A DNA stretch of 64,000 nucleotides, taken from the NCBI GenBank assembly GCA_017991675.1, contig JAGOQB010000001.1:427165-491164 (forward strand), in the 5' to 3' direction. Position numbers and translations under genes: made by a program. Below are positions 1 through 64,000 of the stretch, piece by piece; position 1 is the first letter of the stretch; each line of letters begins with the position of its first letter. The notes beneath the pieces are model-generated. The model was not told the origin of the DNA. It saw only the letters and a list, made by a program, of their open reading frames with translations, and ran no database searches. Source of the DNA: Phenylobacterium sp. (GTDB lineage Bacteria; Pseudomonadota; Alphaproteobacteria; Caulobacterales; Caulobacteraceae).

Positions 1-1190
1 AACCAGCCGTTCGCGGTCACCAGGCCGTAGGATCCGGGGTCGTCGCGCAGCCGCTGCATCATCACCGCGATGGAGTGCATGGCGTAGTTGTTGCCGGGTC
101 CGCCCATATAGGGCAGCCCGCCGGTGACCGTCAGGCCGCGAGGATCGTCCAGCGCCAGGCCCAGCTCCTCGGCGCCGACCTCCACCGCGACCGGGAAGCA
201 GGAATAGAGGTCGATGTGGCCGATGTCGGCCAGGCCCACGCCGGACATCTCCAGCGCCCGCTTGCCGGTCAGCCGCATGGCCGGGCTCGAATGGAAATTC
301 TGACGGTCCAGCGGATACCAGAGGTCCGAGGCGTCGGCGCAGCCGTGCAGATAGACGAGCTTGTCTTCCGCCACGCCGAGTTCACGGGCGGTCTTCAGGC
401 TGGCGACCAGCACGCCGGCCGACTGGTCCACCTCCATGATGGCGTTCAGGTACTTGGTGTAGGGGAAGCCGACCATGCGGTTGCGGTCGGTCACCTCGAC
501 CAGCTCCTGCGCCGAACGCTCGACCGGGAACCAGGCTTCGGGGTTCTGGGCGGCGACCTTGCTGAACGGCGCGAACAGTTCGCCGAGCCGCTTCTGGTGG
601 TCGGGGATCGAGCGTCCGTCCCGCGCCCGCAGCGCGTTCTCGAACAGCGGGTAGCAGTTGATGGGCCGGCCCAGGCCGTGCTTGGCCTCGTAGGCCGTCA
701 CGCCCGGCCGCGGATCGCCGATCCGTTCGGGCGCCGGCAGTTCCTCAGCGTCGTCCCAGTCGGCGAAGCCCAGGCCCTTGGTCAGCCGCTTGGTGGCCGA
801 GCCGAGAAACTCGCAACCGACCACCAGGGCCAGGTCGGTCTCGCCCTTGGCGATGCGCTCGCTGACGATGTTGACCAGCTGCTGGGGGCTGTTGCCGCCC
901 ATGTGGGAATAGACGGCGTATTTCGGATCGGCGCCGATGCGCTTAGCCAAGGTCGCCGGCGGATTGGTCGAGTGCGGGACCAGCCGCCCGCCCCCGGGCG
1001 CGTCGATCGTGAAGCCGACCACCGCCAAGGTATCGATCTTCGAAAGCTTTTCCGGATCGAGGCCGGCGTCCTGCGCGGCGCGTTCCGCCGCAATCTTCAG
1101 CAATGCCGTCGGGGAAGGCGAAGCCGCCGGATCGCCCCGATAGGTGAATTGGCCCGCTCCGATGAGAACTGGGGTCCGCTCGTCCATCAT
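1..1190 (-). CDS. Thiolase-family acetyl-CoA acetyltransferase (3' end outside the window)
   Basis: Read on the minus strand, the protein starts MMDERTPVLIGAGQF and stays open to the window edge (about 396 residues seen; the C-terminus is missing). The N-terminal PVLIGAGQ and the internal DLYSCFPVAVE segment, with a Cys where thiolases place the acyl-carrying residue, match the SCP2-thiolase-like acetyl-CoA acetyltransferases of alphaproteobacteria and actinobacteria. These proteins act in CoA-thioester metabolism, but the exact substrate cannot be told. Two adjacent ATG codons (1190 and 1187) follow a GGGGAGGGAAA ribosome binding site, so either could be used. It is transcribed divergently from glnB. 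Family assignment is good; the specific reaction is inferred. Confidence 0.75.
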   Translation of the reverse strand, partial: MMDERTPVLIGAGQFTYRGDPAASPSPTALLKIAAERAAQDAGLDPEKLSKIDTLAVVGFTIDAPGGGRLVPHSTNPPATLAKRIGADPKYAVYSHMGGNSPQQLVNIVSERIAKGETDLALVVGCEFLGSATKRLTKGLGFADWDDAEELPAPERIGDPRPGVTAYEAKHGLGRPINCYPLFENALRARDGRSIPDHQKRLGELFAPFSKVAAQNPEAWFPVERSAQELVEVTDRNRMVGFPYTKYLNAIMEVDQSAGVLVASLKTARELGVAEDKLVYLHGCADASDLWYPLDRQNFHSSPAMRLTGKRALEMSGVGLADIGHIDLYSCFPVAVEVGAEELGLALDDPRGLTVTGGLPYMGGPGNNYAMHSIAVMMQRLRDDPGSYGLVTANGW

Positions 1191-1271
1191 TTCCCTCCCC
1201 TCGGCGATTGATCGGCCGCCATGGGGGCCGCCGAACAGACGCGAACAGTATGTTTCCGGCAATGATCGTGA

Positions 1272-1769
<498 letters not shown>

Positions 1770-1808
1770 CGACTTTTAGCTATCGGACTTCTTCAAGGGG
1801 ATAAGACC

Positions 1809-3221
1809 ATGGCCGTCACCGCCAAGGACATTCTGGATCAGATCAAGGAAAAGGACGTCAAATACGTCGACGTCCGCTTCACCGACATTCGCGGCAAGAT
1901 GCAGCACGTGACCTTCGACATCGACCTGGTGGACGAAGAGTTCCTGACCGACGGCACCATGTTCGACGGCTCGTCGATCGCCGGCTGGAAGGCCATCAAC
2001 GAGTCGGACATGAAGCTGCGTCCGGACCTCGAAACCGCGATCATCGACCCGTTCTATCAGCAGACCACGCTGGCGCTGATGTGCGACATCGTGAACCCGG
2101 ACACCGGCACCCCCTACAACCGCGACCCGCGCTCGATCGCCAAGGCCGCGCTGAACTACGTGAAGGCCTCGGGCATCGGCGACACCGTGTTCTTCGGCCC
2201 GGAAGCCGAGTTCTTCATCTTCGACGACGTGCGTTGGAACACTCAGCCGCACAACACCGGCTATTCGTACGACTCGAGCGAACTGCCGGCCAACACCGGC
2301 CGTGAGTATCCGGAAGGCAACATGGGCCATCGCCCGGGCCCGAAGGGCGGCTACTTCCCGGTCAACCCGGTCGACTCCTGCCAGGACCTGCGCGGCGAAA
2401 TGCTGGCGGTCATGGGCGAGCTCGGCATGAAGCCGGAAAAGCACCACCACGAAGTGGCGCCGGCCCAGCACGAACTCGGCCTGAAGTTCGACACCATGAT
2501 CGTCATGGCCGATCGGATGCAGCTCTATAAGTACGTCATCCACAACGTGGCCGCGGCCTACGGCAAGTCGGCGACCTTCATGGCCAAGCCGATGTTCGCC
2601 GACAACGGCTCGGGCATGCACGTGCACCAGTCGATCTGGGCCGACGGCAAGCCGCTGTTCGCGGGCGACAAGTACGCCGGCCTGTCGCAGATGTGCCTGT
2701 GGTACATCGGCGGCATCATCAAGCACGCCAAGGCGATCAACGCCTTCTCGAACTCGACCACCAACTCCTACAAGCGTCTGGTGCCCGGCTACGAAGCCCC
2801 GGTGAAGCTGGCCTATTCGGCCCGCAACCGCTCGGCCTCGATCCGCATCCCGCACGTCGACTCGCCGAAGGCCAAGCGCATCGAAGCCCGCTTCCCGGAC
2901 CCGATGGGCAACCCCTACCTGACCTTCGTCGCCCTGCTGATGGCCGGCCTGGACGGCATCATCAACCAGATCGACCCGGGCGCGGCCCAGGACAAGAACC
3001 TCTACGACCTGCCGCCGCGCGAGCAGAAGAAGGTTCCGGAAGTCTGCGGCTCGCTGCGTGAAGCCCTGGAAAACCTCGACAAGGACCGCGCCTTCCTGAA
3101 GGCCGGCGGCGTCATGGACGACGACTTCATCGACTCCTACATCGAACTGAAGATGCAGGAAGTGATGCGCCTCCAGCTGCACCCGCACCCGGTCGAATTC
3201 GACATGTACTATTCGTGCTAG
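1809..3221 (+). CDS. glnA: Type I glutamine synthetase
   Basis: Cytoplasmic dodecameric enzyme that makes glutamine from glutamate, ammonia and ATP. The 470 residues match GSI-beta length. Visible landmarks are [10 protein letters not shown] near the N-terminus, the metal-binding FGPEAEFF, the [10 protein letters not shown] segment, the ATP-site [10 protein letters not shown] and the adenylylation loop NLYDLPP, whose Tyr399 is the GlnE target. That loop marks the adenylylation-regulated subclass. It is cotranscribed with glnB, starts after AAGGGGATAAGACC (a good Shine-Dalgarno), and is followed by a strong intrinsic terminator. Confidence 0.98.
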
Positions 3222-3249
3222 TCGACGTCGTCTGAGGCGATCTTCGGAA

Positions 3250-3277
3250 GGGCCGCGGAGTGATCCGCGGCCCTTTT
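3250..3277 (+). terminator. Rho-independent terminator after glnA
   Basis: A perfect 10-bp stem (GGGCCGCGGA pairing with TCCGCGGCCC) with a GTGA loop is followed directly by TTTT. It lies 28 bases after the glnA stop, so it should end the glnBA transcript. Confidence 0.9.
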
Positions 3278-3376
3278 CGCATCCCCGGCAAGCTTGGCGT
3301 TGACGAAACCGGTTCAGTCAGCGCGTCATCGCGCCACAACCTTGCGTTTCAGCAGGGACAAAGTCGGGGAAACGCC

Positions 3377-5686
3377 ATGAATAAGCTGCTTCTGAGCACG
3401 GCCGCCTGCGCGCTGGCCATGGGAATCGCCTCCAACGCCGCCGCCTACGAGGCGCAGATCGTTCGCACCAAGTACGGCGTGCCGCACGTGAGCGCCAAAG
3501 ACTTCGGCGGGCTCGGCTATGGCCAAGCCTACGCCTTCGCCCAGGACAACCTCTGCCTGTTGGCCGACAAGATCGCCACCGTGAACGGCGAGCGGACCAG
3601 GCACTTCGGCGCCGACGCGACGAACGTCGTCGCCTTCACCGACATCAAGAACCTCGAGAGCGACTTCTTCTTCCGCTCGAACATCGACGTTCCGGCCCTG
3701 CGCGCCAAACTCGACAAAGGGCCGGCCGACTATCGCGACCTGGTCTACGGCTATGTCGCCGGCTTCAACCGCTACCTGGCCGACACGCCGAAGGACAAGC
3801 GCCCGGCCGACTGCCGCGACGGCGCCTGGGTGCGGCCGATCACCGTCGACGACATGGTCCGCCTGAACGAAGAGCGCATGATCCAGGCCAGCGGCGGGGC
3901 GTGGCTGCGCCAGACCAACGCCGCCGCGCCGCCCGCCGCGGCCGCCCCGGCCAAGGCCGCCGCCAATGTCGGCCTGCCGAACATGGCCGAGCAGATCGGC
4001 CTGGGCTCCAACGGCTGGGCGTTCGGCCGCGACGTGACCACCAACAAGTCCGGCCTGCTGCTCGGCAACCCGCACTTCCCGTGGGAGACCACCAACCGCT
4101 TCTACGAGGTCCACCTGACGATCCCGGGCAAGTTCGACGCCATGGGCGTGACCATCGCCGGCGCCCCGGGCCTGTCGATCGGCTTCAACAAGGACGTGGC
4201 CTGGACCCACACCGTCTCCACCGACCGCCACTTCACCCTGTTCGAGCTGGCGCTCGATCCGGCCGACCCGACCGCCTACCTCGTTGACGGCAAGCGTCAC
4301 GTCATGGACCGCAAGACGGTCAGCATCGACACTCCGGCCGGCCCCCAGACCCGCACCTACTTCACCACGCTCTACGGCCCGGTGGTGGTCATGCCGCAGG
4401 CGGGCCTGGCCTGGACGACCAAGACCGCCTACGCCCTGCGCGACGCCAACAAGGGCAACAGCGCCTCGGCCGGCACCTGGCTGGACATCGCCCGCTCCCG
4501 CTCGGTGGGCGAAATCCGTGACACCATCACCAAGTCGCTGGGCATCCCCTGGGTCAACACCATCGCCGCCGACCGCCATGGCGATGCGCTCTACGCCGAC
4601 ATCACCGCCACGCCCGACGTCTCGGCCGACAAGCTGAAGACCTGCGCGCCGAGCCCCGCGGCCGCCAAACTGGCCGCCGCCTCGCGCGTCTACGTGCTCG
4701 ACGGTTCGCGCGCGGCCTGCGACTGGGGCTCGCCGGGCCTGATGGCGGGGGCGACCATGCCTTCGATGATCCGCCAGGACTACGTCGCCAACAGCAATGA
4801 CAGCTACTGGCTGACCAACGCCAAGGCCCCGATGGCGGCGGTCTCGCCGATCGTCGGCCTCACCGACGTGCCCCAGAACCTGCGCACCCGCTCGGGCATC
4901 GTCGAGATCGACGCGCGGCTGGCCGGAACCGACGGCCTGCCCGGCAAGGGCTTCGACCAGGCGGCGGTCAAGACCATGCTGTTCTGGAACAAGAACCACG
5001 CCGCCGAGCTCTTCCTCGACGACACGCTCAAGGCCTGCGGGACCGGCGGCGCCGTCGCCCTGGCCGACGGACAGAGCATCGACCTTTCCCAGGCCTGCGC
5101 GATCCTCGCCAAGTGGGACCGGCGCATGGACAACGACAGCGTCGGCGCCCTGCTGTGGATGGAGTACTGGCGCCAGGCCCAGAAGATCGCTGACCTCTAT
5201 GTCACGCCGTTCGACGCGGCTGATCCGGTGCACACCCCGCGCGGCCTAAAGACCGATCCGGACACCGTCGCCAAGCTGCGCCTGGCGCTGGCCGGCGCGG
5301 TGCAGCTCATGGCCAAGCAGAACATCGCTCTGGACGCCCCCTACGGCGCTCACCACTTCACGATCCGCGGCGAGCACAAGATCCCCGTCCACGGCGGCGA
5401 AGGCTCCGACGGCGTCCTGAACGCCCAACAGGCGCACTTCAACGCCAAGGCCGGCGGCTACGTGCCCTATCACGGCTCCAGCTACATCCAGGTCGTGACC
5501 TTCGACGACAAGGGCCCAGTGGCCGACGCGGTGCTGTCTTACTCGCAGTCCACCGACCCGGCCTCGCCGCACTTCGCCGACCAGACTTGGCTCTATTCCA
5601 AGAAGGGTTGGCACCGCCTGCCCTTCCACCCCGCCGACATCGCCGCCGACGAGCCCAGCGCCCCGCTGGTGCTCAAGGGGAAATAG
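3377..5686 (+). CDS. Secreted penicillin/AHL acylase family Ntn-hydrolase
   Basis: Predicted periplasmic acylase of 769 residues with a cleavable signal peptide (MNKLLLSTAACALAMG...NAAA). The alpha-chain part YGVPHVSAKDFGGLGYGQAY and the Gly-Ser-Asn-Gly junction in GLGSNGWAFG fit the aculeacin acylase/PvdQ branch of the penicillin amidase family. Ser211 would be the new N-terminus and nucleophile of the beta chain after self-cleavage. An Ala/Pro-rich stretch at about residues 180-195, just before the junction, would be the removed linker. Substrates in this family include acyl-homoserine lactones, echinocandin side chains and siderophore precursors, and the real one cannot be read here. The start was chosen for the signal peptide and the GGGGAAACGCC site. 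It appears monocistronic. Confidence 0.9.
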   Translation: MNKLLLSTAACALAMGIASNAAAYEAQIVRTKYGVPHVSAKDFGGLGYGQAYAFAQDNLCLLADKIATVNGERTRHFGADATNVVAFTDIKNLESDFFFRSNIDVPALRAKLDKGPADYRDLVYGYVAGFNRYLADTPKDKRPADCRDGAWVRPITVDDMVRLNEERMIQASGGAWLRQTNAAAPPAAAAPAKAAANVGLPNMAEQIGLGSNGWAFGRDVTTNKSGLLLGNPHFPWETTNRFYEVHLTIPGKFDAMGVTIAGAPGLSIGFNKDVAWTHTVSTDRHFTLFELALDPADPTAYLVDGKRHVMDRKTVSIDTPAGPQTRTYFTTLYGPVVVMPQAGLAWTTKTAYALRDANKGNSASAGTWLDIARSRSVGEIRDTITKSLGIPWVNTIAADRHGDALYADITATPDVSADKLKTCAPSPAAAKLAAASRVYVLDGSRAACDWGSPGLMAGATMPSMIRQDYVANSNDSYWLTNAKAPMAAVSPIVGLTDVPQNLRTRSGIVEIDARLAGTDGLPGKGFDQAAVKTMLFWNKNHAAELFLDDTLKACGTGGAVALADGQSIDLSQACAILAKWDRRMDNDSVGALLWMEYWRQAQKIADLYVTPFDAADPVHTPRGLKTDPDTVAKLRLALAGAVQLMAKQNIALDAPYGAHHFTIRGEHKIPVHGGEGSDGVLNAQQAHFNAKAGGYVPYHGSSYIQVVTFDDKGPVADAVLSYSQSTDPASPHFADQTWLYSKKGWHRLPFHPADIAADEPSAPLVLKGK

Positions 5687-5696
5687 CTCCGGCGAC

Positions 5697-5720
5697 GGGC
5701 CAGGCCGCAGCGCCTGGCCC
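5697..5720 (+). terminator. Inverted repeat after the acylase gene
   Basis: A perfect 9-bp stem (GGGCCAGGC / GCCTGGCCC) with a 6-base loop lies 10 bases after the acylase stop. No U-tract follows, so intrinsic termination is possible but not certain. Confidence 0.4.
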
Positions 5721-5823
5721 GCTTCGGAACGACCGTGCACCCCGCCGGCCGCGGGGTCGCATTGATTTAGACGCCGGCGCGATTCATATGGGGCGGTCTC
5801 GAATCGTTCCATTTTCAGGTCGC

Positions 5824-7881
5824 ATGTCCCAGGCCTCTACTCCCCAAGCTTCCCTCTTCGACGACGCTCTCAATCCCGCGCCGGCCGCGCCGCTGGCGCA
5901 GAGCCATGAGCCGCGCCCCGATCCGGCGGTGCTGACCGAGAAGCCGGCCAGCGGCTATTCGGCCAAGGACATCGAGGTCCTCGAAGGGCTGGAGCCGGTG
6001 CGCAAGCGCCCCGGCATGTACATCGGCGGCACCGATGAGCGGGCGCTGCACCACCTGTTCGCCGAGGTGCTGGACAACGCCATGGACGAGGCCGTCGCCG
6101 GCCACGCCAAGGTCATCGAGGTCAAGCTCGACGCCGACGGCGTGCTGAGCGTCAAGGACGACGGCCGCGGCATCCCGGTCGATCCGCACCCCAAGCATCC
6201 GGGCAAATCGGCGCTGGAAGTCATCATGACCGTCCTGCACTCGGGCGGTAAGTTCTCGGGCAAGGCCTACGAGACCTCCGGCGGTCTGCACGGGGTCGGC
6301 GTCTCGGTCGTCAACGCGCTGTCCGAGCGCGTCGACGTCACCGCCTGGAAGGACGGCTTCGAGTGGCGCCAGTCGTTCAGCCGCGGCAAGCCGCTGGGCT
6401 CGATCGAAAAGCTCGGCGCGACCCGCAAGAAGGGCACGGCCATCGCCTTCCGGCCGGATGAGCAGATCTTCGGCGAGGGCTGCTCCTTCAAGCCCGCCCG
6501 CCTCTATCGGATGGCGCGCTCCAAGGCCTACCTGTTCGGCGGCGTCGAGATCCGCTGGAGCTGCGATCCCTCGCGCATCCACGACCAGACCCCGGCCGAG
6601 GCCGTGTTCCGCTTCCCCAACGGCCTGGCCGACTTCCTGGCCGAGCGGGTCAAGGACATCGAGACCGTCACCCCCGAGCCATTCGCCGGCCGCTACGAAC
6701 GCCCCGGCGAAACCGGCAAGGTCGAGTGGGCCGTCACCTGGACGCCGGCCGGCTTCGGCGAGGCCGACAGCTTCATGCAGTCCTACTGCAACACCGTGCC
6801 GACCCCCGAAGGCGGCACGCACGAGGCTGGCTTCCGCGCCGCCCTGACCCGCGGCCTCAAGCAGTACGCCGAACTGACCGGCGAAAAGCGCGGCGGCCTG
6901 ATCACCGCCGAGGACGTCGTCGCCCAGGCCGGCTCCCTGGTCAGCGTGTTCATCGCCAACCCCGAATTCCAGGGCCAGACCAAGGAAAAGCTCTCCTCGT
7001 CCGACGCCCAGCGCCTGGTCGAGAACGCCCTGCGCGACCCCTTCGACCACTGGCTGACCGCCCAGCCGAAGTCCGCCAGCCTGCTGCTGCAGTTCGTCAT
7101 CGACCGGGCCGAGGAGCGCCTGAAGCGCCGCCGCGACCGCGACGTCCAGCGCGCCTCGGCGACCCGCAAGCTGCGCCTGCCGGGCAAGCTGGCCGACTGT
7201 TCGGGCCAGGCCACCGACGGCACCGAGATCTTCCTGGTCGAAGGCGACTCCGCCGGCGGCTCGGCCAAGCAGGCCCGCAACCGCAAGACCCAGGCGATCC
7301 TGCCGCTGCGCGGCAAGATCCTGAACGTCGCGTCGGCCTCGGTCGACAAGCTGGTCGCCAACAAGGAGCTGTCCGACCTGCTGCTCGCGCTCGGCGTCCA
7401 GCCAGGCAAGAAATTCAAGGAAGAGGACCTGCGCTACGAGCGCGTGGTGATCATGACGGACGCCGACGTCGACGGGGCCCACATCGCATCGCTGCTGATC
7501 ACCTTCTTCTATCGGACCATGCCGGAGCTGATCCGCGCCGGCCGGCTCTACCTCGCCCTGCCCCCGCTCTACCGGATGAGCCACGGGGGCAAGACCATCT
7601 ACGCCCGCGACGACGCCCACCGCGAGGAGCTGCTGGCCACTGAATACAAGGGCAAGAAGCCTGAGATCGGCCGCTTCAAGGGCCTCGGCGAGATGATGCC
7701 CGGCCAGCTAAAGGAAACCACCATGGATCCGGCCACCCGGACCATGGCGCGCGTCACCCTGCCCCGCGCCGAGGAGACCGTCGAGGACCTGGTCGAGGCG
7801 CTGATGGGCCGCAAGCCCGAGCTGCGCTTCCGTTTCATCCAGGAAAACGCCGAGTTCGCTGCAGACGACCTCGACGTGTAG
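5824..7881 (+). CDS. parE: DNA topoisomerase IV subunit B
   Basis: ATPase subunit of topoisomerase IV, which decatenates sister chromosomes with ParC (encoded at 55.9-58.1 kb in this window). It has 685 residues. The GHKL ATP site shows VRKRPGMYIGG, DNAMDEA, DDGRGIP and GGLHGVGVSVVNAL. The TOPRIM part has EGDSAGGSA and the metal-binding TDADVDG. The length lacks the extra domain of GyrB, supporting ParE. An in-frame ATG at 5788 would add 12 residues. I chose 5824 because the Caulobacter-type N-terminus MSQ... fits, although the ribosome site (AGGTCGC) is modest. Confidence 0.95.
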   Translation: MSQASTPQASLFDDALNPAPAAPLAQSHEPRPDPAVLTEKPASGYSAKDIEVLEGLEPVRKRPGMYIGGTDERALHHLFAEVLDNAMDEAVAGHAKVIEVKLDADGVLSVKDDGRGIPVDPHPKHPGKSALEVIMTVLHSGGKFSGKAYETSGGLHGVGVSVVNALSERVDVTAWKDGFEWRQSFSRGKPLGSIEKLGATRKKGTAIAFRPDEQIFGEGCSFKPARLYRMARSKAYLFGGVEIRWSCDPSRIHDQTPAEAVFRFPNGLADFLAERVKDIETVTPEPFAGRYERPGETGKVEWAVTWTPAGFGEADSFMQSYCNTVPTPEGGTHEAGFRAALTRGLKQYAELTGEKRGGLITAEDVVAQAGSLVSVFIANPEFQGQTKEKLSSSDAQRLVENALRDPFDHWLTAQPKSASLLLQFVIDRAEERLKRRRDRDVQRASATRKLRLPGKLADCSGQATDGTEIFLVEGDSAGGSAKQARNRKTQAILPLRGKILNVASASVDKLVANKELSDLLLALGVQPGKKFKEEDLRYERVVIMTDADVDGAHIASLLITFFYRTMPELIRAGRLYLALPPLYRMSHGGKTIYARDDAHREELLATEYKGKKPEIGRFKGLGEMMPGQLKETTMDPATRTMARVTLPRAEETVEDLVEALMGRKPELRFRFIQENAEFAADDLDV

Positions 7882-7917
7882 CCGAACCACGGCTCTACCA
7901 AACCAAGACGAATCCAG

Positions 7918-7944
7918 CCCTAGGATGTTTCGCGCATCCTAGGG
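7918..7944. promoter_or_regulatory. Perfect hairpin between parE and the acyltransferase gene
   Basis: CCCTAGGATG and CATCCTAGGG form a perfect 10-bp stem with a 7-base loop. The right arm runs into AGGGGG, the apparent Shine-Dalgarno of the next gene, whose TTG start is 7 bases further on. It could weaken translation of the acyltransferase, or act as a terminator for parE, although no U-tract follows. Confidence 0.45.
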
Positions 7945-7951
7945 GGCCTCC

Positions 7952-9082
7952 TTGCCTGTCACGAACCCGCACGCCCATCGCCCGCACCTGCCGGGCGTCG
8001 AAGCCCTGCGAGGCTACGCCGCGTTCGCGATCGTGATCTTCCACGTGATCCACCTGACCCAGGCGGCGGTGCCGCAGAGCCTGGAGTTCATGAAGTGGTT
8101 CTTCGGCTACGGCGTGCCGCTGTTCTTCGTCGTCAGCGCCTTCAGCCTGGCCTACGGCTATGCGGGAAAGCTCGCGACCGGTCCGCAGATCAACGAGTTC
8201 TATCTGCGTCGCCTGTTCCGCATCGCACCGCTCTACTACCTGGCCATCCTGACCCAGCTGGGGATCATCGCCTATCTCGGGGGCGAGCAGCCTTCGTGGC
8301 GAAGCCTGCTGCTCTGCTTCGGCTTCCTCTTCAACCTCAGCCCGACCATGGTCGACGGCATCGCGCCAGCCTCCTGGTCGGTCGGCGTCGAAATGCTGTT
8401 CTACCTCATCTTTCCGGTGGTGCTGGCGCTGGCCTCGACCTTGCCGCGCGCCATCCTGCTCACCGCGGCGTTCACTGGGCTGGCCGTCGTCTATGGGATC
8501 GCCGTCAACAAGCTCAAGCTGAACCCGTCCTTCATCACCCACGGCCTGACGTTCAACCTGCCCTACTTCGGCTTCGGGCTCGTCGCGTACCAGCTGCTGC
8601 TCAAGACTCCCGCCCGCTGGGGCGCGGCGGCGACCTTCCTCGGGCTCGGACTGATCGTCGTGGCCTGGGCGAGCGCCCCGGTCTTCGCAGGTCCTGGCGC
8701 CGGCGCGGTGACCAATATCCTCTACATGCTGCTAGGCTGGGGCGCCCCGTTCGGCCTGTTGAGCCTGGGGATGGCGCTGGCCCCGCCGGCCGTCCTGTCC
8801 AACCGCGTCACCCAGTTCCTCGGCAAGATCAGCTTCGGGGTCTATCTGGGCCACCCGCACGTCATCTTCCTGCTCGACCGGATCGGGGTCTACGCCCGTA
8901 TCCGCGAGCTGCCGGGCGGTTCTGGGGTGACCTTCCCGCTGGCGGTCCTGGCCACCTGCGCCGTCGTGGTCCCGATCGCCTGGGCGCTGTTCAGGTACGT
9001 GGAGGCGCCCGGCATCGCCTTCGGCCGCCGCCTCGTCGCGCGGCTGACGTCCCGCCGGACGGACCAGGCGATCGCCGCCTGA
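7952..9082 (+). CDS. Acyltransferase 3 family membrane protein (OafA/YrhL type)
   Basis: Integral membrane O-acyltransferase of 376 residues, expected to have about ten membrane segments. It starts with HLPGVEALRGYAAFAIVIFHVIH, the family signature in which the His after Phe is thought to be catalytic. Further landmarks are the FYLRRLFRIAPLYYLA loop, SWSVGVEMLFYLIFP, and GKISFGVYLGHPHVIF near the end. Such proteins usually acetylate surface polysaccharide or other glycans; the acceptor here is unknown. The start is a TTG preceded by AGGGGG; there is no nearby in-frame ATG that would keep the first motif. Confidence 0.88.
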   Translation: MPVTNPHAHRPHLPGVEALRGYAAFAIVIFHVIHLTQAAVPQSLEFMKWFFGYGVPLFFVVSAFSLAYGYAGKLATGPQINEFYLRRLFRIAPLYYLAILTQLGIIAYLGGEQPSWRSLLLCFGFLFNLSPTMVDGIAPASWSVGVEMLFYLIFPVVLALASTLPRAILLTAAFTGLAVVYGIAVNKLKLNPSFITHGLTFNLPYFGFGLVAYQLLLKTPARWGAAATFLGLGLIVVAWASAPVFAGPGAGAVTNILYMLLGWGAPFGLLSLGMALAPPAVLSNRVTQFLGKISFGVYLGHPHVIFLLDRIGVYARIRELPGGSGVTFPLAVLATCAVVVPIAWALFRYVEAPGIAFGRRLVARLTSRRTDQAIAA

Positions 9083-9307
9083 CCTCTCCGACCGGCTCCC
9101 CGCCAAGCAGTTTCACAGATTGCGCCGGGCCCGCCTTCGGCCACTACATCGACGAACCTCGCGGCCGCCCTTGAACTGCAAGGGGCAGAACGCGTTTGAC
9201 TTGACGCTATGTCTCCGTATCTTCCGCGTCGCGCGACGATCGCCGTCTGCGCCGCCGCGGTTCGCTAGCTCGTCTTCGGGCGAGCCCTCCGCCCCCATTG
9301 CTGCTGA

Positions 9308-10846
9308 ATGACCGAATTTTCCGAACTGGGCCTGTCGCCCGCGACGCTCCAGGCTGTTGCCGACACCGGCTACACGACCGCTACCCCGATCCAGGCCCAG
9401 GCCATTCCTGTGGCCCTTCAAGGTCGCGACGTCCTCGGCATCGCCCAGACCGGCACCGGCAAGACCGCCGCCTTCACCCTGCCGATGATCGATCGACTGG
9501 CCGCCGGCCGGTCCAAGGCGCGGATGCCGCGCTCGCTGGTCATCGCCCCGACCCGTGAGCTGGCCGACCAGGTCGCCGCCTCGTTCGAGAAGTACGCCAA
9601 GGGCCAGAAGCGCACGCTCTCCTGGGCGCTCCTCATCGGCGGCGTCTCGTTCGGCGATCAGGAGCTGAAGCTCGATCGCGGCGTCGACGTGCTGATCGCC
9701 ACGCCCGGCCGCCTGCTCGACCACTTCGAACGCGGCAAGCTGCTGCTGACCGGCGTCCAGATCATGGTCGTCGACGAAGCCGACCGCATGCTCGACATGG
9801 GCTTCATCCCAGACATCGAGCGCATCTTCAAGCTGACCCCGGCCAAGAAGCAGACGCTGTTCTTCTCGGCGACCATGCCGCCGGAAATCACCCGGCTGAC
9901 CAAGCAGTTCCTGAACGATCCGCAACGGATCGAGGTGGCGCGCCCGGCGACGACGGCCGAGACGATCACCCAGCACATGATCAAGCTGCCGACCTCCGAT
10001 CCGAAGGCCAAGCGCACCGCCCTGCGCATGCTGATCGAGCGCGCCAAGGTCGATACCGGCATCGTCTTCTGCAACCGCAAGTCTGAAGTCGACATCGTCG
10101 CCAAGTCGCTGAAGAAGCACGGCTTCGACGCCGGCGCCATTCACGGGGACCTGGACCAGGCCACGCGCATGCGCACCCTGGAATCCTTCCGCAAGGGCGA
10201 ACTGAAACTGCTCTGCGCCTCCGACGTCGCCGCCCGCGGCCTCGACATTCCGGCGGTCGGCCACGTCTTCAACTACGACGTCCCGCACCACGCCGACGAC
10301 TATGTCCACCGCATCGGTCGGACCGGCCGCGCCGGCCGCACCGGCGAGGCGTACATGATCGTCACCCCTGCCGACGCCAAGAACATCGACAAGGTGCTGA
10401 AGCTGATCGGCAAGACCCCGGAAGAGGTCGTGCTCGAAGGCGTCGACTTCGCCTCGATCAAGGACGAGCGCCGCGCCAGCAGCCGTGACCGCGGCGGCGC
10501 GCGCGAGCGCGGCGGCCGTGGCGAGCGCGGGTCCCGCGATCGCGCCCGTCCGATCGCGCCGCACGGCGAGGTCGCGGCCATGGAACCGCTCGTCGCCGCG
10601 CCCGCCGACGGCGAGAGCGAGAACGAAGCCCCCAAGCGCCGCAGCCGCGCCCGCGCCGAGGCGCCCGCCAAGGCCGAGCCGAAAGCCGCCCCTCAAGCTG
10701 CTCCCAAGGTCGCGCCGGACGCGGCCGAACCGGCCCGTCGCGACCGTTCCCGCCGTGAGCCGCGCGAGGATTCCGTCGTCGGCTTCGGGAACGATATCCC
10801 CGCCTTCCTGCTGCGCGCCCCGCCCCGCGCGACGACGACGGAATAG
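9308..10846 (+). CDS. DEAD-box ATP-dependent RNA helicase (RhlE-like)
   Basis: Cytoplasmic RNA helicase of 512 residues with all core motifs: Q-motif [10 protein letters not shown], Walker [21 protein letters not shown] in [16 protein letters not shown], and [10 protein letters not shown]. The core ends near residue 380. It is followed by an Arg/Gly/Ser-rich tail ([16 protein letters not shown]) and an Ala/Pro/Lys-rich segment typical of RhlE-type RNA-binding tails. The role is RNA remodelling, often in ribosome assembly, cold adaptation or the degradosome; in Caulobacter, RhlB and RhlE associate with RNase E. A 225-base region lies upstream. No clear Shine-Dalgarno precedes the ATG. Confidence 0.93.
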
Positions 10847-10961
10847 CTGAAAAACCCGCATTTTAACGGGTCGTTCGGCTCTCCCCGGTAGGCTTAACCT
10901 CGGGACATGGAAGCTGCCGCGAAAAACTCGCGGCGTCTTCGAGGATTTCGGGGAAGACAGT

Positions 10962-12017
10962 ATGTCGGGCGACATCGAAACCAAGCTGCGGGGCCCGGGC
11001 GCGTATGCCCTGGCCAGGCAGACCATGGACGCCATGGAGGCGCACAAGGTCTGGCCGACCGCGGTGAACTTCGAGCTCTGGACCCACTTCATCGCCGCGC
11101 CGGACAGCGCCCTGGGCCGGGAGATCGCCCGGATGCTCTCGACCGGCGAGGCGTTCACAGACACCGTCGCCGACGAACTGGCGGCCACCTACCTCCCGAA
11201 AGCCCGTCTCAACGACCAGATCCGCGACGCCGGCGACGCCCTGACCAAGGAACTCGACGCCGTCAGCCGCGCGATCGAGACCGCTCAGAAGTCCAGCGAG
11301 GCCTACGGCGAGACCCTGGCCGGGGCCTCCCGCTCCCTCACCGCCGCCGGCAGCGCCGCCGACCTCCAGGCGACGGTCGAGACGCTGGTCGCCGCCACGA
11401 AGCGCGTGCAGCGCGAGAACAAGTCCCTCGAGAGCCGCCTCAGCGAATCCACCGACCAGGTTTCCAAGCTGCGCGAGCATCTCGAGCAGGTGCGCCGCGA
11501 GGCGACCACCGACGGCCTGACCAACCTCGCCAACCGCAAGGCCTTCGACGAGGAGCTCGAGCGCGCCTGCGCCGACGCCGCGGACCAGGCCCAGAGCCTC
11601 ACCCTGGCGGTCATCGACATCGACCATTTCAAGTCGTTCAACGACACTTGGGGCCACCAGACCGGCGACCAGGTCATCCGCTACGTCGCCAGCGTGATCG
11701 GCCGCGTCGGCGCCCCGCCCCGCTTCGCCGCCCGCTACGGCGGCGAAGAGTTCGCGTTGATCTTCCCGCGCGAGCGGGCCGATCTGGCCACCGTCGTCCT
11801 TGAGGAAATCCGCGAAGAGGTCTCCTCGCGGATGCTGAAGCGGCGTTCGACCAATGACGATCTCGGGGCGATCACCATCTCCATCGGCTTGGCCGAACTG
11901 CGGACCGGCGAGAGCGCCCACGGGCTCATGGAACGCGCCGACAGCGCCCTCTACGTCTCCAAGCGCTCGGGCCGCAACCGCGTGACCAGCGCCGAGACCG
12001 TCGCCGCCGCGGCCTGA
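10962..12017 (+). CDS. Diguanylate cyclase (GGDEF domain, degenerate I-site)
   Basis: Soluble 351-residue protein. An N-terminal helical domain (about 1-110) carries the alphaproteobacterial pattern NFELWTHF...L...IARMLSTGEAFT, a coiled coil follows (about 110-180), and the GGDEF domain (about 185-345) ends the chain. The active site is intact: DIDHFKSFNDTWGH binds metal and nucleotide, and RYGGEEF is the signature loop, so c-di-GMP synthesis is expected. The product-inhibition RxxD motif, normally just before RYGGEEF, reads APPR, so allosteric feedback is probably lost. It starts after GGGGAAGACAGT. Confidence 0.93.
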   Translation: MSGDIETKLRGPGAYALARQTMDAMEAHKVWPTAVNFELWTHFIAAPDSALGREIARMLSTGEAFTDTVADELAATYLPKARLNDQIRDAGDALTKELDAVSRAIETAQKSSEAYGETLAGASRSLTAAGSAADLQATVETLVAATKRVQRENKSLESRLSESTDQVSKLREHLEQVRREATTDGLTNLANRKAFDEELERACADAADQAQSLTLAVIDIDHFKSFNDTWGHQTGDQVIRYVASVIGRVGAPPRFAARYGGEEFALIFPRERADLATVVLEEIREEVSSRMLKRRSTNDDLGAITISIGLAELRTGESAHGLMERADSALYVSKRSGRNRVTSAETVAAAA

Positions 12018-12035
12018 GCCGCGGCGGGCGTTTTT
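12002..12035 (+). terminator. Terminator overlapping the end of the diguanylate cyclase gene
   Basis: GCCGCGGC-CTGA-GCCGCGGC forms a perfect 8-bp stem that can be extended by CGCC/GGGCG with one bulge, followed by TTTTT. The TGA in the loop is the stop codon of the diguanylate cyclase gene. Confidence 0.75.
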
Positions 12036-12097
12036 CCCCTAGGCTGACGCGGCGACATTCCTCTTTAAGTGCCGCCAGGACCTTGAGGGAGGACGCC

Positions 12098-12895
12098 ATG
12101 GCCTATTCGAAGATCAAGACTGCGGTCGCGGACGGGATCGGCGTCATTACGCTTGCGGACCCCGGCACGCTGAACGCCGCCGGCCTCGACCTCATGGACG
12201 AGCTGCAGCAGGCGTTCGGCGCCATGAAGGCGGACGCCTCCGTCCGCTGCGTGGTGCTGACCGGCGAGGGCCGCGGCTTCTGCTCGGGCGCCAACCTCTC
12301 GGGACGTGGGCCTGCGGCCGAGACGCCCGACCCTGAAGGCCCCGACGCCGGCGCGTCTCTCGAAGCCGTCTACAACCCCTTCGTCACCTCGCTGCGCGAG
12401 TATCCGGTCCCGATCGTGACCGCGGTCAACGGCGTCGCCGCCGGCGTCGGCTGCTCGCTGGCGCTGATGGGCGACATCATCGTCGCCGCCGAGAGCGCCT
12501 ACTTCCTGCAGGCCTTCCGCCGCATCGGCCTGGTGCCGGACGGCGGCTCGACCTACCTACTGCCGCGGCTGATCGGCAAGGCGCGGGCCATGGAGATGGC
12601 GCTGCTCGGCGACAAGGTCCCGGCCAAGACCGCGCTCGAATGGGGCCTGGTCAACCGCTGCGTCGCCGACGACCAACTGATGGCGACGGCGATGGAGCTG
12701 GCCAAGGCCCTGGCCACCGGCCCCAAGGCGCTGGGCGCGATCCGCAAGCTGGTCTGGGAAAGCCTCGACGAGGAATGGAGCGCCCAGCTTCATGCCGAAC
12801 GCGTGGCCCAGCGGACGGCCGGCCGCACCGAAGACAGCCGCGAAGGCATCCTCGCCTTCCTCCAGAAGCGCCCGGCCGAATTTAAGGGCCGCTAA
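12098..12895 (+). CDS. Enoyl-CoA hydratase/isomerase family protein
   Basis: Crotonase-fold protein of 265 residues, probably hydrating or isomerising enoyl-CoA thioesters. The CoA-binding/oxyanion segment GRGFCSGANLSGRG and the second oxyanion helix NGVAAGVGCSLALMGD are present, and the FRRIGLVPDGGSTYLLPR segment is typical of PaaG/PaaF-like members. Substrate is unknown. The ATG at 12098 was chosen because GAGGGAGGAC sits at ideal spacing; an upstream in-frame TTG would overlap that site. Its stop codon overlaps tail to tail with the LtrA-like gene. Confidence 0.9.
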   Translation: MAYSKIKTAVADGIGVITLADPGTLNAAGLDLMDELQQAFGAMKADASVRCVVLTGEGRGFCSGANLSGRGPAAETPDPEGPDAGASLEAVYNPFVTSLREYPVPIVTAVNGVAAGVGCSLALMGDIIVAAESAYFLQAFRRIGLVPDGGSTYLLPRLIGKARAMEMALLGDKVPAKTALEWGLVNRCVADDQLMATAMELAKALATGPKALGAIRKLVWESLDEEWSAQLHAERVAQRTAGRTEDSREGILAFLQKRPAEFKGR

Positions 12896-14064
12896 GCCGC
12901 CGCCTCGCGGCGCCAGAAGGTCTCGGCCGCCGCGACCGCCACCAGCACCGAGGACGTCGCCACGCTCAGCAAGGCCGGCGTCAGGGCGCCAGCCGCTGGG
13001 ATCAAGGCCGCCAGCGCGGCCAGCGCGACCACGTGGCCGCGCGGGATGCGCTGGGTGGTCACCCGCCGGAACAGCAGGTCGCCGGCCAGGTACAGCGCAG
13101 GTCCGGCCAGCAGCACCGCGCCTGTCTTCAGGTCGACGTGCCCGTTCGGATGCGCCAGGGCCAGCTCGTCCCCAACCGCGCTAACGACGATCCCCGCCAC
13201 CAGCGGCAGGTGAAAATAGGTGTAGGCCAGGCGGGCGATCTTCCCGGGATCGTCGGAACTGGCGAAGGTTCGGCTCGCCCGCTCGGCGGCGGCGTCGAAA
13301 TAGATCCACCACATCGCTACGCTGGCGGTGAACGCGGCCCCGAACGCGATCAGCACGCCCGGATCCCTCGGCAGCTCGGCGAAGGTCGCGCCGGTCATCA
13401 GCAGGGTCTCACCCAGGGCGATGATCACGAACAGGGCGCAGCGTTCGGCCATGTGCCCGCCCTCGACGTCCCAATCGGCGGTCGTTGAGCGGCCAAGGCC
13501 CGGCGTCCAGAAGCCCAGCGAGGGCGAGGCGAACTCGATAGCCACCGCCAGGGCCCACAGGGCCATCCGCTGCGGCCCCTCCGACAGGCCGCCGGCGATC
13601 CAGCAGGCGCCGGAAACCGCCAGCCAGGCGGTGATGCGTAGGAAGTTTCGATAGTTCCTGGCGTTGTGCCGCCGCAGCGCCCAGGCCACGAACAGCGAGC
13701 GGCCCACCTGCATGAGCACAAAGGCGATCGCGAACGTCAGGCCGCGGTCCTCGAACGCCTCGGGCAGCGACATCGACATGACCAGGCCGGCCAGCATCAG
13801 CGCCAGCAGCAGCAGACGCACCGCCGGCCGCTCCGGGTCGAGCCAGTTGGTGATCCAGCAGGTGTAGATCCACACCCACCAGACCGCCAGAAACAGCAGG
13901 GCGGCCTGGAACGCCCCCAGGGGCGTCAGGTGGTGCAACAGCCCGTGCGACAGCTGGGTGATCGCGAACACGAACACCAGGTCGAAGAACAGCTCGACAT
14001 AGGTGACGCGGTGGTGGCCATGCCCACTGCGCACCCGCTGAAGGTCGCGCCTCGCACCGATCAT
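12892..14064 (-). CDS. Low temperature requirement protein A (LtrA) family membrane protein
   Basis: Multi-pass inner-membrane protein of about 390 residues with the LtrA family opening VTYVELFFDLVFVFAITQLSH and many hydrophobic segments (about ten to twelve). The MAERCALFVIIALGETLL motif is also characteristic. The biochemical function of the family is not established. An ATG at 14091 would add nine residues; I chose 14064 because GAGGTGGGCG precedes it, while the upstream ATG has no recognisable ribosome site. The gene converges on the enoyl-CoA hydratase gene with a 4-base overlap of the two stop codons. Confidence 0.85.
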   Translation of the reverse strand: MIGARRDLQRVRSGHGHHRVTYVELFFDLVFVFAITQLSHGLLHHLTPLGAFQAALLFLAVWWVWIYTCWITNWLDPERPAVRLLLLALMLAGLVMSMSLPEAFEDRGLTFAIAFVLMQVGRSLFVAWALRRHNARNYRNFLRITAWLAVSGACWIAGGLSEGPQRMALWALAVAIEFASPSLGFWTPGLGRSTTADWDVEGGHMAERCALFVIIALGETLLMTGATFAELPRDPGVLIAFGAAFTASVAMWWIYFDAAAERASRTFASSDDPGKIARLAYTYFHLPLVAGIVVSAVGDELALAHPNGHVDLKTGAVLLAGPALYLAGDLLFRRVTTQRIPRGHVVALAALAALIPAAGALTPALLSVATSSVLVAVAAAETFWRREAAA

Positions 14065-14131
14065 CGCCCACCTCGTCGCCTGTCCGCCCATCTAGGCAGG
14101 ACTTCGGCGTGAGCGCCATCGGTCTATGGGT

Positions 14132-14533
14132 TCAGGCGGTTGCGGCCTTGGCCGGCTCGATGGTGACGCTCTCGCCGCAGCCGCAGGCGTCGGTCTCGTT
14201 CGGATTGCGGAACTGGAACTTGGACGACAGCTTGGTGGTCACATAGTCGATCTCGGTGCCGACCAGGAACAGCACCGCCTTGGGCTCGATCAGGATCGTG
14301 ACGCCCTTGTCCTCGACCACCTCGTCCAGCGGTCCGGCTTCTTCGGCGTATTCCAGGATGTACTCCTGGCCCGCGCAGCCGCTGTTCTTCACCCCGACCC
14401 GCAGCCCGGCATAGGGCTTCTCGGCCTTGGCCATGATCGCGCGCACGCGTTCGGCGGCGGCCTCGGTCAGGGTCACCACCTTGGGCCGCGGACGGCGCGC
14501 CCGCGGCGCGGGTGTCAGATTCAGATCGCTCAT
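14132..14533 (-). CDS. sufA: Fe-S cluster A-type carrier (SufA/IscA/HesB family)
   Basis: Last gene of the suf operon, 133 residues. The family's three cysteines are visible: one in NSGCAGQEY and two in ACGCGES near the C-terminus. It would receive clusters from the SufBCD scaffold and hand them to apoproteins. The start ATG at 14533 follows GGAGGGG; an earlier in-frame ATG at 14545 lies upstream of that ribosome site and is less likely. An Arg/Pro-rich N-terminal tail precedes the core. It starts 18 bases after the sufT stop. Confidence 0.93.
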   Translation of the reverse strand: MSDLNLTPAPRARRPRPKVVTLTEAAAERVRAIMAKAEKPYAGLRVGVKNSGCAGQEYILEYAEEAGPLDEVVEDKGVTILIEPKAVLFLVGTEIDYVTTKLSSKFQFRNPNETDACGCGESVTIEPAKAATA

Positions 14534-14551
14534 GCTCCCCTCCATATGGGG

Positions 14552-14914
14552 TCAGAACATGTTGAGTTGAAGCTTGGCCTCGTCGGACATCCGCGAACTG
14601 TCCCACGGCGGATCGAACACCAGCTCGACCGTGACATTGCGGACGCCGGGGATCTCGCGCACCGCGTCCTGCACCCAGCCGGGCATCTCACCGGCCACCG
14701 GGCATCCCGGCGCGGTCAGCGTCATGTCGATCGCCACGTCCTTATCGTCGGACACGTCGACCTTGTAGATCAGGCCCAGCTCGTAGATGTCGACCGGGAT
14801 TTCCGGGTCGAACACGGTCTTGAGCTTCTCGATCAGTTGATCGGTCATGGCGTCCAGCTCAGCCTGCGAAAGCGGCGTGGTCGCGGTCGGCTCGATGGAG
14901 GCGGCGTCGTCCAT
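14552..14914 (-). CDS. sufT: SufT / DUF59 (MIP18-like) Fe-S assembly factor
   Basis: Small protein of about 120 residues with the DUF59 core: DPEIPVDIYELGLIY, the conserved Cys in LTAPGCPVAGEMP, and VELVFDPPWD. Family members encoded in suf operons assist Fe-S cluster maturation or transfer. The ATG at 14914 is preferred; an in-frame TTG at 14926 would overlap the sufS stop and suggests tight coupling. It lies between sufS and sufA on the same strand. Confidence 0.92.
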   Translation of the reverse strand: MDDAASIEPTATTPLSQAELDAMTDQLIEKLKTVFDPEIPVDIYELGLIYKVDVSDDKDVAIDMTLTAPGCPVAGEMPGWVQDAVREIPGVRNVTVELVFDPPWDSSRMSDEAKLQLNMF

Positions 14915-14922
14915 GTTCAAAC

Positions 14923-16137
14923 TCAAGCGAAGAAGGCCTGGGTGCGGGTCAGCGCGTCGACGAATGCGTCGGCCTCCCCTTCCGTATTATATAGGGCGAA
15001 GGAAGCTCTGGCGCTCGCGGTCAGGCCGAAACGCCGCATCAGCGGTTCGGCACAGTGGCTGCCGGCGCGGACCGCCACCCCGTAGCGATCGAGGATCTGG
15101 GCCACGTCGTGAGCGTGCGCGCCGTCGACCGTGAAGGCCATGATCGCCGCCTTGCCCGGCGCCTCGCCGATCACCCGCAGCCAGTTGTAGCCTTTCAGGC
15201 CCTCGATCACCCGCGCATAGAGCCGCGCCTCGTGCTCGGCGGCGGCCTTGCGGTCGATGGTGTTCAGCCACTCGATCGCCGCGCCCAGGCCGATCGCCTC
15301 GATGATCGGCGGGGTGCCGGCCTCGAACCGATGCGGCGGGTCTGCATAGGTGATCGCCTCCAGCCGCACTTCGCCGATCATCTCGCCGCCGCCCTGGTAG
15401 GGCGGCATCGCGGCCAGCGCCTCGGCCTTGCCGTACAGCACGCCGATCCCGGTCGGGCCGTAGAGCTTGTGGCTGGAGAAGACGTAGTAGTCGACGTCCA
15501 GGGCCTTCACGTCGACGTCCATGTGGACCACGCCCTGGCAACCGTCCACCAGCACCTTGGCGCCGGCGTCGTGGGCCATGCGGGCGATCTCGGCCACCGG
15601 ATTGATCGTCCCCAGCACGTTCGACATCTGGGTCAGGGCCACGACCTTGGTCCGCGCCGTCAGCAGGTCCGGGATCGCCGCCAGATCCAGCGTCCCGTCG
15701 TCCAGCACCGGCACGAACTTCAGCACCACGCCCTTGCGCTCACGCAGGAAGTGCCAGGGGACGATGTTGGCGTGATGCTCCATCACGCTCAGCAGGATCT
15801 CATCGCCCGGGGCGAGGCCCGCGCCCAGGCCCGCCGCGACCAGATTGATCGCCTCGGTGCCGCCCTTGGTGAAGACGATCTCGTGCTCGCCGGCGTTGAT
15901 GAACTTCGCCACCGACTTGCGCGCCGCCTCATAGGCGTCGGTCGTCTCGTTGGCCAGCGTGTGCAGGCCGCGATGGACGTTGGCGTACGAGCCCTCCATC
16001 GCCGCGGTCATCGCGTCGATCACCGCCCGCGGCTTCTGGGCCGAGGCGGCGCTGTCGAGATAGACCAGCGGCTTGCCGTTGACCTGGCGGCTCAGGATCG
16101 GGAACTGCGCCCGCACCGCCTCGACGTCGAAGGCCAT
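14923..16137 (-). CDS. sufS: Cysteine desulfurase, class II (SufS)
   Basis: PLP enzyme of 404 residues that takes sulfur from cysteine to feed the SufBCD scaffold. It has the opening FPILSRQVNGKPLVYLDSAAS, PLP lysine in SSHKLYGPTG, and the persulfide Cys in RAGSHCAEP, which marks the class II (SufS/CsdA) type. The start ATG lies two bases after the sufD stop (TGAGCATG), so translation is probably coupled. A second, class I desulfurase is encoded at the head of the same operon. Confidence 0.96.
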   Translation of the reverse strand: MAFDVEAVRAQFPILSRQVNGKPLVYLDSAASAQKPRAVIDAMTAAMEGSYANVHRGLHTLANETTDAYEAARKSVAKFINAGEHEIVFTKGGTEAINLVAAGLGAGLAPGDEILLSVMEHHANIVPWHFLRERKGVVLKFVPVLDDGTLDLAAIPDLLTARTKVVALTQMSNVLGTINPVAEIARMAHDAGAKVLVDGCQGVVHMDVDVKALDVDYYVFSSHKLYGPTGIGVLYGKAEALAAMPPYQGGGEMIGEVRLEAITYADPPHRFEAGTPPIIEAIGLGAAIEWLNTIDRKAAAEHEARLYARVIEGLKGYNWLRVIGEAPGKAAIMAFTVDGAHAHDVAQILDRYGVAVRAGSHCAEPLMRRFGLTASARASFALYNTEGEADAFVDALTRTQAFFA

Positions 16138-16139
16138 GC

Positions 16140-17171
16140 TCAAACCTCCAACCGTTGGGCGGCCCAGGCCTGGGCGGCTTCGCGCACGGCCTCGTGCTCG
16201 ATCCGATCGATCACCTCGCCGACGAACGCGGCGGTCAGCAGCGCGCGCGCCAGATCCTCGGGCATGCCCCGCTGTTCGGCATAGAACAGCGCGTCTTCGT
16301 CCAACGCCCCGACCGTGTTGCCGTGCGCGCACTGCACGTCGTCGGCGAAGATCAGCAGCTCCGGCTTGGCGTCGATCTCGGCCTTGTCGGACAGGATCAG
16401 CGCATGGTGGCCCATGCGCGCGTCGGTGCGGTCCGCGCCCTGCGCGACCACGATCCGGCCCTGGAAGACGCCGCGCGACTGGTCCCGCACCACGCCCTTG
16501 GTCAGTTGGCTGGTGACGCCGTCGACGCCCAGGTGCTCGACCACGGTGGTCAGGTCGGCGTTGTGCTGGCCTTCGAGCAGATAGGCCCCGTCCAGCCGGA
16601 CCTGCGCATGGGCGCCCGGATGGGCCACCCGCGTCTCGATCCGCTGGCGGCGCGCGCCGGTGGTCAGAACCGTCTGGGCGTAGCTCGCCTCGGCCGCCAG
16701 TTCGACGGTCGCATCGACCACGCAGACGCCCTCGGCGTGATCGGCCGCGAACACCACGCGCTCGACGCGCGCGCCCTTGGCCAGCCGCAGGTTGATGTTG
16801 GCGTTGGCGAGATACCCGCCGCTCGCGCCCTCATAGCTCTCGACCAGAGTCAGCACCGCGCCCTCGCCCACCGAGACCCACAGCTCTGCCGTATGAGCCC
16901 CGGCCTCGGCGCTCGACAGGAAGCGATAGGCGGCCAGCCGCGTCTCGCCGGCCGGCACCTCCAGGCCGCTTGGCCCGCGGCCGTTCACGACCTCGACAAG
17001 ACTGTCGACGCTCCGCGCCAGCGGGTGATCCCAGGCCCAGGCCCGCCCCTCCGGCGAGGCGGCCGGCATCTGGCGGATCAGCCCGCGCAGGTCGGTCCAG
17101 CGCCAGTCCTCGTCGCGTCGTCCCGGCAGCAGGCCGGCGTCGCCGGAGCTGATGGCCTTGGTGACGCTCAC
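16140..17171 (-). CDS. sufD: Fe-S cluster assembly protein SufD
   Basis: Scaffold partner of SufB and SufC, 343 residues. The beta-helix core and the SufBD C-terminal signature are present: GHHALILSDKAEIDAKPEL, CAHGNTVGALDEDALFY and the RGMPEDLARALLTAAFVGEV helix. The start is GTG, and GTGA overlaps the sufC stop by four bases, which indicates translational coupling. The N-terminus contains the usual poorly conserved DEDWRWTDL segment. Confidence 0.95.
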   Translation of the reverse strand: MSVTKAISSGDAGLLPGRRDEDWRWTDLRGLIRQMPAASPEGRAWAWDHPLARSVDSLVEVVNGRGPSGLEVPAGETRLAAYRFLSSAEAGAHTAELWVSVGEGAVLTLVESYEGASGGYLANANINLRLAKGARVERVVFAADHAEGVCVVDATVELAAEASYAQTVLTTGARRQRIETRVAHPGAHAQVRLDGAYLLEGQHNADLTTVVEHLGVDGVTSQLTKGVVRDQSRGVFQGRIVVAQGADRTDARMGHHALILSDKAEIDAKPELLIFADDVQCAHGNTVGALDEDALFYAEQRGMPEDLARALLTAAFVGEVIDRIEHEAVREAAQAWAAQRLEV

Positions 17172-17914
17172 GCGGCCCTCGCGTACTTGTCGTAGCCTTC
17201 GCGCTCCAGCTCGAGCGCCAGCTCCGGCCCGCCGGATTCGACGATCCGCCCGGCCGACAGCACATGCACGCGGTCCGGTTTGATGTAGTCGAGCAGCCGC
17301 TGATAGTGGGTGATCACCAGCATCCCGCGCTCGGGCGAGCGCATCGCGTTCACGCCGTCGGAGACGATCTTCAGCGCGTCGATATCCAGGCCGGAATCGG
17401 TCTCGTCCAGGATCAGGAAGCGCGGCGAAAGCATCGCCATTTGAAAGATTTCCATGCGCTTCTTCTCACCGCCCGAGAAGCCGACGTTCAGCGCCCGCTT
17501 GAGCATGTCGAAGTCGATCTTCAGCGACGCGGCGGTCGCCTTGGCCAGCTTCAGGAACTCCGGCGCGCTCACTTCCGGCTCGCCGCGCGCCTTGCGCTGG
17601 GCGTTCATCGCGCTGCGGATAAAGGTCAGGGCCGGCACGCCCGGAATCTCCAGCGGATACTGGAACGACAGGAACATGCCCTTGGCGGCGCGCTCCGCCG
17701 GGTCGAGGCTCAGCAGGTCCTCGCCGTTCAGCGTCGCGGTCCCGCCGGTGACCTCATAGCCGTCGCGGCCGGTCAGCACGTAGGACAGGGTCGACTTGCC
17801 GGCCCCGTTCGGCCCCATGATCGCGTGCACCTCGCCGGCCGGAACCTCCAGCGACAGGCCCTTCAGGATCTCATTGCCGTCGACTTCGGCGCGCAGGTTG
17901 GAAATCGAAAGCAT
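17168..17914 (-). CDS. sufC: Fe-S cluster assembly ATPase SufC
   Basis: ABC-type ATPase of 248 residues that drives SufBD scaffold rearrangement; it is cytosolic with no membrane part. Walker A GPNGAGKST, signature FSGGEKKRMEIFQ and Walker B FLILDETDSGLD are intact. The ATG shares one base with the stop of the upstream 134-residue gene (TGATG), and the stop overlaps sufD, so the three genes are read as a coupled unit. Confidence 0.97.
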   Translation of the reverse strand: MLSISNLRAEVDGNEILKGLSLEVPAGEVHAIMGPNGAGKSTLSYVLTGRDGYEVTGGTATLNGEDLLSLDPAERAAKGMFLSFQYPLEIPGVPALTFIRSAMNAQRKARGEPEVSAPEFLKLAKATAASLKIDFDMLKRALNVGFSGGEKKRMEIFQMAMLSPRFLILDETDSGLDIDALKIVSDGVNAMRSPERGMLVITHYQRLLDYIKPDRVHVLSAGRIVESGGPELALELEREGYDKYARAA

Positions 17915-18314
17915 CAGTCGGTCTCGTCGGCCAGGAACTGGGCCATCACATCAAGGGCCTCGCCAGGGGTGTTCACAAACTGCTGTTTGCGCGGCGCGGC
18001 GGTGGAGGTCGTTGCGGTGCGTTTGTCGGCCGAGCGCACGTTGATGCTCCCGGACTCGAAGTAGGCGTCGATCAGGAAGTCGTCGTGATTGAGCGCGACC
18101 GTGTAGCGGCGCAAGCCCAGCGTCAGGCCCTTCTCCCGCAGGAAGTTCTCGTCCGCGGCCAGCGCGTCATAGAGCTGCTGGGCCCGGGCCAAGTCCTCTT
18201 CCTGCTGCTTGCGCTCGGCCTCCTCGCGGGCATGGCGGGCCGCGTCGCGGCGGGCGTGCTCGGCTTCGAAGGCGCGGCGAAGGGACATGGAGCGGGTCTC
18301 TGAGTTGGCGAGGG

Positions 18315-18318
<4 letters not shown>
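17914..18318 (-). CDS. Protein of unknown function embedded in the suf operon
   Basis: A 134-residue protein I cannot assign to a named family. Residues about 10-55 form a highly charged, Ala/Arg/Glu/Gln-rich helix likely to be a coiled coil ([20 protein letters not shown]). A small folded part follows ([20 protein letters not shown], then a FESGSINVR strand), then a Ser/Thr/Lys linker, and a C-terminal helix ending AQFLADETD. No Cys is present, so it is not a cluster carrier. The ATG at 18318 overlaps the sufB stop (ATGA) and its own stop overlaps the sufC start (TGATG), so it is made in step with SufB and SufC. A later ATG at 18288 is possible but would lose the coupling. A role in SufBC(D) function is inferred from position only. 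Confidence 0.85.
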
Positions 18319-19784
<1,466 letters not shown>

Positions 19785-19796
19785 ACTCTTACCTCC

Positions 19797-20930
19797 TCAC
19801 GCCGCCGGCGCGCGGCGACGCGCGGCGTGACGGAACTGAACTTGCTCCCAGGCGATGGCGAACGCCGCCCAGTCTTCTTGCGTGGTGGCCCAGCCGCCGG
19901 ACACGCGGATCGCGCACCCAGCCAGCTCGGTCAGGCCCATGGCGGTCAGCACGTGGCTGGCCTTCACCTTGCCGGACGAACAGGCCGAGCCGGCGCTGAC
20001 CATGATCCCGGTCAGATCGAGGGCCATGACCTGCAGCTCCGCGCCCCAGTCGGGGCTCGCCACGCACAGGGTATTGGGCAGCCGCGGCGCGGCCTCGCCG
20101 ATCACCACCGCCCCGGCCGCCGTCAGGCGCTCGGCCGCGGCGTCGCGCCAAGCCGCGTCGATCTCGCGGTCGCGCAGGGCGGCCAGCGCCGCCGCGCCGA
20201 ATCCGGCGATCCCGGCGACGTTCTCGGTGCCCGCGCGGCGCCCACGCTCCTGCCCGCCGCCATGCTGGCGACGCACCAGGGTGGCGCGCGGCCCGAAGGT
20301 CAGCGCCCCGACGCCTTGCGGCCCGCCCAGCTTGTGGGCCGAGACCACCAGGGTGTCCGCGCCCAGGGCGCGGCTGTCGGTGATGATCTTGCCGGCGGTC
20401 TGGATCGCATCGACATGCAGCCAGCCTTCAGCCGCTCGCACGATCTCGGAGGCCTCGCGCACCGGCTGGATGACGCCGGTCTCGTTGTTGGCGTGCATCA
20501 GGGCGACGAACGGCCGCCCGTCGGCGGCGTCCCAGCGCCCCAGCCGCTCGGCCAGCCAGGCGAGGTCAGCGACCCCGTCGGCGTTCACCGGCAGGTACTC
20601 CACCGCCGCGCCGCTGGCCTTTGCGCTCTCCAGCACGCTGTCATGCTCGATGGCGCTGACGATCAGCCGCTTCGATCCGGTCGCGACGGCGCTTTCGATG
20701 GCCAGGGCGTTAGCCTCGGTTCCGCCGGAGGTGAACACCACGGTCGAGGCCGGGCCGCCGATCAGGGCGGCGACGGCGTTGCGGGCGTCCTCAACGATCG
20801 CCCGCGCGGCGCGGCCGCTAGCGTGCACCGACGAGGGATTGCCGCCGACCGCGAAGGCGCGCGCCACGGCCTCGGCGGCCTGCGGGCGCACCGGCGTCGT
20901 GGCGTTGTAATCCAGATAGACCCCGCTCAT
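19797..20930 (-). CDS. Cysteine desulfurase, class I (IscS/NifS-like)
   Basis: PLP-dependent desulfurase of 377 residues. It begins YLDYNATTPVRP, has the PLP lysine in VSAHKLGGPQG and the mobile-loop Cys in GSACSSGKV, which are class I features (IscS/NifS), unlike the SufS at 14.9-16.1 kb. It may supply sulfur to the scaffold or to tRNA thiolation. The start ATG overlaps the stop of the iscR-type gene (ATGA). Having both desulfurase classes in one operon is notable; neither SufE nor an IscU/SufU scaffold gene is present in the window. Confidence 0.93.
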   Translation of the reverse strand: MSGVYLDYNATTPVRPQAAEAVARAFAVGGNPSSVHASGRAARAIVEDARNAVAALIGGPASTVVFTSGGTEANALAIESAVATGSKRLIVSAIEHDSVLESAKASGAAVEYLPVNADGVADLAWLAERLGRWDAADGRPFVALMHANNETGVIQPVREASEIVRAAEGWLHVDAIQTAGKIITDSRALGADTLVVSAHKLGGPQGVGALTFGPRATLVRRQHGGGQERGRRAGTENVAGIAGFGAAALAALRDREIDAAWRDAAAERLTAAGAVVIGEAAPRLPNTLCVASPDWGAELQVMALDLTGIMVSAGSACSSGKVKASHVLTAMGLTELAGCAIRVSGGWATTQEDWAAFAIAWEQVQFRHAARRRAPAA

Positions 20931-21373
20931 GCGGCCGCCTCGTGCGGCGCAAAGCGGCCGTTCACCAGGTCGGCCAGGGTCACCGAGGCCAGATAGCTAT
21001 GCAGGTGCCGGCCCATGTCCTCCCAGAGGTCATGGGTGATGCAGCGCTCGCCCTTCAGCATGCAGCCCTTGCCCTGCATGCCGCAGCGGGTGGCCCTCAA
21101 CGGCTCGTCGACGGCCAGGACGATGTCGGCGATGTTGGTCTCTTCGGCGCTCTTGGCCAGCCGGTAGCCGCCGCCGGGCCCGCGCAGGCTCTTGACCAGG
21201 CCGCGCCGGCGCAGGCGCGCGAACAGCTGTTCCAGATACGAGAGCGAAATCTGTTGGCGCGCAGCGATTTCAGCCAGGGTCACGGCGCGGTCGCCTTCCG
21301 CCAACGCGGCCTGACGGCGCGCGAGGTCGGCCATGGCCATCACCGCATAACGTCCCTTGGTCGAAAGGCGCAT
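20927..21373 (-). CDS. iscR: Rrf2-family Fe-S regulator (IscR-type)
   Basis: Winged-helix transcription regulator of 148 residues at the head of the suf operon. It starts MRLSTKGRYAVMAMADLA and has the recognition segment SYLEQLFARLRRRGLV followed by GPGGGYRLA. Three cysteines plus a His (CGMQGKGC, then ERCITH) are positioned like the [2Fe-2S] ligands of IscR. It probably represses this operon when clusters are plentiful. The start at 21373 follows AAGGAGCGAT. The 179-base divergent region shared with the hydrolase gene (21374-21552) must hold the promoter, but I could not define an operator. Confidence 0.93.
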   Translation of the reverse strand: MRLSTKGRYAVMAMADLARRQAALAEGDRAVTLAEIAARQQISLSYLEQLFARLRRRGLVKSLRGPGGGYRLAKSAEETNIADIVLAVDEPLRATRCGMQGKGCMLKGERCITHDLWEDMGRHLHSYLASVTLADLVNGRFAPHEAAA

Positions 21374-21552
21374 ATCGCTCCTTGCAGCTCTCAGCAGCTC
21401 GATTGCTTTTTTTCGAGCATTTGTCGGGTCCCATATGTTACAGGCCCCCGCTTGCACGGGGCTTGTCGCCGGAACCGGCCGACGGTCGCGACTTAGGAAG
21501 ACCGAGCGCGTTAGTCAAGTATTCGGACGCCGCGCCTGACGAGAGGAATGGC

Positions 21553-22203
21553 ATGCCAGAAGTGGTTCTGACCGGCGCGGCCGGGCGGATCGAGGGTCGA
21601 TACACCCAGGGCAAGAGCCCGACGTCGCCAATCGCGCTGATCCTGCACCCGCACCCCAAGGCCGGCGGGCAGATGAACCATCCCGTGGCGGTGCAGCTCT
21701 TCCACCTGTTCATGAAGCGCGGCTTCTCGACCCTGCGGTTCAACTTCCGCGGCGTCGGCCGCAGCCAGGGCGAGTTCGACTCCGGCATCGGCGAACTGGC
21801 CGACGCGGCCACCGCGCTCGATTGGCTGCAGTCGACCAACCCCGCCGCCTCGCAGTGCTGGGTCGCCGGCTACTCGTTCGGCGCCTGGATCGGCATGCAG
21901 CTGCTGATGCGCCGCCCGGAAACCGACGGCTTCATCAGCGTCTCGCCGCCGACCAACATGTACGACTTCAGCTTCCTGGCGCCCTGCCCGGCCTCGGGCC
22001 TGATCCTGCACGGCGGCGCCGACACGGTCGTTCCGCCGGTCGAGGTCGAGCGCGTGGTCTCCAAGCTGCGCACCCAGAAGGGCATCGTCATCGACCACGA
22101 GGTCGTCGACGGCGCCAGCCACTTCTGGGCCGAGCACCTGCCCGAAGTCGAAAAGCGCGTCGGCGCCTATCTCGACAAGCGCATCGAAGCCGACCCGATC
22201 TAA
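21553..22203 (+). CDS. Alpha/beta hydrolase
   Basis: Cytosolic hydrolase of 216 residues. Conserved parts are LILHPHPKAGGQMNH, FNFRGVGRSQGEFD and the nucleophile elbow GYSFGAW; the acid and His of the triad are probably in HGGADTVVPP and DGASHFW. It resembles the dienelactone-hydrolase-like/YpfH-type alpha/beta hydrolases common in alphaproteobacteria; the substrate is unknown. It is transcribed away from iscR. The start is preceded by GAGAGGA. Confidence 0.88.
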   Translation: MPEVVLTGAAGRIEGRYTQGKSPTSPIALILHPHPKAGGQMNHPVAVQLFHLFMKRGFSTLRFNFRGVGRSQGEFDSGIGELADAATALDWLQSTNPAASQCWVAGYSFGAWIGMQLLMRRPETDGFISVSPPTNMYDFSFLAPCPASGLILHGGADTVVPPVEVERVVSKLRTQKGIVIDHEVVDGASHFWAEHLPEVEKRVGAYLDKRIEADPI

Positions 22204-22212
22204 CACAACCAA

Positions 22213-22236
22213 TTGCTCCCCCTTTGGGGAGAGCAA
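22213..22236 (+). terminator. Possible terminator after the alpha/beta hydrolase gene
   Basis: TTGCTCCCC and GGGGAGAGCAA pair around a TTT loop with one bulged A, ten bases after the stop codon. It lacks a clear U-tract. Confidence 0.4.
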
Positions 22237-22242
22237 TCTCAA

Positions 22243-22388
22243 GTGTCATCCCGGTTTCGGCCGATAGGCCGAAGACCGGGACCTATGAACACCTGATCCT
22301 CCAAGATACGGCGAACACATCGCCCCTTTCTGGGCGCGAGGCGCGAATGGGTCCCGGACAGCCGCTTCCGCGGCTTCCGGGATGACAC
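22243..22388. repeat. 146-bp intergenic repeat with 12-bp inverted ends, copy 1
   Basis: The element begins GTGTCATCCCGG and ends with the exact reverse complement CCGGGATGACAC. Inside the left end is a hairpin, TTTCGGCC...GGCCGAAGACCGGGA. A second copy with the same ends and the same left hairpin lies at 46780-46924. It sits between the 3' ends of convergent genes (hydrolase and M20 amidohydrolase). It has no coding capacity and is probably a non-autonomous palindromic intergenic repeat. Confidence 0.8.
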
Positions 22389-22409
22389 CTAAGCGCCCCA
22401 CGGCTCCGC

Positions 22410-23708
22410 CTACTTCGCCGCCAGGTAATCCAGCGCCAGCAGCGCCTGAGCCCGCACGCCGGTCTCCATGGCCTTCTCGTCGACGTCGAAGAACGGCGAG
22501 TGGTTGCCGCCCTTCGGATTGCCGACGCCCAGGTGATAGAAGAACCCTGGGATCTCCTTCTGGAAGTACGAGAAGTCCTCGGCCCCCATGATGTAGTCGA
22601 TGTCGTCGGCGACCTGCCCTTTCGCCGCGCGCGTCAGGGTCGGTTTCATCTGCGCCGAGAGCGCGCGGTTGTTGTCGGTCACCGGGTTCGGCTGGCCCCA
22701 GTCGATCTTGCCGCTCGCGCCATAGCGTTCCGTGATCGAGGCCACCGCCTTGTCGGCGCGGGCCATGACGTCGGTGCGCATGCCCGGATCGAAGGTCCGC
22801 AGCGTCCCGGTCATCTTCATGTCCTCGGGAATGATGTTGTAGCGCAGCCCGCCCTGCAGGGTGGCGATGGTCAGCACCGTCGGGGTCTTCGAGACGTTGA
22901 TCTGGCGCGAGGTGATCTGGTTGAAGGCGGTGACGATGTCGGCGGTCATCGACGACATGTCGATGCCCTGCCACGGCATCGAGCCGTGCGCCTGCTTGCC
23001 CTTCAGGTGGATCTCGAAACGGTCGGAGGCGGCCATCATCGGGCCCGGACGCCAGACCAGCATGCCGACCGGTCCGGGGAAGGCGTGCAGGCCGAAGATC
23101 GCATCGACCTTCGGATTGCTCAGCGCGCCTTCCTTGATCATCAGCGGCGCGCCGCCTTCCTCGCCCGGCGGCGGGCCTTCCTCGGCCGGCTGGAAGACGA
23201 AGACCACCGTGCCCTCGATCTGGTCCTTCATCCCGGCCAGGATCTCGGCCGTACCCATCAGGATCGCCACATGGCTGTCGTGGCCGCAGGCGTGCATCAC
23301 CGGCACCGTCTGTCCAAGGTACTTGCCCGTCGCCTTCGAGGCGAACGGCAGGCCGGTCTGCTCGGCCACCGGCAGGGCGTCCATGTCGGCGCGCAGGGCC
23401 ACGACCTTACCGGGCTTGCCGCCCTTCAGGATGCCGACCACGCCGGTCTTGCCGACGCCGGTGCGCACTTCCAGGCCCAGCTTGCGCAGGTGGTCGGCGA
23501 CGATCTTGGCCGTGCGGACCTCGCTGTTGGAGAGCTCCGGATGCTCATGGAAGTCCCGCCGCCAGGCGATCACCTTCGGCTGCAGCGCCGCAGCTTGGGC
23601 GAACACCGCCGCGTCGTAGGGCTTGGCGGCCGGCGCTTCCTGAGCCGCCGCGCTTCCCGTAATCGCCAACACCGCGGCGACGCCCGCCAGCCAGACCCGT
23701 TTCGACAT
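22410..23708 (-). CDS. Exported M20 family amidohydrolase (hippurate hydrolase-like)
   Basis: Metal-dependent amidohydrolase of 432 residues with a signal peptide (WLAGVAAVLAITGSAAAQ), so it is probably periplasmic. M20D landmarks are MHACGHDSHVAILMG, the metal-bridging EE in PAEEGPPPGEEGG, GLHAFP and GAEDFSYF near the end. The family removes acyl groups from N-acyl amino acids or cleaves dipeptides; the substrate here is open. It follows anmK by 15 bases with an AGGAGCC site, so the two are likely an operon. Confidence 0.9.
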   Translation of the reverse strand: MSKRVWLAGVAAVLAITGSAAAQEAPAAKPYDAAVFAQAAALQPKVIAWRRDFHEHPELSNSEVRTAKIVADHLRKLGLEVRTGVGKTGVVGILKGGKPGKVVALRADMDALPVAEQTGLPFASKATGKYLGQTVPVMHACGHDSHVAILMGTAEILAGMKDQIEGTVVFVFQPAEEGPPPGEEGGAPLMIKEGALSNPKVDAIFGLHAFPGPVGMLVWRPGPMMAASDRFEIHLKGKQAHGSMPWQGIDMSSMTADIVTAFNQITSRQINVSKTPTVLTIATLQGGLRYNIIPEDMKMTGTLRTFDPGMRTDVMARADKAVASITERYGASGKIDWGQPNPVTDNNRALSAQMKPTLTRAAKGQVADDIDYIMGAEDFSYFQKEIPGFFYHLGVGNPKGGNHSPFFDVDEKAMETGVRAQALLALDYLAAK

Positions 23709-23723
23709 GTAGGCTCCTAAACC

Positions 23724-24836
23724 CTAGCGGTTCGGGCGGGCGATGCGCCCACCGGTCATCGGCGCAGCCACGCCGGTAGTCTTGGGAAACGAGATCGGCA
23801 GCCCCCGCGCGGTGCGCGCCGCCAGATAGGCGAAGGCCTCGGCCTCGATGGAATCGCCGCGCCAGCCGTGGTCCTCGGCGGTCGTGACCGGCACGGCCAG
23901 CCGCTCGGCGAAGGCCGCCATCAGCGACGGATTGCGCCGCCCGCCGCCGCAGACGATCAGCTCGGTGGGCGTGCCGCCCATCACGTTGAAGCCCAGCTTC
24001 AGCGCCTCGGCGGTGAACGCCACCAGGGTCGCGGCCGCGTCCTCCAGGCGCAGGGCCTCCAGCGTCTCCAGCGAAAAATCGTAGCGATCCAGCGACTTGG
24101 GCGGCGGCGCCTGGAAGTACGGATGGGCCAGCAGCCCGCTCAGCACCACCTCGTCGGCCTGGCCGACGCTGGCGTACCTGCCGCCCTCGTCGAAGCGGCC
24201 GGCCCCGCGCGACTGCATCAGAAGGTCGATCATGCCGTTGCCCGGCCCGGTGTCGAAGGCGGCGATGTCCTCGCCCCCCGACCAGAAGGTGACGTTGGCC
24301 ACCCCGCCGACGTTCAGCACCGCCAGCGGCGCGGCCATCCCGGCGCCCCTTGCCCGCGCCAGGTGATAGATCGGCGCCAGCGGCGCGCCCTCCCCGCCCG
24401 CGGCGACGTCGGCGGTGCGGAAGTCGTAGGCCACCGGCACGCCGCTCGCGTCGGCCAACCGTTGGGCGTCGCCCAGTTGCACCGTGCGTCCGACCACGCC
24501 GTCCTGCGGCCGCTCGTGCAGCACGGTCTGGCCGTGCATGCCGATCAGGTCGATGTCGGACCAGGTAAGGCCGTTCTGGGCGAGGAATTCCTCGGCCGCC
24601 TCGAAGTGCTCGCGGGCCACAGCCTCGGCGGCCGGGGCGAAGGATGGGGGCTCGGGCTCGCCGCGCTCCCAGGCCATCGCCGCATGGGTCGCCTCGAGCA
24701 CGGCCGCGCGGGTTTCCTCGCTCAGCTTGCGCTCGCCGGCCGGCCCGAAGGCGAAGATCGTTTCGCCGTCGGTCTCCAGGATCGCCATGTCGCAGGCGTC
24801 CAGGGACGTGCCGGTCATGAAGCCCAGAACTCGCAT
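23724..24836 (-). CDS. anmK: Anhydro-N-acetylmuramic acid kinase
   Basis: Cell-wall recycling kinase of 370 residues that opens and phosphorylates 1,6-anhydro-MurNAc to MurNAc-6-P. Landmarks are GFMTGTSLDACDMAI (the usual GxMSGTSxDG with Thr and Ala variants), GMHGQTVLHERP, LNVGGVANVT, FDTGPGN and CGGGRRNP. It is followed closely by the M20 amidohydrolase gene. It is divergent from tyrS, and a 16-bp palindrome lies just upstream of the start. Confidence 0.93.
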   Translation of the reverse strand: MRVLGFMTGTSLDACDMAILETDGETIFAFGPAGERKLSEETRAAVLEATHAAMAWERGEPEPPSFAPAAEAVAREHFEAAEEFLAQNGLTWSDIDLIGMHGQTVLHERPQDGVVGRTVQLGDAQRLADASGVPVAYDFRTADVAAGGEGAPLAPIYHLARARGAGMAAPLAVLNVGGVANVTFWSGGEDIAAFDTGPGNGMIDLLMQSRGAGRFDEGGRYASVGQADEVVLSGLLAHPYFQAPPPKSLDRYDFSLETLEALRLEDAAATLVAFTAEALKLGFNVMGGTPTELIVCGGGRRNPSLMAAFAERLAVPVTTAEDHGWRGDSIEAEAFAYLAARTARGLPISFPKTTGVAAPMTGGRIARPNR

Positions 24837-24851
24837 GCCAGCTTGACTGCC

Positions 24852-24867
24852 ACGGCCCGCGGGCCGT
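24852..24867. promoter_or_regulatory. Perfect 16-bp palindrome between anmK and tyrS
   Basis: ACGGCCCGCGGGCCGT is self-complementary and lies 15 bases upstream of the anmK start in the divergent region (24837-25097). It could be an operator or a 5'-UTR hairpin; no protein can be assigned. Confidence 0.35.
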
Positions 24868-25097
24868 AGCTAGAGCCCATGATCATCCGCGCCCCCCTCG
24901 CTGGCCGCTATTACCGCCTGCCCTAAAGCAGGCGCGGAACGATCTCTTGCGCCACCCGTAACGGTCGGCGCCCGCACCCCAAGGAAAGACGGTCTCCGGC
25001 CCCACGCCGCCTAGGAGCCTGTCAGATGTCCCTCGAAATTACAGACAATCGCGTGTTAGAGCGCGCCTCTGAATCCCCGACGCCAGAAGAACGCCCC

Positions 25098-26354
25098 ATG
25101 TCCGAACAGCCGTTCAAGTCCGAGTTCCTGCGCACCATGCAGGAGCGCGGCTACATCCATCAGATCACCCACCCGGCCGAGCTCGACGAAGCCGCGCTGA
25201 AGGGTCCGATCACGGCCTACATCGGGTTCGACGCCACCGCCGCCTCGCTGCACGTCGGTCACATGATCCAGATCATGATGCTGCGCCGCCTGCAGCAGGC
25301 CGGCCACAAACCCATCGTGCTGATGGGCGGGGGCACCACCAAGGTCGGCGACCCGACCGACAAGGACGGCCAACGCCCGCTGCTCACCCACGAGCAGATC
25401 CAGGGCAACATCGCCACCATCAAGGGCACGTTCCAGCGCTTCCTGACCTTCGGCGACGGCCCCACCGATGCGATCATGGTCGATAACGACGAGTGGCTGT
25501 CCAAGTTCGGCTACGTCGAGTTCCTGCGGAACTACGGGGTGCACTTCACGGTCAACCGGATGCTGGCCTTCGACAGCGTCAAGGCCCGGCTCGATCGCGA
25601 GCAGCCGATGACCTTCCTCGAGTTCAACTACATGCTCATGCAGTCGGTCGACTTCCTGGAGCTGGAACGCGCCCACGGCTGCCTGCTGCAGATGGGCGGC
25701 TCCGACCAGTGGGGCAACATCGTCAACGGCGTCGAACTGATCCGGCGCGTCGACCAGAAGCCCTCCTTCGGCCTGACCACTCCGCTGCTCTCGACCGCCT
25801 CGGGCCAGAAGATGGGCAAGACGGTCGGCGGCGCGGTCTGGCTCAACGCCGACATGCGCAGCCCGTACGACTACTGGCAGTTCTGGCGCAACACCGAGGA
25901 CGCCGACGTCGGCCGCTTCATGCGCCTGTTCACCGACCTGCCGATGGATGAGATCGCCCGCTACGAGGCCATGCAGGGCGCCGACATCAACGAGGCCAAG
26001 AAGGTGCTCGCCGGCGAGGCCACGCGCATGCTGCACGGCGAGGACGCCGCCGCCGCCGCCGCCGAGGCCGCCCGCGTGGCCTTCGAGGTCGGCTCGGTGT
26101 CCGGCGACATGCCGACCCACGAGGTCCCTGCGGCCGATCTGGCCGGTGGGATCATGCTGGCCGCCCTGGCCCACGACGCCGGCCTGGCCGGTTCGCGGGG
26201 CGAGGCCCGCCGCCTGGCCCAGGGCGGCGGCCTGCGGGTCAACGACCAGGCCGAGGCCGACGCCGGGCGCACGATCACCTCCGCCGACCTCGTCGACGGC
26301 GTGGTCAAGCTCTCGGCCGGCAAGAAGAAGATCGTCCTGGTGAAGCCGGTCTGA
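25098..26354 (+). CDS. tyrS: Tyrosyl-tRNA synthetase
   Basis: Class I aminoacyl-tRNA synthetase of 418 residues charging tRNA-Tyr. It has the HIGH-type signature LHVGHMIQ, the tyrosine-site segment [11 protein letters not shown], the KMSKS-type loop QKMGKTVGG, and a C-terminal S4-like RNA-binding domain ([17 protein letters not shown]). The start at 25098 was chosen because [20 protein letters not shown] matches the usual N-terminus. An in-frame ATG at 25026 with a much better ribosome site (AGGAG) would add 24 residues and cannot be excluded. Confidence 0.95.
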
Positions 26355-26363
26355 CCCCTCTGC

Positions 26364-26467
26364 TCGTCATGACCGGGCTTGCCCCGGCCATCCATAAACG
26401 CTGAATTCTGAGTTCAACCTCGCCGGTTCGTGCGTATGGGTCACCGGGACAAGCCCGGTGATGACGA
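26364..26467. repeat. About 104-bp palindromic intergenic repeat (TCGTCAT ends), copy 1
   Basis: It begins TCGTCATGACCGGGCTTG and ends ACAAGCCCGGTGATGACGA, so the ends pair over about 20 bases. The related copy at 30970-31076 shares the terminal sequence and the CCGGCCATCCATA segment. It lies between tyrS and bcp. Confidence 0.7.
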
Positions 26468-26494
26468 ACGGGCTGGAGGCCGTGGAGAACCGCA

Positions 26495-26959
26495 ATGTCC
26501 GCACTGACCGAAGGCGCGGCCGCGCCGAACTTCGAACTGCAAGGCGCGAGCGGCCCGGTGACGCTGGCCGACTTCGCCGGCAAGCCGCTGGTCGTCTATT
26601 TCTATCCGAAGGACGACACCTCCGGCTGCACCAAGGAGGCCCAGGAGTTCACAGCCCTGGCCGCCGACTTCGCCCAGACCGGCGTCGCCCTGCTCGGCGT
26701 CTCCAAGGACAGCCTCGCCAGTCACGCGAAGTTTACAGCCAAATACGACCTGGCCGTTCCGCTCGCCTCCGACCCGGAGGGCGCGATGATCGAGGCCTAT
26801 GGCTCCTGGGTCGAAAAGAACATGTACGGCCGCAAGTACATGGGCATCGAGCGCTCGACCTTCCTGATCGACGCGAACGGCAAGCTGGCTCGGATCTGGC
26901 GCAAGGTTCGCGTCCCCGGCCACGCCGCCGAGGTGCTGAAAGCCGCGCAATCCCTTTGA
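26495..26959 (+). CDS. bcp: Thioredoxin-dependent peroxiredoxin, BCP family (1-Cys type)
   Basis: Peroxide-reducing enzyme of 154 residues. The catalytic motif YPKDDTSGCTKEAQEF contains the peroxidatic Cys45. The position five residues later, which holds the resolving Cys in E. coli Bcp, is Gln50, and no other Cys is present, so it needs an external thiol partner (1-Cys mechanism). GKLARIWRKVRVPGHA near the end is typical. The gene lies alone between two non-coding stretches. Confidence 0.93.
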   Translation: MSALTEGAAAPNFELQGASGPVTLADFAGKPLVVYFYPKDDTSGCTKEAQEFTALAADFAQTGVALLGVSKDSLASHAKFTAKYDLAVPLASDPEGAMIEAYGSWVEKNMYGRKYMGIERSTFLIDANGKLARIWRKVRVPGHAAEVLKAAQSL

Positions 26960-27259
26960 TTGTTAAGCTTGCCGCGCTGCGGCTGCTCGCCGCAGCGCGA
27001 CGCCTGACCGCACCCGCCGACCGGAACCCCGCGCCGTCGCCGCTGTTGTAGATTTGTCGCGCCGGGCCTTTGTCCAGCCAAGGTTCGGCAAGTCCGACAG
27101 CCGTGAGCTAGCGGGACCATTCAGGTCCTGTTAACCACGATCAACGAGACTCGATCGCCGCTCGGCGCCCCTACGTTGCAGCGTGAAGACGCTTGCACGC
27201 GCGCCAATTCTCATTGCATATCGCGCCGTTCCCCCGAGTTCGTAGCCGATACGGTGAGA
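26960..27259. other. 300-base intergenic region upstream of the M23-bactofilin pair
   Basis: No gene is supported here. A 10-bp stem (CGCGCTGCGG / CCGCAGCGCG, 26973-26999) just after bcp may end its transcript but lacks a U-tract. The rest should contain the promoter of the M23 peptidase-bactofilin operon. I see TTAACC at 27131 but no full CtrA box (TTAA-N7-TTAA). Confidence 0.5.
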
Positions 27260-28417
27260 ATGACACGCTTCGCGCGCCTTCGCCGATCGCTTGTAGAGCT
27301 GTTTCCTGAGCGACACCTCTACATCCGCTCTGGCGGTGAAATGCGTTCCTTCGTCCTGACCACCGGCCGCCAGATGGCGATCGCCGGCGGTGTCGCTGCC
27401 GGCGCGCTGTGGATGGGCGTCAGCACCGCGGCGATGATGGTCAACGCCATGGCGGTCTCCAGCCACGACCAGCAGCTGGCCCGCATGCAGGCCAAGTCCG
27501 AACGCCTGGTCGCCGACCGCGAGGCCCGCCTCAACAGCGCCATGGTGCAGCTGAACCAGGCCGAAGGCGGCATCGGCGCCCTCGCCGCCAGCGTCGAGAA
27601 CCGCCACGCGGCCCTCGCCATGCTGCTGACCGAGTTCAAGGGCCAGCCGGGCGCCCAGGCCGCCCTCGCCCCGGCCATCGCCAAAGCGACTAGCGCCTCG
27701 ACCGAGGTCGGGCCGATGCGCCGCATCGAACTCGTCCGCGCCGGCCAGGAACGCCTGATCGACGCCGCCGACGACTTCGCCAAGACCCGCGCCGACCGCC
27801 TGCGCCTGGCCTTCCGCCTCGCCGGCCTGACCCCGTCGACCTTCGTGCCCAAGGGCGGTTCGCTGGGCGGCCCGCTGATCGAGGCCAAGGACCCTCGCGC
27901 CCTGGCCGCCGTCCTCGACGTCGACGAGGACTTCGCCGAACGCATCCAGCATGCGGCGACCAACCTTTCCGAAGCCGGCGCGCTGGTCGACGCAGCCGCC
28001 AAGCTGCCGTTCGCCCGTCCGACCACCGCCGCGGCCCAGACCAGCAGCTACGGCGTCCGGTTCGACCCGTTCACCCGCCGCCCGGCCTTCCATTCGGGTC
28101 TCGACTTCGCCGGCCCGACCAACACCCCGATCTATTCGACCGCGCCGGGCGTGGTGTCGTTCACGGGCGTGCGCTCCGGCTACGGCAACACCATCGAGAT
28201 TGACCACGGTCGCGGTTTCAAGACCCGCTACGCCCACCTGCAGGCCATCGGCGTGCGTCCGGGCGAGCGTGTGACCGTCGGCAGCCGGATCGGCGGCATG
28301 GGCTCCACAGGCCGGTCCACCGGACCGCACCTGCACTACGAGGTCTGGGTCAATGGTAGGGCCCAGAACCCGTCGCGTTTCGTAAAGGCTGGCGATTATG
28401 TTCTCCAAGGCGGTTAA
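27260..28417 (+). CDS. Membrane-anchored M23 (LytM) peptidoglycan endopeptidase
   Basis: Envelope peptidase of 385 residues. A short cytoplasmic N-terminus (ERHLYIRSGGEMRSFVLTT) precedes one membrane segment (about 37-58), then a coiled coil (about 68-105), a linker, and a C-terminal M23 domain. The Zn ligands are intact: H278 and D282 in HSGLDFAG and the HLH motif at 357-359, so it should be active on peptide crosslinks. It overlaps the bactofilin gene by 20 bases. This layout equals the LmdC-BacA morphogenetic pair described in stalked and budding alphaproteobacteria, where the N-terminus binds the bactofilin polymer. The ATG at 27260 is chosen; a GTG at 27254 is an alternative. Confidence 0.92.
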   Translation: MTRFARLRRSLVELFPERHLYIRSGGEMRSFVLTTGRQMAIAGGVAAGALWMGVSTAAMMVNAMAVSSHDQQLARMQAKSERLVADREARLNSAMVQLNQAEGGIGALAASVENRHAALAMLLTEFKGQPGAQAALAPAIAKATSASTEVGPMRRIELVRAGQERLIDAADDFAKTRADRLRLAFRLAGLTPSTFVPKGGSLGGPLIEAKDPRALAAVLDVDEDFAERIQHAATNLSEAGALVDAAAKLPFARPTTAAAQTSSYGVRFDPFTRRPAFHSGLDFAGPTNTPIYSTAPGVVSFTGVRSGYGNTIEIDHGRGFKTRYAHLQAIGVRPGERVTVGSRIGGMGSTGRSTGPHLHYEVWVNGRAQNPSRFVKAGDYVLQGG

Positions 28418-28835
28418 GCCCGGGAAGACGTCCGATGCGTCCCCGTCGCCCTCGGCCGGCGAGCGCAAGGCGCCCAAGCCCGCCTCCCTCATCAGCCAGG
28501 ACCTCACCCTCGAAGGCGGCGTCGTCGGCGAGGGCGAACTGCACGTCGACGGCGTCATTCGCGGCGATGTCCGCGTCGGCCGCCTGACGCTTGGCGACAC
28601 CGGCCATATCGAAGGCTCGATCACCGCCGAGACCATCGACATCCGCGGCCGGGTGATCGGCACGATCACCGCCAAGCAGGTGCGCCTGTTCGGCACCGCC
28701 TATGTCGACGGCGACATCACCCACGAGCAGCTCTCGGTCGAGACCGGCGCCTTCTTCCAGGGCCGCAGCCTGAAATTCCAGCGCCCTGCGCCGGTCGCCC
28801 TCGCCGCGCCCGAGCCGGAAGCCCAGACTGCCTAG
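28398..28835 (+). CDS. Bactofilin
   Basis: Cytoskeletal polymer protein of 145 residues. A basic, Pro/Ser-rich N-terminal tail (1-30) leads into the beta-helical core (about 32-115: ISQDLTLEGGVVGEGELHVDG, GHIEGSITAE, RGRVIGTITA, YVDGDI) and a short Pro/Ala-rich C-terminus. Bactofilins self-assemble without nucleotide, bind the membrane through the N-terminus and localise peptidoglycan enzymes. The 20-base overlap with the upstream M23 peptidase gene points to coupled translation and joint function in cell shape or stalk growth. Confidence 0.95.
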   Translation: MFSKAVKPGKTSDASPSPSAGERKAPKPASLISQDLTLEGGVVGEGELHVDGVIRGDVRVGRLTLGDTGHIEGSITAETIDIRGRVIGTITAKQVRLFGTAYVDGDITHEQLSVETGAFFQGRSLKFQRPAPVALAAPEPEAQTA

Positions 28836-28841
28836 GTCGAC

Positions 28842-29549
28842 TCAGCCCGCGTTCTCGTAGGCCCCGTTCTTCAAGAGCGGCACGCAGTGGCTGACATTCA
28901 GCTCGGCGGCGATATCGACGTCGAGCGCATGTTCCTTCTCGATCAGTTCCACGCCTGACCGGCAGGTCCGCAAGGTCGCCTCCAGATGCGGCCGCGCGCT
29001 CAGGAAGGCATGGCGGGCCACCACGGCCTCGCACTCGCCGTCGAAGCCGATCGCCTCGATCACCGCCCCGGCCCCCAGCAGGTCCTCGATCGCCGGCCGC
29101 AGGGAGCCGTCAGGCCAAAGCTCGCCAGCCGGAATGACCGCAATGTCGCGCCCCTCGGCCAGGGTCACCGCCTTGGCCGCCACCGCCTGGGCGTTGCGCA
29201 GGCAGCCGGCCAGCACGCTCGCCCGGCCGCAAGCCAGCGACAGCCGTGATCCGTTCGGCGAGGGCAGCAACAGCCGCTCGCCCGGATTGAGCTTCATCAG
29301 GCTGGCTGGCGACAGGCTGAGCTGGCCTCCAGCCCCGCGGCTCGCCGCCAGGCGCGCGCCCACCCGCTCGGCCTCAGCCCGCGCCGCATCCTCGTCGCCA
29401 TAGGGAAAGGGGTGGACCCGCGCCTGGCGGTGGACCGCCACGTCGACCGCCGTCGAGAACGACAGGACGTCGACGATCACCACGACTGCGGCGCGGTCAC
29501 GCAGCAGTTCGACGCCCTTCAGGCCCCACTCGCAATGAACCTTCTGCAT
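28842..29549 (-). CDS. 2-phosphosulfolactate phosphatase family protein (ComB-like)
   Basis: A 235-residue protein with ComB family landmarks: VIVDVLSFSTAVDVAV near the N-terminus, LPSPNGSRLS, CLRNAQAVA, and the ELWPDGSLRPAIEDLLGAGA segment. In methanogens ComB makes sulfolactate for coenzyme M; many bacteria without coenzyme M carry homologues whose role is unclear. The start follows GGAGGCGTG. It is downstream of prfB on the same strand and converges on the bactofilin gene with only 6 bases between stops. Confidence 0.85.
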   Translation of the reverse strand: MQKVHCEWGLKGVELLRDRAAVVVIVDVLSFSTAVDVAVHRQARVHPFPYGDEDAARAEAERVGARLAASRGAGGQLSLSPASLMKLNPGERLLLPSPNGSRLSLACGRASVLAGCLRNAQAVAAKAVTLAEGRDIAVIPAGELWPDGSLRPAIEDLLGAGAVIEAIGFDGECEAVVARHAFLSARPHLEATLRTCRSGVELIEKEHALDVDIAAELNVSHCVPLLKNGAYENAG

Positions 29550-29610
29550 CACGCGCCTCCATGGCGATCGAACGCCGTTCTGAGGACGAATGCAAACGCG
29601 GCTGTGGCGA

Positions 29611-29634
29611 TCCCCTCCCCGCGCGGGGGAGGGA
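29611..29634 (-). terminator. GC-rich inverted repeat after prfB
   Basis: TCCCCTCCCCGC and GCGGGGGAGGGA nearly pair and lie a few bases past the prfB stop. It may reduce read-through into the ComB-like gene; the U-rich tract is short (on the minus strand the stem is preceded, not followed, by AATTT). Confidence 0.3.
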
Positions 29635-29641
29635 AATTCGC

Positions 29642-30764
29642 TTAGGCGCCGACGCCGTCGCGGGTGTTGCCGACCCGCTGGGCCAGGGACGCGCCCATGA
29701 ACTCGTCGAGGTCGCCGTCGAGCACCCCTTGGGTGTCCGAGGTTTCGACGTTGGTCCGCAGGTCCTTCACCATCTGATACGGCTGCAAGACATAGCTGCG
29801 GATCTGGTGTCCCCAGCCGATATCGGTCTTCTGCTCGTTCAGGGCGGCGGCCTCGGCCTCGCGCTTCTGCAGCTCCAGTTCGTAGAGCCGCGCGCGCAGC
29901 ATCTTCCAGGCCTCGTCGCGGTTCTGGTGCTGCGAGCGCCCCATCTGGCACGCCACCACGACGCCGGTCGGGGTGTGCGTCAGGCGCACCGCCGAGTCGG
30001 TCTTGTTGATGTGCTGGCCGCCGGCGCCGGAGGCGCGGTAGGTGTCGGTACGCACGTCGGCCGGATTGATCTCGATCTCGATGGTGTCGTCGACCACCGG
30101 ATAGACCCAGACCGAGGCGAAACTGGTGTGGCGCTTGGCGGCCGCGTCGTAGGGCGAGATGCGCACCAGGCGGTGGACCCCGGCCTCGGTCTTCAGCCAG
30201 CCATAGGCGTTCGGTCCCTTGATCTGCAGGGTGACCGACTTGATGCCGGCCTGTTCGCCGGCGGTTTCTTCAAGGAAATCGACGCTCATCCCATGGGCGT
30301 TGGCCCAGCGGGTGTACATCCGCATCAGCATTCCGGCCCAGTCGTTGGACTCGGTGCCGCCGGCGCCGGAATTGATTTCCATGAAGGCGTCGTTGCCGTC
30401 CGCCTCGCCGGAGAGCAGCGCTTCCAGCTCGGCGCGCGCGGCGCGTTCCTTGATGGCTTTCAGCTGCTCGCGGGCCTCATCGAGGGTGGCTTCGTCGCCC
30501 TCCTCGTCGGCCATCTCGGCATAGCCGATCGCATCGGCCAGGTCGCGCTCCAGCGACTGGACGGCCTCGACAGAGGCGGCCAGCTTGGACCGTTCGCGGG
30601 TGATCGCCTGGGCGGCCGCGGCGTCGTCCCACAGGGTGGGGTCTTCGACGCGCGCGTTCAGCTCATCGAGCTTTCTTAGGGCCGGATCCCAGTCAAAGTC
30701 GCCTCCTGAGCAGTTCGATCGACTGCTCGATGTCGGCCTTGGAGGCCTCGACATCCGCTCTCAT
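29642..30764 (-). CDS. prfB: Peptide chain release factor 2 with programmed +1 frameshift
   Basis: RF2 releases peptides at UGA and UAA. The gene is read in two frames: 23 codons from ATG 30764 ([23 protein letters not shown]) end at an in-frame TGA (30695-30693); a +1 shift then continues at [12 protein letters not shown] to the stop at 29642, giving 373 residues. The GGQ catalytic loop ([15 protein letters not shown]) is intact. The recoding site AGGAGG-CGA-CTT-TGA-C matches the known prfB autoregulatory signal. It is downstream of mrcA on the same strand. Confidence 0.96.
30692..30707 (-). promoter_or_regulatory. prfB +1 frameshift signal
   Basis: On the minus strand AGGAGG (internal Shine-Dalgarno) is followed by three bases, then CTT TGA C. 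The spacing is identical to the E. coli prfB site (AGGGGG-UAU-CUU-UGA-C). When RF2 is scarce the ribosome pauses at UGA and slips +1, so RF2 controls its own synthesis. Confidence 0.95.
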
Positions 30765-30849
30765 GGGAATCTCCGAAACCAGAAAAATTCTGGAAGTCGC
30801 GGCAGATACCGCGGGCCGGTCCGCATGACAATGGCGGTGACCTTATTGC

Positions 30850-30930
30850 GCCCCCTCTGGGGGAGCTCCGGACCGCATGGTCCGGTGAGGGGGACTTTGA
30901 CTCCGTCAGCAGGCCCCCTCCGTCGCGCGG
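30850..30930. repeat. GCTCCGG/GAGGGGG intergenic repeat, copy 1
   Basis: It starts with a hairpin CCCCCTCTGGGGG, then GAGCTCCGGACCGCATGGTC, a GTGAGGGGGACTTTGACTCC segment and CGTCAGCAGGCCCCCTCCGT. The reverse complement of 59619-59733 has the same order of segments with about 80% identity by eye. Confidence 0.65.
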
Positions 30931-30969
30931 GCTGCGCCCCTGAGGCAGCGCAATCACATATGAATTGGT

Positions 30970-31076
30970 TCGTCATGGCCGAGCCGGCAGGTCCCGGCCA
31001 TCCATAGACGCCGAGCCTGGCCGAATTCCGCAGCGCATATGGATCCCCGGCACGCATGCGCGGCCGGGGATGACGA
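30970..31076. repeat. About 107-bp palindromic intergenic repeat (TCGTCAT ends), copy 2
   Basis: It begins TCGTCATGGCCGAGCCGG and ends GCCGGGGATGACGA. It shares ends and the CCGGCCATCCATA segment with 26364-26467. Confidence 0.65.
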
Positions 31077-31133
31077 CCTGCGGCAGGTGCGTCGAGACGA
31101 TATGCGATTGCCCTGGCGACGGATCGATGGACC

Positions 31134-33515
31134 TCAGTACAGCCCGCTCATATCGTCCTTCTTCGGCGGCGGCGCGGCGGCCGGCGCCGGGCTGGTCAGC
31201 TGTCCGTCCGGCCAGACCTGGTCATAGGGCTGCGGCCCGCCCACCGGCATGCCGCCCATCGGCGCGACGATCGGCTTCGGCTCGGTCCCCGGGCGGAACG
31301 CCTCGCGGATGCCGCGCACGGTCGCGAACTTGGCGTTCTTGGGCGCCTTGAACTCGTCCTTCGGCAGGTCCTTGGTCGCGGCCTGCATGAACTCGATAAA
31401 GATCGGCACCGCCGCCTGGGTGCCGGTCTCGCCATTGCCCAGGCTGCGGTTGTCGTCGAAGCCGACGAACACCCCGGCCACGATCTGCGGCGTGAAGCCG
31501 ACGAACCAAGCGCTGCGGTACTCATTGGTGGTGCCGGTCTTGCCGCCCACCGGGCGGTTCAGCACCAGGGCCGAGGTCGCGGTGCCGCGCTGAACCACGC
31601 CTTGCAACATCGAGGTCACCTGGTAGGCGGTGATCGGATCCATGACCTGCTCGCCGCCCGGCGCGACCCGCGGGCTCTCGTCGCCGTTGAAGCCGGCCAG
31701 GCAGCGCGGGCAGTCGCGCTTGTCGGCGCGGAAGATGGTCTCGCCGTTGCGGTCCTGGACCAGCTCGATCAGGTGCGGCTCGATCCGCCGCCCGCCGTTG
31801 ACGAACGAGGCGTAGGCCGCGGTCAGCTTGAACGGCGTGGTCTCCCCGGCCCCGAGCGCCATGGCCAGCACGTTGTCCATGCGCTTGGCCACGCCCATCT
31901 TCACGGCCAGGTCGCTGATCTTGCGCATCCCCACGCCCTGGGCCAGGCGTACGGTCATGGCGTTGCGCGACAGCTCCAGGCCGCGCCGCAGGGTCAGAGC
32001 CCCGTAGTAGCGGCGATTGTAGTTCTCCGGCGTCCAGGCCTGGCCGCCGGCCCCGCGCAGGGTGATCGCCGAGTCCATCACCACGCTGGACGGCGTGTAG
32101 CCGTTCTCCAGTGCCGCGGCGTAGACGATCGGCTTGAACGCCGAGCCGGGCTGGCGCATCGCCTGGGTCGCGCGATTGAAGTTCGACAGCGAGAACGAAT
32201 ACCCGCCGACCATCGCCAGCACGCGGCCGGAATAGGGCTCCATCGCCACCAGCGCCCCATTGACCGCCGGGATCTGGCGCAGCCGGAAGCCCGAACCGCC
32301 CTCGACCGGCTCGACGAACACCAGGTCGCCGGACCGCAGGCCCTTGCCGGCCCGCGCCCAGGCCACGTCCTGGCCGACGATCGAGCCGGTGGTCCCCTCG
32401 CCGGCCACCCGCACCCGGACATTGCCGCCCGAGACGTCGGTGACCAGCGCCGCGCGCCAGCCGCGCCGTTCCGACGGCGGGCTCTTCTGCTTGGCGACCG
32501 CTTCCCAGCCCTCGGCGGTGTCGACGTGGCCCCAGGCCCCGCGCCAGCCGTGACGGCGGTCGTACTGTTCCAGGCCGTTCATCAGCGCCACCCGCGCCGC
32601 CGTCTGCAGCTGCGGGTCGAGGGTGGTGCGCATATAATAGCCGCCCTCGTTCAGGCGCTGGCCCATGGTCGCCAGGCCCCGCCGGCGCACTTCCTCGACG
32701 AAGAAGTCGGCGTCCCGGTACTTGGCCCGCGTCGGGGCCTTCTGGACCTTGAGGTCCTCGCGCTTGGCGGCCTCGGCCTCGGCGCGGCTGACCCAGCCCA
32801 GCTCGGCCATCTGGTCCAGCACCCAGTTGCGGCGGGCCATGGCCTGGGCCTTGCGGCGGATCGGGTGATAGTTGTCGGGTCCCTTGGGCAGCGAGGCCAG
32901 ATAGGCGCACTCGGCCAGGCTCAGGTCGCTGATCGACTTGCCGAAATAGTTGTAGGCCGCAGCCCCGACGCCGTACGAGCGATAGCCGAGCCAGATCTCG
33001 TTCAGATAGAGCTCGAGGATCTGCTCCTTGTTCAGCGTCTGCTCCAGGCGCCCGGCCAGGATCGCCTCCTTGAGCTTGCGCCCGACCGTCGCCTCGCTGG
33101 TCAGCAGGACGTTCTTGGCGACCTGCTGGGTGATGGTCGAGCCGCCCTCAAGGCGGCGGCCGTTCACCGCGTTCATGACGTTCTTCATCATGGCCCGGGT
33201 CAGGCCCATGGCGTCGACGCCGCCGTGGCTGAAGAAGTTGCGGTCCTCAGCGGCCAGGAACGCCTGGGCCAGCTGCGGCGGCATGTTGTCGTACGGCACG
33301 TAGATGCGGCGCTCGCGCGAAAACTCGCCGATCAGCACCCCGTCCCACGCATAGGCGCGCGTCGCCGTCGGCGGCCGATAGTCGGCCAGATCCGAGGCGT
33401 CGGGCATGTCGTGGAACAACCATGCGGCATAGATGGCGATGGCGAATCCAGCCACCGCGACTGCGCTCAGCACGGTGACGCCGGCGATCGCGATCCATCT
33501 CTCGGGGGGCTTCAA
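31134..33515 (-). CDS. mrcA: Penicillin-binding protein 1A (bifunctional transglycosylase/transpeptidase)
   Basis: Inner-membrane peptidoglycan synthase of 793 residues. One N-terminal membrane segment (about 9-33) is followed by the GT51 domain (AEDRNFFSHGGVD, GGSTITQQVAKN, KEAILAGRLEQTL, ELYLNEIWLG). The transpeptidase domain has SxxK in QPGSAFKPI, SRN in LELSRNAMT and KTG in GGKTGTTNE. The C-terminus is Pro-rich. The start is TTG with GGAGGT eight bases upstream. It lies between amiC and prfB on the same strand, an order also known in Caulobacter. A cysteine pair (RDCPRCLAG) typical of alphaproteobacterial PBP1A is present. Confidence 0.95.
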   Translation of the reverse strand: MKPPERWIAIAGVTVLSAVAVAGFAIAIYAAWLFHDMPDASDLADYRPPTATRAYAWDGVLIGEFSRERRIYVPYDNMPPQLAQAFLAAEDRNFFSHGGVDAMGLTRAMMKNVMNAVNGRRLEGGSTITQQVAKNVLLTSEATVGRKLKEAILAGRLEQTLNKEQILELYLNEIWLGYRSYGVGAAAYNYFGKSISDLSLAECAYLASLPKGPDNYHPIRRKAQAMARRNWVLDQMAELGWVSRAEAEAAKREDLKVQKAPTRAKYRDADFFVEEVRRRGLATMGQRLNEGGYYMRTTLDPQLQTAARVALMNGLEQYDRRHGWRGAWGHVDTAEGWEAVAKQKSPPSERRGWRAALVTDVSGGNVRVRVAGEGTTGSIVGQDVAWARAGKGLRSGDLVFVEPVEGGSGFRLRQIPAVNGALVAMEPYSGRVLAMVGGYSFSLSNFNRATQAMRQPGSAFKPIVYAAALENGYTPSSVVMDSAITLRGAGGQAWTPENYNRRYYGALTLRRGLELSRNAMTVRLAQGVGMRKISDLAVKMGVAKRMDNVLAMALGAGETTPFKLTAAYASFVNGGRRIEPHLIELVQDRNGETIFRADKRDCPRCLAGFNGDESPRVAPGGEQVMDPITAYQVTSMLQGVVQRGTATSALVLNRPVGGKTGTTNEYRSAWFVGFTPQIVAGVFVGFDDNRSLGNGETGTQAAVPIFIEFMQAATKDLPKDEFKAPKNAKFATVRGIREAFRPGTEPKPIVAPMGGMPVGGPQPYDQVWPDGQLTSPAPAAAPPPKKDDMSGLY

Positions 33516-33612
33516 ACTGACCGACCTCCGCGGGGGCGCGCCCCGTCCGCTCAGGCTGGTCTAGCGTGCATCGCGCCGGGCGCCAACGGCCCTGCGTCGG
33601 CGTGGCGCGGCG

Positions 33613-34803
33613 TCAGTTGGACGCCAGCTTGGTCGGCTGGCCGAAATAGTCGTCGATGGCTTCGGCGACCGAGCCCATCAGCCGGTTGCGCTTGCCCGGA
33701 TCACGCAGCACCGCCTCGTCGGCGGCGTTGGTCAGGAAGCCCATCTCCAGCAGCACGGCCGGAACGTCAGGCGCCAGCAGCACGGCCAGGCCGGCCTCGC
33801 GGTGGCTGCGGCGCAGCAGCGGCTGGTGATCGCTCACCCGCTCCAGCAGCACTTCGGCGAAGGTGGCCGAGCGGTTGCGGGTCATGCGCTGGGTCAGGTC
33901 CAACAAGATGGTCGAAACCCCATGGTCCCCATGGCTGCCGGCCTGCATGAACCAATCGTCCTTGCTGACGAACTTGGCCGAACGGGAGGTCGCGCGGTCG
34001 GCGAGAGTATAGACGCTGGCCCCGCGCAGGCTCGGATCGGTGCCCGAGTCGGCGTGCAGCGAGATGAACAGGTCGGCGTCCGCGCGGCGGGCGATCTGCA
34101 CGCGCACGGCGTGATCGACATAGACGTCGGCGTCGCGGGTCATGACCACCTTGTAGCGGCCGCTCTTCTCCAGCTGGCTTTTCAGCGCGCGCGCTGCGGC
34201 CAGGGTGACGTCCTTTTCGTTGCCGTCTGCGCCCTTGGTGCCGGGGTCCTTGCCGCCGTGGCCCGCGTCGATGACGATGACCTTCTTCAGCGGCAGCGCG
34301 GCCTTGGTCGACTTGACCGGCGCCGAAATGAAGCGCGGCCCGCCGCCCTGGGCGACCTTCACGCTCGACGGGGCCTTGGCCGCCAGGTCGATCACATAGC
34401 GATAGTTGGCGACGCCGTCGGCCGGCGGCAGGAGGAAGCGGCGCTTGATCACCGCGTCGTCGGCCAGGTCGATGCGCAGCCGCGCGCCGCTGGTGGTGTC
34501 GTCCACCACCCAGGCCTTCACCAGGCCGAGCCCGCCGCCCTGCAGCTGGTTGTCAACCGACACCCCCGGCAGGTTCAGCACCACGCGGCGGTCGCCCCGC
34601 CCGTCGGAAGCCACCTTGCCGGTCGCCGATTTGTCGAGATCGATGACGATGCGGGTTTCCGTGCGGTCGCCGCCGAGCCGGACCTTCAGCACGTCGGCCT
34701 TGGCGCCCGCGGCCTGCGCTCCGGCGACGATCGCCAGGCAGCAGACCACAGCGCCGACTGCCGCCAGCACGCTTCGTCCGCCGATCCTGAACCTGCCGCC
34801 CAT
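33613..34803 (-). CDS. amiC: N-acetylmuramoyl-L-alanine amidase with AMIN domain
   Basis: Exported amidase of about 396 residues that cuts peptide stems from MurNAc during cell separation. Signal peptide (SVLAAVGAVVCCLAIVAGAQA), then an AMIN domain (about 40-150, septal targeting), then Amidase_3 (about 175-385). Zn site residues appear in VIDAGHGGKDPG, GNEKDV and FISLHADSG, and the catalytic Glu in LLEMGFLTN. It precedes mrcA by about 97 bases. The start at 34803 is chosen over ATG 34824, which has no ribosome site. Confidence 0.92.
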   Translation of the reverse strand: MGGRFRIGGRSVLAAVGAVVCCLAIVAGAQAAGAKADVLKVRLGGDRTETRIVIDLDKSATGKVASDGRGDRRVVLNLPGVSVDNQLQGGGLGLVKAWVVDDTTSGARLRIDLADDAVIKRRFLLPPADGVANYRYVIDLAAKAPSSVKVAQGGGPRFISAPVKSTKAALPLKKVIVIDAGHGGKDPGTKGADGNEKDVTLAAARALKSQLEKSGRYKVVMTRDADVYVDHAVRVQIARRADADLFISLHADSGTDPSLRGASVYTLADRATSRSAKFVSKDDWFMQAGSHGDHGVSTILLDLTQRMTRNRSATFAEVLLERVSDHQPLLRRSHREAGLAVLLAPDVPAVLLEMGFLTNAADEAVLRDPGKRNRLMGSVAEAIDDYFGQPTKLASN

Positions 34804-35221
34804 ACGCGCAGCCCCGTTACACATTTTATACCGTCACACCCATATAGACCGCAGCGGCGTGGACAAACGGTTAACCGTCTCCTTACGCCGCCGCATTGTG
34901 GCGGGCGGCTTTCCTTTTCGCCGCCAGTGTTGCAATGTCCGCCCGCGCTGGACCGTGCGCGCCTTGCGTCGCAGGGCCGCGGCCCGCGCGACACACCCCG
35001 CGTCGGTTTCGCCATCTTCGGCGACCACGCGCCATCCGATCCGCGCTTAACGTTAGGCGCGCCTGGGAACACACCAATGGGCAGCGCCGCTCGAGCCCAA
35101 TTTCGGCCTACCGCCCGCCTTGCCGGCTTCGGCATTGCGATGGGCGGTGGCGTGCGCGCCCTCCTGACAGACCGGCGGCGCCCGAGCCGAGAGCTCGCGG
35201 CGCGCCTCGGAGACGTACTTG
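34804..35221. other. Divergent amiC/rne control region and long rne leader
   Basis: About 418 bases without a supported gene. In E. coli and relatives the rne 5' leader is long and used for autoregulation by RNase E; this region could serve likewise. A TTAACGTTA palindrome lies near 35047-35055. I could not place promoters with confidence. Confidence 0.5.
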
Positions 35222-37861
35222 ATGTCCAAGAAGATGTTGATCGACGCCGCACACGCCGAAGAGACGCGTGTCGTGGTGGTCGACGGACCGCGTGTTGAAG
35301 AATTCGATTTCGAGAGCCAGAACCGCAAACAACTCAGAGGCAATATCTATCTCGCCAAGGTGACGCGCGTTGAGCCGTCGCTGCAGGCTGCCTTTATCGA
35401 GTACGGCGGCAATCGCCACGGCTTCCTGGCCTTCAACGAAATCCACCCCGACTACTACCAGATCCCGGTCGCCGACCGCGAAGCGCTCATGCGCGAAGAG
35501 GCCGACGAAGAGGACGAAGTCGAATCGCGCGCCCGCTCGGGCGACGACGAGGACGAAGACGCCGTCGACGCCGACGACGACGACGTCATGGAAGAAGAAG
35601 TCGCGCGTCGCCGCCGCCGGCTGATGCGCCGCTACAAGATCCAGGAAGTGATCCGCCGCCGGCAGATCATGCTGGTCCAGGTCGTCAAGGAAGAGCGCGG
35701 CAACAAGGGCGCGGCCCTGACCACCTACCTCTCGCTGGCTGGCCGCTACGGCGTCCTGATGCCCAACACCGCCCGCGGCGGCGGCATCAGCCGCAAGATC
35801 ACCGCGGCCACCGACCGCAAGCGCCTGAAGGGCGTGGTCCAGAGCCTGGACGTGCCGGAAGGCATGGGCCTGATCGTCCGCACGGCCGGCGCCAAGCGCA
35901 CCAAGGCCGAGATCAAGCGCGACTACGAGTACCTCCTGCGCCTGTGGGAGAACATCCGCGACACCACCCTGCATTCCGTGGCCCCGGCCCTCATCTACGA
36001 GGAAGAGGACCTGGTGAAGCGGACCATCCGCGACCTCTACGACAAGGACATCGACGAAGTCTGGGTCGAGGGCGAGGCCGGCTTCAAGGAAGCGCGTGAA
36101 TTCATGCGCATGCTCATGCCGTCCCAGGCCAAGAAGGTGCAGCCGTACCGCGAGGCCACCCCGCTGTTCGTCAAGCACCGGGTCGAGGACCACCTCAGCC
36201 AAATCTATTCGCCGGTCGTGCCGCTGCGCTCGGGCGGCTACCTGGTGATCAACCAGACCGAGGCCCTGGTCGCCATCGACGTGAACTCCGGCCGCGCCAC
36301 GCGCGAGCGGAACATCGAGGCCACCGCCCTCAAGACCAATATGGAAGCGGCCGAAGAAGCCGCCCGCCAGCTGCGCCTGCGCGACCTGGCCGGCCTGATC
36401 GTCATCGACTTCATCGACATGGATGAAGCCAAGAACAACCGGGCCGTCGAAAAGAAGCTCAAGGACGCGCTGAAGGACGACCGCGCCCGCGTCCAGATGG
36501 GCAAGATCTCGACCTTCGGCCTGATGGAGATCAGCCGCCAGCGCCGCCGTTCCGGCGTGCTGGAAGGCACCACCCACGTCTGCGAGCACTGCGCCGGCAC
36601 CGGCCGCGTGCGCTCGGTCGAGTCGAGCGCCCTGTCGGCCCTGCGCGCCGTCGAGATCGAGGCCCTGAAGGGCGGCGGCGAAGCCACCCTCAAGGTGCCG
36701 CGCGCCGTCGGGCTCTACATTCTCAACGAGAAGCGCAACCATCTGGCGCGTCTGCATGAGAGCCTTGGCCTGTTCATTACGATCGCCATCGACGACGCCC
36801 TGGCCCATGCCGACCACGAGATCGAGCGCACCGCCAGCGAGACCCGTCCCGAGCACGTGGCCCTGATCCATCACGCCCCGGTCCAGCCCTATCAGCCGGT
36901 CGAGGACGACTTCGACGACGAGGCGTTCGAGGACGAGATCGAGGACGAGGAAGACGAAGACGCCGACATCGAGCGCGAGGCCACCGACGACGACGAGGCC
37001 GAGCATCGCTTCCAGGACCACGAGGCCGATGGCGACGAACGCGGCGGGCGCCGTGGCCGCCGCCGCCGCCGCCGCGGCCGCCGCGAAGGTGAACCGGTCG
37101 AGGCCCGCGAGGGCGGCGAACGCCCGGCCCGCGAGGTTCGCGAGGATCGCGACAATGACGATGGCGGACGCCGCCGCCGCCGTGGCCGCCGCGGCGGTCG
37201 CCGGATGCGCGACGACGGCCGTCCGGCCGACATGTTCGCCTGGACCCGTCCCTGGGTGCCGTACGGCGACGACCCCTTCGTGTGGCACGATCCGTCGGAA
37301 GACTTCCCGGCGGCCCGCGCGCCGGCCCAGACGCCGGCTCCGGCCAACGACGCCGCTCCGGCCGCGGCTGAAGCCGTCGCCCCGGCGCCGAGCGTGAGCG
37401 ACGACCAGCCGCACGTCGAACTGGACGTCTGGGTCGAGCTGCCGGCCGTCGAGGACAAGCCGAAGAAGGCCCGCTCGCGTCGCAGCCGCGGCCGCGGCAA
37501 GGGCGAAGCGTCTGAGGCCGAAGCCGTCGCCGAAGCGCCTGAGGCCGTCGAAGTGGTCGAGGTGGTCGAGGCCGTCGCCGAACCGGAACCGGCTCCCGAG
37601 CCGGCCGCGGCCGAGCCGGAAGCCAAGCCCGCCAAGAAACCGCGCGCCCGCCGCACCAAGGCCGCCGCTGCCGCCGAAGCCGCGGCCGCCGAGCCGGTGG
37701 TCGAGGCCGCTCCGGCCGAGCCGGTCGCCGAATCGGCTCCGGAACCGGCGCCGGAGCCGGAACCGGCCCCCGTGGCGGCTCCGGTCGCGCGTGAGCCCGA
37801 TCCGAACGAGATCAACGCTCCGCCGCCGGTTCCGAAAAAGGGCTGGTGGCGCCGGGGCTAA
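35222..37861 (+). CDS. rne: Ribonuclease E
   Basis: Essential endoribonuclease and degradosome scaffold, 879 residues. An S1 domain (about 37-170) carries a long acidic insert (about 88-125, EADEEDEVES...DADDDD). The DNase I-like catalytic site has D353 in AIDVNSG and D396 in VIDFIDM, and the Zn-link is C454-E-H-C457. After about residue 560 the chain is disordered with acidic blocks, Arg-rich blocks ([12 protein letters not shown]) and Ala/Pro/Glu repeats. It ends VPKKGWWRRG; the GWW tail is the known PNPase-binding element of Caulobacter RNase E. ATG 35222 follows GGAGACGTACTTG. A strong hairpin follows the stop. Confidence 0.97.
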   Translation: MSKKMLIDAAHAEETRVVVVDGPRVEEFDFESQNRKQLRGNIYLAKVTRVEPSLQAAFIEYGGNRHGFLAFNEIHPDYYQIPVADREALMREEADEEDEVESRARSGDDEDEDAVDADDDDVMEEEVARRRRRLMRRYKIQEVIRRRQIMLVQVVKEERGNKGAALTTYLSLAGRYGVLMPNTARGGGISRKITAATDRKRLKGVVQSLDVPEGMGLIVRTAGAKRTKAEIKRDYEYLLRLWENIRDTTLHSVAPALIYEEEDLVKRTIRDLYDKDIDEVWVEGEAGFKEAREFMRMLMPSQAKKVQPYREATPLFVKHRVEDHLSQIYSPVVPLRSGGYLVINQTEALVAIDVNSGRATRERNIEATALKTNMEAAEEAARQLRLRDLAGLIVIDFIDMDEAKNNRAVEKKLKDALKDDRARVQMGKISTFGLMEISRQRRRSGVLEGTTHVCEHCAGTGRVRSVESSALSALRAVEIEALKGGGEATLKVPRAVGLYILNEKRNHLARLHESLGLFITIAIDDALAHADHEIERTASETRPEHVALIHHAPVQPYQPVEDDFDDEAFEDEIEDEEDEDADIEREATDDDEAEHRFQDHEADGDERGGRRGRRRRRRGRREGEPVEAREGGERPAREVREDRDNDDGGRRRRRGRRGGRRMRDDGRPADMFAWTRPWVPYGDDPFVWHDPSEDFPAARAPAQTPAPANDAAPAAAEAVAPAPSVSDDQPHVELDVWVELPAVEDKPKKARSRRSRGRGKGEASEAEAVAEAPEAVEVVEVVEAVAEPEPAPEPAAAEPEAKPAKKPRARRTKAAAAAEAAAAEPVVEAAPAEPVAESAPEPAPEPEPAPVAAPVAREPDPNEINAPPPVPKKGWWRRG

Positions 37862-37878
37862 CCCTGGGCTGTGACAAC

Positions 37879-37911
37879 GGAAACCGGCTCGCGCCATGCG
37901 AGCCGGTTTCC
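37879..37911 (+). terminator. Long perfect hairpin after rne
   Basis: GGAAACCGGCTCGC pairs perfectly with GCGAGCCGGTTTCC (14 bp, 5-base loop), 17 bases after the rne stop. It lacks a U-tract, but its length and position favour a terminator or 3'-end stabiliser. Confidence 0.65.
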
Positions 37912-37978
37912 AGTCCGTCTGAAGCGCGTTAGGCTTCCATATCTGGGGCTTTGCGGGGGGCGCTTGGAGTTGTTCGGC

Positions 37979-39382
37979 ATGGCGTTCCCTGCCCGTTCGG
38001 TCTCGAGAATCGCTCTGGCCGCGGTGACGGCCCTCAGCCTGACCCTGCAGGCCGCGCCGGTTCGCGCCGAAGAAGGCATGTCGCTCATCCGCGACACCGA
38101 GATCGAAGAGATCCTGCGCAAGGATTCCGAACCGATCTTCAAGGCCGCTGGCGTCGACTCCAAGTCCATCGAGATCCTGCTGATCGGGTCGAAGGATCTC
38201 AACGCCTTCGCCGGCCCCGGCACCATGGGGGTGTTCACCGGCCTGATCCTCGAATCCGAGAACCCCAACCAGCTCCAGGGCGTCATCGCCCACGAAGTCG
38301 GCCACCTGGCCGCCGGCCACTCGGCCCGCTCGGGAGAGATGACTTCGGCCGGCATGACGCCGTTCCTGCTGACCATGGGATTGGGCGTGCTGGCCGCGCT
38401 CGCCGGCTCGGGCGAAGGCGCCGCCGGGCTGATCGGCAGCGCCAGCTACTTCGGAACCCTCGGGGCCATGGGCTATAGTCGCGAGCAGGAAAGCCGCGCC
38501 GACCAGGCGGGGGCCGCCATCCTCGAACGCGCCGGCCTGTCGGGTAAGGGCCTCGTCGAGTTCTTCGACAACTTCCGCTACCAGGAGGTCTTCCAGGAAG
38601 CGCGGCGCTTCGCTTACTTCCGCTCCCACCCGCTGTCGTCCTCGCGGATCGAGGCGCTGCGCCATCGGGTCGAGCAGAACGCCCACTACGACACCCCTGA
38701 CACGCCGGAAGCGATTTCCGAGCACGAGATCATGAAGGCGAAGCTGGACGGGTTCATCAATCCGACCGTCGCCATCACCAAGTACGACGAGAAGAACACG
38801 TCCTATCCGGCGCGCTACGCCCGGGCCATCGCCTACTACCAGATGAAGCAGCCCGATCAGTCGCTGAAGATGATCGACGCCCTGCTCGCCGAACAGCCGA
38901 ATAACCCCTACCTCTGGGAACTCAAGGGCCAGGTGCTGTTCGAGTTCGGCCGCGCCGAGGAGGCCGAAGCCCCGCAGCGCAAGTCGGTCGAGCTGAAGCC
39001 GGACGCGCCGCTGCTGCGCATCAACCTCGGCCAGACCCTGATCGCTCTGGAGGACAAGGCCAAGGTCGAGGAAGGCGTCGGCGAACTGCGCAAGGCGCTG
39101 ACCCAGGAGCACGACAACGCCACCGCATGGCGCATTCTGGCCCAGGCCTACGACAAGCAGGGCAAGGAGGGCCTCGCCCGCTTGGCCACCGGCGAGTACT
39201 TCTTCGCGACGGGCGATGCGAACCAGGCCCGGGTCTTCGCCATGCGCGCCCGGGAAAAACTCGATAAGGACACCCCCGAATGGCGGCGCGCCACCGACAT
39301 CGTCCTGACCTCCAACCCCAGCAAGGACGACCTGAAGGATCTCGCGTCCGAGGGCTCGATCAACCGCCGCTCCTCCCGCTAA
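37979..39382 (+). CDS. Periplasmic M48 metalloprotease with TPRs (BepA-like)
   Basis: Exported Zn protease of 467 residues resembling BepA/YfgC, which guards outer-membrane protein assembly. Signal peptide (IALAAVTALSLTLQAAPVRA), M48 domain with H105-E-x-x-H109 in AHEVGHLAAGHS and a third ligand in SREQESRADQ, then TPR-like helices in the C-terminal half (ARAIAYYQMKQPDQSLKMID and similar). The start was chosen for the signal peptide. It is followed by a DsbA-like gene 51 bases on, so the two may be cotranscribed. Confidence 0.9.
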   Translation: MAFPARSVSRIALAAVTALSLTLQAAPVRAEEGMSLIRDTEIEEILRKDSEPIFKAAGVDSKSIEILLIGSKDLNAFAGPGTMGVFTGLILESENPNQLQGVIAHEVGHLAAGHSARSGEMTSAGMTPFLLTMGLGVLAALAGSGEGAAGLIGSASYFGTLGAMGYSREQESRADQAGAAILERAGLSGKGLVEFFDNFRYQEVFQEARRFAYFRSHPLSSSRIEALRHRVEQNAHYDTPDTPEAISEHEIMKAKLDGFINPTVAITKYDEKNTSYPARYARAIAYYQMKQPDQSLKMIDALLAEQPNNPYLWELKGQVLFEFGRAEEAEAPQRKSVELKPDAPLLRINLGQTLIALEDKAKVEEGVGELRKALTQEHDNATAWRILAQAYDKQGKEGLARLATGEYFFATGDANQARVFAMRAREKLDKDTPEWRRATDIVLTSNPSKDDLKDLASEGSINRRSSR

Positions 39383-39433
39383 ACGGGCCGAAAGGCCTTC
39401 GCAAAGCCACGCTTCTCACCTAATTGGCCTGAC

Positions 39434-40186
39434 ATGACCAAGATTTCCCGCGGCGTCCTCGTCGCCTGCGCCGCCCTCGCCCTGCCGCTCGCCGCCTGCC
39501 AGAAGCAGGAGGACGACTTCGGTCAGAAGGTCCGCGCCTACCTGCTCGCCCACCCCGAGGTGATCGAGGAGGCGGTCGTGAAGCTGCAGCAGAACAAGGA
39601 AGCGGCCGCCCACGAGGCCGCCAAGGCCTCGCTCGCCAAGTACCGCGACCAGCTTGAGCGCGATCCGCGCGACTTCGTCGCCAACCCGAACGGCTCGATC
39701 ACCGTGGTCGAGTTCTTCGATTACCGCTGCGGCTACTGCAAGGTCAGCGCGCCCGAGGTGGTGAAGCTGATCAAGGAAAATCCGGACGTCCGCTTCGTGT
39801 TCAAGGAATTCCCGATCTTCGGGGCCGAGAGCAACCTCGCCGCCGAGGTCGCCCTGTCGCCGGCCGGCAAGCCCAAGAACATCGAGCTGTTCGAACGCTT
39901 CATGGCCGAGAAGGCGCTGGACGAGGCGGCGATCGACCGTCACCTGCGCGCGGTCGGGGTCGATCCGGCAGCCGCCCGCGCCGGCGGCGCGAGCGCCGAG
40001 GTCAAGAAGCACATCGCCGACACCCGCGTACTCGCCCAGGCCCTGGCCATCGAGGGCACGCCGGCCTTCGTCGTCGGCGACCGCATCATCCCGGGCGCCG
40101 ACATGCCGGCCCTGCGCGCGGCCATCGCCGAGGCCAAGACCGGCAAGCTCAAGACCGTCCCCTCGCCGAAGATCGACAAGGGCTAA
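39434..40186 (+). CDS. DsbA-family thiol oxidoreductase (lipoprotein)
   Basis: Periplasmic disulfide protein of 250 residues. The lipobox LPLAAC places the lipidated Cys at position 22. A helical segment (about 30-75) is followed by a thioredoxin fold with C99-G-Y-C102 in FDYRCGYCK and the cis-Pro loop EGTPAFVV. This arrangement is like BdbD/ScsC-type members. It may form or isomerise disulfides in envelope proteins; no DsbB partner is visible in the window. Confidence 0.92.
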   Translation: MTKISRGVLVACAALALPLAACQKQEDDFGQKVRAYLLAHPEVIEEAVVKLQQNKEAAAHEAAKASLAKYRDQLERDPRDFVANPNGSITVVEFFDYRCGYCKVSAPEVVKLIKENPDVRFVFKEFPIFGAESNLAAEVALSPAGKPKNIELFERFMAEKALDEAAIDRHLRAVGVDPAAARAGGASAEVKKHIADTRVLAQALAIEGTPAFVVGDRIIPGADMPALRAAIAEAKTGKLKTVPSPKIDKG

Positions 40187-40283
40187 TCCCCCCCGCCAAA
40201 CTCGGGCTTTGCGCCGCTCAGCGACGCAGATAGGCTCCTCTCGAGTGCCTTGAGAGTCTGTCCGTCCGACTACGGCGAGCCGA

Positions 40284-41774
40284 ATGCACGAGCGAGTGCT
40301 GATCATCGGAGCTGGTATCGGCGGCCTGTGTACGGCGCTGGCCCTGGCGCCGACCGGCCGCGATATCGTCATTCTCGAACGTGACCCGGCGCCGCCGCGC
40401 GGCGACGCCGATCACGCCTTCGCCGACTGGACCCGCCGCGGCGTCGGCCACCTGCGCCACAGCCATGCCTTCCTGGCCCGGCTGCGCACCATCATCCGCA
40501 ACGAACACCCCGAGTTGCACGCCGACCTGCTGGCCGCCGGTTGCCGCGAGCTGGGGTTCGAGCGGATGCTCACCGACCAGCATCGCCAGCACTACCGACC
40601 CCAGGCCGCCGACCGTGACTTCGTCGTGCTCACCAGCCGGCGCACGACCCTGGAACTGGTCATCCGCCGCTATGTCGAGCGCTATCCGAACGTGCGGATC
40701 GATTCGGAGACCTTCGTCCGCAAGCTGCTCACCCAGCGCGACCCTCAAGGCCTGCGGGTGGTCGGGGTGTCGGTCGCCGACGCCGCAGGCGCCCGCGACA
40801 TCATCGGCGACCTGGTGATCGACGCCGGCGGCCGCACCTCGTCCTGCATCGAGCAACTCGTCGAGGAAGGCGCGAGCATTCCCGAGGAGAGCGAAAGCGC
40901 CGGCATCCTCTACTTCACCCGCCACTATCGCCTGCTGCCCGGGGCGCAGGAGCCGCAGCGCACCAAGGCCGGCGGGACCGGCGACCTGGGCTTTCTCAAG
41001 TTCGGGCTGTTCCCCGCCGACAACGGCTGCTTTTCCATCACCCTCTGCACGCCGGAGCCCGAGCTGGAGCTGCGCAAGGCCATTGTGCGGCCCGAGGTGT
41101 TCGACGCCATCTGCGCACGCCTGCCGGGCCTGGCGCCGTGGGTCGATCCGGCGATCGCCGAAGGGGTCAGCCGCGTGTTCGGCATGGGCGAGTTGCAAAG
41201 CCGCTGGCGGCAGGTCGCCGGCGAAGGGATCGCCCCGCTGCTCGGCTACTTCCCGGTCGGCGACGCCCTGGTGCGCACCAATCCGCTCTATGGACGCGGC
41301 TGCTCGTTCGCGGCGGTCGCCGCCTACGTCCTGCGCGACGTGCTGGTGTCGAGCGGCGATGCTGCAGACCGGGTCCAGGCGTTCCAGGCCCGGATCGACG
41401 CCGAGCTGCGCCCCTACTATCTCAACATGCGCGACCAGGACCGCGCCGCGATCCGCCGCGCCCGCCAGCAGCTGACGCCCGGCCACCGCCCCAGTCTGCG
41501 GAGCCGGCTGATCAAGAGCTTTCTGGAGGACGGCGTGAACATCGCCATCCGCTCCGACGCCGACCTGCTGCGCGAGGCGCTGCGGGGCTTCCATATGCTG
41601 GAGCACCCGTCGGCCTGGCTGAAGCGCCCCGACAACCTCGCCAAGGTCCTGCGCTACTGGTTCACCCGCAAGGAGCTGAAGGCCGACGCCTATCCGCCCA
41701 AGCCGGGGCCCGGCCGCTCGGAGATGTTCCAATCGCTCGGCCTGGCGGCGGACGCCGACATGATCGGCGCCTAG
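40284..41774 (+). CDS. FAD-dependent oxidoreductase
   Basis: A 496-residue flavoprotein with the N-terminal Rossmann motif VLIIGAGIGGLCTALAL and ILERDP, and a second FAD segment VGDALVRTNPLYGRGCSFA as in group A monooxygenase/geranylgeranyl-reductase-like proteins. The mid-part (GHLRHSHAFLARLR) resembles FAD-dependent epoxidase/hydroxylase-like proteins. Substrate is unknown and no partner gene is nearby. Its TAG stop is the first three bases of a hairpin repeat. Confidence 0.82.
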   Translation: MHERVLIIGAGIGGLCTALALAPTGRDIVILERDPAPPRGDADHAFADWTRRGVGHLRHSHAFLARLRTIIRNEHPELHADLLAAGCRELGFERMLTDQHRQHYRPQAADRDFVVLTSRRTTLELVIRRYVERYPNVRIDSETFVRKLLTQRDPQGLRVVGVSVADAAGARDIIGDLVIDAGGRTSSCIEQLVEEGASIPEESESAGILYFTRHYRLLPGAQEPQRTKAGGTGDLGFLKFGLFPADNGCFSITLCTPEPELELRKAIVRPEVFDAICARLPGLAPWVDPAIAEGVSRVFGMGELQSRWRQVAGEGIAPLLGYFPVGDALVRTNPLYGRGCSFAAVAAYVLRDVLVSSGDAADRVQAFQARIDAELRPYYLNMRDQDRAAIRRARQQLTPGHRPSLRSRLIKSFLEDGVNIAIRSDADLLREALRGFHMLEHPSAWLKRPDNLAKVLRYWFTRKELKADAYPPKPGPGRSEMFQSLGLAADADMIGA

Positions 41775-41873
41775 AGCATTTTCCGCCGAAGTGGCTACCG
41801 GTTCGGCGAAGAAAATGCTCTAAATTCAAAGAGTCATGAGCAATTTCCGATCCAATCAGATCGGAAATTGCTC
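41772..41873 (+). repeat. Tandem double-hairpin intergenic repeat, copy 1
   Basis: First hairpin: TAGAGCATTTTC (41772-41783) pairs with GAAAATGCTCTA (41811-41822), with an inner stem CGCCGAA/TTCGGCG. Second hairpin: GAGCAATTTCCGATC (41838-41852) pairs perfectly with GATCGGAAATTGCTC (41859-41873). It fills the gap between the convergent FAD oxidoreductase and SDR genes and may act as a bidirectional terminator. An inverted copy is at 52443-52544. Confidence 0.88.
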
Positions 41874-41876
41874 TGG

Positions 41877-42674
41877 CTATTCGCTGGCGGCGTTGAACAG
41901 GCCGCCCTGAACCATCTGGTCGCGCACCGCCTCCGGCGTCAGGGTCGCGGCCTTGTCCAGCTCGACCAGCTCCGGCGGCACGTACCAGTGCAGCTTGTCG
42001 GCGTGGTAGGCCTCCCACACCGTCTTGGCGACCTCGACCGGCGGGATGGCGCGGAACATCCCCTCCTTCGGCGCGGCCTCCGCCACGCCCGGCGGCAGGA
42101 TCGGCGTGTCGATCACCCCCGGCAGCACGTCGGCGACGCGCACGCCATAGGCCTTGAACTCAACCGACAGCGCTTCGGACAGCCCCTTCACCGCATGCTT
42201 GGTCGCCGAATAGACCGCGATGTTGGCCATGCCGAAGGTCGCCGACGACGAGGAGGTCGTGAAGCACAGTGAATTCGGCGTGGCCTTGAGCAGCCCGATC
42301 GCCTCATGGATGCCGATCAGCACCCCCATCAGGTTGACCTGTACGACGGCGATCACGTCCTCGAACGGCTGCTCGGCGAAGGGTCCGCCCCGGCCGATGC
42401 CGGCGTTGTTGTAGAGCAGGTCCATCTTGCCGCCGGTGGCCTCCCCGAAGGTCGCGACCGCCATCCGGTAGTCGTCGCGGTCGGTGACATCCAGCAGACG
42501 GACCACGCAATTGTCGGGGCCAAGCTCCGCCTTTAGCGCCTCAAGCCCCGCCTCGTTGACGTCGTACCCGCCGACAAACCAGCCCTTGGCCGCGAACAGC
42601 CTTGCGGTCTCGCGGCCCATGCCGGAAGCCGCTCCGGTGATGAAGATCGACTGGCGTCCGTTGGACCTGCCCAT
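41877..42674 (-). CDS. Short-chain dehydrogenase/reductase (SDR)
   Basis: NAD(P)-dependent oxidoreductase of 265 residues. Cofactor motif TGAASGMGRETARLF, NNAGIG, catalytic Ser in TTSSSSA and YSATK are all present. Substrate is unknown. The start follows GGGAGGGGCGC. It ends three bases from the double-hairpin repeat, which separates it from the convergent FAD oxidoreductase gene. Confidence 0.92.
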   Translation of the reverse strand: MGRSNGRQSIFITGAASGMGRETARLFAAKGWFVGGYDVNEAGLEALKAELGPDNCVVRLLDVTDRDDYRMAVATFGEATGGKMDLLYNNAGIGRGGPFAEQPFEDVIAVVQVNLMGVLIGIHEAIGLLKATPNSLCFTTSSSSATFGMANIAVYSATKHAVKGLSEALSVEFKAYGVRVADVLPGVIDTPILPPGVAEAAPKEGMFRAIPPVEVAKTVWEAYHADKLHWYVPPELVELDKAATLTPEAVRDQMVQGGLFNAASE

Positions 42675-42736
42675 GCGCCCCTCCCTGTTTGCGAGGAGCC
42701 TAGAGCGCCTTCCGTCACGGAACGCCGCTGAATTCT

Positions 42737-43387
42737 TCAGGCGCGCTTGCGCAGGCCCTGCTGCTGCAGACGCCACACCAGGACATCGAAACGATCCTGG
42801 CCGAAGAACGGCTCGCCTTCGAAGACCATGGTCGGCACGCCCCAGTGGCCGCTCTCGCGGTGGGCGTCCTGGTTGGCCTCGATCTCGGCGGCGATCTCGT
42901 CCGTCTTGCCGGCCGCTTCGGCCTGCAGCTGCGCCATATCCAGCCCGGCCCGCGCGATGGCCCGGGCCAGCTTGTCGCCCTCGTTCCAAGGCATGTCCTG
43001 GCCGTTCCAGATCAGGCGCGAGACCTCGTCGTAGAACGCCAGCGCCTGCGGCTTATGCCCCGCGACGACGCCCAGCGGCATCAGCAGGTCGAGGTGCGGC
43101 TGCTCGGCCGCTCCGTTCAGGTTTTGACCGATGACCACGGGGTCAGGGTTCGGCCACACCAGCGGCAGACCGAGGAAATCCCCCAGCCGCCGCACGTCGC
43201 GCACCAGATAGGGCACGAACAGCGGGTCCTGCTTGGTGAAGAACCCCTCCGAGCGCACGGCCAGCGGATAGACCGGCCGCATGCGGACATCGACGTCGTA
43301 GGTCTCAGCCAATTCCCGCAAGCGCGGGGTCACCAGATAGGAATAGGGACTGCGGAAGGACCAGTAGACGTCAATGCCGAGGCTCAT
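42737..43387 (-). CDS. 2-hydroxychromene-2-carboxylate isomerase family protein (DsbA fold)
   Basis: A 216-residue kappa-class GST/DsbA-fold protein. YWSFRSPYSYLVTPRL holds the catalytic Ser in place of the CxxC of DsbA, and GHWGVPTMVFEGEPFFGQDR is the typical C-terminal cis-Pro region. Known members isomerise 2-hydroxychromene-2-carboxylate in naphthalene breakdown using glutathione, but most genomic homologues have unknown substrates. Its ATG overlaps the thiG stop (TGATG), so it is translated with the thiamine genes. Confidence 0.88.
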   Translation of the reverse strand: MSLGIDVYWSFRSPYSYLVTPRLRELAETYDVDVRMRPVYPLAVRSEGFFTKQDPLFVPYLVRDVRRLGDFLGLPLVWPNPDPVVIGQNLNGAAEQPHLDLLMPLGVVAGHKPQALAFYDEVSRLIWNGQDMPWNEGDKLARAIARAGLDMAQLQAEAAGKTDEIAAEIEANQDAHRESGHWGVPTMVFEGEPFFGQDRFDVLVWRLQQQGLRKRA

Positions 43388-44175
43388 CAGATCAGACCGG
43401 ATAGTGGAGATGATGGGTCAGCATACATACGTTTTGGCATGCGTCCTGCCAAAAATGCTTCCCGCCCTGCGATCACCGCGTGCTTCATGGCCACCGCCAT
43501 GCGGATGGGGTCCTGGGCCCCGGCGATCGCGGTGTTCATCAGCACCGCGTCGCAGCCGGTCTCCATGGCCAGCGTCGCGTCGGACGCCGTGCCCACCCCG
43601 GCGTCGACCAGCACCGGCACCTTGGACTGCTCAATGATCAGCCCCAGGTTCAGGAAGTTCTGGATGCCGCGGCCCGAACCGATCGGCGCAGCCGCCGGCA
43701 TGATCGCCGAGGCGCCCGCGTCCTCCAGCTTCTTGGCGTAGACCGGATCATCGCTGCAGTAGACCATCACCTGGAAACCGTCGGCGACCAGCAGCTTCAG
43801 CGCCCGCAGGGTCTCCTCCATGTCGGGCAGCAGGTGCTTGGTGTCCGACAGCACCTCCAGCTTCACCAGATCCCAGCCGCCGGCCTCGCGCGCCAGGCGC
43901 AGGGTGCGGATGGCGTCCTCGCCGGTGAAGCAGCCGGCCGTATTGGGCAGGAAGGTAAAACGGTCGGGCTTCACATAGTCGACCAGCATCGGCTGGTTCG
44001 GATCCGACAGGTTCACCCGCCGCACCGCCACGGTGACGATCTCCGCCCCGGCCGCCTCGGCCGCGGCGGCGTTTTCGGCGTAGTCCTTGTACTTCCCCGT
44101 CCCGACGATCAGCCGCGAGGTGAAGGTCCGGCCCGCCACGCTCCAGGTGTCTTCCTTGTGGGTCGACCCGTCCAT
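43387..44175 (-). CDS. thiG: Thiazole synthase
   Basis: Makes the thiazole phosphate of thiamine from DXP, dehydroglycine and ThiS thiocarboxylate; 262 residues. Landmarks are [29 protein letters not shown], the Schiff-base Lys in VKLEVLSD, and [16 protein letters not shown] 44175 lies one base after the thiS stop; an upstream reading start at 44241 would overlap thiS and is rejected. The downstream isomerase gene is coupled to it. Confidence 0.96.
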
Positions 44176-44176
44176 G

Positions 44177-44377
44177 TCAGCCGCCTCCGATAAAATGCAC
44201 GATCTCGATGCGGTCGCCGTCGGCGAGCGCGGTCTGTCCATAGGCCGATCGCGGTACGATCTCCAGGTTGCGTTCCACCGCCACCTTGCGCGCGTCCAGG
44301 CCCAGTTCCGCCACCAGGGCGGCCACGCTCGACACTCCGCGCAAGGCCCTTTGTTCCCCGTTGATGGTCAGCGTCAT
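44177..44377 (-). CDS. thiS: Sulfur carrier protein ThiS
   Basis: Ubiquitin-like sulfur carrier of 66 residues. It starts [12 protein letters not shown] and ends [11 protein letters not shown]; the C-terminal Gly is adenylated by ThiF and thiocarboxylated. [13 protein letters not shown] is the conserved middle. It is the first gene of thiS-thiG-isomerase and is divergent from aroQ. The 87-base upstream gap is too short for a TPP riboswitch and shows none. Confidence 0.95.
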
Positions 44378-44464
44378 GACGCCCTCGTGAAGCTTGGAGT
44401 TTCCGAATGCTTGTGACCCCCGCCGCCGCCCGTTACAAGACGGCGGAATCGACGGCGGAGCCGA

Positions 44465-44914
44465 ATGTCGAAACCGATCTATGTGCTTAGCGGGCCCAAC
44501 CTCAACCTCTTGGGGGTCCGGGAGCCGGAGATTTACGGAAAGGAGACGCTGGAGGACGTCCGCACTCGTTGCGAACGTCGCGCCGGCGCCCTCGGTCATG
44601 CCGTGGTCTTCCGCCAATCCAACCACGAAGGCCAGCTCATCGACTGGGTGCAGGAAGCCCGGACGGAGGCCTGCGCCGTCGTGATCAATCCCGCGGGCTA
44701 TGGTCACACTTCCGTGGCCCTGCTGGACGCACTGAAGACACTCGATGTTCCTGTGGTCGAATGTCACCTGTCCAACCCGGCGGCGCGCGAAGCGTTCCGC
44801 CGTGAAACCTATGTGTCCCTCGTCGCCACCGGGGTCGTCTCCGGCTTCGGCGGGGCGAGCTACGAACTGGCCGTCGAGGCCGCCGCGGGCCTGGCCCGCC
44901 AAAGCCAAAACTAA
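44465..44914 (+). CDS. aroQ: 3-dehydroquinate dehydratase, type II
   Basis: Shikimate-pathway enzyme of 149 residues. Landmarks are [17 protein letters not shown] with the catalytic Tyr, [25 protein letters not shown] with the catalytic His and [13 protein letters not shown]. It is the first gene of aroQ-accB-accC, an order common in proteobacteria; accB follows by ten bases. Confidence 0.96.
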
Positions 44915-44924
44915 GGATTATCAA

Positions 44925-45410
44925 ATGGCTAGCAGTCCGAAGGCCCCCGCCGACCCGATCGACGCGCGTCTGGTGCGCAAACTGGCCGACATTCTCACCG
45001 AGACCGGCCTGACCGAGATCGAAGTCGAGCACAACGACCTGAAGATCCGCGTCGCCAAGACCGCCGCCCCGGCGGCCGTCCAGTACGCCCCCGCTCCGGC
45101 GGCCTACGCAGCCGCTCCGGCTCCGGCCGCCGCCGCCCCGGCTGGCGAGGCCGCGCCCGCCGCCGTCGAGCGCAAGGGCGACGTGGTGAAGTCGCCGATG
45201 GTCGGCACCGTCTACCTGCAGCCGCAGCCCGACGCCCCGGCCTTCGTGAAGGTCGGCGACACCGTCACCGCCGGTCAGACCCTGCTGATCGTCGAAGCCA
45301 TGAAGACCATGAACCCGATCCCCGCCCCGCGCGGCGGCAAGATCGTCGAGATCATCGTCCAGGACGCTCAGCCGGTCGAATTCGGCGAGCCGCTGATCGT
45401 CATCGAGTAA
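44925..45410 (+). CDS. accB: Biotin carboxyl carrier protein of acetyl-CoA carboxylase
   Basis: Carries biotin between AccC and AccAD in fatty acid synthesis; 161 residues. The N-terminal part (about 1-45) precedes an Ala/Pro-rich linker (about 46-85) and the biotinyl domain (about 88-161). The biotinylated Lys is in [10 protein letters not shown]. The start at 44925 follows AAGGATTATCAA. accC starts 4 bases after the stop. Confidence 0.97.
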
Positions 45411-45414
45411 GTCG

Positions 45415-46767
45415 ATGTTCGACAAAATTCTCATCGCCAATCGCGGCGAGATCGCCCTGCGGGTCCACCGGGCTTGCAAGGAAATGGGCATCTCGACCGT
45501 GGCGGTCCATTCCGAGGCCGACACCGGCGCCATGTGGGTGCGGCTGGCCGACGAAAGCGTCTGCATCGGCCCGGCTCCGGCCGCCAAGAGCTACCTGAAC
45601 ATCCCCTCGATCATCGCCGCGGCGGAGATCACGGGCGCCCAGGCGATCCACCCGGGCTACGGCTTCCTGTCGGAGAACGCGCGCTTCGCCGAGATCGTGG
45701 CCGCGCACGGCTTCACCTTCATCGGTCCGACCGCCGACCACATCAAGATGATGGGCGACAAGATCACCGCCAAGCAGGCGGTGAAGGAAGCCGGCATCCC
45801 GGTGGTGCCCGGCTCCGACGGCGCCGTGACCACCGAGGAAGAAGCCTTCGAGGCGGCCAAGAAGATCGGCTTCCCCGTGCTCATCAAGGCCGCCGCCGGC
45901 GGCGGCGGGCGCGGCATGAAGGTCGCACAGACCGAGGAAGACCTCTACGAGGCGGTCTCCACCGCGCGCGCCGAGGCCAAAGCCGCCTTCGGCGACGATG
46001 CGGTCTATATGGAGCGCTACCTCCAGACCCCGCGCCACATCGAGATCCAGGTCATCGCCGACAAGTTCGGCAATGTCTGCCATCTCGGCGAACGCGACTG
46101 CTCGCTGCAGCGCCGCCACCAGAAGGTGCTGGAAGAAGCCCCTTCGCCGGTCATCGACGCCGCCGGACGCGCCAAGATCGGCAAGGTCGTGGTCGATGCG
46201 ATCAAGGCCATCGGCTATCTCGGCGTCGGCACCATCGAGTTCCTGTACGAGAACGGCGAGTTCTTCTTCATCGAGATGAACACCCGCCTGCAGGTCGAGC
46301 ACCCGGTCACCGAGGCCATCACCGGCATCGACCTGGTGCGCGAGCAGATCCGTATCGCCGCAGGCCTGCCGCTGTCGTTCAAGCAGGAAGACGTCGTGTT
46401 CGAAGGCCACGCCATCGAATGCCGGATCAACGCCGAGAACCCGAAGACCTTCACGCCTTCGCCCGGCCTGGTCAGCGACTTCCACGCCCCCGGCGGCCTG
46501 GGCGTGCGCCTCGATAGCGCGCTCTACGCCGGCTATTCGATCCCGCCCTACTACGACAGCCTGGTCGGCAAGCTGATCGTCCACGGCCGCGACCGCGAGG
46601 AGTGCATCGCCCGCGTCAACCGTTGCCTGGGCGAGATGGTTGTCGGCGGCATCGAGACCTCGATCCCGCTGTTCCAGGAACTGCTGCAACAGCCCGACTT
46701 CCTCACCGGCGACTACAACATCCACTGGCTGGAACGCTGGATGAAGTCGCAGCAGGAAGAAGTCTAA
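45415..46767 (+). CDS. accC: Biotin carboxylase subunit of acetyl-CoA carboxylase
   Basis: ATP-dependent biotin carboxylase of 450 residues. It begins [20 protein letters not shown], the ATP-grasp glycine loop is [11 protein letters not shown], and further signatures are [15 protein letters not shown] and [16 protein letters not shown]. Length and motifs are canonical. It is cotranscribed with accB. A repeat element follows 12 bases after the stop. Confidence 0.98.
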
Positions 46768-46779
46768 GCGGTTCTCGTG

Positions 46780-46924
46780 GTGTCATCCCGGTTTCGGCCC
46801 TAGGCCGAAGACCGGGACCCATGAACACCAGATCGGGCGGAGTGTGGCGCGGGCGGAGGCCTGGAGCCCCGGCTTCGGAGTCAATGGATCCCGGCCTTCC
46901 GCTTCGCTCCAGCCGGGATGACAC
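46780..46924. repeat. 145-bp intergenic repeat with 12-bp inverted ends, copy 2
   Basis: It begins GTGTCATCCCGG and ends CCGGGATGACAC, with the left hairpin TTTCGGCCCTAGGCCGAA. It matches the element at 22243-22388 in ends, left half and size, while the right half differs more. It lies between accC and aat. Confidence 0.8.
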
Positions 46925-46981
46925 TCTGGGCTGATCCTTGGCAGGCGCGAACTGCCCGTTGAAACAGGCTATCCTGCCGCC

Positions 46982-47629
46982 ATGAAACGTTTCGGCCCCC
47001 GCGAGCTCCTTGAGTGCTACGGTCGCGGCGTGTTCCCGATGGCCGACGCGCGTGAAGACGACCGCGTCTTCCTGATCGATCCTGAGAAACGCGGCGTCAT
47101 CCCGCTGGACGCCTTCCACGTCTCGCGCCGCCTGGCCCGCACCGTGCGCAGCGATCCCTTCGACATCCGCATCGACACCGCCTTCTCGCGGGTGGTGCTG
47201 GAATGCGCTGCGCCCAAGCCCGGCCGCACCGAGACCTGGATCAACGGGGTCATCGAGGACCTCTATGCCCAGCTGTTCGAGATGGGCCACGCCCACAGCG
47301 TCGAATGCTGGGACGGCGAGGAACTGGTCGGCGGCCTCTACGGCGTCTCGCTCGGCGCGGCCTTCTTCGGCGAGAGCATGTTCAGCCGCCGCACCGACGC
47401 CTCCAAGGTGGCGCTGGTCCACCTGGTCGCGCGCCTGCTCGCCGACGGCTACCGGCTGCTCGATGCGCAGTTCATCACCGATCACCTGTCGACCTTCGGC
47501 GCGGTGGAGATTCCGCGGGCCGAGTACCACCGCCGCCTGGCCCGCGCGCTGCAAGCGCAGGCTTCGCTTCAGCGCGCCGCGGTCGGGACCGGCGCGGCCG
47601 CCCTGCAGGTGATCAGCCAGGCGTCGTAG
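46982..47629 (+). CDS. aat: Leucyl/phenylalanyl-tRNA--protein transferase
   Basis: Adds Leu or Phe to N-terminal Lys/Arg of proteins, marking them for ClpS/ClpAP (N-degron pathway); 215 residues. Landmarks are [34 protein letters not shown] (split across the family signature), and [21 protein letters not shown]. The last 61 bases overlap the 3' end of the DUF2155 gene on the other strand. Confidence 0.94.
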
Positions 47630-48243
47630 ATCGGGTGCTCCAGCGGGTTCAGGCCCGGCGAGGAGGCATACATCCACCCCCGGAAGGCCTGGCGCGGCGG
47701 CGGGGTCGGCTTGCCCGGCGCCGCGCGCGGCTGGGATTCCACGGTCACGTGCGCGATCGAGTCCTCAAGCGCCTCATCGGCCGCCGATCGCTCGCACGCC
47801 TTCACCGTGAAGACGAGGTTCTTGTAGCGCACCGGCCGCCCCACGGCCGCTTCGAAGCGCATGGATTCGGCCGAGACCTTGTCCAGCGCCTGGATGACGG
47901 CGACGTCGTAGCGGGTCCGCTTGGCCGCCTCGGTCGGTTTGGCCGCGACCTGGGCCTTCGGCGGCGGGGCCGCCTCGACCTCCTCGGCGGCGATCGGCGG
48001 GGCGGCGACCGGCGGCGGCGGCGCCACCTGGGCCGGCGGAGCTTCTTCCCGCGCCGGCGGCGGCTGCGCGGCGGGCGGCGCGAGCGCGCCATTGGGCGGC
48101 GGCGCCGGCTGGGCCGGCGGCGGTTGCAGCAGCGGCGGCTGGCCGGGCTGTTGGCTCGGAGGTGTCGGTTGCGCGCTCACCATGCCGGCGCCCGCCAGGG
48201 CGCCCAGCATCGCCAGTCCGGCCAGGGTGCGGCGGCGCGACAT
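47569..48243 (-). CDS. DUF2155 domain exported protein
   Basis: Exported protein of about 224 residues: signal peptide ([18 protein letters not shown]), a long Pro/Ala/Gln-rich spacer (about 25-105), and the DUF2155 domain (about 110-210) with [34 protein letters not shown] and YDAWLITC. Function is unknown; alphaproteobacterial homologues are often next to aat and NDUFA12 as here. It begins two bases after the NDUFA12 stop. The last 15 or so residues beyond the domain are encoded antisense to aat. Confidence 0.88.
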
Positions 48244-48245
48244 GC

Positions 48246-48641
48246 CTATTCGGGCCGCCAGGCCTCGTAGTCGCCCGACGCCTTCTGACGCTCGCCGCCA
48301 CGCGCGATCGAGCCCTGCGGCTTCCAGGCGTGCACGGTGCCGGTCAGGTTCGGCAGGTGGTCCTTTTCCCAGGGCTGGCGCTTCAGCGGCGCCTTGGTCG
48401 GCGGCTCGTCGAAGGTGTAGTGCAGCCAACCGTGCCAGTCGGCCGGGACCTTCGAGGCCTCGGCATAGCCGTTGTAGATGACCCAGCGGCGCTTGCGGCC
48501 CTTGTCGTACGACTTCCGGTCGTCCTTGGCTTCGTAGTAGCTGTTGCCCAGCTCGTCCTTGCCGACGAACACGCTGCCGCGAACGGTGTTGCGGATGCCG
48601 ATGGTCGCGCCGTTCCACCAGGTGAAGATATTCTTGAGCAC
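48246..48641 (-). CDS. NADH:ubiquinone oxidoreductase 17.2 kDa subunit (NDUFA12 family)
   Basis: Supernumerary complex I subunit of 131 residues, found in alphaproteobacteria and mitochondria. Landmarks are FTWWNGATIGIRNTVRG, VGKDELGNSYYE, RRWVIYNG, VPADWHGWLHYT and HLPNLTGT. The GTG at 48641 was chosen because the protein begins LKNIFTWW as in homologues; upstream residues in that frame are not family-like. It is the first gene of the NDUFA12-DUF2155 pair and is divergent from the NrdJ-like gene. Confidence 0.92.
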   Translation of the reverse strand: MLKNIFTWWNGATIGIRNTVRGSVFVGKDELGNSYYEAKDDRKSYDKGRKRRWVIYNGYAEASKVPADWHGWLHYTFDEPPTKAPLKRQPWEKDHLPNLTGTVHAWKPQGSIARGGERQKASGDYEAWRPE

Positions 48642-48809
48642 GTTTGGGAATTCCAGACAGACAGGAAGCGGGCGGACTATAGGCGCCCGGCCGCCCACCG
48701 TCCAGCGGCGCGAAATCCGCAATATGTTGGGGATGGAAGCATCGTGAACCGCAACATCTATTGCCCGCGTTAACGACGCTGCTAGACTCGCCCGACGGGA
48801 GAGCCGGAT

Positions 48810-51293
48810 ATGGGTGCAGAAGCGGCAAGGATCGAACGGCGGACGCTCGAGCGCGCGTCCAGCGTGGCCGAGATTCTGGCCCCCGCGTCATGGACCGACG
48901 CGCGGGTCGAGGCCTGGCTCGACTGGCTGGGCGAGGACACCGACCTGCCCGCCGCCGTGTTCCGCTTCGCCGAAGACCTCGTTCAGCGCGGCGATTCGGC
49001 GGCGCTGTTCGAGACCGCCCGCGCGCGCGCCGCGTTCCGCCGCGACCTGGGCGCGGCCGTGCTCGCCGGCCAGATCGCGCTGAGCTGGCCCCGTCCCGAC
49101 GCCGCGACGCCGCTCGTGCGGACAGGCCAGGCCGACTGCGCCGCCGCCCTCGCCGCGCTGCGCGCCCAGCATCGCGGCCGCGCGATGGCCAAGGCCGCCG
49201 CCCGCGAGATGGGCGCCCGCCTTCAGGCGGTGATGGACTCCATCCTGCGCTGCGAGGGCGACCCGGCCGCCTGCGCCGACCTGCGCGCCAACGCCAGCCT
49301 GGCCCGCAGCGCCGAGGCCGCCCGCACTGCGGGCGCTACCGACGCCATGATCCTCGACGCCATCGCCCTGGCCAAGGCCGGCGAACTCGAATGGACCAGC
49401 GCCGAACCCGACTTCGGCGACATCGAGGATCTGGAACTGGTCTGCGTCGTCGCGCCCGAGCCGGCGCTCGGCGCCGCGGCCTGGGAGACCGGCGCGCTCG
49501 CCGTCGCCCTCACCCCCGAGATCGCCCAGGGCGTCGCCCGCGCCTGGGGCGGCGCGCGCGGGGCCGTCAATCTGCTGAGCTTCGGGGCCGGGCAGGACTT
49601 CGACGCCGCCGGCTTCGCCTCGGCCGTCGCCCTGCTGGCGACCGCCCTGGCCGCGGTGGCCGGCGAGCGCCCCGCTTCGCTCGGCCTGGCCGGTGTCGCC
49701 GACTGGCTGGTCGCCCAGGGCCTGACCTACGATTCCGAGGCCGGCCGGACCGCCATCCGCGACCTCTACCGGCACGCGGCGTCCGCGTGCGTCGCTTCCG
49801 GCGCCAAGCTGAGCGGCGGCCTGGCGGTGTTCGACGATGCGGAACTGGCCCTGCGCCTTGGCGGCGCCAGCGCCTCGGCCGCCCCCTGGCTCGGTCCGAT
49901 CACTGTCGCCGAGACCGAGGACGGCGTCCTAACCCGGGTGATGTCCGAAGCGGCGCTGCAAGGCCTGACCGCGATCGGGGCCGATCAGTCCCAGGCGCGC
50001 GCCTGGCTGCTGGGCGGCGCGGACCTCTCCGAGGCGCCCGGCGTCGACCATGCGGCCCTGGCCGCCCGCGGCTTCACCGACCACGAGATCGCCCAGGCCG
50101 AAGCCGCCCTGCCCTTCGCCGCCACCCTGGCCGAGGCCTTCGCCGCCATCGACGCCGGCTTCCTCTGCGACGTGCTCGGCGCCACCGACGCCGACCTCGC
50201 CGACCCGAACCTCAACGTGCTCAAGCTGGCCGGCTTCAGCGACGAGGAGATCGATCAGGCCCAGGCCTACGCCATGGGCTCGGGGGCGCTATCTGCGGCC
50301 GACTTCCTCACCCCCGCCCAGCAGGCGGTGTTCGAGACCGCCGACGACCTCGGCCCGGAGCCCTATTTCGCGGTGCTGGCGGTGATCGCCCACGCCCTGG
50401 CGGTTCCCGCCCTCGCCGACCTCGAGCTGGAATGGGACACCACCCCGGCCGACGCCGCCGGCGTGATCGCCATGGCCGCCCGCGCCAAGGCCCCGGCCCT
50501 GCGGATGCGTCGCGCCGCCCCGCCCGCCGGCCTGGTGCTGGACCTGCCCAAGGCGATCGAGCCGCCGCCCCGCGCCGCGCGCGAACCCGAGGCCGAGGCC
50601 CGCGCCCCGCAGGCCGAACGGATCGTCGAGCGCATCGTCGAGCGCGAGCGCACCCGCCGCAAACTGCCCGACCGCCGCAAGGGCTACATCCAGAAGGCCA
50701 GCGTCGGCGGCCACAAGGTCTATCTGCACACCGGCGAATACGAGGACGGCGAACTCGGCGAGATCTTCATCGACATGCACAAGGAAGGCGCCGCCTTCCG
50801 CTCGTTGATGAACAACTTCGCCATCGCGATCTCCATCGGCCTGCAGTACGGCGTGCCGCTGGACGAGTTCGTCGAAGCCTTCGTCTTCACCCGTTTCGAG
50901 CCGGCCGGCCCGGTCACCGGCAACGACTCTGTGCGCTCGGCGACCTCGATCCTCGACTATTTGTTCCGCGAGCTCGGCGTCTCCTATCTGGGCCGCAACG
51001 ACCTGGCCAACGCCGACCCGGACGAGCTCAACGCCGACGGCCTGGGCGACGGCAAGAGCGAGGACGAGGACGGCCCCCAGCCGGCCAGCCACTTCATCTC
51101 GCGCGGCTTCGCCCGCGGCGCGGCGCCCGACAACCTGGTGTTCCTGCCCAGCGCCGCGGCCCGGCCGCCGGCGGCCGAGGCCGATGTCTGCGCGGCCTGT
51201 GGCGACATCGCCGTCGTCCGCAAGGGCGCCAGCCTGATCTGCGAAACCTGCGGGACCCGCGCCGCCCCGCAGGGCGGCGACATGACCGGCTGA
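48810..51293 (+). CDS. NrdJ-derived TSCPD-domain protein (apparent class II ribonucleotide reductase pseudoenzyme)
   Basis: An 827-residue protein. Residues about 610-740 are a clear TSCPD domain as at the C-terminus of alphaproteobacterial Nrd[93 protein letters not shown]. It ends with C794-x2-C797 and C811-x2-C814, like the NrdJ Cys tail. Upstream, [35 protein letters not shown] and [12 protein letters not shown] echo the NrdJ barrel region (from my memory of the family). The NrdJ active-site NPCSE and the SGAISKTINMPN segment are absent, and NrdJ is about 1,200 residues, so reductase activity is unlikely. Residues 1-150 are Ala-rich and unrecognised. The start follows GACGGGAGAG. Confidence 0.85.
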
Positions 51294-51471
51294 CCGGTCG
51301 CCGGCGCCACGCGACGCGGCCGCCATTTCGGGGACCGGGCTCAATGACGCCCGCGGAATGTCTCAAGCCCAGCTGGCCCAGCCCTGCGCATCCGCAGCGG
51401 CCAGCTAAGCCGCTGACAATTACGGCGAATTAAGTAGCGTCCACAGAGTGTCGAGAGCACATGCTCACATC

Positions 51472-52383
51472 ATGGACCAACAACGCCAAGCTTCGATGCC
51501 CCGTCTGACGCGTCCCCTCCCCGTCCTCGCAGCCCTGCTCGCCGCGGCGCTCGCCGCCGTCCCCAGCATGGCCAGCGCCAATATGGGCGACAAGGACGTG
51601 GCGCGGATGGTCACGTTCGGCGGCGCCTGCGCCAAGTGTGAGCTGTCGGGGCGCAAGCTGGCCGGCGCGCAGTTCGTCGGCGCCGACTTCGCCCAGGCCG
51701 CCCTGGTCGGCTCGGACCTGCGCGACGCCCGCTTCCTCGGCGCCAACTTCAATGGGGCCGACCTGTCGCGCGCCGACCTGTCCGATTCCCAGATGGTCGG
51801 CGCCAACTTCACCGCCGCGGTGCTCACCGACGCACGCCTACGCGACGTCGAGGCGCGCGGGGTCAATTTCGGCGGCGCCAACCTCGCCCGCGCCGACCTG
51901 CGCGACGCCGCGGCCGCCGGCTCGAACTTCAGCAAGGCCAACCTCTCCAACGCCTCGTTGCGCAGCGCCGAACTGCGGGCGACCAACTTTTCCAAGGCCA
52001 ACGCCCGCGCCGCCGACTTCCGCGACGCCGCGCTGACCGGCGCCAATCTCGGCTCGGGCGCCTTCGACCACGCCTCGTTCCGCGACGCCGATCTCTCGGC
52101 CGCCAGCCTGACGGGCGCGACGTTCGTCAACACTGACTTCCGTGGCGCGACCCTGAACGGCGCCAACATCGCCGGGGTCGACCTCTCGCGCACCAAGGGC
52201 CTGGAGCAGGACCAGCTGGACAACGCCTGCGCCGACGGCGCGACCCGCACCCCGCCCGGCCTGGTGGCCAAGACCTGCCATCGCGGCTCGCGCGTTCGGG
52301 TCGTCGCCCGCCCCGCGCCGCCGGCCCCGCCCGCGCCTCCGGCGCCGCCGGCCCCGCCGCGCTTCTTCGCCGCCGTCGACTGA
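51472..52383 (+). CDS. Exported pentapeptide-repeat protein
   Basis: About 303 residues with a signal peptide (VLAALLAAALAAVPSMASA), a short CAKCELSG segment, then about 30 A(D/N)LxX-type pentapeptides (for example FLGANFNGADLSRADLSDSQ), expected to form a right-handed quadrilateral beta-helix. A C-terminal CADGAT...KTCHRG pair of cysteines and a Pro/Ala tail follow. Being exported, it is not a gyrase-protecting Qnr protein; function is unknown. The start could be ATG 51472 or ATG 51496, and neither has a strong ribosome site. Confidence 0.85.
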   Translation: MDQQRQASMPRLTRPLPVLAALLAAALAAVPSMASANMGDKDVARMVTFGGACAKCELSGRKLAGAQFVGADFAQAALVGSDLRDARFLGANFNGADLSRADLSDSQMVGANFTAAVLTDARLRDVEARGVNFGGANLARADLRDAAAAGSNFSKANLSNASLRSAELRATNFSKANARAADFRDAALTGANLGSGAFDHASFRDADLSAASLTGATFVNTDFRGATLNGANIAGVDLSRTKGLEQDQLDNACADGATRTPPGLVAKTCHRGSRVRVVARPAPPAPPAPPAPPAPPRFFAAVD

Positions 52384-52393
52384 CGAGCACAAA

Positions 52394-52418
52394 AAAAGGG
52401 GGCCGCCGGCCCCCTTTT
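52394..52418. terminator. Rho-independent terminator after the pentapeptide-repeat gene
   Basis: GGGGGCC-GCC-GGCCCCC (7-bp stem) is preceded by AAAAAAA and followed by TTTT, so it could act in both directions between the convergent pentapeptide and aspS genes. Confidence 0.88.
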
Positions 52419-52442
52419 CCGTATCTGTCGCTGCGCGCCCTA

Positions 52443-52544
52443 GAGTCATTTCCGATCTGATTGGATCGGAAATGACTCATAACTCGTTGAATTTAGAGCA
52501 TTTTCTTCGCCGAACCGGTAGCCACTTCGGCGGAAAATGCTCTA
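52443..52544 (-). repeat. Tandem double-hairpin intergenic repeat, copy 2 (inverted)
   Basis: Read on the minus strand it matches 41772-41873: first hairpin TAGAGCATTTTC...GAAAATGCTCTA with the same inner stem, then GAGTCATTTCCGATC/GATCGGAAATGACTC. The second stem differs from copy 1 at two adjacent base pairs with both strands changed, so pairing is kept. Its leading TAG is the aspS stop codon. Confidence 0.88.
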
Positions 52545-54371
52545 GACCTTGATCGGCGGCGCCAGGCGGATGTGCAGCTCCTTCAGCTGCTTCTCCAGAA
52601 CTTCCGACGGCGCGTTCATCAACAGGTCCTGGCCCTGCTGGTTCAGCGGGAAGGCGATGACCTCGCGGATCGCGGTCTCGCCGGCCAGCAGCATGACGAT
52701 CCGGTCGATGCCGGGCGCCAGGCCGCCGTGCGGCGGCGCGCCGTGACGGAAGGCGTTCAGCATGCCGCCGAACTCCTCCTCGACGACGTTGGAGCCGTAG
52801 CCGGCCAATTCGAAGGCCTTCACCATCACCTCGGGGATGTGGTTCCGGATCGCGCCCGAGCACAGCTCATAGCCGTTGCAGACGATGTCGTACTGGAACG
52901 CGCGGATGGTCAGCGGATCCTGGTTCAGCAGCGCGTCGAGACCGCCCTGCGGCATCGAGAACGGGTTGTGCGAGAAGTCGACCTTCTGCTCTTCCTCGCT
53001 CCACTCGAACATCGGGAAATCGACGATCCAGCAGAACTTGAACTGGTCCTCGTCGACCAGCTTCAGGTCCGTGCCGACCTTGGTCCGGGCGGTGCCCGCG
53101 AACTTCGCGAACACCTTCGGATCGCCGGCCACGAAGAAGGCCGCGTCGCCCTGCCCCATGCCAATGGCGGTCATCAGCGCGGTGGTCGCGTCGGGCCCCA
53201 GGTTCTTGGCGATCGGGCCGCCCCAGCCGCCCTGGTCCTCGGACCAGAAGATATAGCCCAGGCCCGGCTGGCCTTCGCCCTGCGCCCAGCTGTTCATGCG
53301 GTCGCAGAACGCGCGGCTGCCGCCCTTCGGGGCCGGGATCGCCCAGACGGCGTTCTTGGCGTCTTCCAGGATGCGCGCGAACAGGCCAAAGCCGCCGCCG
53401 CGGAAGTTCTCAGAGACGTCCTGCATGACGATCGGGTTGCGCAGGTCGGGCTTGTCGGTGCCGTAGCGGGCCATCGACTGCACGTAGGTCAGGCGCTCGA
53501 AGCCCTTGTGCTCGATGGTCTTGCCGAAGTCGTCCACATAGGACAGCGGCTGGTCGATCGGCGAGACGCGCTTGCCGCCGCCGAACTCCTCGAACACGCC
53601 GTGCATCACCGGCTCGATCGCCGCGAACACGTCTTCCTGGGTGACGAAGCTCATCTCGACGTCGAGCTGGTAGAATTCCAGCGACCGGTCGGCGCGCAGG
53701 TCCTCGTCGCGGAAGCACGGCGCGATCTGGAAGTAGCGGTCGAAGCCCGAGACCATCAGCAGCTGCTTGAACTGCTGGGGCGCCTGCGGCAGCGCGTAGA
53801 ACTTGGTCGGGTGCATCCGCGAGGGCACCAGGAAGTCGCGCGCGCCTTCCGGCGACGAGGCCGTCAGGATCGGCGTCTGGTACTCCAGGAAGCCCTGGTC
53901 GATCATGCGGTTGCGGATCGAGTGGATGACCTTCGAGCGCAGCACGATGTTCCGGTGCAGCGTCTCGCGGCGCAGGTCCAGATAGCGGTGCTTCAGGCGG
54001 ATCTCTTCCGGATAGTCGGGCTCGCCAAAGACCGGCAGCGGCAGCTCGGCGGCTTCCGACAGCACCTCAACGGTACGCACGCGCACCTCGACCTCGCCGG
54101 TCGGCAGGTTGGCGTTCACGGTCTCCGGGCTGCGGGCCACGACCTCGCCGTCGATGCGGATGACGCTCTCGGCGCGCAGGCGCTCGATGACGTCGAAGCC
54201 GGGGGTCTCCGGGCTGATGACCAGCTGGGTCAGACCATAGTGGTCGCGCAGGTCGATGAAGACCAGACCGCCGTGGTCGCGCTTGCGGTGAATCCAGCCC
54301 GAAAGGCGGACGGTCTTGCCCGTGTCGGCGGCGCGCAGGGCGCCTGCGGTATGGGTGCGGTAGGCGTGCAT
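52542..54371 (-). CDS. aspS: Aspartyl-tRNA synthetase
   Basis: Class II aminoacyl-tRNA synthetase of 609 residues of the bacterial type. N-terminal OB-fold ([24 protein letters not shown]), catalytic core motif 2 ([24 protein letters not shown], split over the usual region), an inserted GAD domain (about 290-430) and motif 3 ([15 protein letters not shown]). Without a gatCAB survey it cannot be said whether it also charges tRNA-Asn. The final GTC-TAG uses the first three bases of the repeat element as stop. Confidence 0.97.
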
Positions 54372-54464
54372 GGGGAGTCGCTAAGGCTCTGAAAATCGAG
54401 CGCGGAAGGGCGCATGTAGGGCCCCGAAAGTCAAGGCGCGGACGCCTTGCGCTCCCCTCGCTCC

Positions 54465-55790
54465 CTACTTCGCCGGATCGACCAGGGCTTGGTAGACCAG
54501 GGTCCGCGTCAGCCCGCCCAGGTCCGGGCCGCCGGTGCCGCCATAGCGCTGAATCATGCCGACGAAGACCACGTCGTTGGTCGGGTCGACCCAGAACCAG
54601 GTGCCGGCCGCCCCGCCCCAGCTCATCGTGCCCTTGCCTTCCAGCGTCCCGGCCTTACGCGGGTCGTTGACCACCATGACGTCCATCCCGAAGCCGACAG
54701 CCTCATTGAACGACGAGGCCGTCGAGCCGTTCGACGACACCAGCGCCGCCTGCGGGATGACGTTGGTCCCCATCAGCTCGACCGTGGCTGGCGATAGGAT
54801 CCGCACCCCGTCCAACTCGCCGCCGTTGGCGATCATCTGGGCGAAGCGCGCATAGTCGCGGGTGGTCGACACCAGGCCGCCGCCGCCGGACTCCAGCCGC
54901 GGCTTGTCGACGAAGTTCTGGATCGGCTGGCCGAACAGCGTCTTGGCCTCCTCGATCTTGCCGGTGTCGGGATTGCCGATATAGGGCGTGGCCAGCCGAC
55001 CGGCCTTGCCCGCGCCGGTGTAGAAGCCGGTGTCGTTCATCTTCAGCGGCCTGAAGATCCGGCTCTCCATGAAGTCGCCCAGGCTCTGGCCGGTCAGCCG
55101 CTCGACCACCGCCCCCTGCAGGTCGACGGCGACCGAATAGCTCCACTGCTCGCCGGGCTGGTACATCAGCGGGATCGCGGCGGTCTTGGCGGTCAGGTCC
55201 TTGAGGTCCGCCGCGCCCAGGATGCGGCCGTCACGGAACATCCGGTCGACTGGATGCTCGTCGCCGAGGCCATAGCCGAACCCGGCCGTATGGCTCATCA
55301 GCTCGCGCATGGTCGGCGGCCGCTTCACCGGCTCAAGGATGGGCTGGCCCTGGGCGTCGACGCCTTTCCAGACCTTCAGGTCCTTCATCTCGGGCAGATA
55401 GGCGGTGATCGGGTCGTCGAGCCGCCAGCGGCCCTCCTCGAACAGGATCATCATCGCCACGCCGGTCACCGGCTTGGTCATCGAATAGATGCGGAAGATG
55501 GCGTCCTTCTCGAGCGGCGCGCCGTTCTCCAGGTTCGCCTTGCCATGGGTGTTGAAGGCCACCACCTGGCCGTGGCGGGCCAGCAGGGTCTGCACCCCCG
55601 CCACGCGACCATTGGCCACCACCTGCGCCATGGCCGCGTCCAGCCGTTTCAGGCGCGCGCTGTCAAAGCCCATCGCCTCCGGGCTCGCGGCCGCCGCCAG
55701 CGCCGCCGGCTCCCTGGCCAGGGCGACGGGCGACGCGGCCCAGCTCAGCGTTGCCGCGGCCAGAGCCGTCGCCAGCAGATGGCGCTTCAT
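54465..55790 (-). CDS. Exported serine hydrolase (class C beta-lactamase/esterase fold)
   Basis: Periplasmic serine hydrolase of 441 residues: signal peptide ([21 protein letters not shown]), catalytic S103-x-x-K106 in IYSMTKPV, the Tyr motif YSV in EQWSYSVAVD, and a C-terminal SWGGAAG in place of the KTG box. This third motif is typical of family VIII esterases and D-aminopeptidase-like proteins rather than true AmpC. Substrate is unknown. It appears to stand alone between aspS and parC, reading in the same direction. Confidence 0.9.
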   Translation of the reverse strand: MKRHLLATALAAATLSWAASPVALAREPAALAAAASPEAMGFDSARLKRLDAAMAQVVANGRVAGVQTLLARHGQVVAFNTHGKANLENGAPLEKDAIFRIYSMTKPVTGVAMMILFEEGRWRLDDPITAYLPEMKDLKVWKGVDAQGQPILEPVKRPPTMRELMSHTAGFGYGLGDEHPVDRMFRDGRILGAADLKDLTAKTAAIPLMYQPGEQWSYSVAVDLQGAVVERLTGQSLGDFMESRIFRPLKMNDTGFYTGAGKAGRLATPYIGNPDTGKIEEAKTLFGQPIQNFVDKPRLESGGGGLVSTTRDYARFAQMIANGGELDGVRILSPATVELMGTNVIPQAALVSSNGSTASSFNEAVGFGMDVMVVNDPRKAGTLEGKGTMSWGGAAGTWFWVDPTNDVVFVGMIQRYGGTGGPDLGGLTRTLVYQALVDPAK

Positions 55791-55863
55791 GAAACTTCCC
55801 CCTCCCGAACAACGGTCGGCGAAGCTTAGCGTTGCGCAGGACGCCTACAAGGTGTCGCGAGGC

Positions 55864-58113
55864 CTATTTCGGCTTGAACCGCTTGCTGGTCGGGAAACCC
55901 TTGGGCGCCAGCTTGCCCGCCGCCGCGCGCCGGCCCAGCCACTCGCGCCACTCGCCCCAGACGCGGGTGCGGCCGGCGGTGTCGATCCAGGTCGCGCCGT
56001 CCTCGGCGTTGAACACCACCGCGTCGCGCAAGCCCCCTTCACGGTAGGTCTGCAGCTTCACGCCCTTGCCGCGCGGCATCTCCGGCAGCTCCGACAGCGG
56101 GAAGATCAGGATCTTGCCGTTGTCGCCGATCACCCCGAAGTGGTCGCCGCTCATCGGCATGGCGAAGGCCGCGCCCTTGGCCCCGGCATTCAGCACCTGC
56201 TTGCCGGCGCGACGGAAGCTGACCGCCTCCTCCTCGGGCAGGATGAAGCCGTAACCTTCCTTCGAGGCGATGACCCGCTTGGTCCCCGGCTTGTGGGGGA
56301 AGATGTCGATGATGTCGGTCTTGTCGTCGAGATCGAGCATCAGCCGCAGCGGCTCGCCATGGCCGCGCGCACCCGGCAGCTTGTCGCAACCGAGGGTGAA
56401 GAACCTGCCGTCCGAGGCGAAGATCAGCAGCTTGTCCGTCGTCTCGGCCGCGACGATGAAGCCGAGCTTGTCGCCTTCCTTGAACTTCAGTTCCGAGGGG
56501 TCCTCGACCTTGCCCTTGGCCGCGCGGATCCAGCCGCGCTCGGACAGGATGACGGTGATCGGCTCGCGCACGATCATCGCCTCGATGGCCGCCTCGGCGT
56601 CCACAACCGGGGCGGTGTCGAAGATCGAACGGCGCTTGCCGAGGTTCGTGTCCGGTCCGAGGATCGCGCGCACGTCCTTCAGGCCCACGCCGACCAGACG
56701 CCATTGCGCTCGGTCCGAGGCCAGCATCTTCAAGAGGCCGTCGCGTTCCTCGGCCAGTTCGGCGTGCTCGCGCCGCAGCTCCATCTCCTCCAGCTTGGCC
56801 AGTTGGCGCAGCCGGGTGTTGAGAATGGCGTCAGCCTGGATGTCTGAGAGTTCGAACGCTTCGATCAGCCGGGCCTTCGGCTCGTCCTCGTAGCGGACGA
56901 TGCGGATCACCTCGTCCAGGTTCAGGAAGGCGATGACCAGGCCGTCTAGGATGTGCAGACGGGCTTCGATCTTATCCAGGCGGAACCGCGCGCGGCGCAC
57001 CACCACCTCGCGGCGGTGATCCAGGAACGACTGCAGCAGCTGGCGCAGGCCCATGACGCCCGGCGCGCCCTTGGCGTCCAGCACGTTCATGTTGACCGGG
57101 AACCGGCTCTCCAGCGCCGAGAGCTTGAACAGGCTCTCCATCAGCACTTCAGGCTCGACGTTGCGGTTTTTCGGCTCCAGCACCAGCCGGACGTCCTCGG
57201 CGCTCTCGTCGCGCACGTCGCCCAGCAGCGGCGCCTTCTTGGTCTCGATCAAGTCGGCCAGCTGCTCGACCAGGTCGGCCTTCTTCACCTGGTACGGAAC
57301 CTCGGTGACGACGATCTGGTAAGTCCCGCGGCCGGTGTCTTCCTTCTCCCAGCGCGCCCGAACCCGGATGCCGCCACGGCCGGTGGCGTAGGTTTCCAGC
57401 ATGCTCTCGCGCGACTCGACGATCACCCCGCCGGTCGGGAAGTCGGGGCCCTGGACGTGCTCCATCAGCCGCGAGGTGTCGGCGTTCGGATCCTCCAGCA
57501 GCACCAGGCAGGCGTCGATCAGCTCGGCGGCGTTGTGCGGCGGGATCGAGGTCGCCATGCCCACGGCGATACCGCTCGAGCCGTTGGCCAGCAGGTTCGG
57601 GAACCCGGCCGGCAGCACCACCGGCTCCTCGTCTTCACCGTCATAGGTCGGGCGGAAGTCGACGGCGTCCTCATCGATGCCGTCCAGCAGCAGCTGCGCG
57701 GCCACGGTGAGCTTGCACTCGGTGTATCGCATGGCCGCGGCGTTATCGCCGTCGATGTTGCCGAAGTTCCCCTGCCCGTCGACCAGCGGGTAGCGCTGGG
57801 CGAAGTCCTGGGCCAGGCGCACCAGGGCGTCGTAGACGGCGGTGTCGCCGTGCGGGTGGTACTTACCAATCACGTCGCCGACCACGCGGGCGCACTTCTT
57901 GGCCGTGGTGTTCGGGTCCAGCCGCAGCTGGCGCATGGCGTACATCAGCCGCCGGTGCACCGGCTTCATCCCGTCGCGCACGTCGGGCAGCGCCCGGCCG
58001 GTGATGGTCGAGAGCGCATAGGCGAGGTATCGCCGCGACAGCGCCTCGGTCAGCGGCTCGTCGATGATGCGATCGCCGTCCCCGTCGCCGGGCGGTGGGA
58101 TGTGCTTGGTCAT
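55864..58113 (-). CDS. parC: DNA topoisomerase IV subunit A
   Basis: DNA-cleaving subunit of topoisomerase IV, 749 residues; partner of ParE at 5.8-7.9 kb. Landmarks are LSRRYLAYALSTITGRALPDVRDG, GKYHPHGDTAVYDALVRLAQ and the catalytic Tyr130 in AAMRYTE. The length and six-blade C-terminal region without the GyrA box support ParC over GyrA. The quinolone-contact positions equivalent to E. coli Ser80/Glu84 are Thr91/Asp95. Downstream of vapBC on the same strand, with 78 bases between. Confidence 0.95.
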   Translation of the reverse strand: MTKHIPPPGDGDGDRIIDEPLTEALSRRYLAYALSTITGRALPDVRDGMKPVHRRLMYAMRQLRLDPNTTAKKCARVVGDVIGKYHPHGDTAVYDALVRLAQDFAQRYPLVDGQGNFGNIDGDNAAAMRYTECKLTVAAQLLLDGIDEDAVDFRPTYDGEDEEPVVLPAGFPNLLANGSSGIAVGMATSIPPHNAAELIDACLVLLEDPNADTSRLMEHVQGPDFPTGGVIVESRESMLETYATGRGGIRVRARWEKEDTGRGTYQIVVTEVPYQVKKADLVEQLADLIETKKAPLLGDVRDESAEDVRLVLEPKNRNVEPEVLMESLFKLSALESRFPVNMNVLDAKGAPGVMGLRQLLQSFLDHRREVVVRRARFRLDKIEARLHILDGLVIAFLNLDEVIRIVRYEDEPKARLIEAFELSDIQADAILNTRLRQLAKLEEMELRREHAELAEERDGLLKMLASDRAQWRLVGVGLKDVRAILGPDTNLGKRRSIFDTAPVVDAEAAIEAMIVREPITVILSERGWIRAAKGKVEDPSELKFKEGDKLGFIVAAETTDKLLIFASDGRFFTLGCDKLPGARGHGEPLRLMLDLDDKTDIIDIFPHKPGTKRVIASKEGYGFILPEEEAVSFRRAGKQVLNAGAKGAAFAMPMSGDHFGVIGDNGKILIFPLSELPEMPRGKGVKLQTYREGGLRDAVVFNAEDGATWIDTAGRTRVWGEWREWLGRRAAAGKLAPKGFPTSKRFKPK

Positions 58114-58191
58114 GGTCGAATCAAACTCGCAGTTCAGTCCCGTTCTAACGGGCGACGCGACGGAAGTCGCTGCGGGCGGATGGCCGCGGGG

Positions 58192-58581
58192 CTAGCGGGC
58201 CAGTTCAATCGAGACCGGGATCGTGAGCTGCTCCCATCCCCGGTCCGTCGTCACAGCGATGGCGTCGCATGACATCCCCAAGGCAAGGCACGCCCGGTCT
58301 CCCAACGAAAGGCCGGCGGCGCGCGTATCGCGCCGCAGCTTGCCAGCCGACATCGCCTGCGCCGCGTCGAACGGCATCACGAGCAGATCAAGCTCGCCCA
58401 GGCTTTCTTCGATGACCTCGTCTGGAACTCCACGATCCTGAAGCTTGGCGATCACCTCCGAGAGGTTCACCGCCCCGATGCAGGCCTCCGCCAAGCGCTC
58501 CTCGACAAACCGCGAGCCCGGCTCATCCAGCATCACCGCGAGCAGGGCCGAAGCGTCCAGCACATAGGCCGAACTACTCAA
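58192..58581 (-). CDS. vapC: PIN-domain toxin (VapC family)
   Basis: Likely RNase toxin of a type II toxin-antitoxin pair, 129 residues. The acidic PIN residues are visible: D9 in YVLDASALLAV, Glu in NLSEVIAK, and Asp in SLGDRACLALG and TTDRGW. It overlaps the antitoxin gene by 8 bases. The RNA target is unknown (VapCs often cut initiator tRNA). Confidence 0.9.
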   Translation of the reverse strand: MSSSAYVLDASALLAVMLDEPGSRFVEERLAEACIGAVNLSEVIAKLQDRGVPDEVIEESLGELDLLVMPFDAAQAMSAGKLRRDTRAAGLSLGDRACLALGMSCDAIAVTTDRGWEQLTIPVSIELAR

Positions 58582-58819
58582 CCTCAGAAGCCCGGCGTCG
58601 GTCCGCGATCAACTCCTCGGAGAGGCTGGGACCTTGCACATACTGGCGAAGGCGCTCGCGCACGCCGGCGAGCGCGTCACGGAGCGGACGCACATGCAGT
58701 TCCCCGTCGATCACGCGCATGATCACCGGGTCACCGTCCGCCAGGCCGAGCTCGCGTCGGAAGTCAGCCGGCACTTGCAAACGGCCGCCGCTGACCAACT
58801 TGCCTCTCTGCGCATTCAT
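58574..58819 (-). CDS. vapB: AbrB/SpoVT-type antitoxin (VapB)
   Basis: Antitoxin of 81 residues. An N-terminal swapped-hairpin DNA-binding fold (GKLVSGGRLQVPADFRRELGL, GDPVIMRVIDGELHVRP) is followed by a helical tail (ALAGVRERLRQYV...ELIADRRRASEVE) expected to wrap VapC. The ATG at 58819 was chosen; upstream residues in frame are not family-like. It precedes and overlaps vapC. Confidence 0.88.
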   Translation of the reverse strand: MNAQRGKLVSGGRLQVPADFRRELGLADGDPVIMRVIDGELHVRPLRDALAGVRERLRQYVQGPSLSEELIADRRRASEVE

Positions 58820-58877
58820 GTCCGAACCACTCGCAGCGACAGAACGCACATCCTATACACGATTTCGAATGCTGTAC

Positions 58878-59609
58878 CTACAGCCGCTCGGCCTCCATGA
58901 GCCGCTCAACCAGCCACACCCGCGCCGGGGGCAGCGGCCTGTTCACCGGCCCGAACACGAACAGCTCCAGAAAGTGCGCCGTCAGGTCCAGCCCCGCCTT
59001 GACGTCGCCGGCCGCCAGCCCGGTTTGGGCCGACAGCATGAACGGCGGCAACGGCAGCAGCCGGTCCTTGTAGGGCTCGCCGGCCTTGCGGCTCACCGCC
59101 CGCCCGGTGCGCGGGCTGACATAGATCAGGTCGTCGACCTCGCCGGTCGCCGCGCATTTCGAGAGGTCCATGCCGAAGCCCAGCTCCTGCAGCAGCCCGG
59201 CCTCGAAGCGCACGAACACCGCCGGCCAGATCTCCGGCAGCATCAGCGCCGCGGTCAGCGCCTCGAAGGCCAGGAACACACCGGGGTGCGGCTCGCGCTC
59301 GGGCAGCGCCGCAGCCGCCACCGCCGCGGCCGCCGCCAGGCCGGCCAGCGCCATGCGCTCGTCGAACAGCGCCGAGGGCCCCTCCCCCACCGGCTCCAGC
59401 TGCGCCGAACCCAACTGGTCTGACACCCGCGCCCGGTAGTGGACGATGGTCCGCGCTCCGGCTTGCAGAAACGGCTTCATCCGCCGCGAGGCCGCGCCGG
59501 CCACGTGCGCGGCGTACTTGCCGTGCCGCGCAGTCAGCAGTTCGACGATCGCCCCGGTTTCCCCATGGGCGCGCGCCGACAGCACATAGGCGTCGTCTTC
59601 GAATTCCAT
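58878..59609 (-). CDS. recO: DNA repair protein RecO
   Basis: Recombination mediator that loads RecA with RecR; 243 residues. It begins EDDAYVLSARAHGETGAIVELLTARHGKYAAHV (OB fold), has the helical middle, and lacks the four-Cys Zn finger found in some RecO proteins, keeping only one Cys in DLSKCAATGE, as in many alphaproteobacteria. ATG 59609 is preferred to the TTG just before it. It is downstream of era on the same strand, separated by a repeat. Confidence 0.9.
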   Translation of the reverse strand: MEFEDDAYVLSARAHGETGAIVELLTARHGKYAAHVAGAASRRMKPFLQAGARTIVHYRARVSDQLGSAQLEPVGEGPSALFDERMALAGLAAAAAVAAAALPEREPHPGVFLAFEALTAALMLPEIWPAVFVRFEAGLLQELGFGMDLSKCAATGEVDDLIYVSPRTGRAVSRKAGEPYKDRLLPLPPFMLSAQTGLAAGDVKAGLDLTAHFLELFVFGPVNRPLPPARVWLVERLMEAERL

Positions 59610-59618
59610 CAATCAGAT

Positions 59619-59733
59619 CCTCCCCCGCCGGGGGAGGTGGATCGGCGCGAAGCGCCGAGACGGAGGGGGCCTGCTGACGCTGTCAACGCCCCCTCACCGG
59701 GCCTGCGGCCCGGAGCTCCCCCAAAGGGGGAGC
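59619..59733. repeat. GCTCCGG/GAGGGGG intergenic repeat, copy 2
   Basis: It has terminal hairpins CCTCCCCC..GGGGGAGG on the left and GCTCCCCC AAA GGGGGAGC on the right, and an internal CGGGCC/GGCCCG stem. The reverse complement aligns with 30850-30930. It fills the gap between era and recO. Confidence 0.7.
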
Positions 59734-59752
59734 ATCTGGCCTGCTTGTCGGC

Positions 59753-60688
59753 TCAAGCGTCGAAATCCAGGCCCACGTCGCCGTAGAACTCGCGCTTGTC
59801 GGCCCAGCGCTCGTCGACCTTCACGTGCAGGAACAGGTGCACCGGGCGGTCGAACAGCTCGATCAGCTCCTCGCGCGACTTCTGGCCGATCCACTTCAGG
59901 GTCTGGCCGTTCTTGCCCAGCACGATCGGGCGTTGGCTTTCGCGCTCGACATAGATCGACTGCTCGATCCGCACCGAACCGTCCTTGCGCTCCTGGAACG
60001 CCGTGGTCTCGACGGCGGCGGCATAGGGCAGTTCCTCGTGCACGCGCAGGAACAGCTTCTCGCGGGTGATCTCGGCGGCCAGCAACCGCGCCGGCAGGTC
60101 GGCGGTCTGCTCCTCCGGATAGAGCCAGGGCCCCTCCGGCATCAGCTCGGCCAACCGCGCCTTCAGGTCGTCCACGCCCTGGCCGTCGGCGGCCGAGATC
60201 ATGAACACCTCCGAATAGACGCCGGTCTCGAACAGTTCCTGCACAATCGCCAGCATACGCTCGCGCTTGATCCCGTCGATCTTGTTTAGCGCCAGGATCA
60301 CCTTCTTGCCGGCGGCCTTCAGGCCTTCGACAATCAACTGGACGTCGGCGGCCGAGCGCTTGTCGGCCGACTTGGCGCCGGGCTCGGCGGCGGCCAGCTC
60401 GGCCTGCACGTCGACCAGGTGCACGGTGACGTCGGCCTCGTCGGCCCCGCCCCAGGCCGAGCGCACCATCGCCCGGTCCAGCCGGCGGCGCGGCGAGAAG
60501 ATGCCGGGGGTGTCGACCAGGATGACCTGCGACTCGCCGGCCATGGCGACCCCGCGCACGGGAAAGCGGGTGGTCTGGACCTTCTGGGTCACGATCGTGA
60601 CCTTGGCCCCGACCAGGCGGTTGGTCAGGGTCGACTTGCCCGCATTCGGGGCTCCGATAATCGCGGCGAAGCCGGCGCGGGTGGTCAT
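59753..60688 (-). CDS. era: GTPase Era
   Basis: Ribosome-associated GTPase for 16S rRNA maturation and 30S assembly; 311 residues. G1 GAPNAGKST, switch region TTRFPVRG, G3 DTPG, G4 NKID and a C-terminal KH domain (EELPYAAAVETTAFQERKDG, then LGKNGQTLKWIG). The start overlaps the rnc stop (ATGA), showing coupled translation. Confidence 0.97.
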   Translation of the reverse strand: MTTRAGFAAIIGAPNAGKSTLTNRLVGAKVTIVTQKVQTTRFPVRGVAMAGESQVILVDTPGIFSPRRRLDRAMVRSAWGGADEADVTVHLVDVQAELAAAEPGAKSADKRSAADVQLIVEGLKAAGKKVILALNKIDGIKRERMLAIVQELFETGVYSEVFMISAADGQGVDDLKARLAELMPEGPWLYPEEQTADLPARLLAAEITREKLFLRVHEELPYAAAVETTAFQERKDGSVRIEQSIYVERESQRPIVLGKNGQTLKWIGQKSREELIELFDRPVHLFLHVKVDERWADKREFYGDVGLDFDA

Positions 60689-61383
60689 TGAGGTCCTTCG
60701 CGTTTGAGCAGCATCACCGTGGCCGCGGCCTTTTCGGCCTCCTGACGGGAACGGCCTTCGGCAAGTTCGGGTTCATAGTCGCCCACGCTCACCGACACGG
60801 TGAACGAGGGGGCGTGGTCGGGGCCTTCGCGCCCGACCACCTTATAGAGCGGCAGCGGCAGGCCGCGGCCTTGCGCCCACTCCTGCAGCTGGGTCTTGGG
60901 ATCCTTGATCTGCGGGGCGTCCAGGCGCTCGAACTCCTCGGCCCAGAACTCCAGGAAAAAGGCGCGGGCCGCTTCCAGCCCGTCGTCGATATAGATCGCC
61001 CCGATCAGCGCCTCGCAGGCGTCGCCCAGCACGGTGTCCTTGTCGCGCGCGCCGATCTTGCTGGCGCTCGCCGCCATGCGCAGGGCGTTGGGCAGGCCGA
61101 TCCGCCGGGCGACCCGAGCGCAGGCGTGATAGTTGACGAGCCCCGCCATCAGCCGGCTCATCTCCCCTTCCCGCGCCTCGGAATTCAGCGCCATCAGCCG
61201 CTCGGCCGCGAGCAGGTTCAGCACCCGGTCGCCCAGGAACTCCAACCGCTCGTAGTGACGGACCTTGAGCGCGCCGTCGCCGACGCTGGCGTGCGTCAGC
61301 GCCCGCTCCAGAAGCTCGCGGTCATGGAATACGTGGCCGATGCGGCCTTCCAGTTCGGCGACCGCGACTTCTCGTCTGTTCAT
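60685..61383 (-). CDS. rnc: Ribonuclease III
   Basis: Double-strand-specific RNase for rRNA and mRNA processing, 232 residues. The signature ERLEFLGDRVLNLL, the second acidic cluster DACEALIGAIYID, and a C-terminal dsRNA-binding domain (DPKTQLQEWAQGRGLPLPLY). The ATG overlaps the lepB stop (ATGA), and the stop overlaps the era start, so lepB-rnc-era form a tight operon. Confidence 0.97.
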   Translation of the reverse strand: MNRREVAVAELEGRIGHVFHDRELLERALTHASVGDGALKVRHYERLEFLGDRVLNLLAAERLMALNSEAREGEMSRLMAGLVNYHACARVARRIGLPNALRMAASASKIGARDKDTVLGDACEALIGAIYIDDGLEAARAFFLEFWAEEFERLDAPQIKDPKTQLQEWAQGRGLPLPLYKVVGREGPDHAPSFTVSVSVGDYEPELAEGRSRQEAEKAAATVMLLKREGPQ

Positions 61384-62153
61384 TGGAGGATGTTGAAGAA
61401 CCGGCTGGGCCGGGCGTTCAGCACCCAGGTCCAGGGCTTGAACAGCGACGCCCCCGGGTTCCATGACAAGAGGATGATCTGCGCCTTGCCGACCAGGTTC
61501 TCGGCGGGGACGAAGCCGACCCCGATCGCGGCCGGGACGCGGCTGTCGAGCGAGTTGTCGCGGTTGTCGCCCATGAAGAAATAGTGGCCTTCCGGCACCA
61601 CGAAGGTCGGGGTCTTGTCGACGTCGCCGTCGGGGCCGAAGTCATAGGTGATGAAGGTGCGGCCGCCCGGCAGCGTCTCCTGGAAGCGTTGGACGTTGCG
61701 GGTGAAGCCGTAGCCGGAGTCGATCATCACCGGCGGCAGTTCCTTGTCGACCACTTCCTTGTCGTTGACCCACAGGCGCCCGTCGCGCATCTGCACTCGG
61801 TCGCCCGGCAGGCCGATCAACCGCTTGATGTAGTCGGTGCGGCCGTCGCGCGGCAGCTTGAAGACGATGATGTCGCCGCGCTCGGGCGAGCGCTCCATGA
61901 TCCGGCCCTTGAACAGCGGCGGGCTGAACGGGATCGAGTGGCGCGAATAGCCGTAGGAGAACTTCGAGACGATGATGTAGTCGCCTTCCAGCAGGGTCGG
62001 CTCCATCGAGGCCGACGGGATCGTGAACGGCTGGAAGAACAGCACGCGCAGGAACAGCGCGATCAGCAGCGCGTAGGCCACGGTCTTCACGATCTCGACG
62101 AAATCGTTCACCCCGCTGGCTTTGTCGGAAGCGGTCTCTGCGCGGTCGGTCAT
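61380..62153 (-). CDS. lepB: Signal peptidase I
   Basis: Membrane-bound enzyme that removes signal peptides at the periplasmic face; 257 residues. One membrane segment (about 20-40), catalytic Ser49 in IPSASMEPTLLEGDY, catalytic Lys in DYIKRLIGLPGDRV and box E GDNRDNSLDSR are present. ATG 62153 is preferred over the TTG six bases before it. It is the first gene of lepB-rnc-era. Confidence 0.96.
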   Translation of the reverse strand: MTDRAETASDKASGVNDFVEIVKTVAYALLIALFLRVLFFQPFTIPSASMEPTLLEGDYIIVSKFSYGYSRHSIPFSPPLFKGRIMERSPERGDIIVFKLPRDGRTDYIKRLIGLPGDRVQMRDGRLWVNDKEVVDKELPPVMIDSGYGFTRNVQRFQETLPGGRTFITYDFGPDGDVDKTPTFVVPEGHYFFMGDNRDNSLDSRVPAAIGVGFVPAENLVGKAQIILLSWNPGASLFKPWTWVLNARPSRFFNILQ

Positions 62154-62400
62154 CTTCAATCCTTGGCCCGAAGCAGCGGACAGTTCGCCTAGCTAGACGT
62201 TGCATTGGCCTTGAGCAAGCGCGCGGCTGAGGACTCTCCTCATGGCGCGATACGGCCAATTTGCGGCCAATCAAGCAAACTCCAGGCCAGCATTGAGCTT
62301 TCTTGCGCACGAACCGCCCCCGGCGAGTTATCCAGCGTCTCTGGCCGCCGTCGCAACTTTCCTGCCTTGCCCCCAGGCCGCCCGGGAGTATCACCAGACC

Positions 62401-63297
62401 ATGACCCGCCCCGGCCTGCCGCTGACCCACGTGCTGCTCGCGCTCGCCGTCGTGGCGGTGTGGGGCACCAATTTCGTCGTCATCCGCATCGGGCTCGACC
62501 ACCTGCCGCCGCTGACCTTCGCGGTGCTGCGCTTCACCTTCGCCCTGTTGCCGGCGGTGTTCTTCCTCAAGAAGCCGGACGTGCCCTGGAAGAACCTCGC
62601 CGCCTACGGCGTGCTGATCGGCGCCGGCCAGTTCGGACTGCTCTACATCGCCATCAACGGCTTCATCTCGCCGGGCCTGGCTTCGCTGGTGGTGCAGACC
62701 CAGGTGTTCTTCACCATCGGCCTGGCCATGTGGCTGGCCAGGGAACGCCTGCGCAGTTTCCAGGTCGTGGCCCTGGCGCTCGCCGCCATCGGCCTGCTGG
62801 TCATCGTCAGCCACAACTCCGACGCCTCGGTCACGCCGCTGGGCCTGGCCCTGGTGCTGGCCGCCGCGGCCAGTTGGGCGGGCGGCAACGCCTTCTCCCG
62901 CGCCGCCGGCCAGGTGAACATGCTCGCCTATGTGGTCTGGGCCAGCCTCTTCTCGGTGCCGCCGTTGCTGGTCCTGGCCCTGGTCTTCGAGGGGCCTGCG
63001 GCGATGATCGAGGGCGTCCGCGCCGCCGACGCCGCCACCTGGGCCGCGGTGCTCTGGCAGTCGGTCGGCAACACCCTGTTCGGCTACGCCGCCTGGGGCT
63101 GGCTGCTGTCGCGCCACCCGGCTGCGACCATCACCCCGATGGCCATGCTGGTCCCGGTCTTCGGCATGGGCGCCTCGGCGGTGTTCCTCGGCGAGAGCCT
63201 GCCGGGCTGGAAGCTGCTGGCCGCCGCCCTGGTGATGAGCGGCCTGGCGCTGAATATCTTCTGGCCGCGCCTGGAACGGCGTCTCGTCCGAGCTTAG
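62401..63297 (+). CDS. EamA/DMT-family transporter
   Basis: Inner-membrane protein of 298 residues with two EamA halves and about ten membrane segments. AVWGTNFVVIRIGLDHLPPL at the start and the second-half SWAGGNAFSRAAG are family signatures, and the end (GESLPGWKLLAAALVMSG) is typical. It resembles the amino-acid/metabolite exporter branch (YdcZ/RhaT superfamily); the substrate is unknown. It is divergent from lepB with a 247-base spacer that holds no clear gene. Confidence 0.92.
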   Translation: MTRPGLPLTHVLLALAVVAVWGTNFVVIRIGLDHLPPLTFAVLRFTFALLPAVFFLKKPDVPWKNLAAYGVLIGAGQFGLLYIAINGFISPGLASLVVQTQVFFTIGLAMWLARERLRSFQVVALALAAIGLLVIVSHNSDASVTPLGLALVLAAAASWAGGNAFSRAAGQVNMLAYVVWASLFSVPPLLVLALVFEGPAAMIEGVRAADAATWAAVLWQSVGNTLFGYAAWGWLLSRHPAATITPMAMLVPVFGMGASAVFLGESLPGWKLLAAALVMSGLALNIFWPRLERRLVRA

Positions 63298-63320
63298 CTA
63301 TCGCGGCGAGGAGATCGCCC

Positions 63321-63683
63321 ATGCCCACGCGCAAGACCGTCGACGCCTTCACCGCCCAGGTCCTGTCCGGCGACCACGTCGGCGCCATTCGCGACTGGTA
63401 CGCCGAGGACGCCTCCATGCAGGAAAACCAGAGCGCCCCACGGGTCGGTCGCGATCTGCTGATGGACGGCGAGGCCCGCACCCTGGCCCGCGTCGCCCGC
63501 GTCGAGACCGAGTTGCTCGCCCCGCCGCTGATCGACGGCGACATCGTGGCGATCCGCTGGCGCTTCACCTTCGTCCCGCACGAGGGCCCGCCGAAGACCA
63601 TGGAAGAGGTCGCCTGGCAGACCTGGCGCGGCGACAAGATCGCCCGCGAGACGTTCTTCTACGATCCCCGCCAGATGGCCTGA
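63321..63683 (+). CDS. NTF2-like / SnoaL-like domain protein
   Basis: Small protein of 120 residues with the cone-shaped NTF2-like pattern: FTAQVLSGDHVGAIRDWYAED ASMQEN at the start, a middle DGDIVAIRWRFTF strand and EEVAWQTWRGDKIARETFFYDP at the end. Function cannot be predicted; members include isomerases and polyketide cyclases. It follows the EamA gene by 23 bases with a good GAGGAG site, so the two are probably cotranscribed. Confidence 0.85.
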   Translation: MPTRKTVDAFTAQVLSGDHVGAIRDWYAEDASMQENQSAPRVGRDLLMDGEARTLARVARVETELLAPPLIDGDIVAIRWRFTFVPHEGPPKTMEEVAWQTWRGDKIARETFFYDPRQMA

Positions 63684-63731
63684 GCGCGCCTCAACATATG
63701 AGGAAGGCGGCGGTGATGGTCCGCCCTTCTC

Positions 63732-63877
63732 CCCTTGCGGGAGAAGGTGGCGCCGCGAAGCGGGGTCGGATGAGGGGAAAGCGGACTTGCAGGCGCGACT
63801 TCGCTCACCCGGGTGGATCTGGAGGGGCCGAAACCCCTCATCCGTCAGGCTAAGCCTGACACCTTCTCCCGCAAGGG
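63732..63877. repeat. Large inverted intergenic repeat (CCCTTGCGGGAGAAGGTG ends)
   Basis: CCCTTGCGGGAGAAGGTG at 63732-63749 pairs perfectly with CACCTTCTCCCGCAAGGG at 63860-63877, and GATGAGGGG/CCCCTCATC form an inner pair. This is the common proteobacterial cttctccc...gggagaag-type repeat. The left arm continues outward (CCCTTCTC before 63732), but the right arm stops at 63877 where IS-like sequence begins. Confidence 0.75.
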
Positions 63878-64000
63878 ACCTGTTGCGTAATTGGCTGATC
63901 GTGATTCCCTGGTTGTGAGCGGGGAGCGTGTTGATGGCTGTGAAGCGAGTGGGTCAAGCGAGCTTCGTAGATGCGTTGTTGTCGACGAAGGGGGGCGGAG
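63878..64000 (+). mobile_element. Left end of an IS5-type insertion sequence (runs off the window)
   Basis: From about 63878 the sequence leaves the inverted repeat and leads to a transposase start. The left end probably includes GACCTGTTGCGTAATTGG. The right end and target duplication lie outside the window. Confidence 0.6.
63934..64000 (+). CDS. IS5-family transposase (N-terminal fragment only)
   Basis: Only 22 residues are seen, starting MAVKRVGQASFVDALLSTKG. The pattern RVGQxSFxDALLS..GGG is typical of the N-terminus of IS5-group transposases. GGGGAGCGTGTTG is a suitable ribosome site. The DDE catalytic part is outside the window, so integrity cannot be judged. Confidence 0.65.
   Translation, partial: MAVKRVGQASFVDALLSTKGGG

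Follow-up and report, generated by a model that had tools for sequence, protein, structure and literature searches.

A predicted class II ribonucleotide reductase pseudoenzyme with a conserved TSCPD domain in Caulobacterales

Introduction

What keeps a ribonucleotide reductase (RNR) gene in a genome once its product seems to have lost the means to reduce ribonucleotides? The question is raised by a locus in the window, the whole 64,000-nucleotide stretch of a Phenylobacterium genome that was analysed here. A first-pass annotation, made from the letters of this DNA, had proposed an RNR that lost its active site and kept a C-terminal TSCPD domain and a Cys tail. Here we consider what the protein derives from, which catalytic parts are gone, and what the remainder may be kept for.

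Results

An 827-residue protein collinear with NrdJ

The gene and the parts that can be assigned within it are as follows:

48810..51293, + strand: predicted NrdJ-derived pseudoenzyme, 827 aa, ATG start, called from homology, deletions and lost Cys residues
48930..49094, + strand: weak N-terminal NrdJ remnant, residues 41-95 (NrdJ columns 117-171), the second hit of the 1-370 profile, probability 48
49113..49829, + strand: barrel remnant with helical insert 1, residues 102-340 (NrdJ columns 298-613), without columns 388-429, 489-507 and 543-557
49920..50537, + strand: helical insert 2 and barrel end, residues 371-576 (to NrdJ column 939), from profile and phmmer alignments
50658..51014, + strand: TSCPD domain, near-invariant, residues 617-735, from the Pfam match, identity comparison and model
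51189..51251, + strand: four-Cys tail C-x2-C-x13-C-x2-C, residues 794-814, without the redox Cys pair (ligand and redox roles as assigned in PMC5704485)

The shortening that the first-pass annotation had remarked on is real: intact alphaproteobacterial class II RNR NrdJ has about 1,240 residues. An HMM search likewise upheld the strong resemblance of the TSCPD region to class II NrdJ, with Pfam TSCPD (PF12637) matching residues 630-722 at 39.5 bits and E 7.2e-10, above the family cut-off of 22.8. The RNR barrel family PF02867 was found below threshold only (14.8 bits against a cut-off of 23.9), and the NCBIfam model for B12-dependent RNR, PRK07562, gave 366 bits (E 3.7e-109), its equivalog cut-off of 1737 lying far above this score. 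Among PDB chains, phmmer retrieved R. sphaeroides NrdJ (7b9q_A, E 9.8e-13), the best stretch being residues 380-518.

Outside TSCPD, weaker blocks from the barrel region had been noticed in the first-pass annotation. A profile of 80 aligned pseudoenzymes, with too-gappy rows dropped and TSCPD left out, was compared with a profile of 28 intact NrdJ. Residues 102-576 aligned with NrdJ columns 298-939 at probability 100 and E 1.3e-46, in one collinear path, and the best E in a reversed-profile control was 0.25. RNR similarity is thus present well beyond TSCPD, and the collinear match shows the protein to be NrdJ throughout, which rules out a TSCPD protein with a chance neighbour.

Loss of the catalytic parts

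NrdJ consensus columns 172-297, 388-429, 489-507, 543-557 and 617-693 have no counterpart in the pseudoenzyme. The first of these segments contains what we take to be the first reducing Cys, in HACFIQ; columns 489-507 (SNPCSEYMFLDDTACNLAS) presumably hold the Cys of the thiyl radical (NPCSE), together with a partner Cys 11 residues on; and columns 617-693 contain the APTGT stretch. Apart from those of the tail residues, these catalytic roles are carried over from other RNRs. The thiyl-radical Cys in an N-x-C-x-E finger loop is absent, as had been stated for NPCSE, and with columns 172-297 and 489-507 both active-site reducing Cys residues are gone. The other segment described as missing, SGAISKTINMPN, is indeed not there, but it has been replaced instead of cut out, its end aligning with residues 535-540, which read LADLEL.

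Working alphaproteobacterial NrdJ end in C-x2-C...GTC-x2-C-x2-C...GCS. For the NrdJd of S. nassauensis, PMC5704485 models Cys 920, 923, 936 and 939 as Zn ligands and Cys 933 and 945 as a redox pair; all six were required with TCEP, and Cys939 was the only one of the four Zn cysteines whose change left the Zn content unlowered. By this assignment the Cys tail claimed in the first-pass annotation is kept in part: the four Zn-type cysteines remain out of six in working NrdJ, and the two of the redox pair are lost.

The two states were counted in a census of 203 distinct best frames (loci L001-L240), of which 88 have NPCSE with a six-Cys tail, 103 have a four-Cys tail without NPCSE, and seven lack both. 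Two frames with NPCSE and four cysteines (L051, L053) are truncated by the locus end and are represented by longer loci from the same genomes (L085, L069), one with NPCSE and no tail (L213) stops at a contig end, and two without NPCSE and with six cysteines (L131, L183) are short, at 689 and 739 aa, L183 lying at a contig end. L148, one of the seven without both, is truncated by a contig end; six pseudoenzymes (L155, L229, L230, L232, L234, L240) have no Zn ribbon at the C-terminus. Among 80 sequences no Cys outside the tail is invariant and none reaches 90%, the best kept being those at positions 148 and 155 (67/80), and an alternative radical Cys was rejected on this ground. With homology established, catalytic residues lost and purifying selection (see below), the 827-residue protein is almost certainly an RNR pseudoenzyme, as first proposed, one that is conserved yet annotated as an enzyme; sequence evidence could hardly make this firmer.

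An eroded barrel and a separately modelled TSCPD domain

An AlphaFold2 model from a pseudoenzyme-only alignment has a mean pLDDT of 82.2 and a pTM of 0.71. The stretch from about residue 5 to 580 is modelled with high confidence, TSCPD and the linker with low confidence. The model's best Foldseek match in the PDB is R. sphaeroides NrdJ (7b9p, E 7.2e-16, TM 0.47, rmsd 9.1), and the best 50 matches are all RNRs. Matches led by RNRs at this TM score indicate a modelled barrel that is eroded yet recognisable; with the deleted segments, it is not the complete ten-stranded barrel. The structure prediction that had been suggested as a check therefore placed RNRs first without returning an intact barrel or, together with the Cys counts above, an alternative radical Cys.

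Because confidence over TSCPD was low in the full-length model, residues 594-827 were modelled separately, giving pLDDT block means of 87-95 over residues 624-733 and a topology of three strands followed by helices. Foldseek found no significant PDB match to this TSCPD model (best E 0.2), and a PDB sequence search with the C-terminal part gave nothing significant. IscU chains occur among the insignificant Foldseek matches. Burnim et al. termed a folded domain of class II C-termini IscU-like and state that a role for it had not been reported (PMC9669993); we take this domain to be TSCPD. The likeness to IscU is taken from their paper, since our own fold search of the TSCPD model gave nothing significant.

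The gene occupies an ancestral nrdJ slot

The genes that mark the position of the pseudoenzyme in the window are:

45415..46767, + strand: biotin carboxylase (accC)
46982..47629, + strand: leucyl/phenylalanyl-tRNA protein transferase (aat)
47569..48198, - strand: DUF2155 protein
48246..48722, - strand: NDUFA12 protein, the domain starting at residue 52 of the frame
51448..52383, + strand: pentapeptide-repeat protein, perA/yjbI-like, named from synteny and papers
52542..54371, - strand: class II (D, K, N) tRNA synthetase, by similarity probably aspS

Since the NDUFA12 domain begins only at residue 52 of its frame, the true start of that gene is probably downstream of 48722. Scored as far as each retrieved stretch extended, the order accC-aat-DUF2155-NDUFA12, gene, perA-aspS surrounds the pseudoenzymes of four families (f1 to f4) and of Maricaulis. 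In groups such as Pelagibacteraceae, Parvibaculaceae, Methylobacterium and Pelagibacterium, working nrdJ has the upstream part of this order as well; many further loci with a working nrdJ (Bradyrhizobium, Paracoccus and others) are without it. Among working nrdJ of Caulobacterales, L085 has the slot, L069 has NDUFA12 and perA, L068, L075 and L083 have perA only, and L076 has no slot marker. The first-pass annotation had read NDUFA12, DUF2155 and aat as a hint at function. We rejected this, since several other alphaproteobacteria have these genes beside a working nrdJ; the slot is the ancestral slot of nrdJ, and the neighbours are uninformative.

A tree of 69 rows and 417 columns, covering the middle region and TSCPD, gathers the 37 pseudoenzyme rows into one clade (100/100) beside the intact NrdJ of two groups of the order. 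Pseudoenzymes together with the intact NrdJ of f5 and f4 split from the outgroup at 100/99, and a single change of state suffices. By slot and by its nested position among NrdJ the gene belongs to the nrdJ orthologue group, and the common slot and single clade point to an nrdJ orthologue that decayed in place, with one loss inside Caulobacterales. Two members, L231 and L071, have long branches and may be subject to some long-branch attraction; the shared deletions agree with the clade.

Purifying selection and a nearly unchanged TSCPD domain

In six pairs within the genus, dN/dS (NG86) is 0.13-0.37 over the whole gene, 0.04-0.18 over TSCPD and 0.59 in the highest single region. This purifying selection agrees with the earlier suggestion that the pseudoenzyme is kept, and a selected, non-catalytic function is likely.

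Over TSCPD (residues 617-735), mean identity is 0.83 between working NrdJ, 0.89 between f1 pseudoenzymes, 0.80 between f1 pseudoenzymes and working NrdJ, 0.80 between other pseudoenzymes and working NrdJ, and 0.84 between f1 and other pseudoenzymes. Elsewhere, the values fall from those between working NrdJ to those between f1 pseudoenzymes and working NrdJ: 0.77 to 0.18 over residues 10-120, 0.51 to 0.26 over 121-195, 0.67 to 0.21 over 196-376, 0.57 to 0.30 over 377-515 and 0.67 to 0.17 over 516-590. Residues 736-790 are poorly conserved in both comparisons (0.25 and 0.27). At 80 of the 171 positions from 610 to 780 the same residue is present at 90% or more in both sets, and in this range the working and pseudoenzyme sets do not differ at any position where each is conserved at 80% or more; at position 709 working NrdJ have Lys and pseudoenzymes a mixture of residues. 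That identity between dead and working proteins nearly matches identity among working ones suggests that the domain does the same thing in both.

Distribution and RNR complement

A match was found in 57 of 60 relatives, the window's genome included. All 36 Phenylobacterium genomes have one, some split over contigs or frames, as do 21 of 24 other Caulobacterales genomes, eight of these with an intact-length NrdJ (six of f5, and G038 and G046 of f4). The survey of Caulobacterales proposed at the outset gave a match with the TSCPD part in 141 of 150 genomes of the order, f5 frames spanning 1196-1394 aa and most others fewer than 1100 aa; where the locus sequence was not retrieved, the NPCSE state is inferred from frame length. 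Within Caulobacteraceae, 114 of 119 genomes match, those without a match being 3 of 21 Brevundimonas (g13), G075 and G132, and none of the six g10 genomes in the order-wide TSCPD search has one. The gene is therefore not universally needed. Across the class, 276 of 389 genomes match, and among the matches listed most frames are of about 1200-1300 aa. A recent pseudogene or assembly error was rejected for the family, given long frames in many genomes; stops within the Brevundimonas matches are the natural protein end in those re-read. G011 and G070 are frame-broken, each in a single assembly.

The accompanying survey of other RNRs used frame length to recognise NrdA and found such a frame in 59 of 60 genomes, with the NLC-x-E motif present in 22 NrdA loci; an NrdB match was found in 57 of 60, that of G043 being weak. 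The window's genome, which is 70.7% complete, has neither. In six Caulobacter (g31) genomes NrdA is the sole RNR barrel match. A second, different full-length class II-type match is present in 14 of 60 genomes, with a fragment of one in G004, and two of these 14, when translated, have a Cys-rich tail of their own. The combination that defines an NrdJb-type electron-delivery subunit, a six-Cys tail and a partner without the domain, was not found. A Cys tail supplied in trans to another NrdJ was rejected, the redox pair being gone and 46 of 60 genomes having no full-length second match.

NrdR-box-like sites in Caulobacteraceae

According to PMC9110341, NrdR binds a pair of boxes spaced by about three helix turns and acts as a repressor of RNR genes when it carries dATP and ATP. 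Two similar sites precede the pseudoenzyme gene, found with a matrix built solely from nrdA promoters of the family:

48717..48732, no strand assigned: NrdR-box-like site 1, CCGCAATATGTTGGGG
48749..48764, no strand assigned: NrdR-box-like site 2, CCGCAACATCTATTGC, 32 bp after site 1

The two-box matrix came from 13 Caulobacteraceae nrdA promoters, of which two pairs (L292 and L293) look doubtful. Both strands were merged and the pair lying no more than 150 bp from the frame start was ranked within its locus, leaving out 18 loci (11 without upstream sequence, 7 duplicates). In 73 of 84 Caulobacteraceae loci this pair ranked first, the median score being 23.8; 20 column-permuted matrices achieved this in 3-18 of the 84. 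Shifted spacings of 26/27 and 36/37 were top-ranked in 48 and 57 of the 84, since one good box is enough to score, but their medians were 6.0 and 8.8 against 23.8. Among the 11 misses are three (L028, L088, L223) whose frames, at 1024-1164 aa, probably extend upstream beyond the true start. With strands counted apart the pair ranked first in only 16 of 90, as it is nearly palindromic and its own reading on the other strand scored above it. A strict box pattern, defined after the sites had been seen, is present in 62 of 85 loci and occurs 70 times in 1.56 Mb on both strands. In these 62 loci the box columns have mean conservation of 0.82 and 0.88 against 0.48 in the spacer, the pattern itself fixing part of the columns.

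Applied to other loci, the merged test put the pair first in only 2 of 14 pseudoenzyme loci from other Caulobacterales families (median 1.25); of 64 loci with a working nrdJ, 19 had it in first place (median 5.0). A Caulobacteraceae nrdA matrix may, though, miss divergent boxes. The box pair of an NrdR regulon is thus found in Caulobacteraceae and, with this matrix, not in the other families, so NrdR control seems supported for Caulobacteraceae only and could be an inherited relic. An NrdR gene is present in 59 of 60 genomes, the window's genome included.

Other decayed NrdJ in the class

We looked at the weak matches of 27 genomes. TSCPD without NPCSE was found in the same slot in f76 (frames of 278-284 aa in three genomes of 1.2 Mb with their own NrdA-type enzyme), f11 (301 aa, four-Cys tail) and f77 (667 aa), in f22 at four loci (530-1060 aa) with the slot at least in part, and in f119 (918 aa), where the slot was not seen. 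TSCPD is not universally retained: the decayed NrdJ of f80, f90 and f95 have lost it or keep a trace only, with barrel parts kept. In f73, the NrdJ of G241 is nearly complete at 959 aa but has no TSCPD and reads NSFAE in place of NPCSE; that of G323 is intact. Another RNR large subunit is present in all 23 re-searched genomes, G323 included.

Discussion

The explanation that we favour, with a probability of roughly 45% for the whole, is an nrdJ that died in place, retained TSCPD, is controlled by NrdR in Caulobacteraceae and encodes an accessory protein tuning dNTP supply or its users. Catalysis would have been lost once, in a Caulobacterales lineage that also had class I NrdAB; the residual barrel would be a compact, faster-evolving scaffold, with TSCPD held to the sequence that it has in working NrdJ. 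The Caulobacteraceae gene seems to stay under NrdR control, and there the non-catalytic protein would be made when dNTPs are low and NrdR releases. TSCPD, with the Zn ribbon in most species, would then serve in oligomerising or partner binding, through which dNTP supply or its users might be tuned. In this scheme we infer NrdR binding, a protein that is made and stable, oligomerising or partner binding by TSCPD, and a target in dNTP metabolism. The regulatory or nucleotide-sensing role proposed in the first-pass annotation is a candidate, and the NrdR-box-like pairs of Caulobacteraceae, which point to dNTP status, would fit a dNTP-linked role there. That the function is tied to dNTP or RNR control we put slightly short of an even chance, having started from even and come down because so few loci of other families (2 of 14) have the pair. 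In S. nassauensis NrdJd the C-terminal CRD is described as also driving dATP- or dGTP-induced oligomers (PMC5704485), which by analogy suggests a possible mode of action.

That the protein has nothing to do with dNTPs is a serious if minority prospect: TSCPD and the Zn ribbon might, for instance, bind RNA, DNA or protein, with NrdR control merely inherited from nrdJ. This would fit the stand-alone frame of about 280 aa in f76, where the module need not carry RNR parts, the scarcity of box pairs outside Caulobacteraceae and a TSCPD model without significant fold match, but regulation in Caulobacteraceae seems maintained, to judge from the conserved box columns. It is improbable that the gene is a redundant vestige in slow decay with no function of its own. 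An NrdA-type frame in every genome surveyed except the incomplete one of the window would make catalysis redundant, residues 10-590 have dropped to 0.17-0.30 identity with working NrdJ, and some lineages have lost the gene; yet dN/dS stays at or below 0.59 in any region of the six pairs, long frames persist in four families, the model is confident and compact over about residues 5-580, and the unchanged TSCPD identity already disfavours this explanation. Least probable, and very unlikely, is that the protein is still an RNR, by an alternative radical Cys or as an NrdJb-like C-terminal subunit, since despite RNRs heading the fold search and a second class II-type match in 14 of 60 genomes (a fragment in G004) it has no invariant Cys outside the tail, has lost the redox pair that such a subunit requires by the assignment in PMC5704485, and mostly lacks a full-length partner, the two second NrdJ that were translated having Cys-rich tails of their own.

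A wider reading, which we offer tentatively and consider rather doubtful, is that the TSCPD module has an ancient function independent of nucleotide reduction. In alphaproteobacteria whose NrdJ was made redundant by another RNR, the catalytic parts would have been deleted again and again while the module stayed, mostly at its original position: as the pseudoenzyme of most Caulobacterales (linked to NrdR in Caulobacteraceae), on its own as a protein of 280 aa in f76, and also in f11, f22, f77 and f119. The module might then be a dNTP-responsive oligomeriser or a regulator of class I RNR or replication, and if true this would supply a missing piece of dNTP control.

Compared with alphaproteobacterial NrdJ (R. 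sphaeroides 7B9P/7B9Q), which is its top fold match, the pseudoenzyme has the same slot, collinearity, two helical inserts, TSCPD and Zn-type tail, but is without the radical Cys, reducing Cys, APTGT stretch and redox Cys pair. A C-terminal module of the same kind is described for NrdJb of the split class II RNR of P. aeruginosa (PMC4520616) and for the NrdJd CRD of S. nassauensis (PMC5704485); unlike these, the pseudoenzyme lacks a pair equivalent to Cys933/Cys945 and still has a long degenerate barrel attached.

The C. crescentus gene CCNA_01966 is annotated as a B12-dependent RNR (PMC5869019) and listed as NrdJ at the nucleotide-reduction step (PMC6538847). It stands two locus numbers before CCNA_01968, which is perA, encoding a secreted pentapeptide-repeat protein according to PMC12864828 and PMC7690452, as in the window. 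Since the pseudoenzyme adjoins a perA-like gene in nearly all Caulobacteraceae loci compared for synteny (not L232), CCNA_01966 is, by gene order, very probably this pseudoenzyme, although published as a B12-dependent enzyme. Among the open PMC papers listed in our searches, none names an inactive NrdJ in Caulobacterales. The 'B12-dependent RNR' of this model bacterium would thus very probably be no RNR, and B12 use and dNTP synthesis there would have to be re-read. A module kept unchanged without catalysis would be a natural separation of function, the role of which could be tested by deletion in a tractable organism. Herpesviruses also have catalytically dead homologues of the RNR large subunit, which are class I, viral and engaged in cell-death control; both are RNR pseudoenzymes, of unrelated origin.

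Degenerate forms of NrdJ

The Zn ribbon, the four-Cys tail of the NrdJ-derived pseudoenzymes, is dispensable to them because six (at loci L229, L230, L232, L234, L240 and L155, the last from Asticcacaulis by title) end without it. Proteins of ~280 aa that consist of the TSCPD domain alone, likewise without the Zn tail, are encoded in three genomes of 1.2 Mb (L279 in G325, L280 in G500 and L281 in G244), where the gene occupies the ancestral nrdJ slot with NDUFA12 on one side and aspS on the other. Decay of another kind is seen in families f80, f95 and f90 (L301-L306 and L282), in which NrdJ retains N-terminal or late-barrel parts, lacks the NPCSE thiyl-radical motif and has wholly or almost wholly lost TSCPD; five of these seven loci were seen to lie in the nrdJ slot. 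One further NrdJ, from genome G241, has a nearly whole barrel and no C-terminal TSCPD:

L283, 2194-5070: NrdJ, 959 aa, NSFAE at the NPCSE position

Here Phe replaces the radical Cys, and the sequence would represent either a recent-looking RNR pseudoenzyme or a sequencing error; NrdJ is intact in G323, from the same family.

Absence of the gene and a second class II-type RNR within Caulobacterales

A search of the order with the TSCPD part found no match in nine near-complete genomes of genera g10 (G050, G054, G058, G609, G617 and G625) and g13, Brevundimonas (G061, G100 and G112), which are losses. At L228 (G070) and L084 (G011), the gene lies in two overlapping frames, each in a single assembly, reflecting either a split gene or an error. 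An additional class II-type RNR, distinct from the first, is scattered across the order in 14 of 60 genomes (L032-L045; frames of 582-889 aa), and the two that were translated carry NPCGE and a Cys-rich tail of their own.
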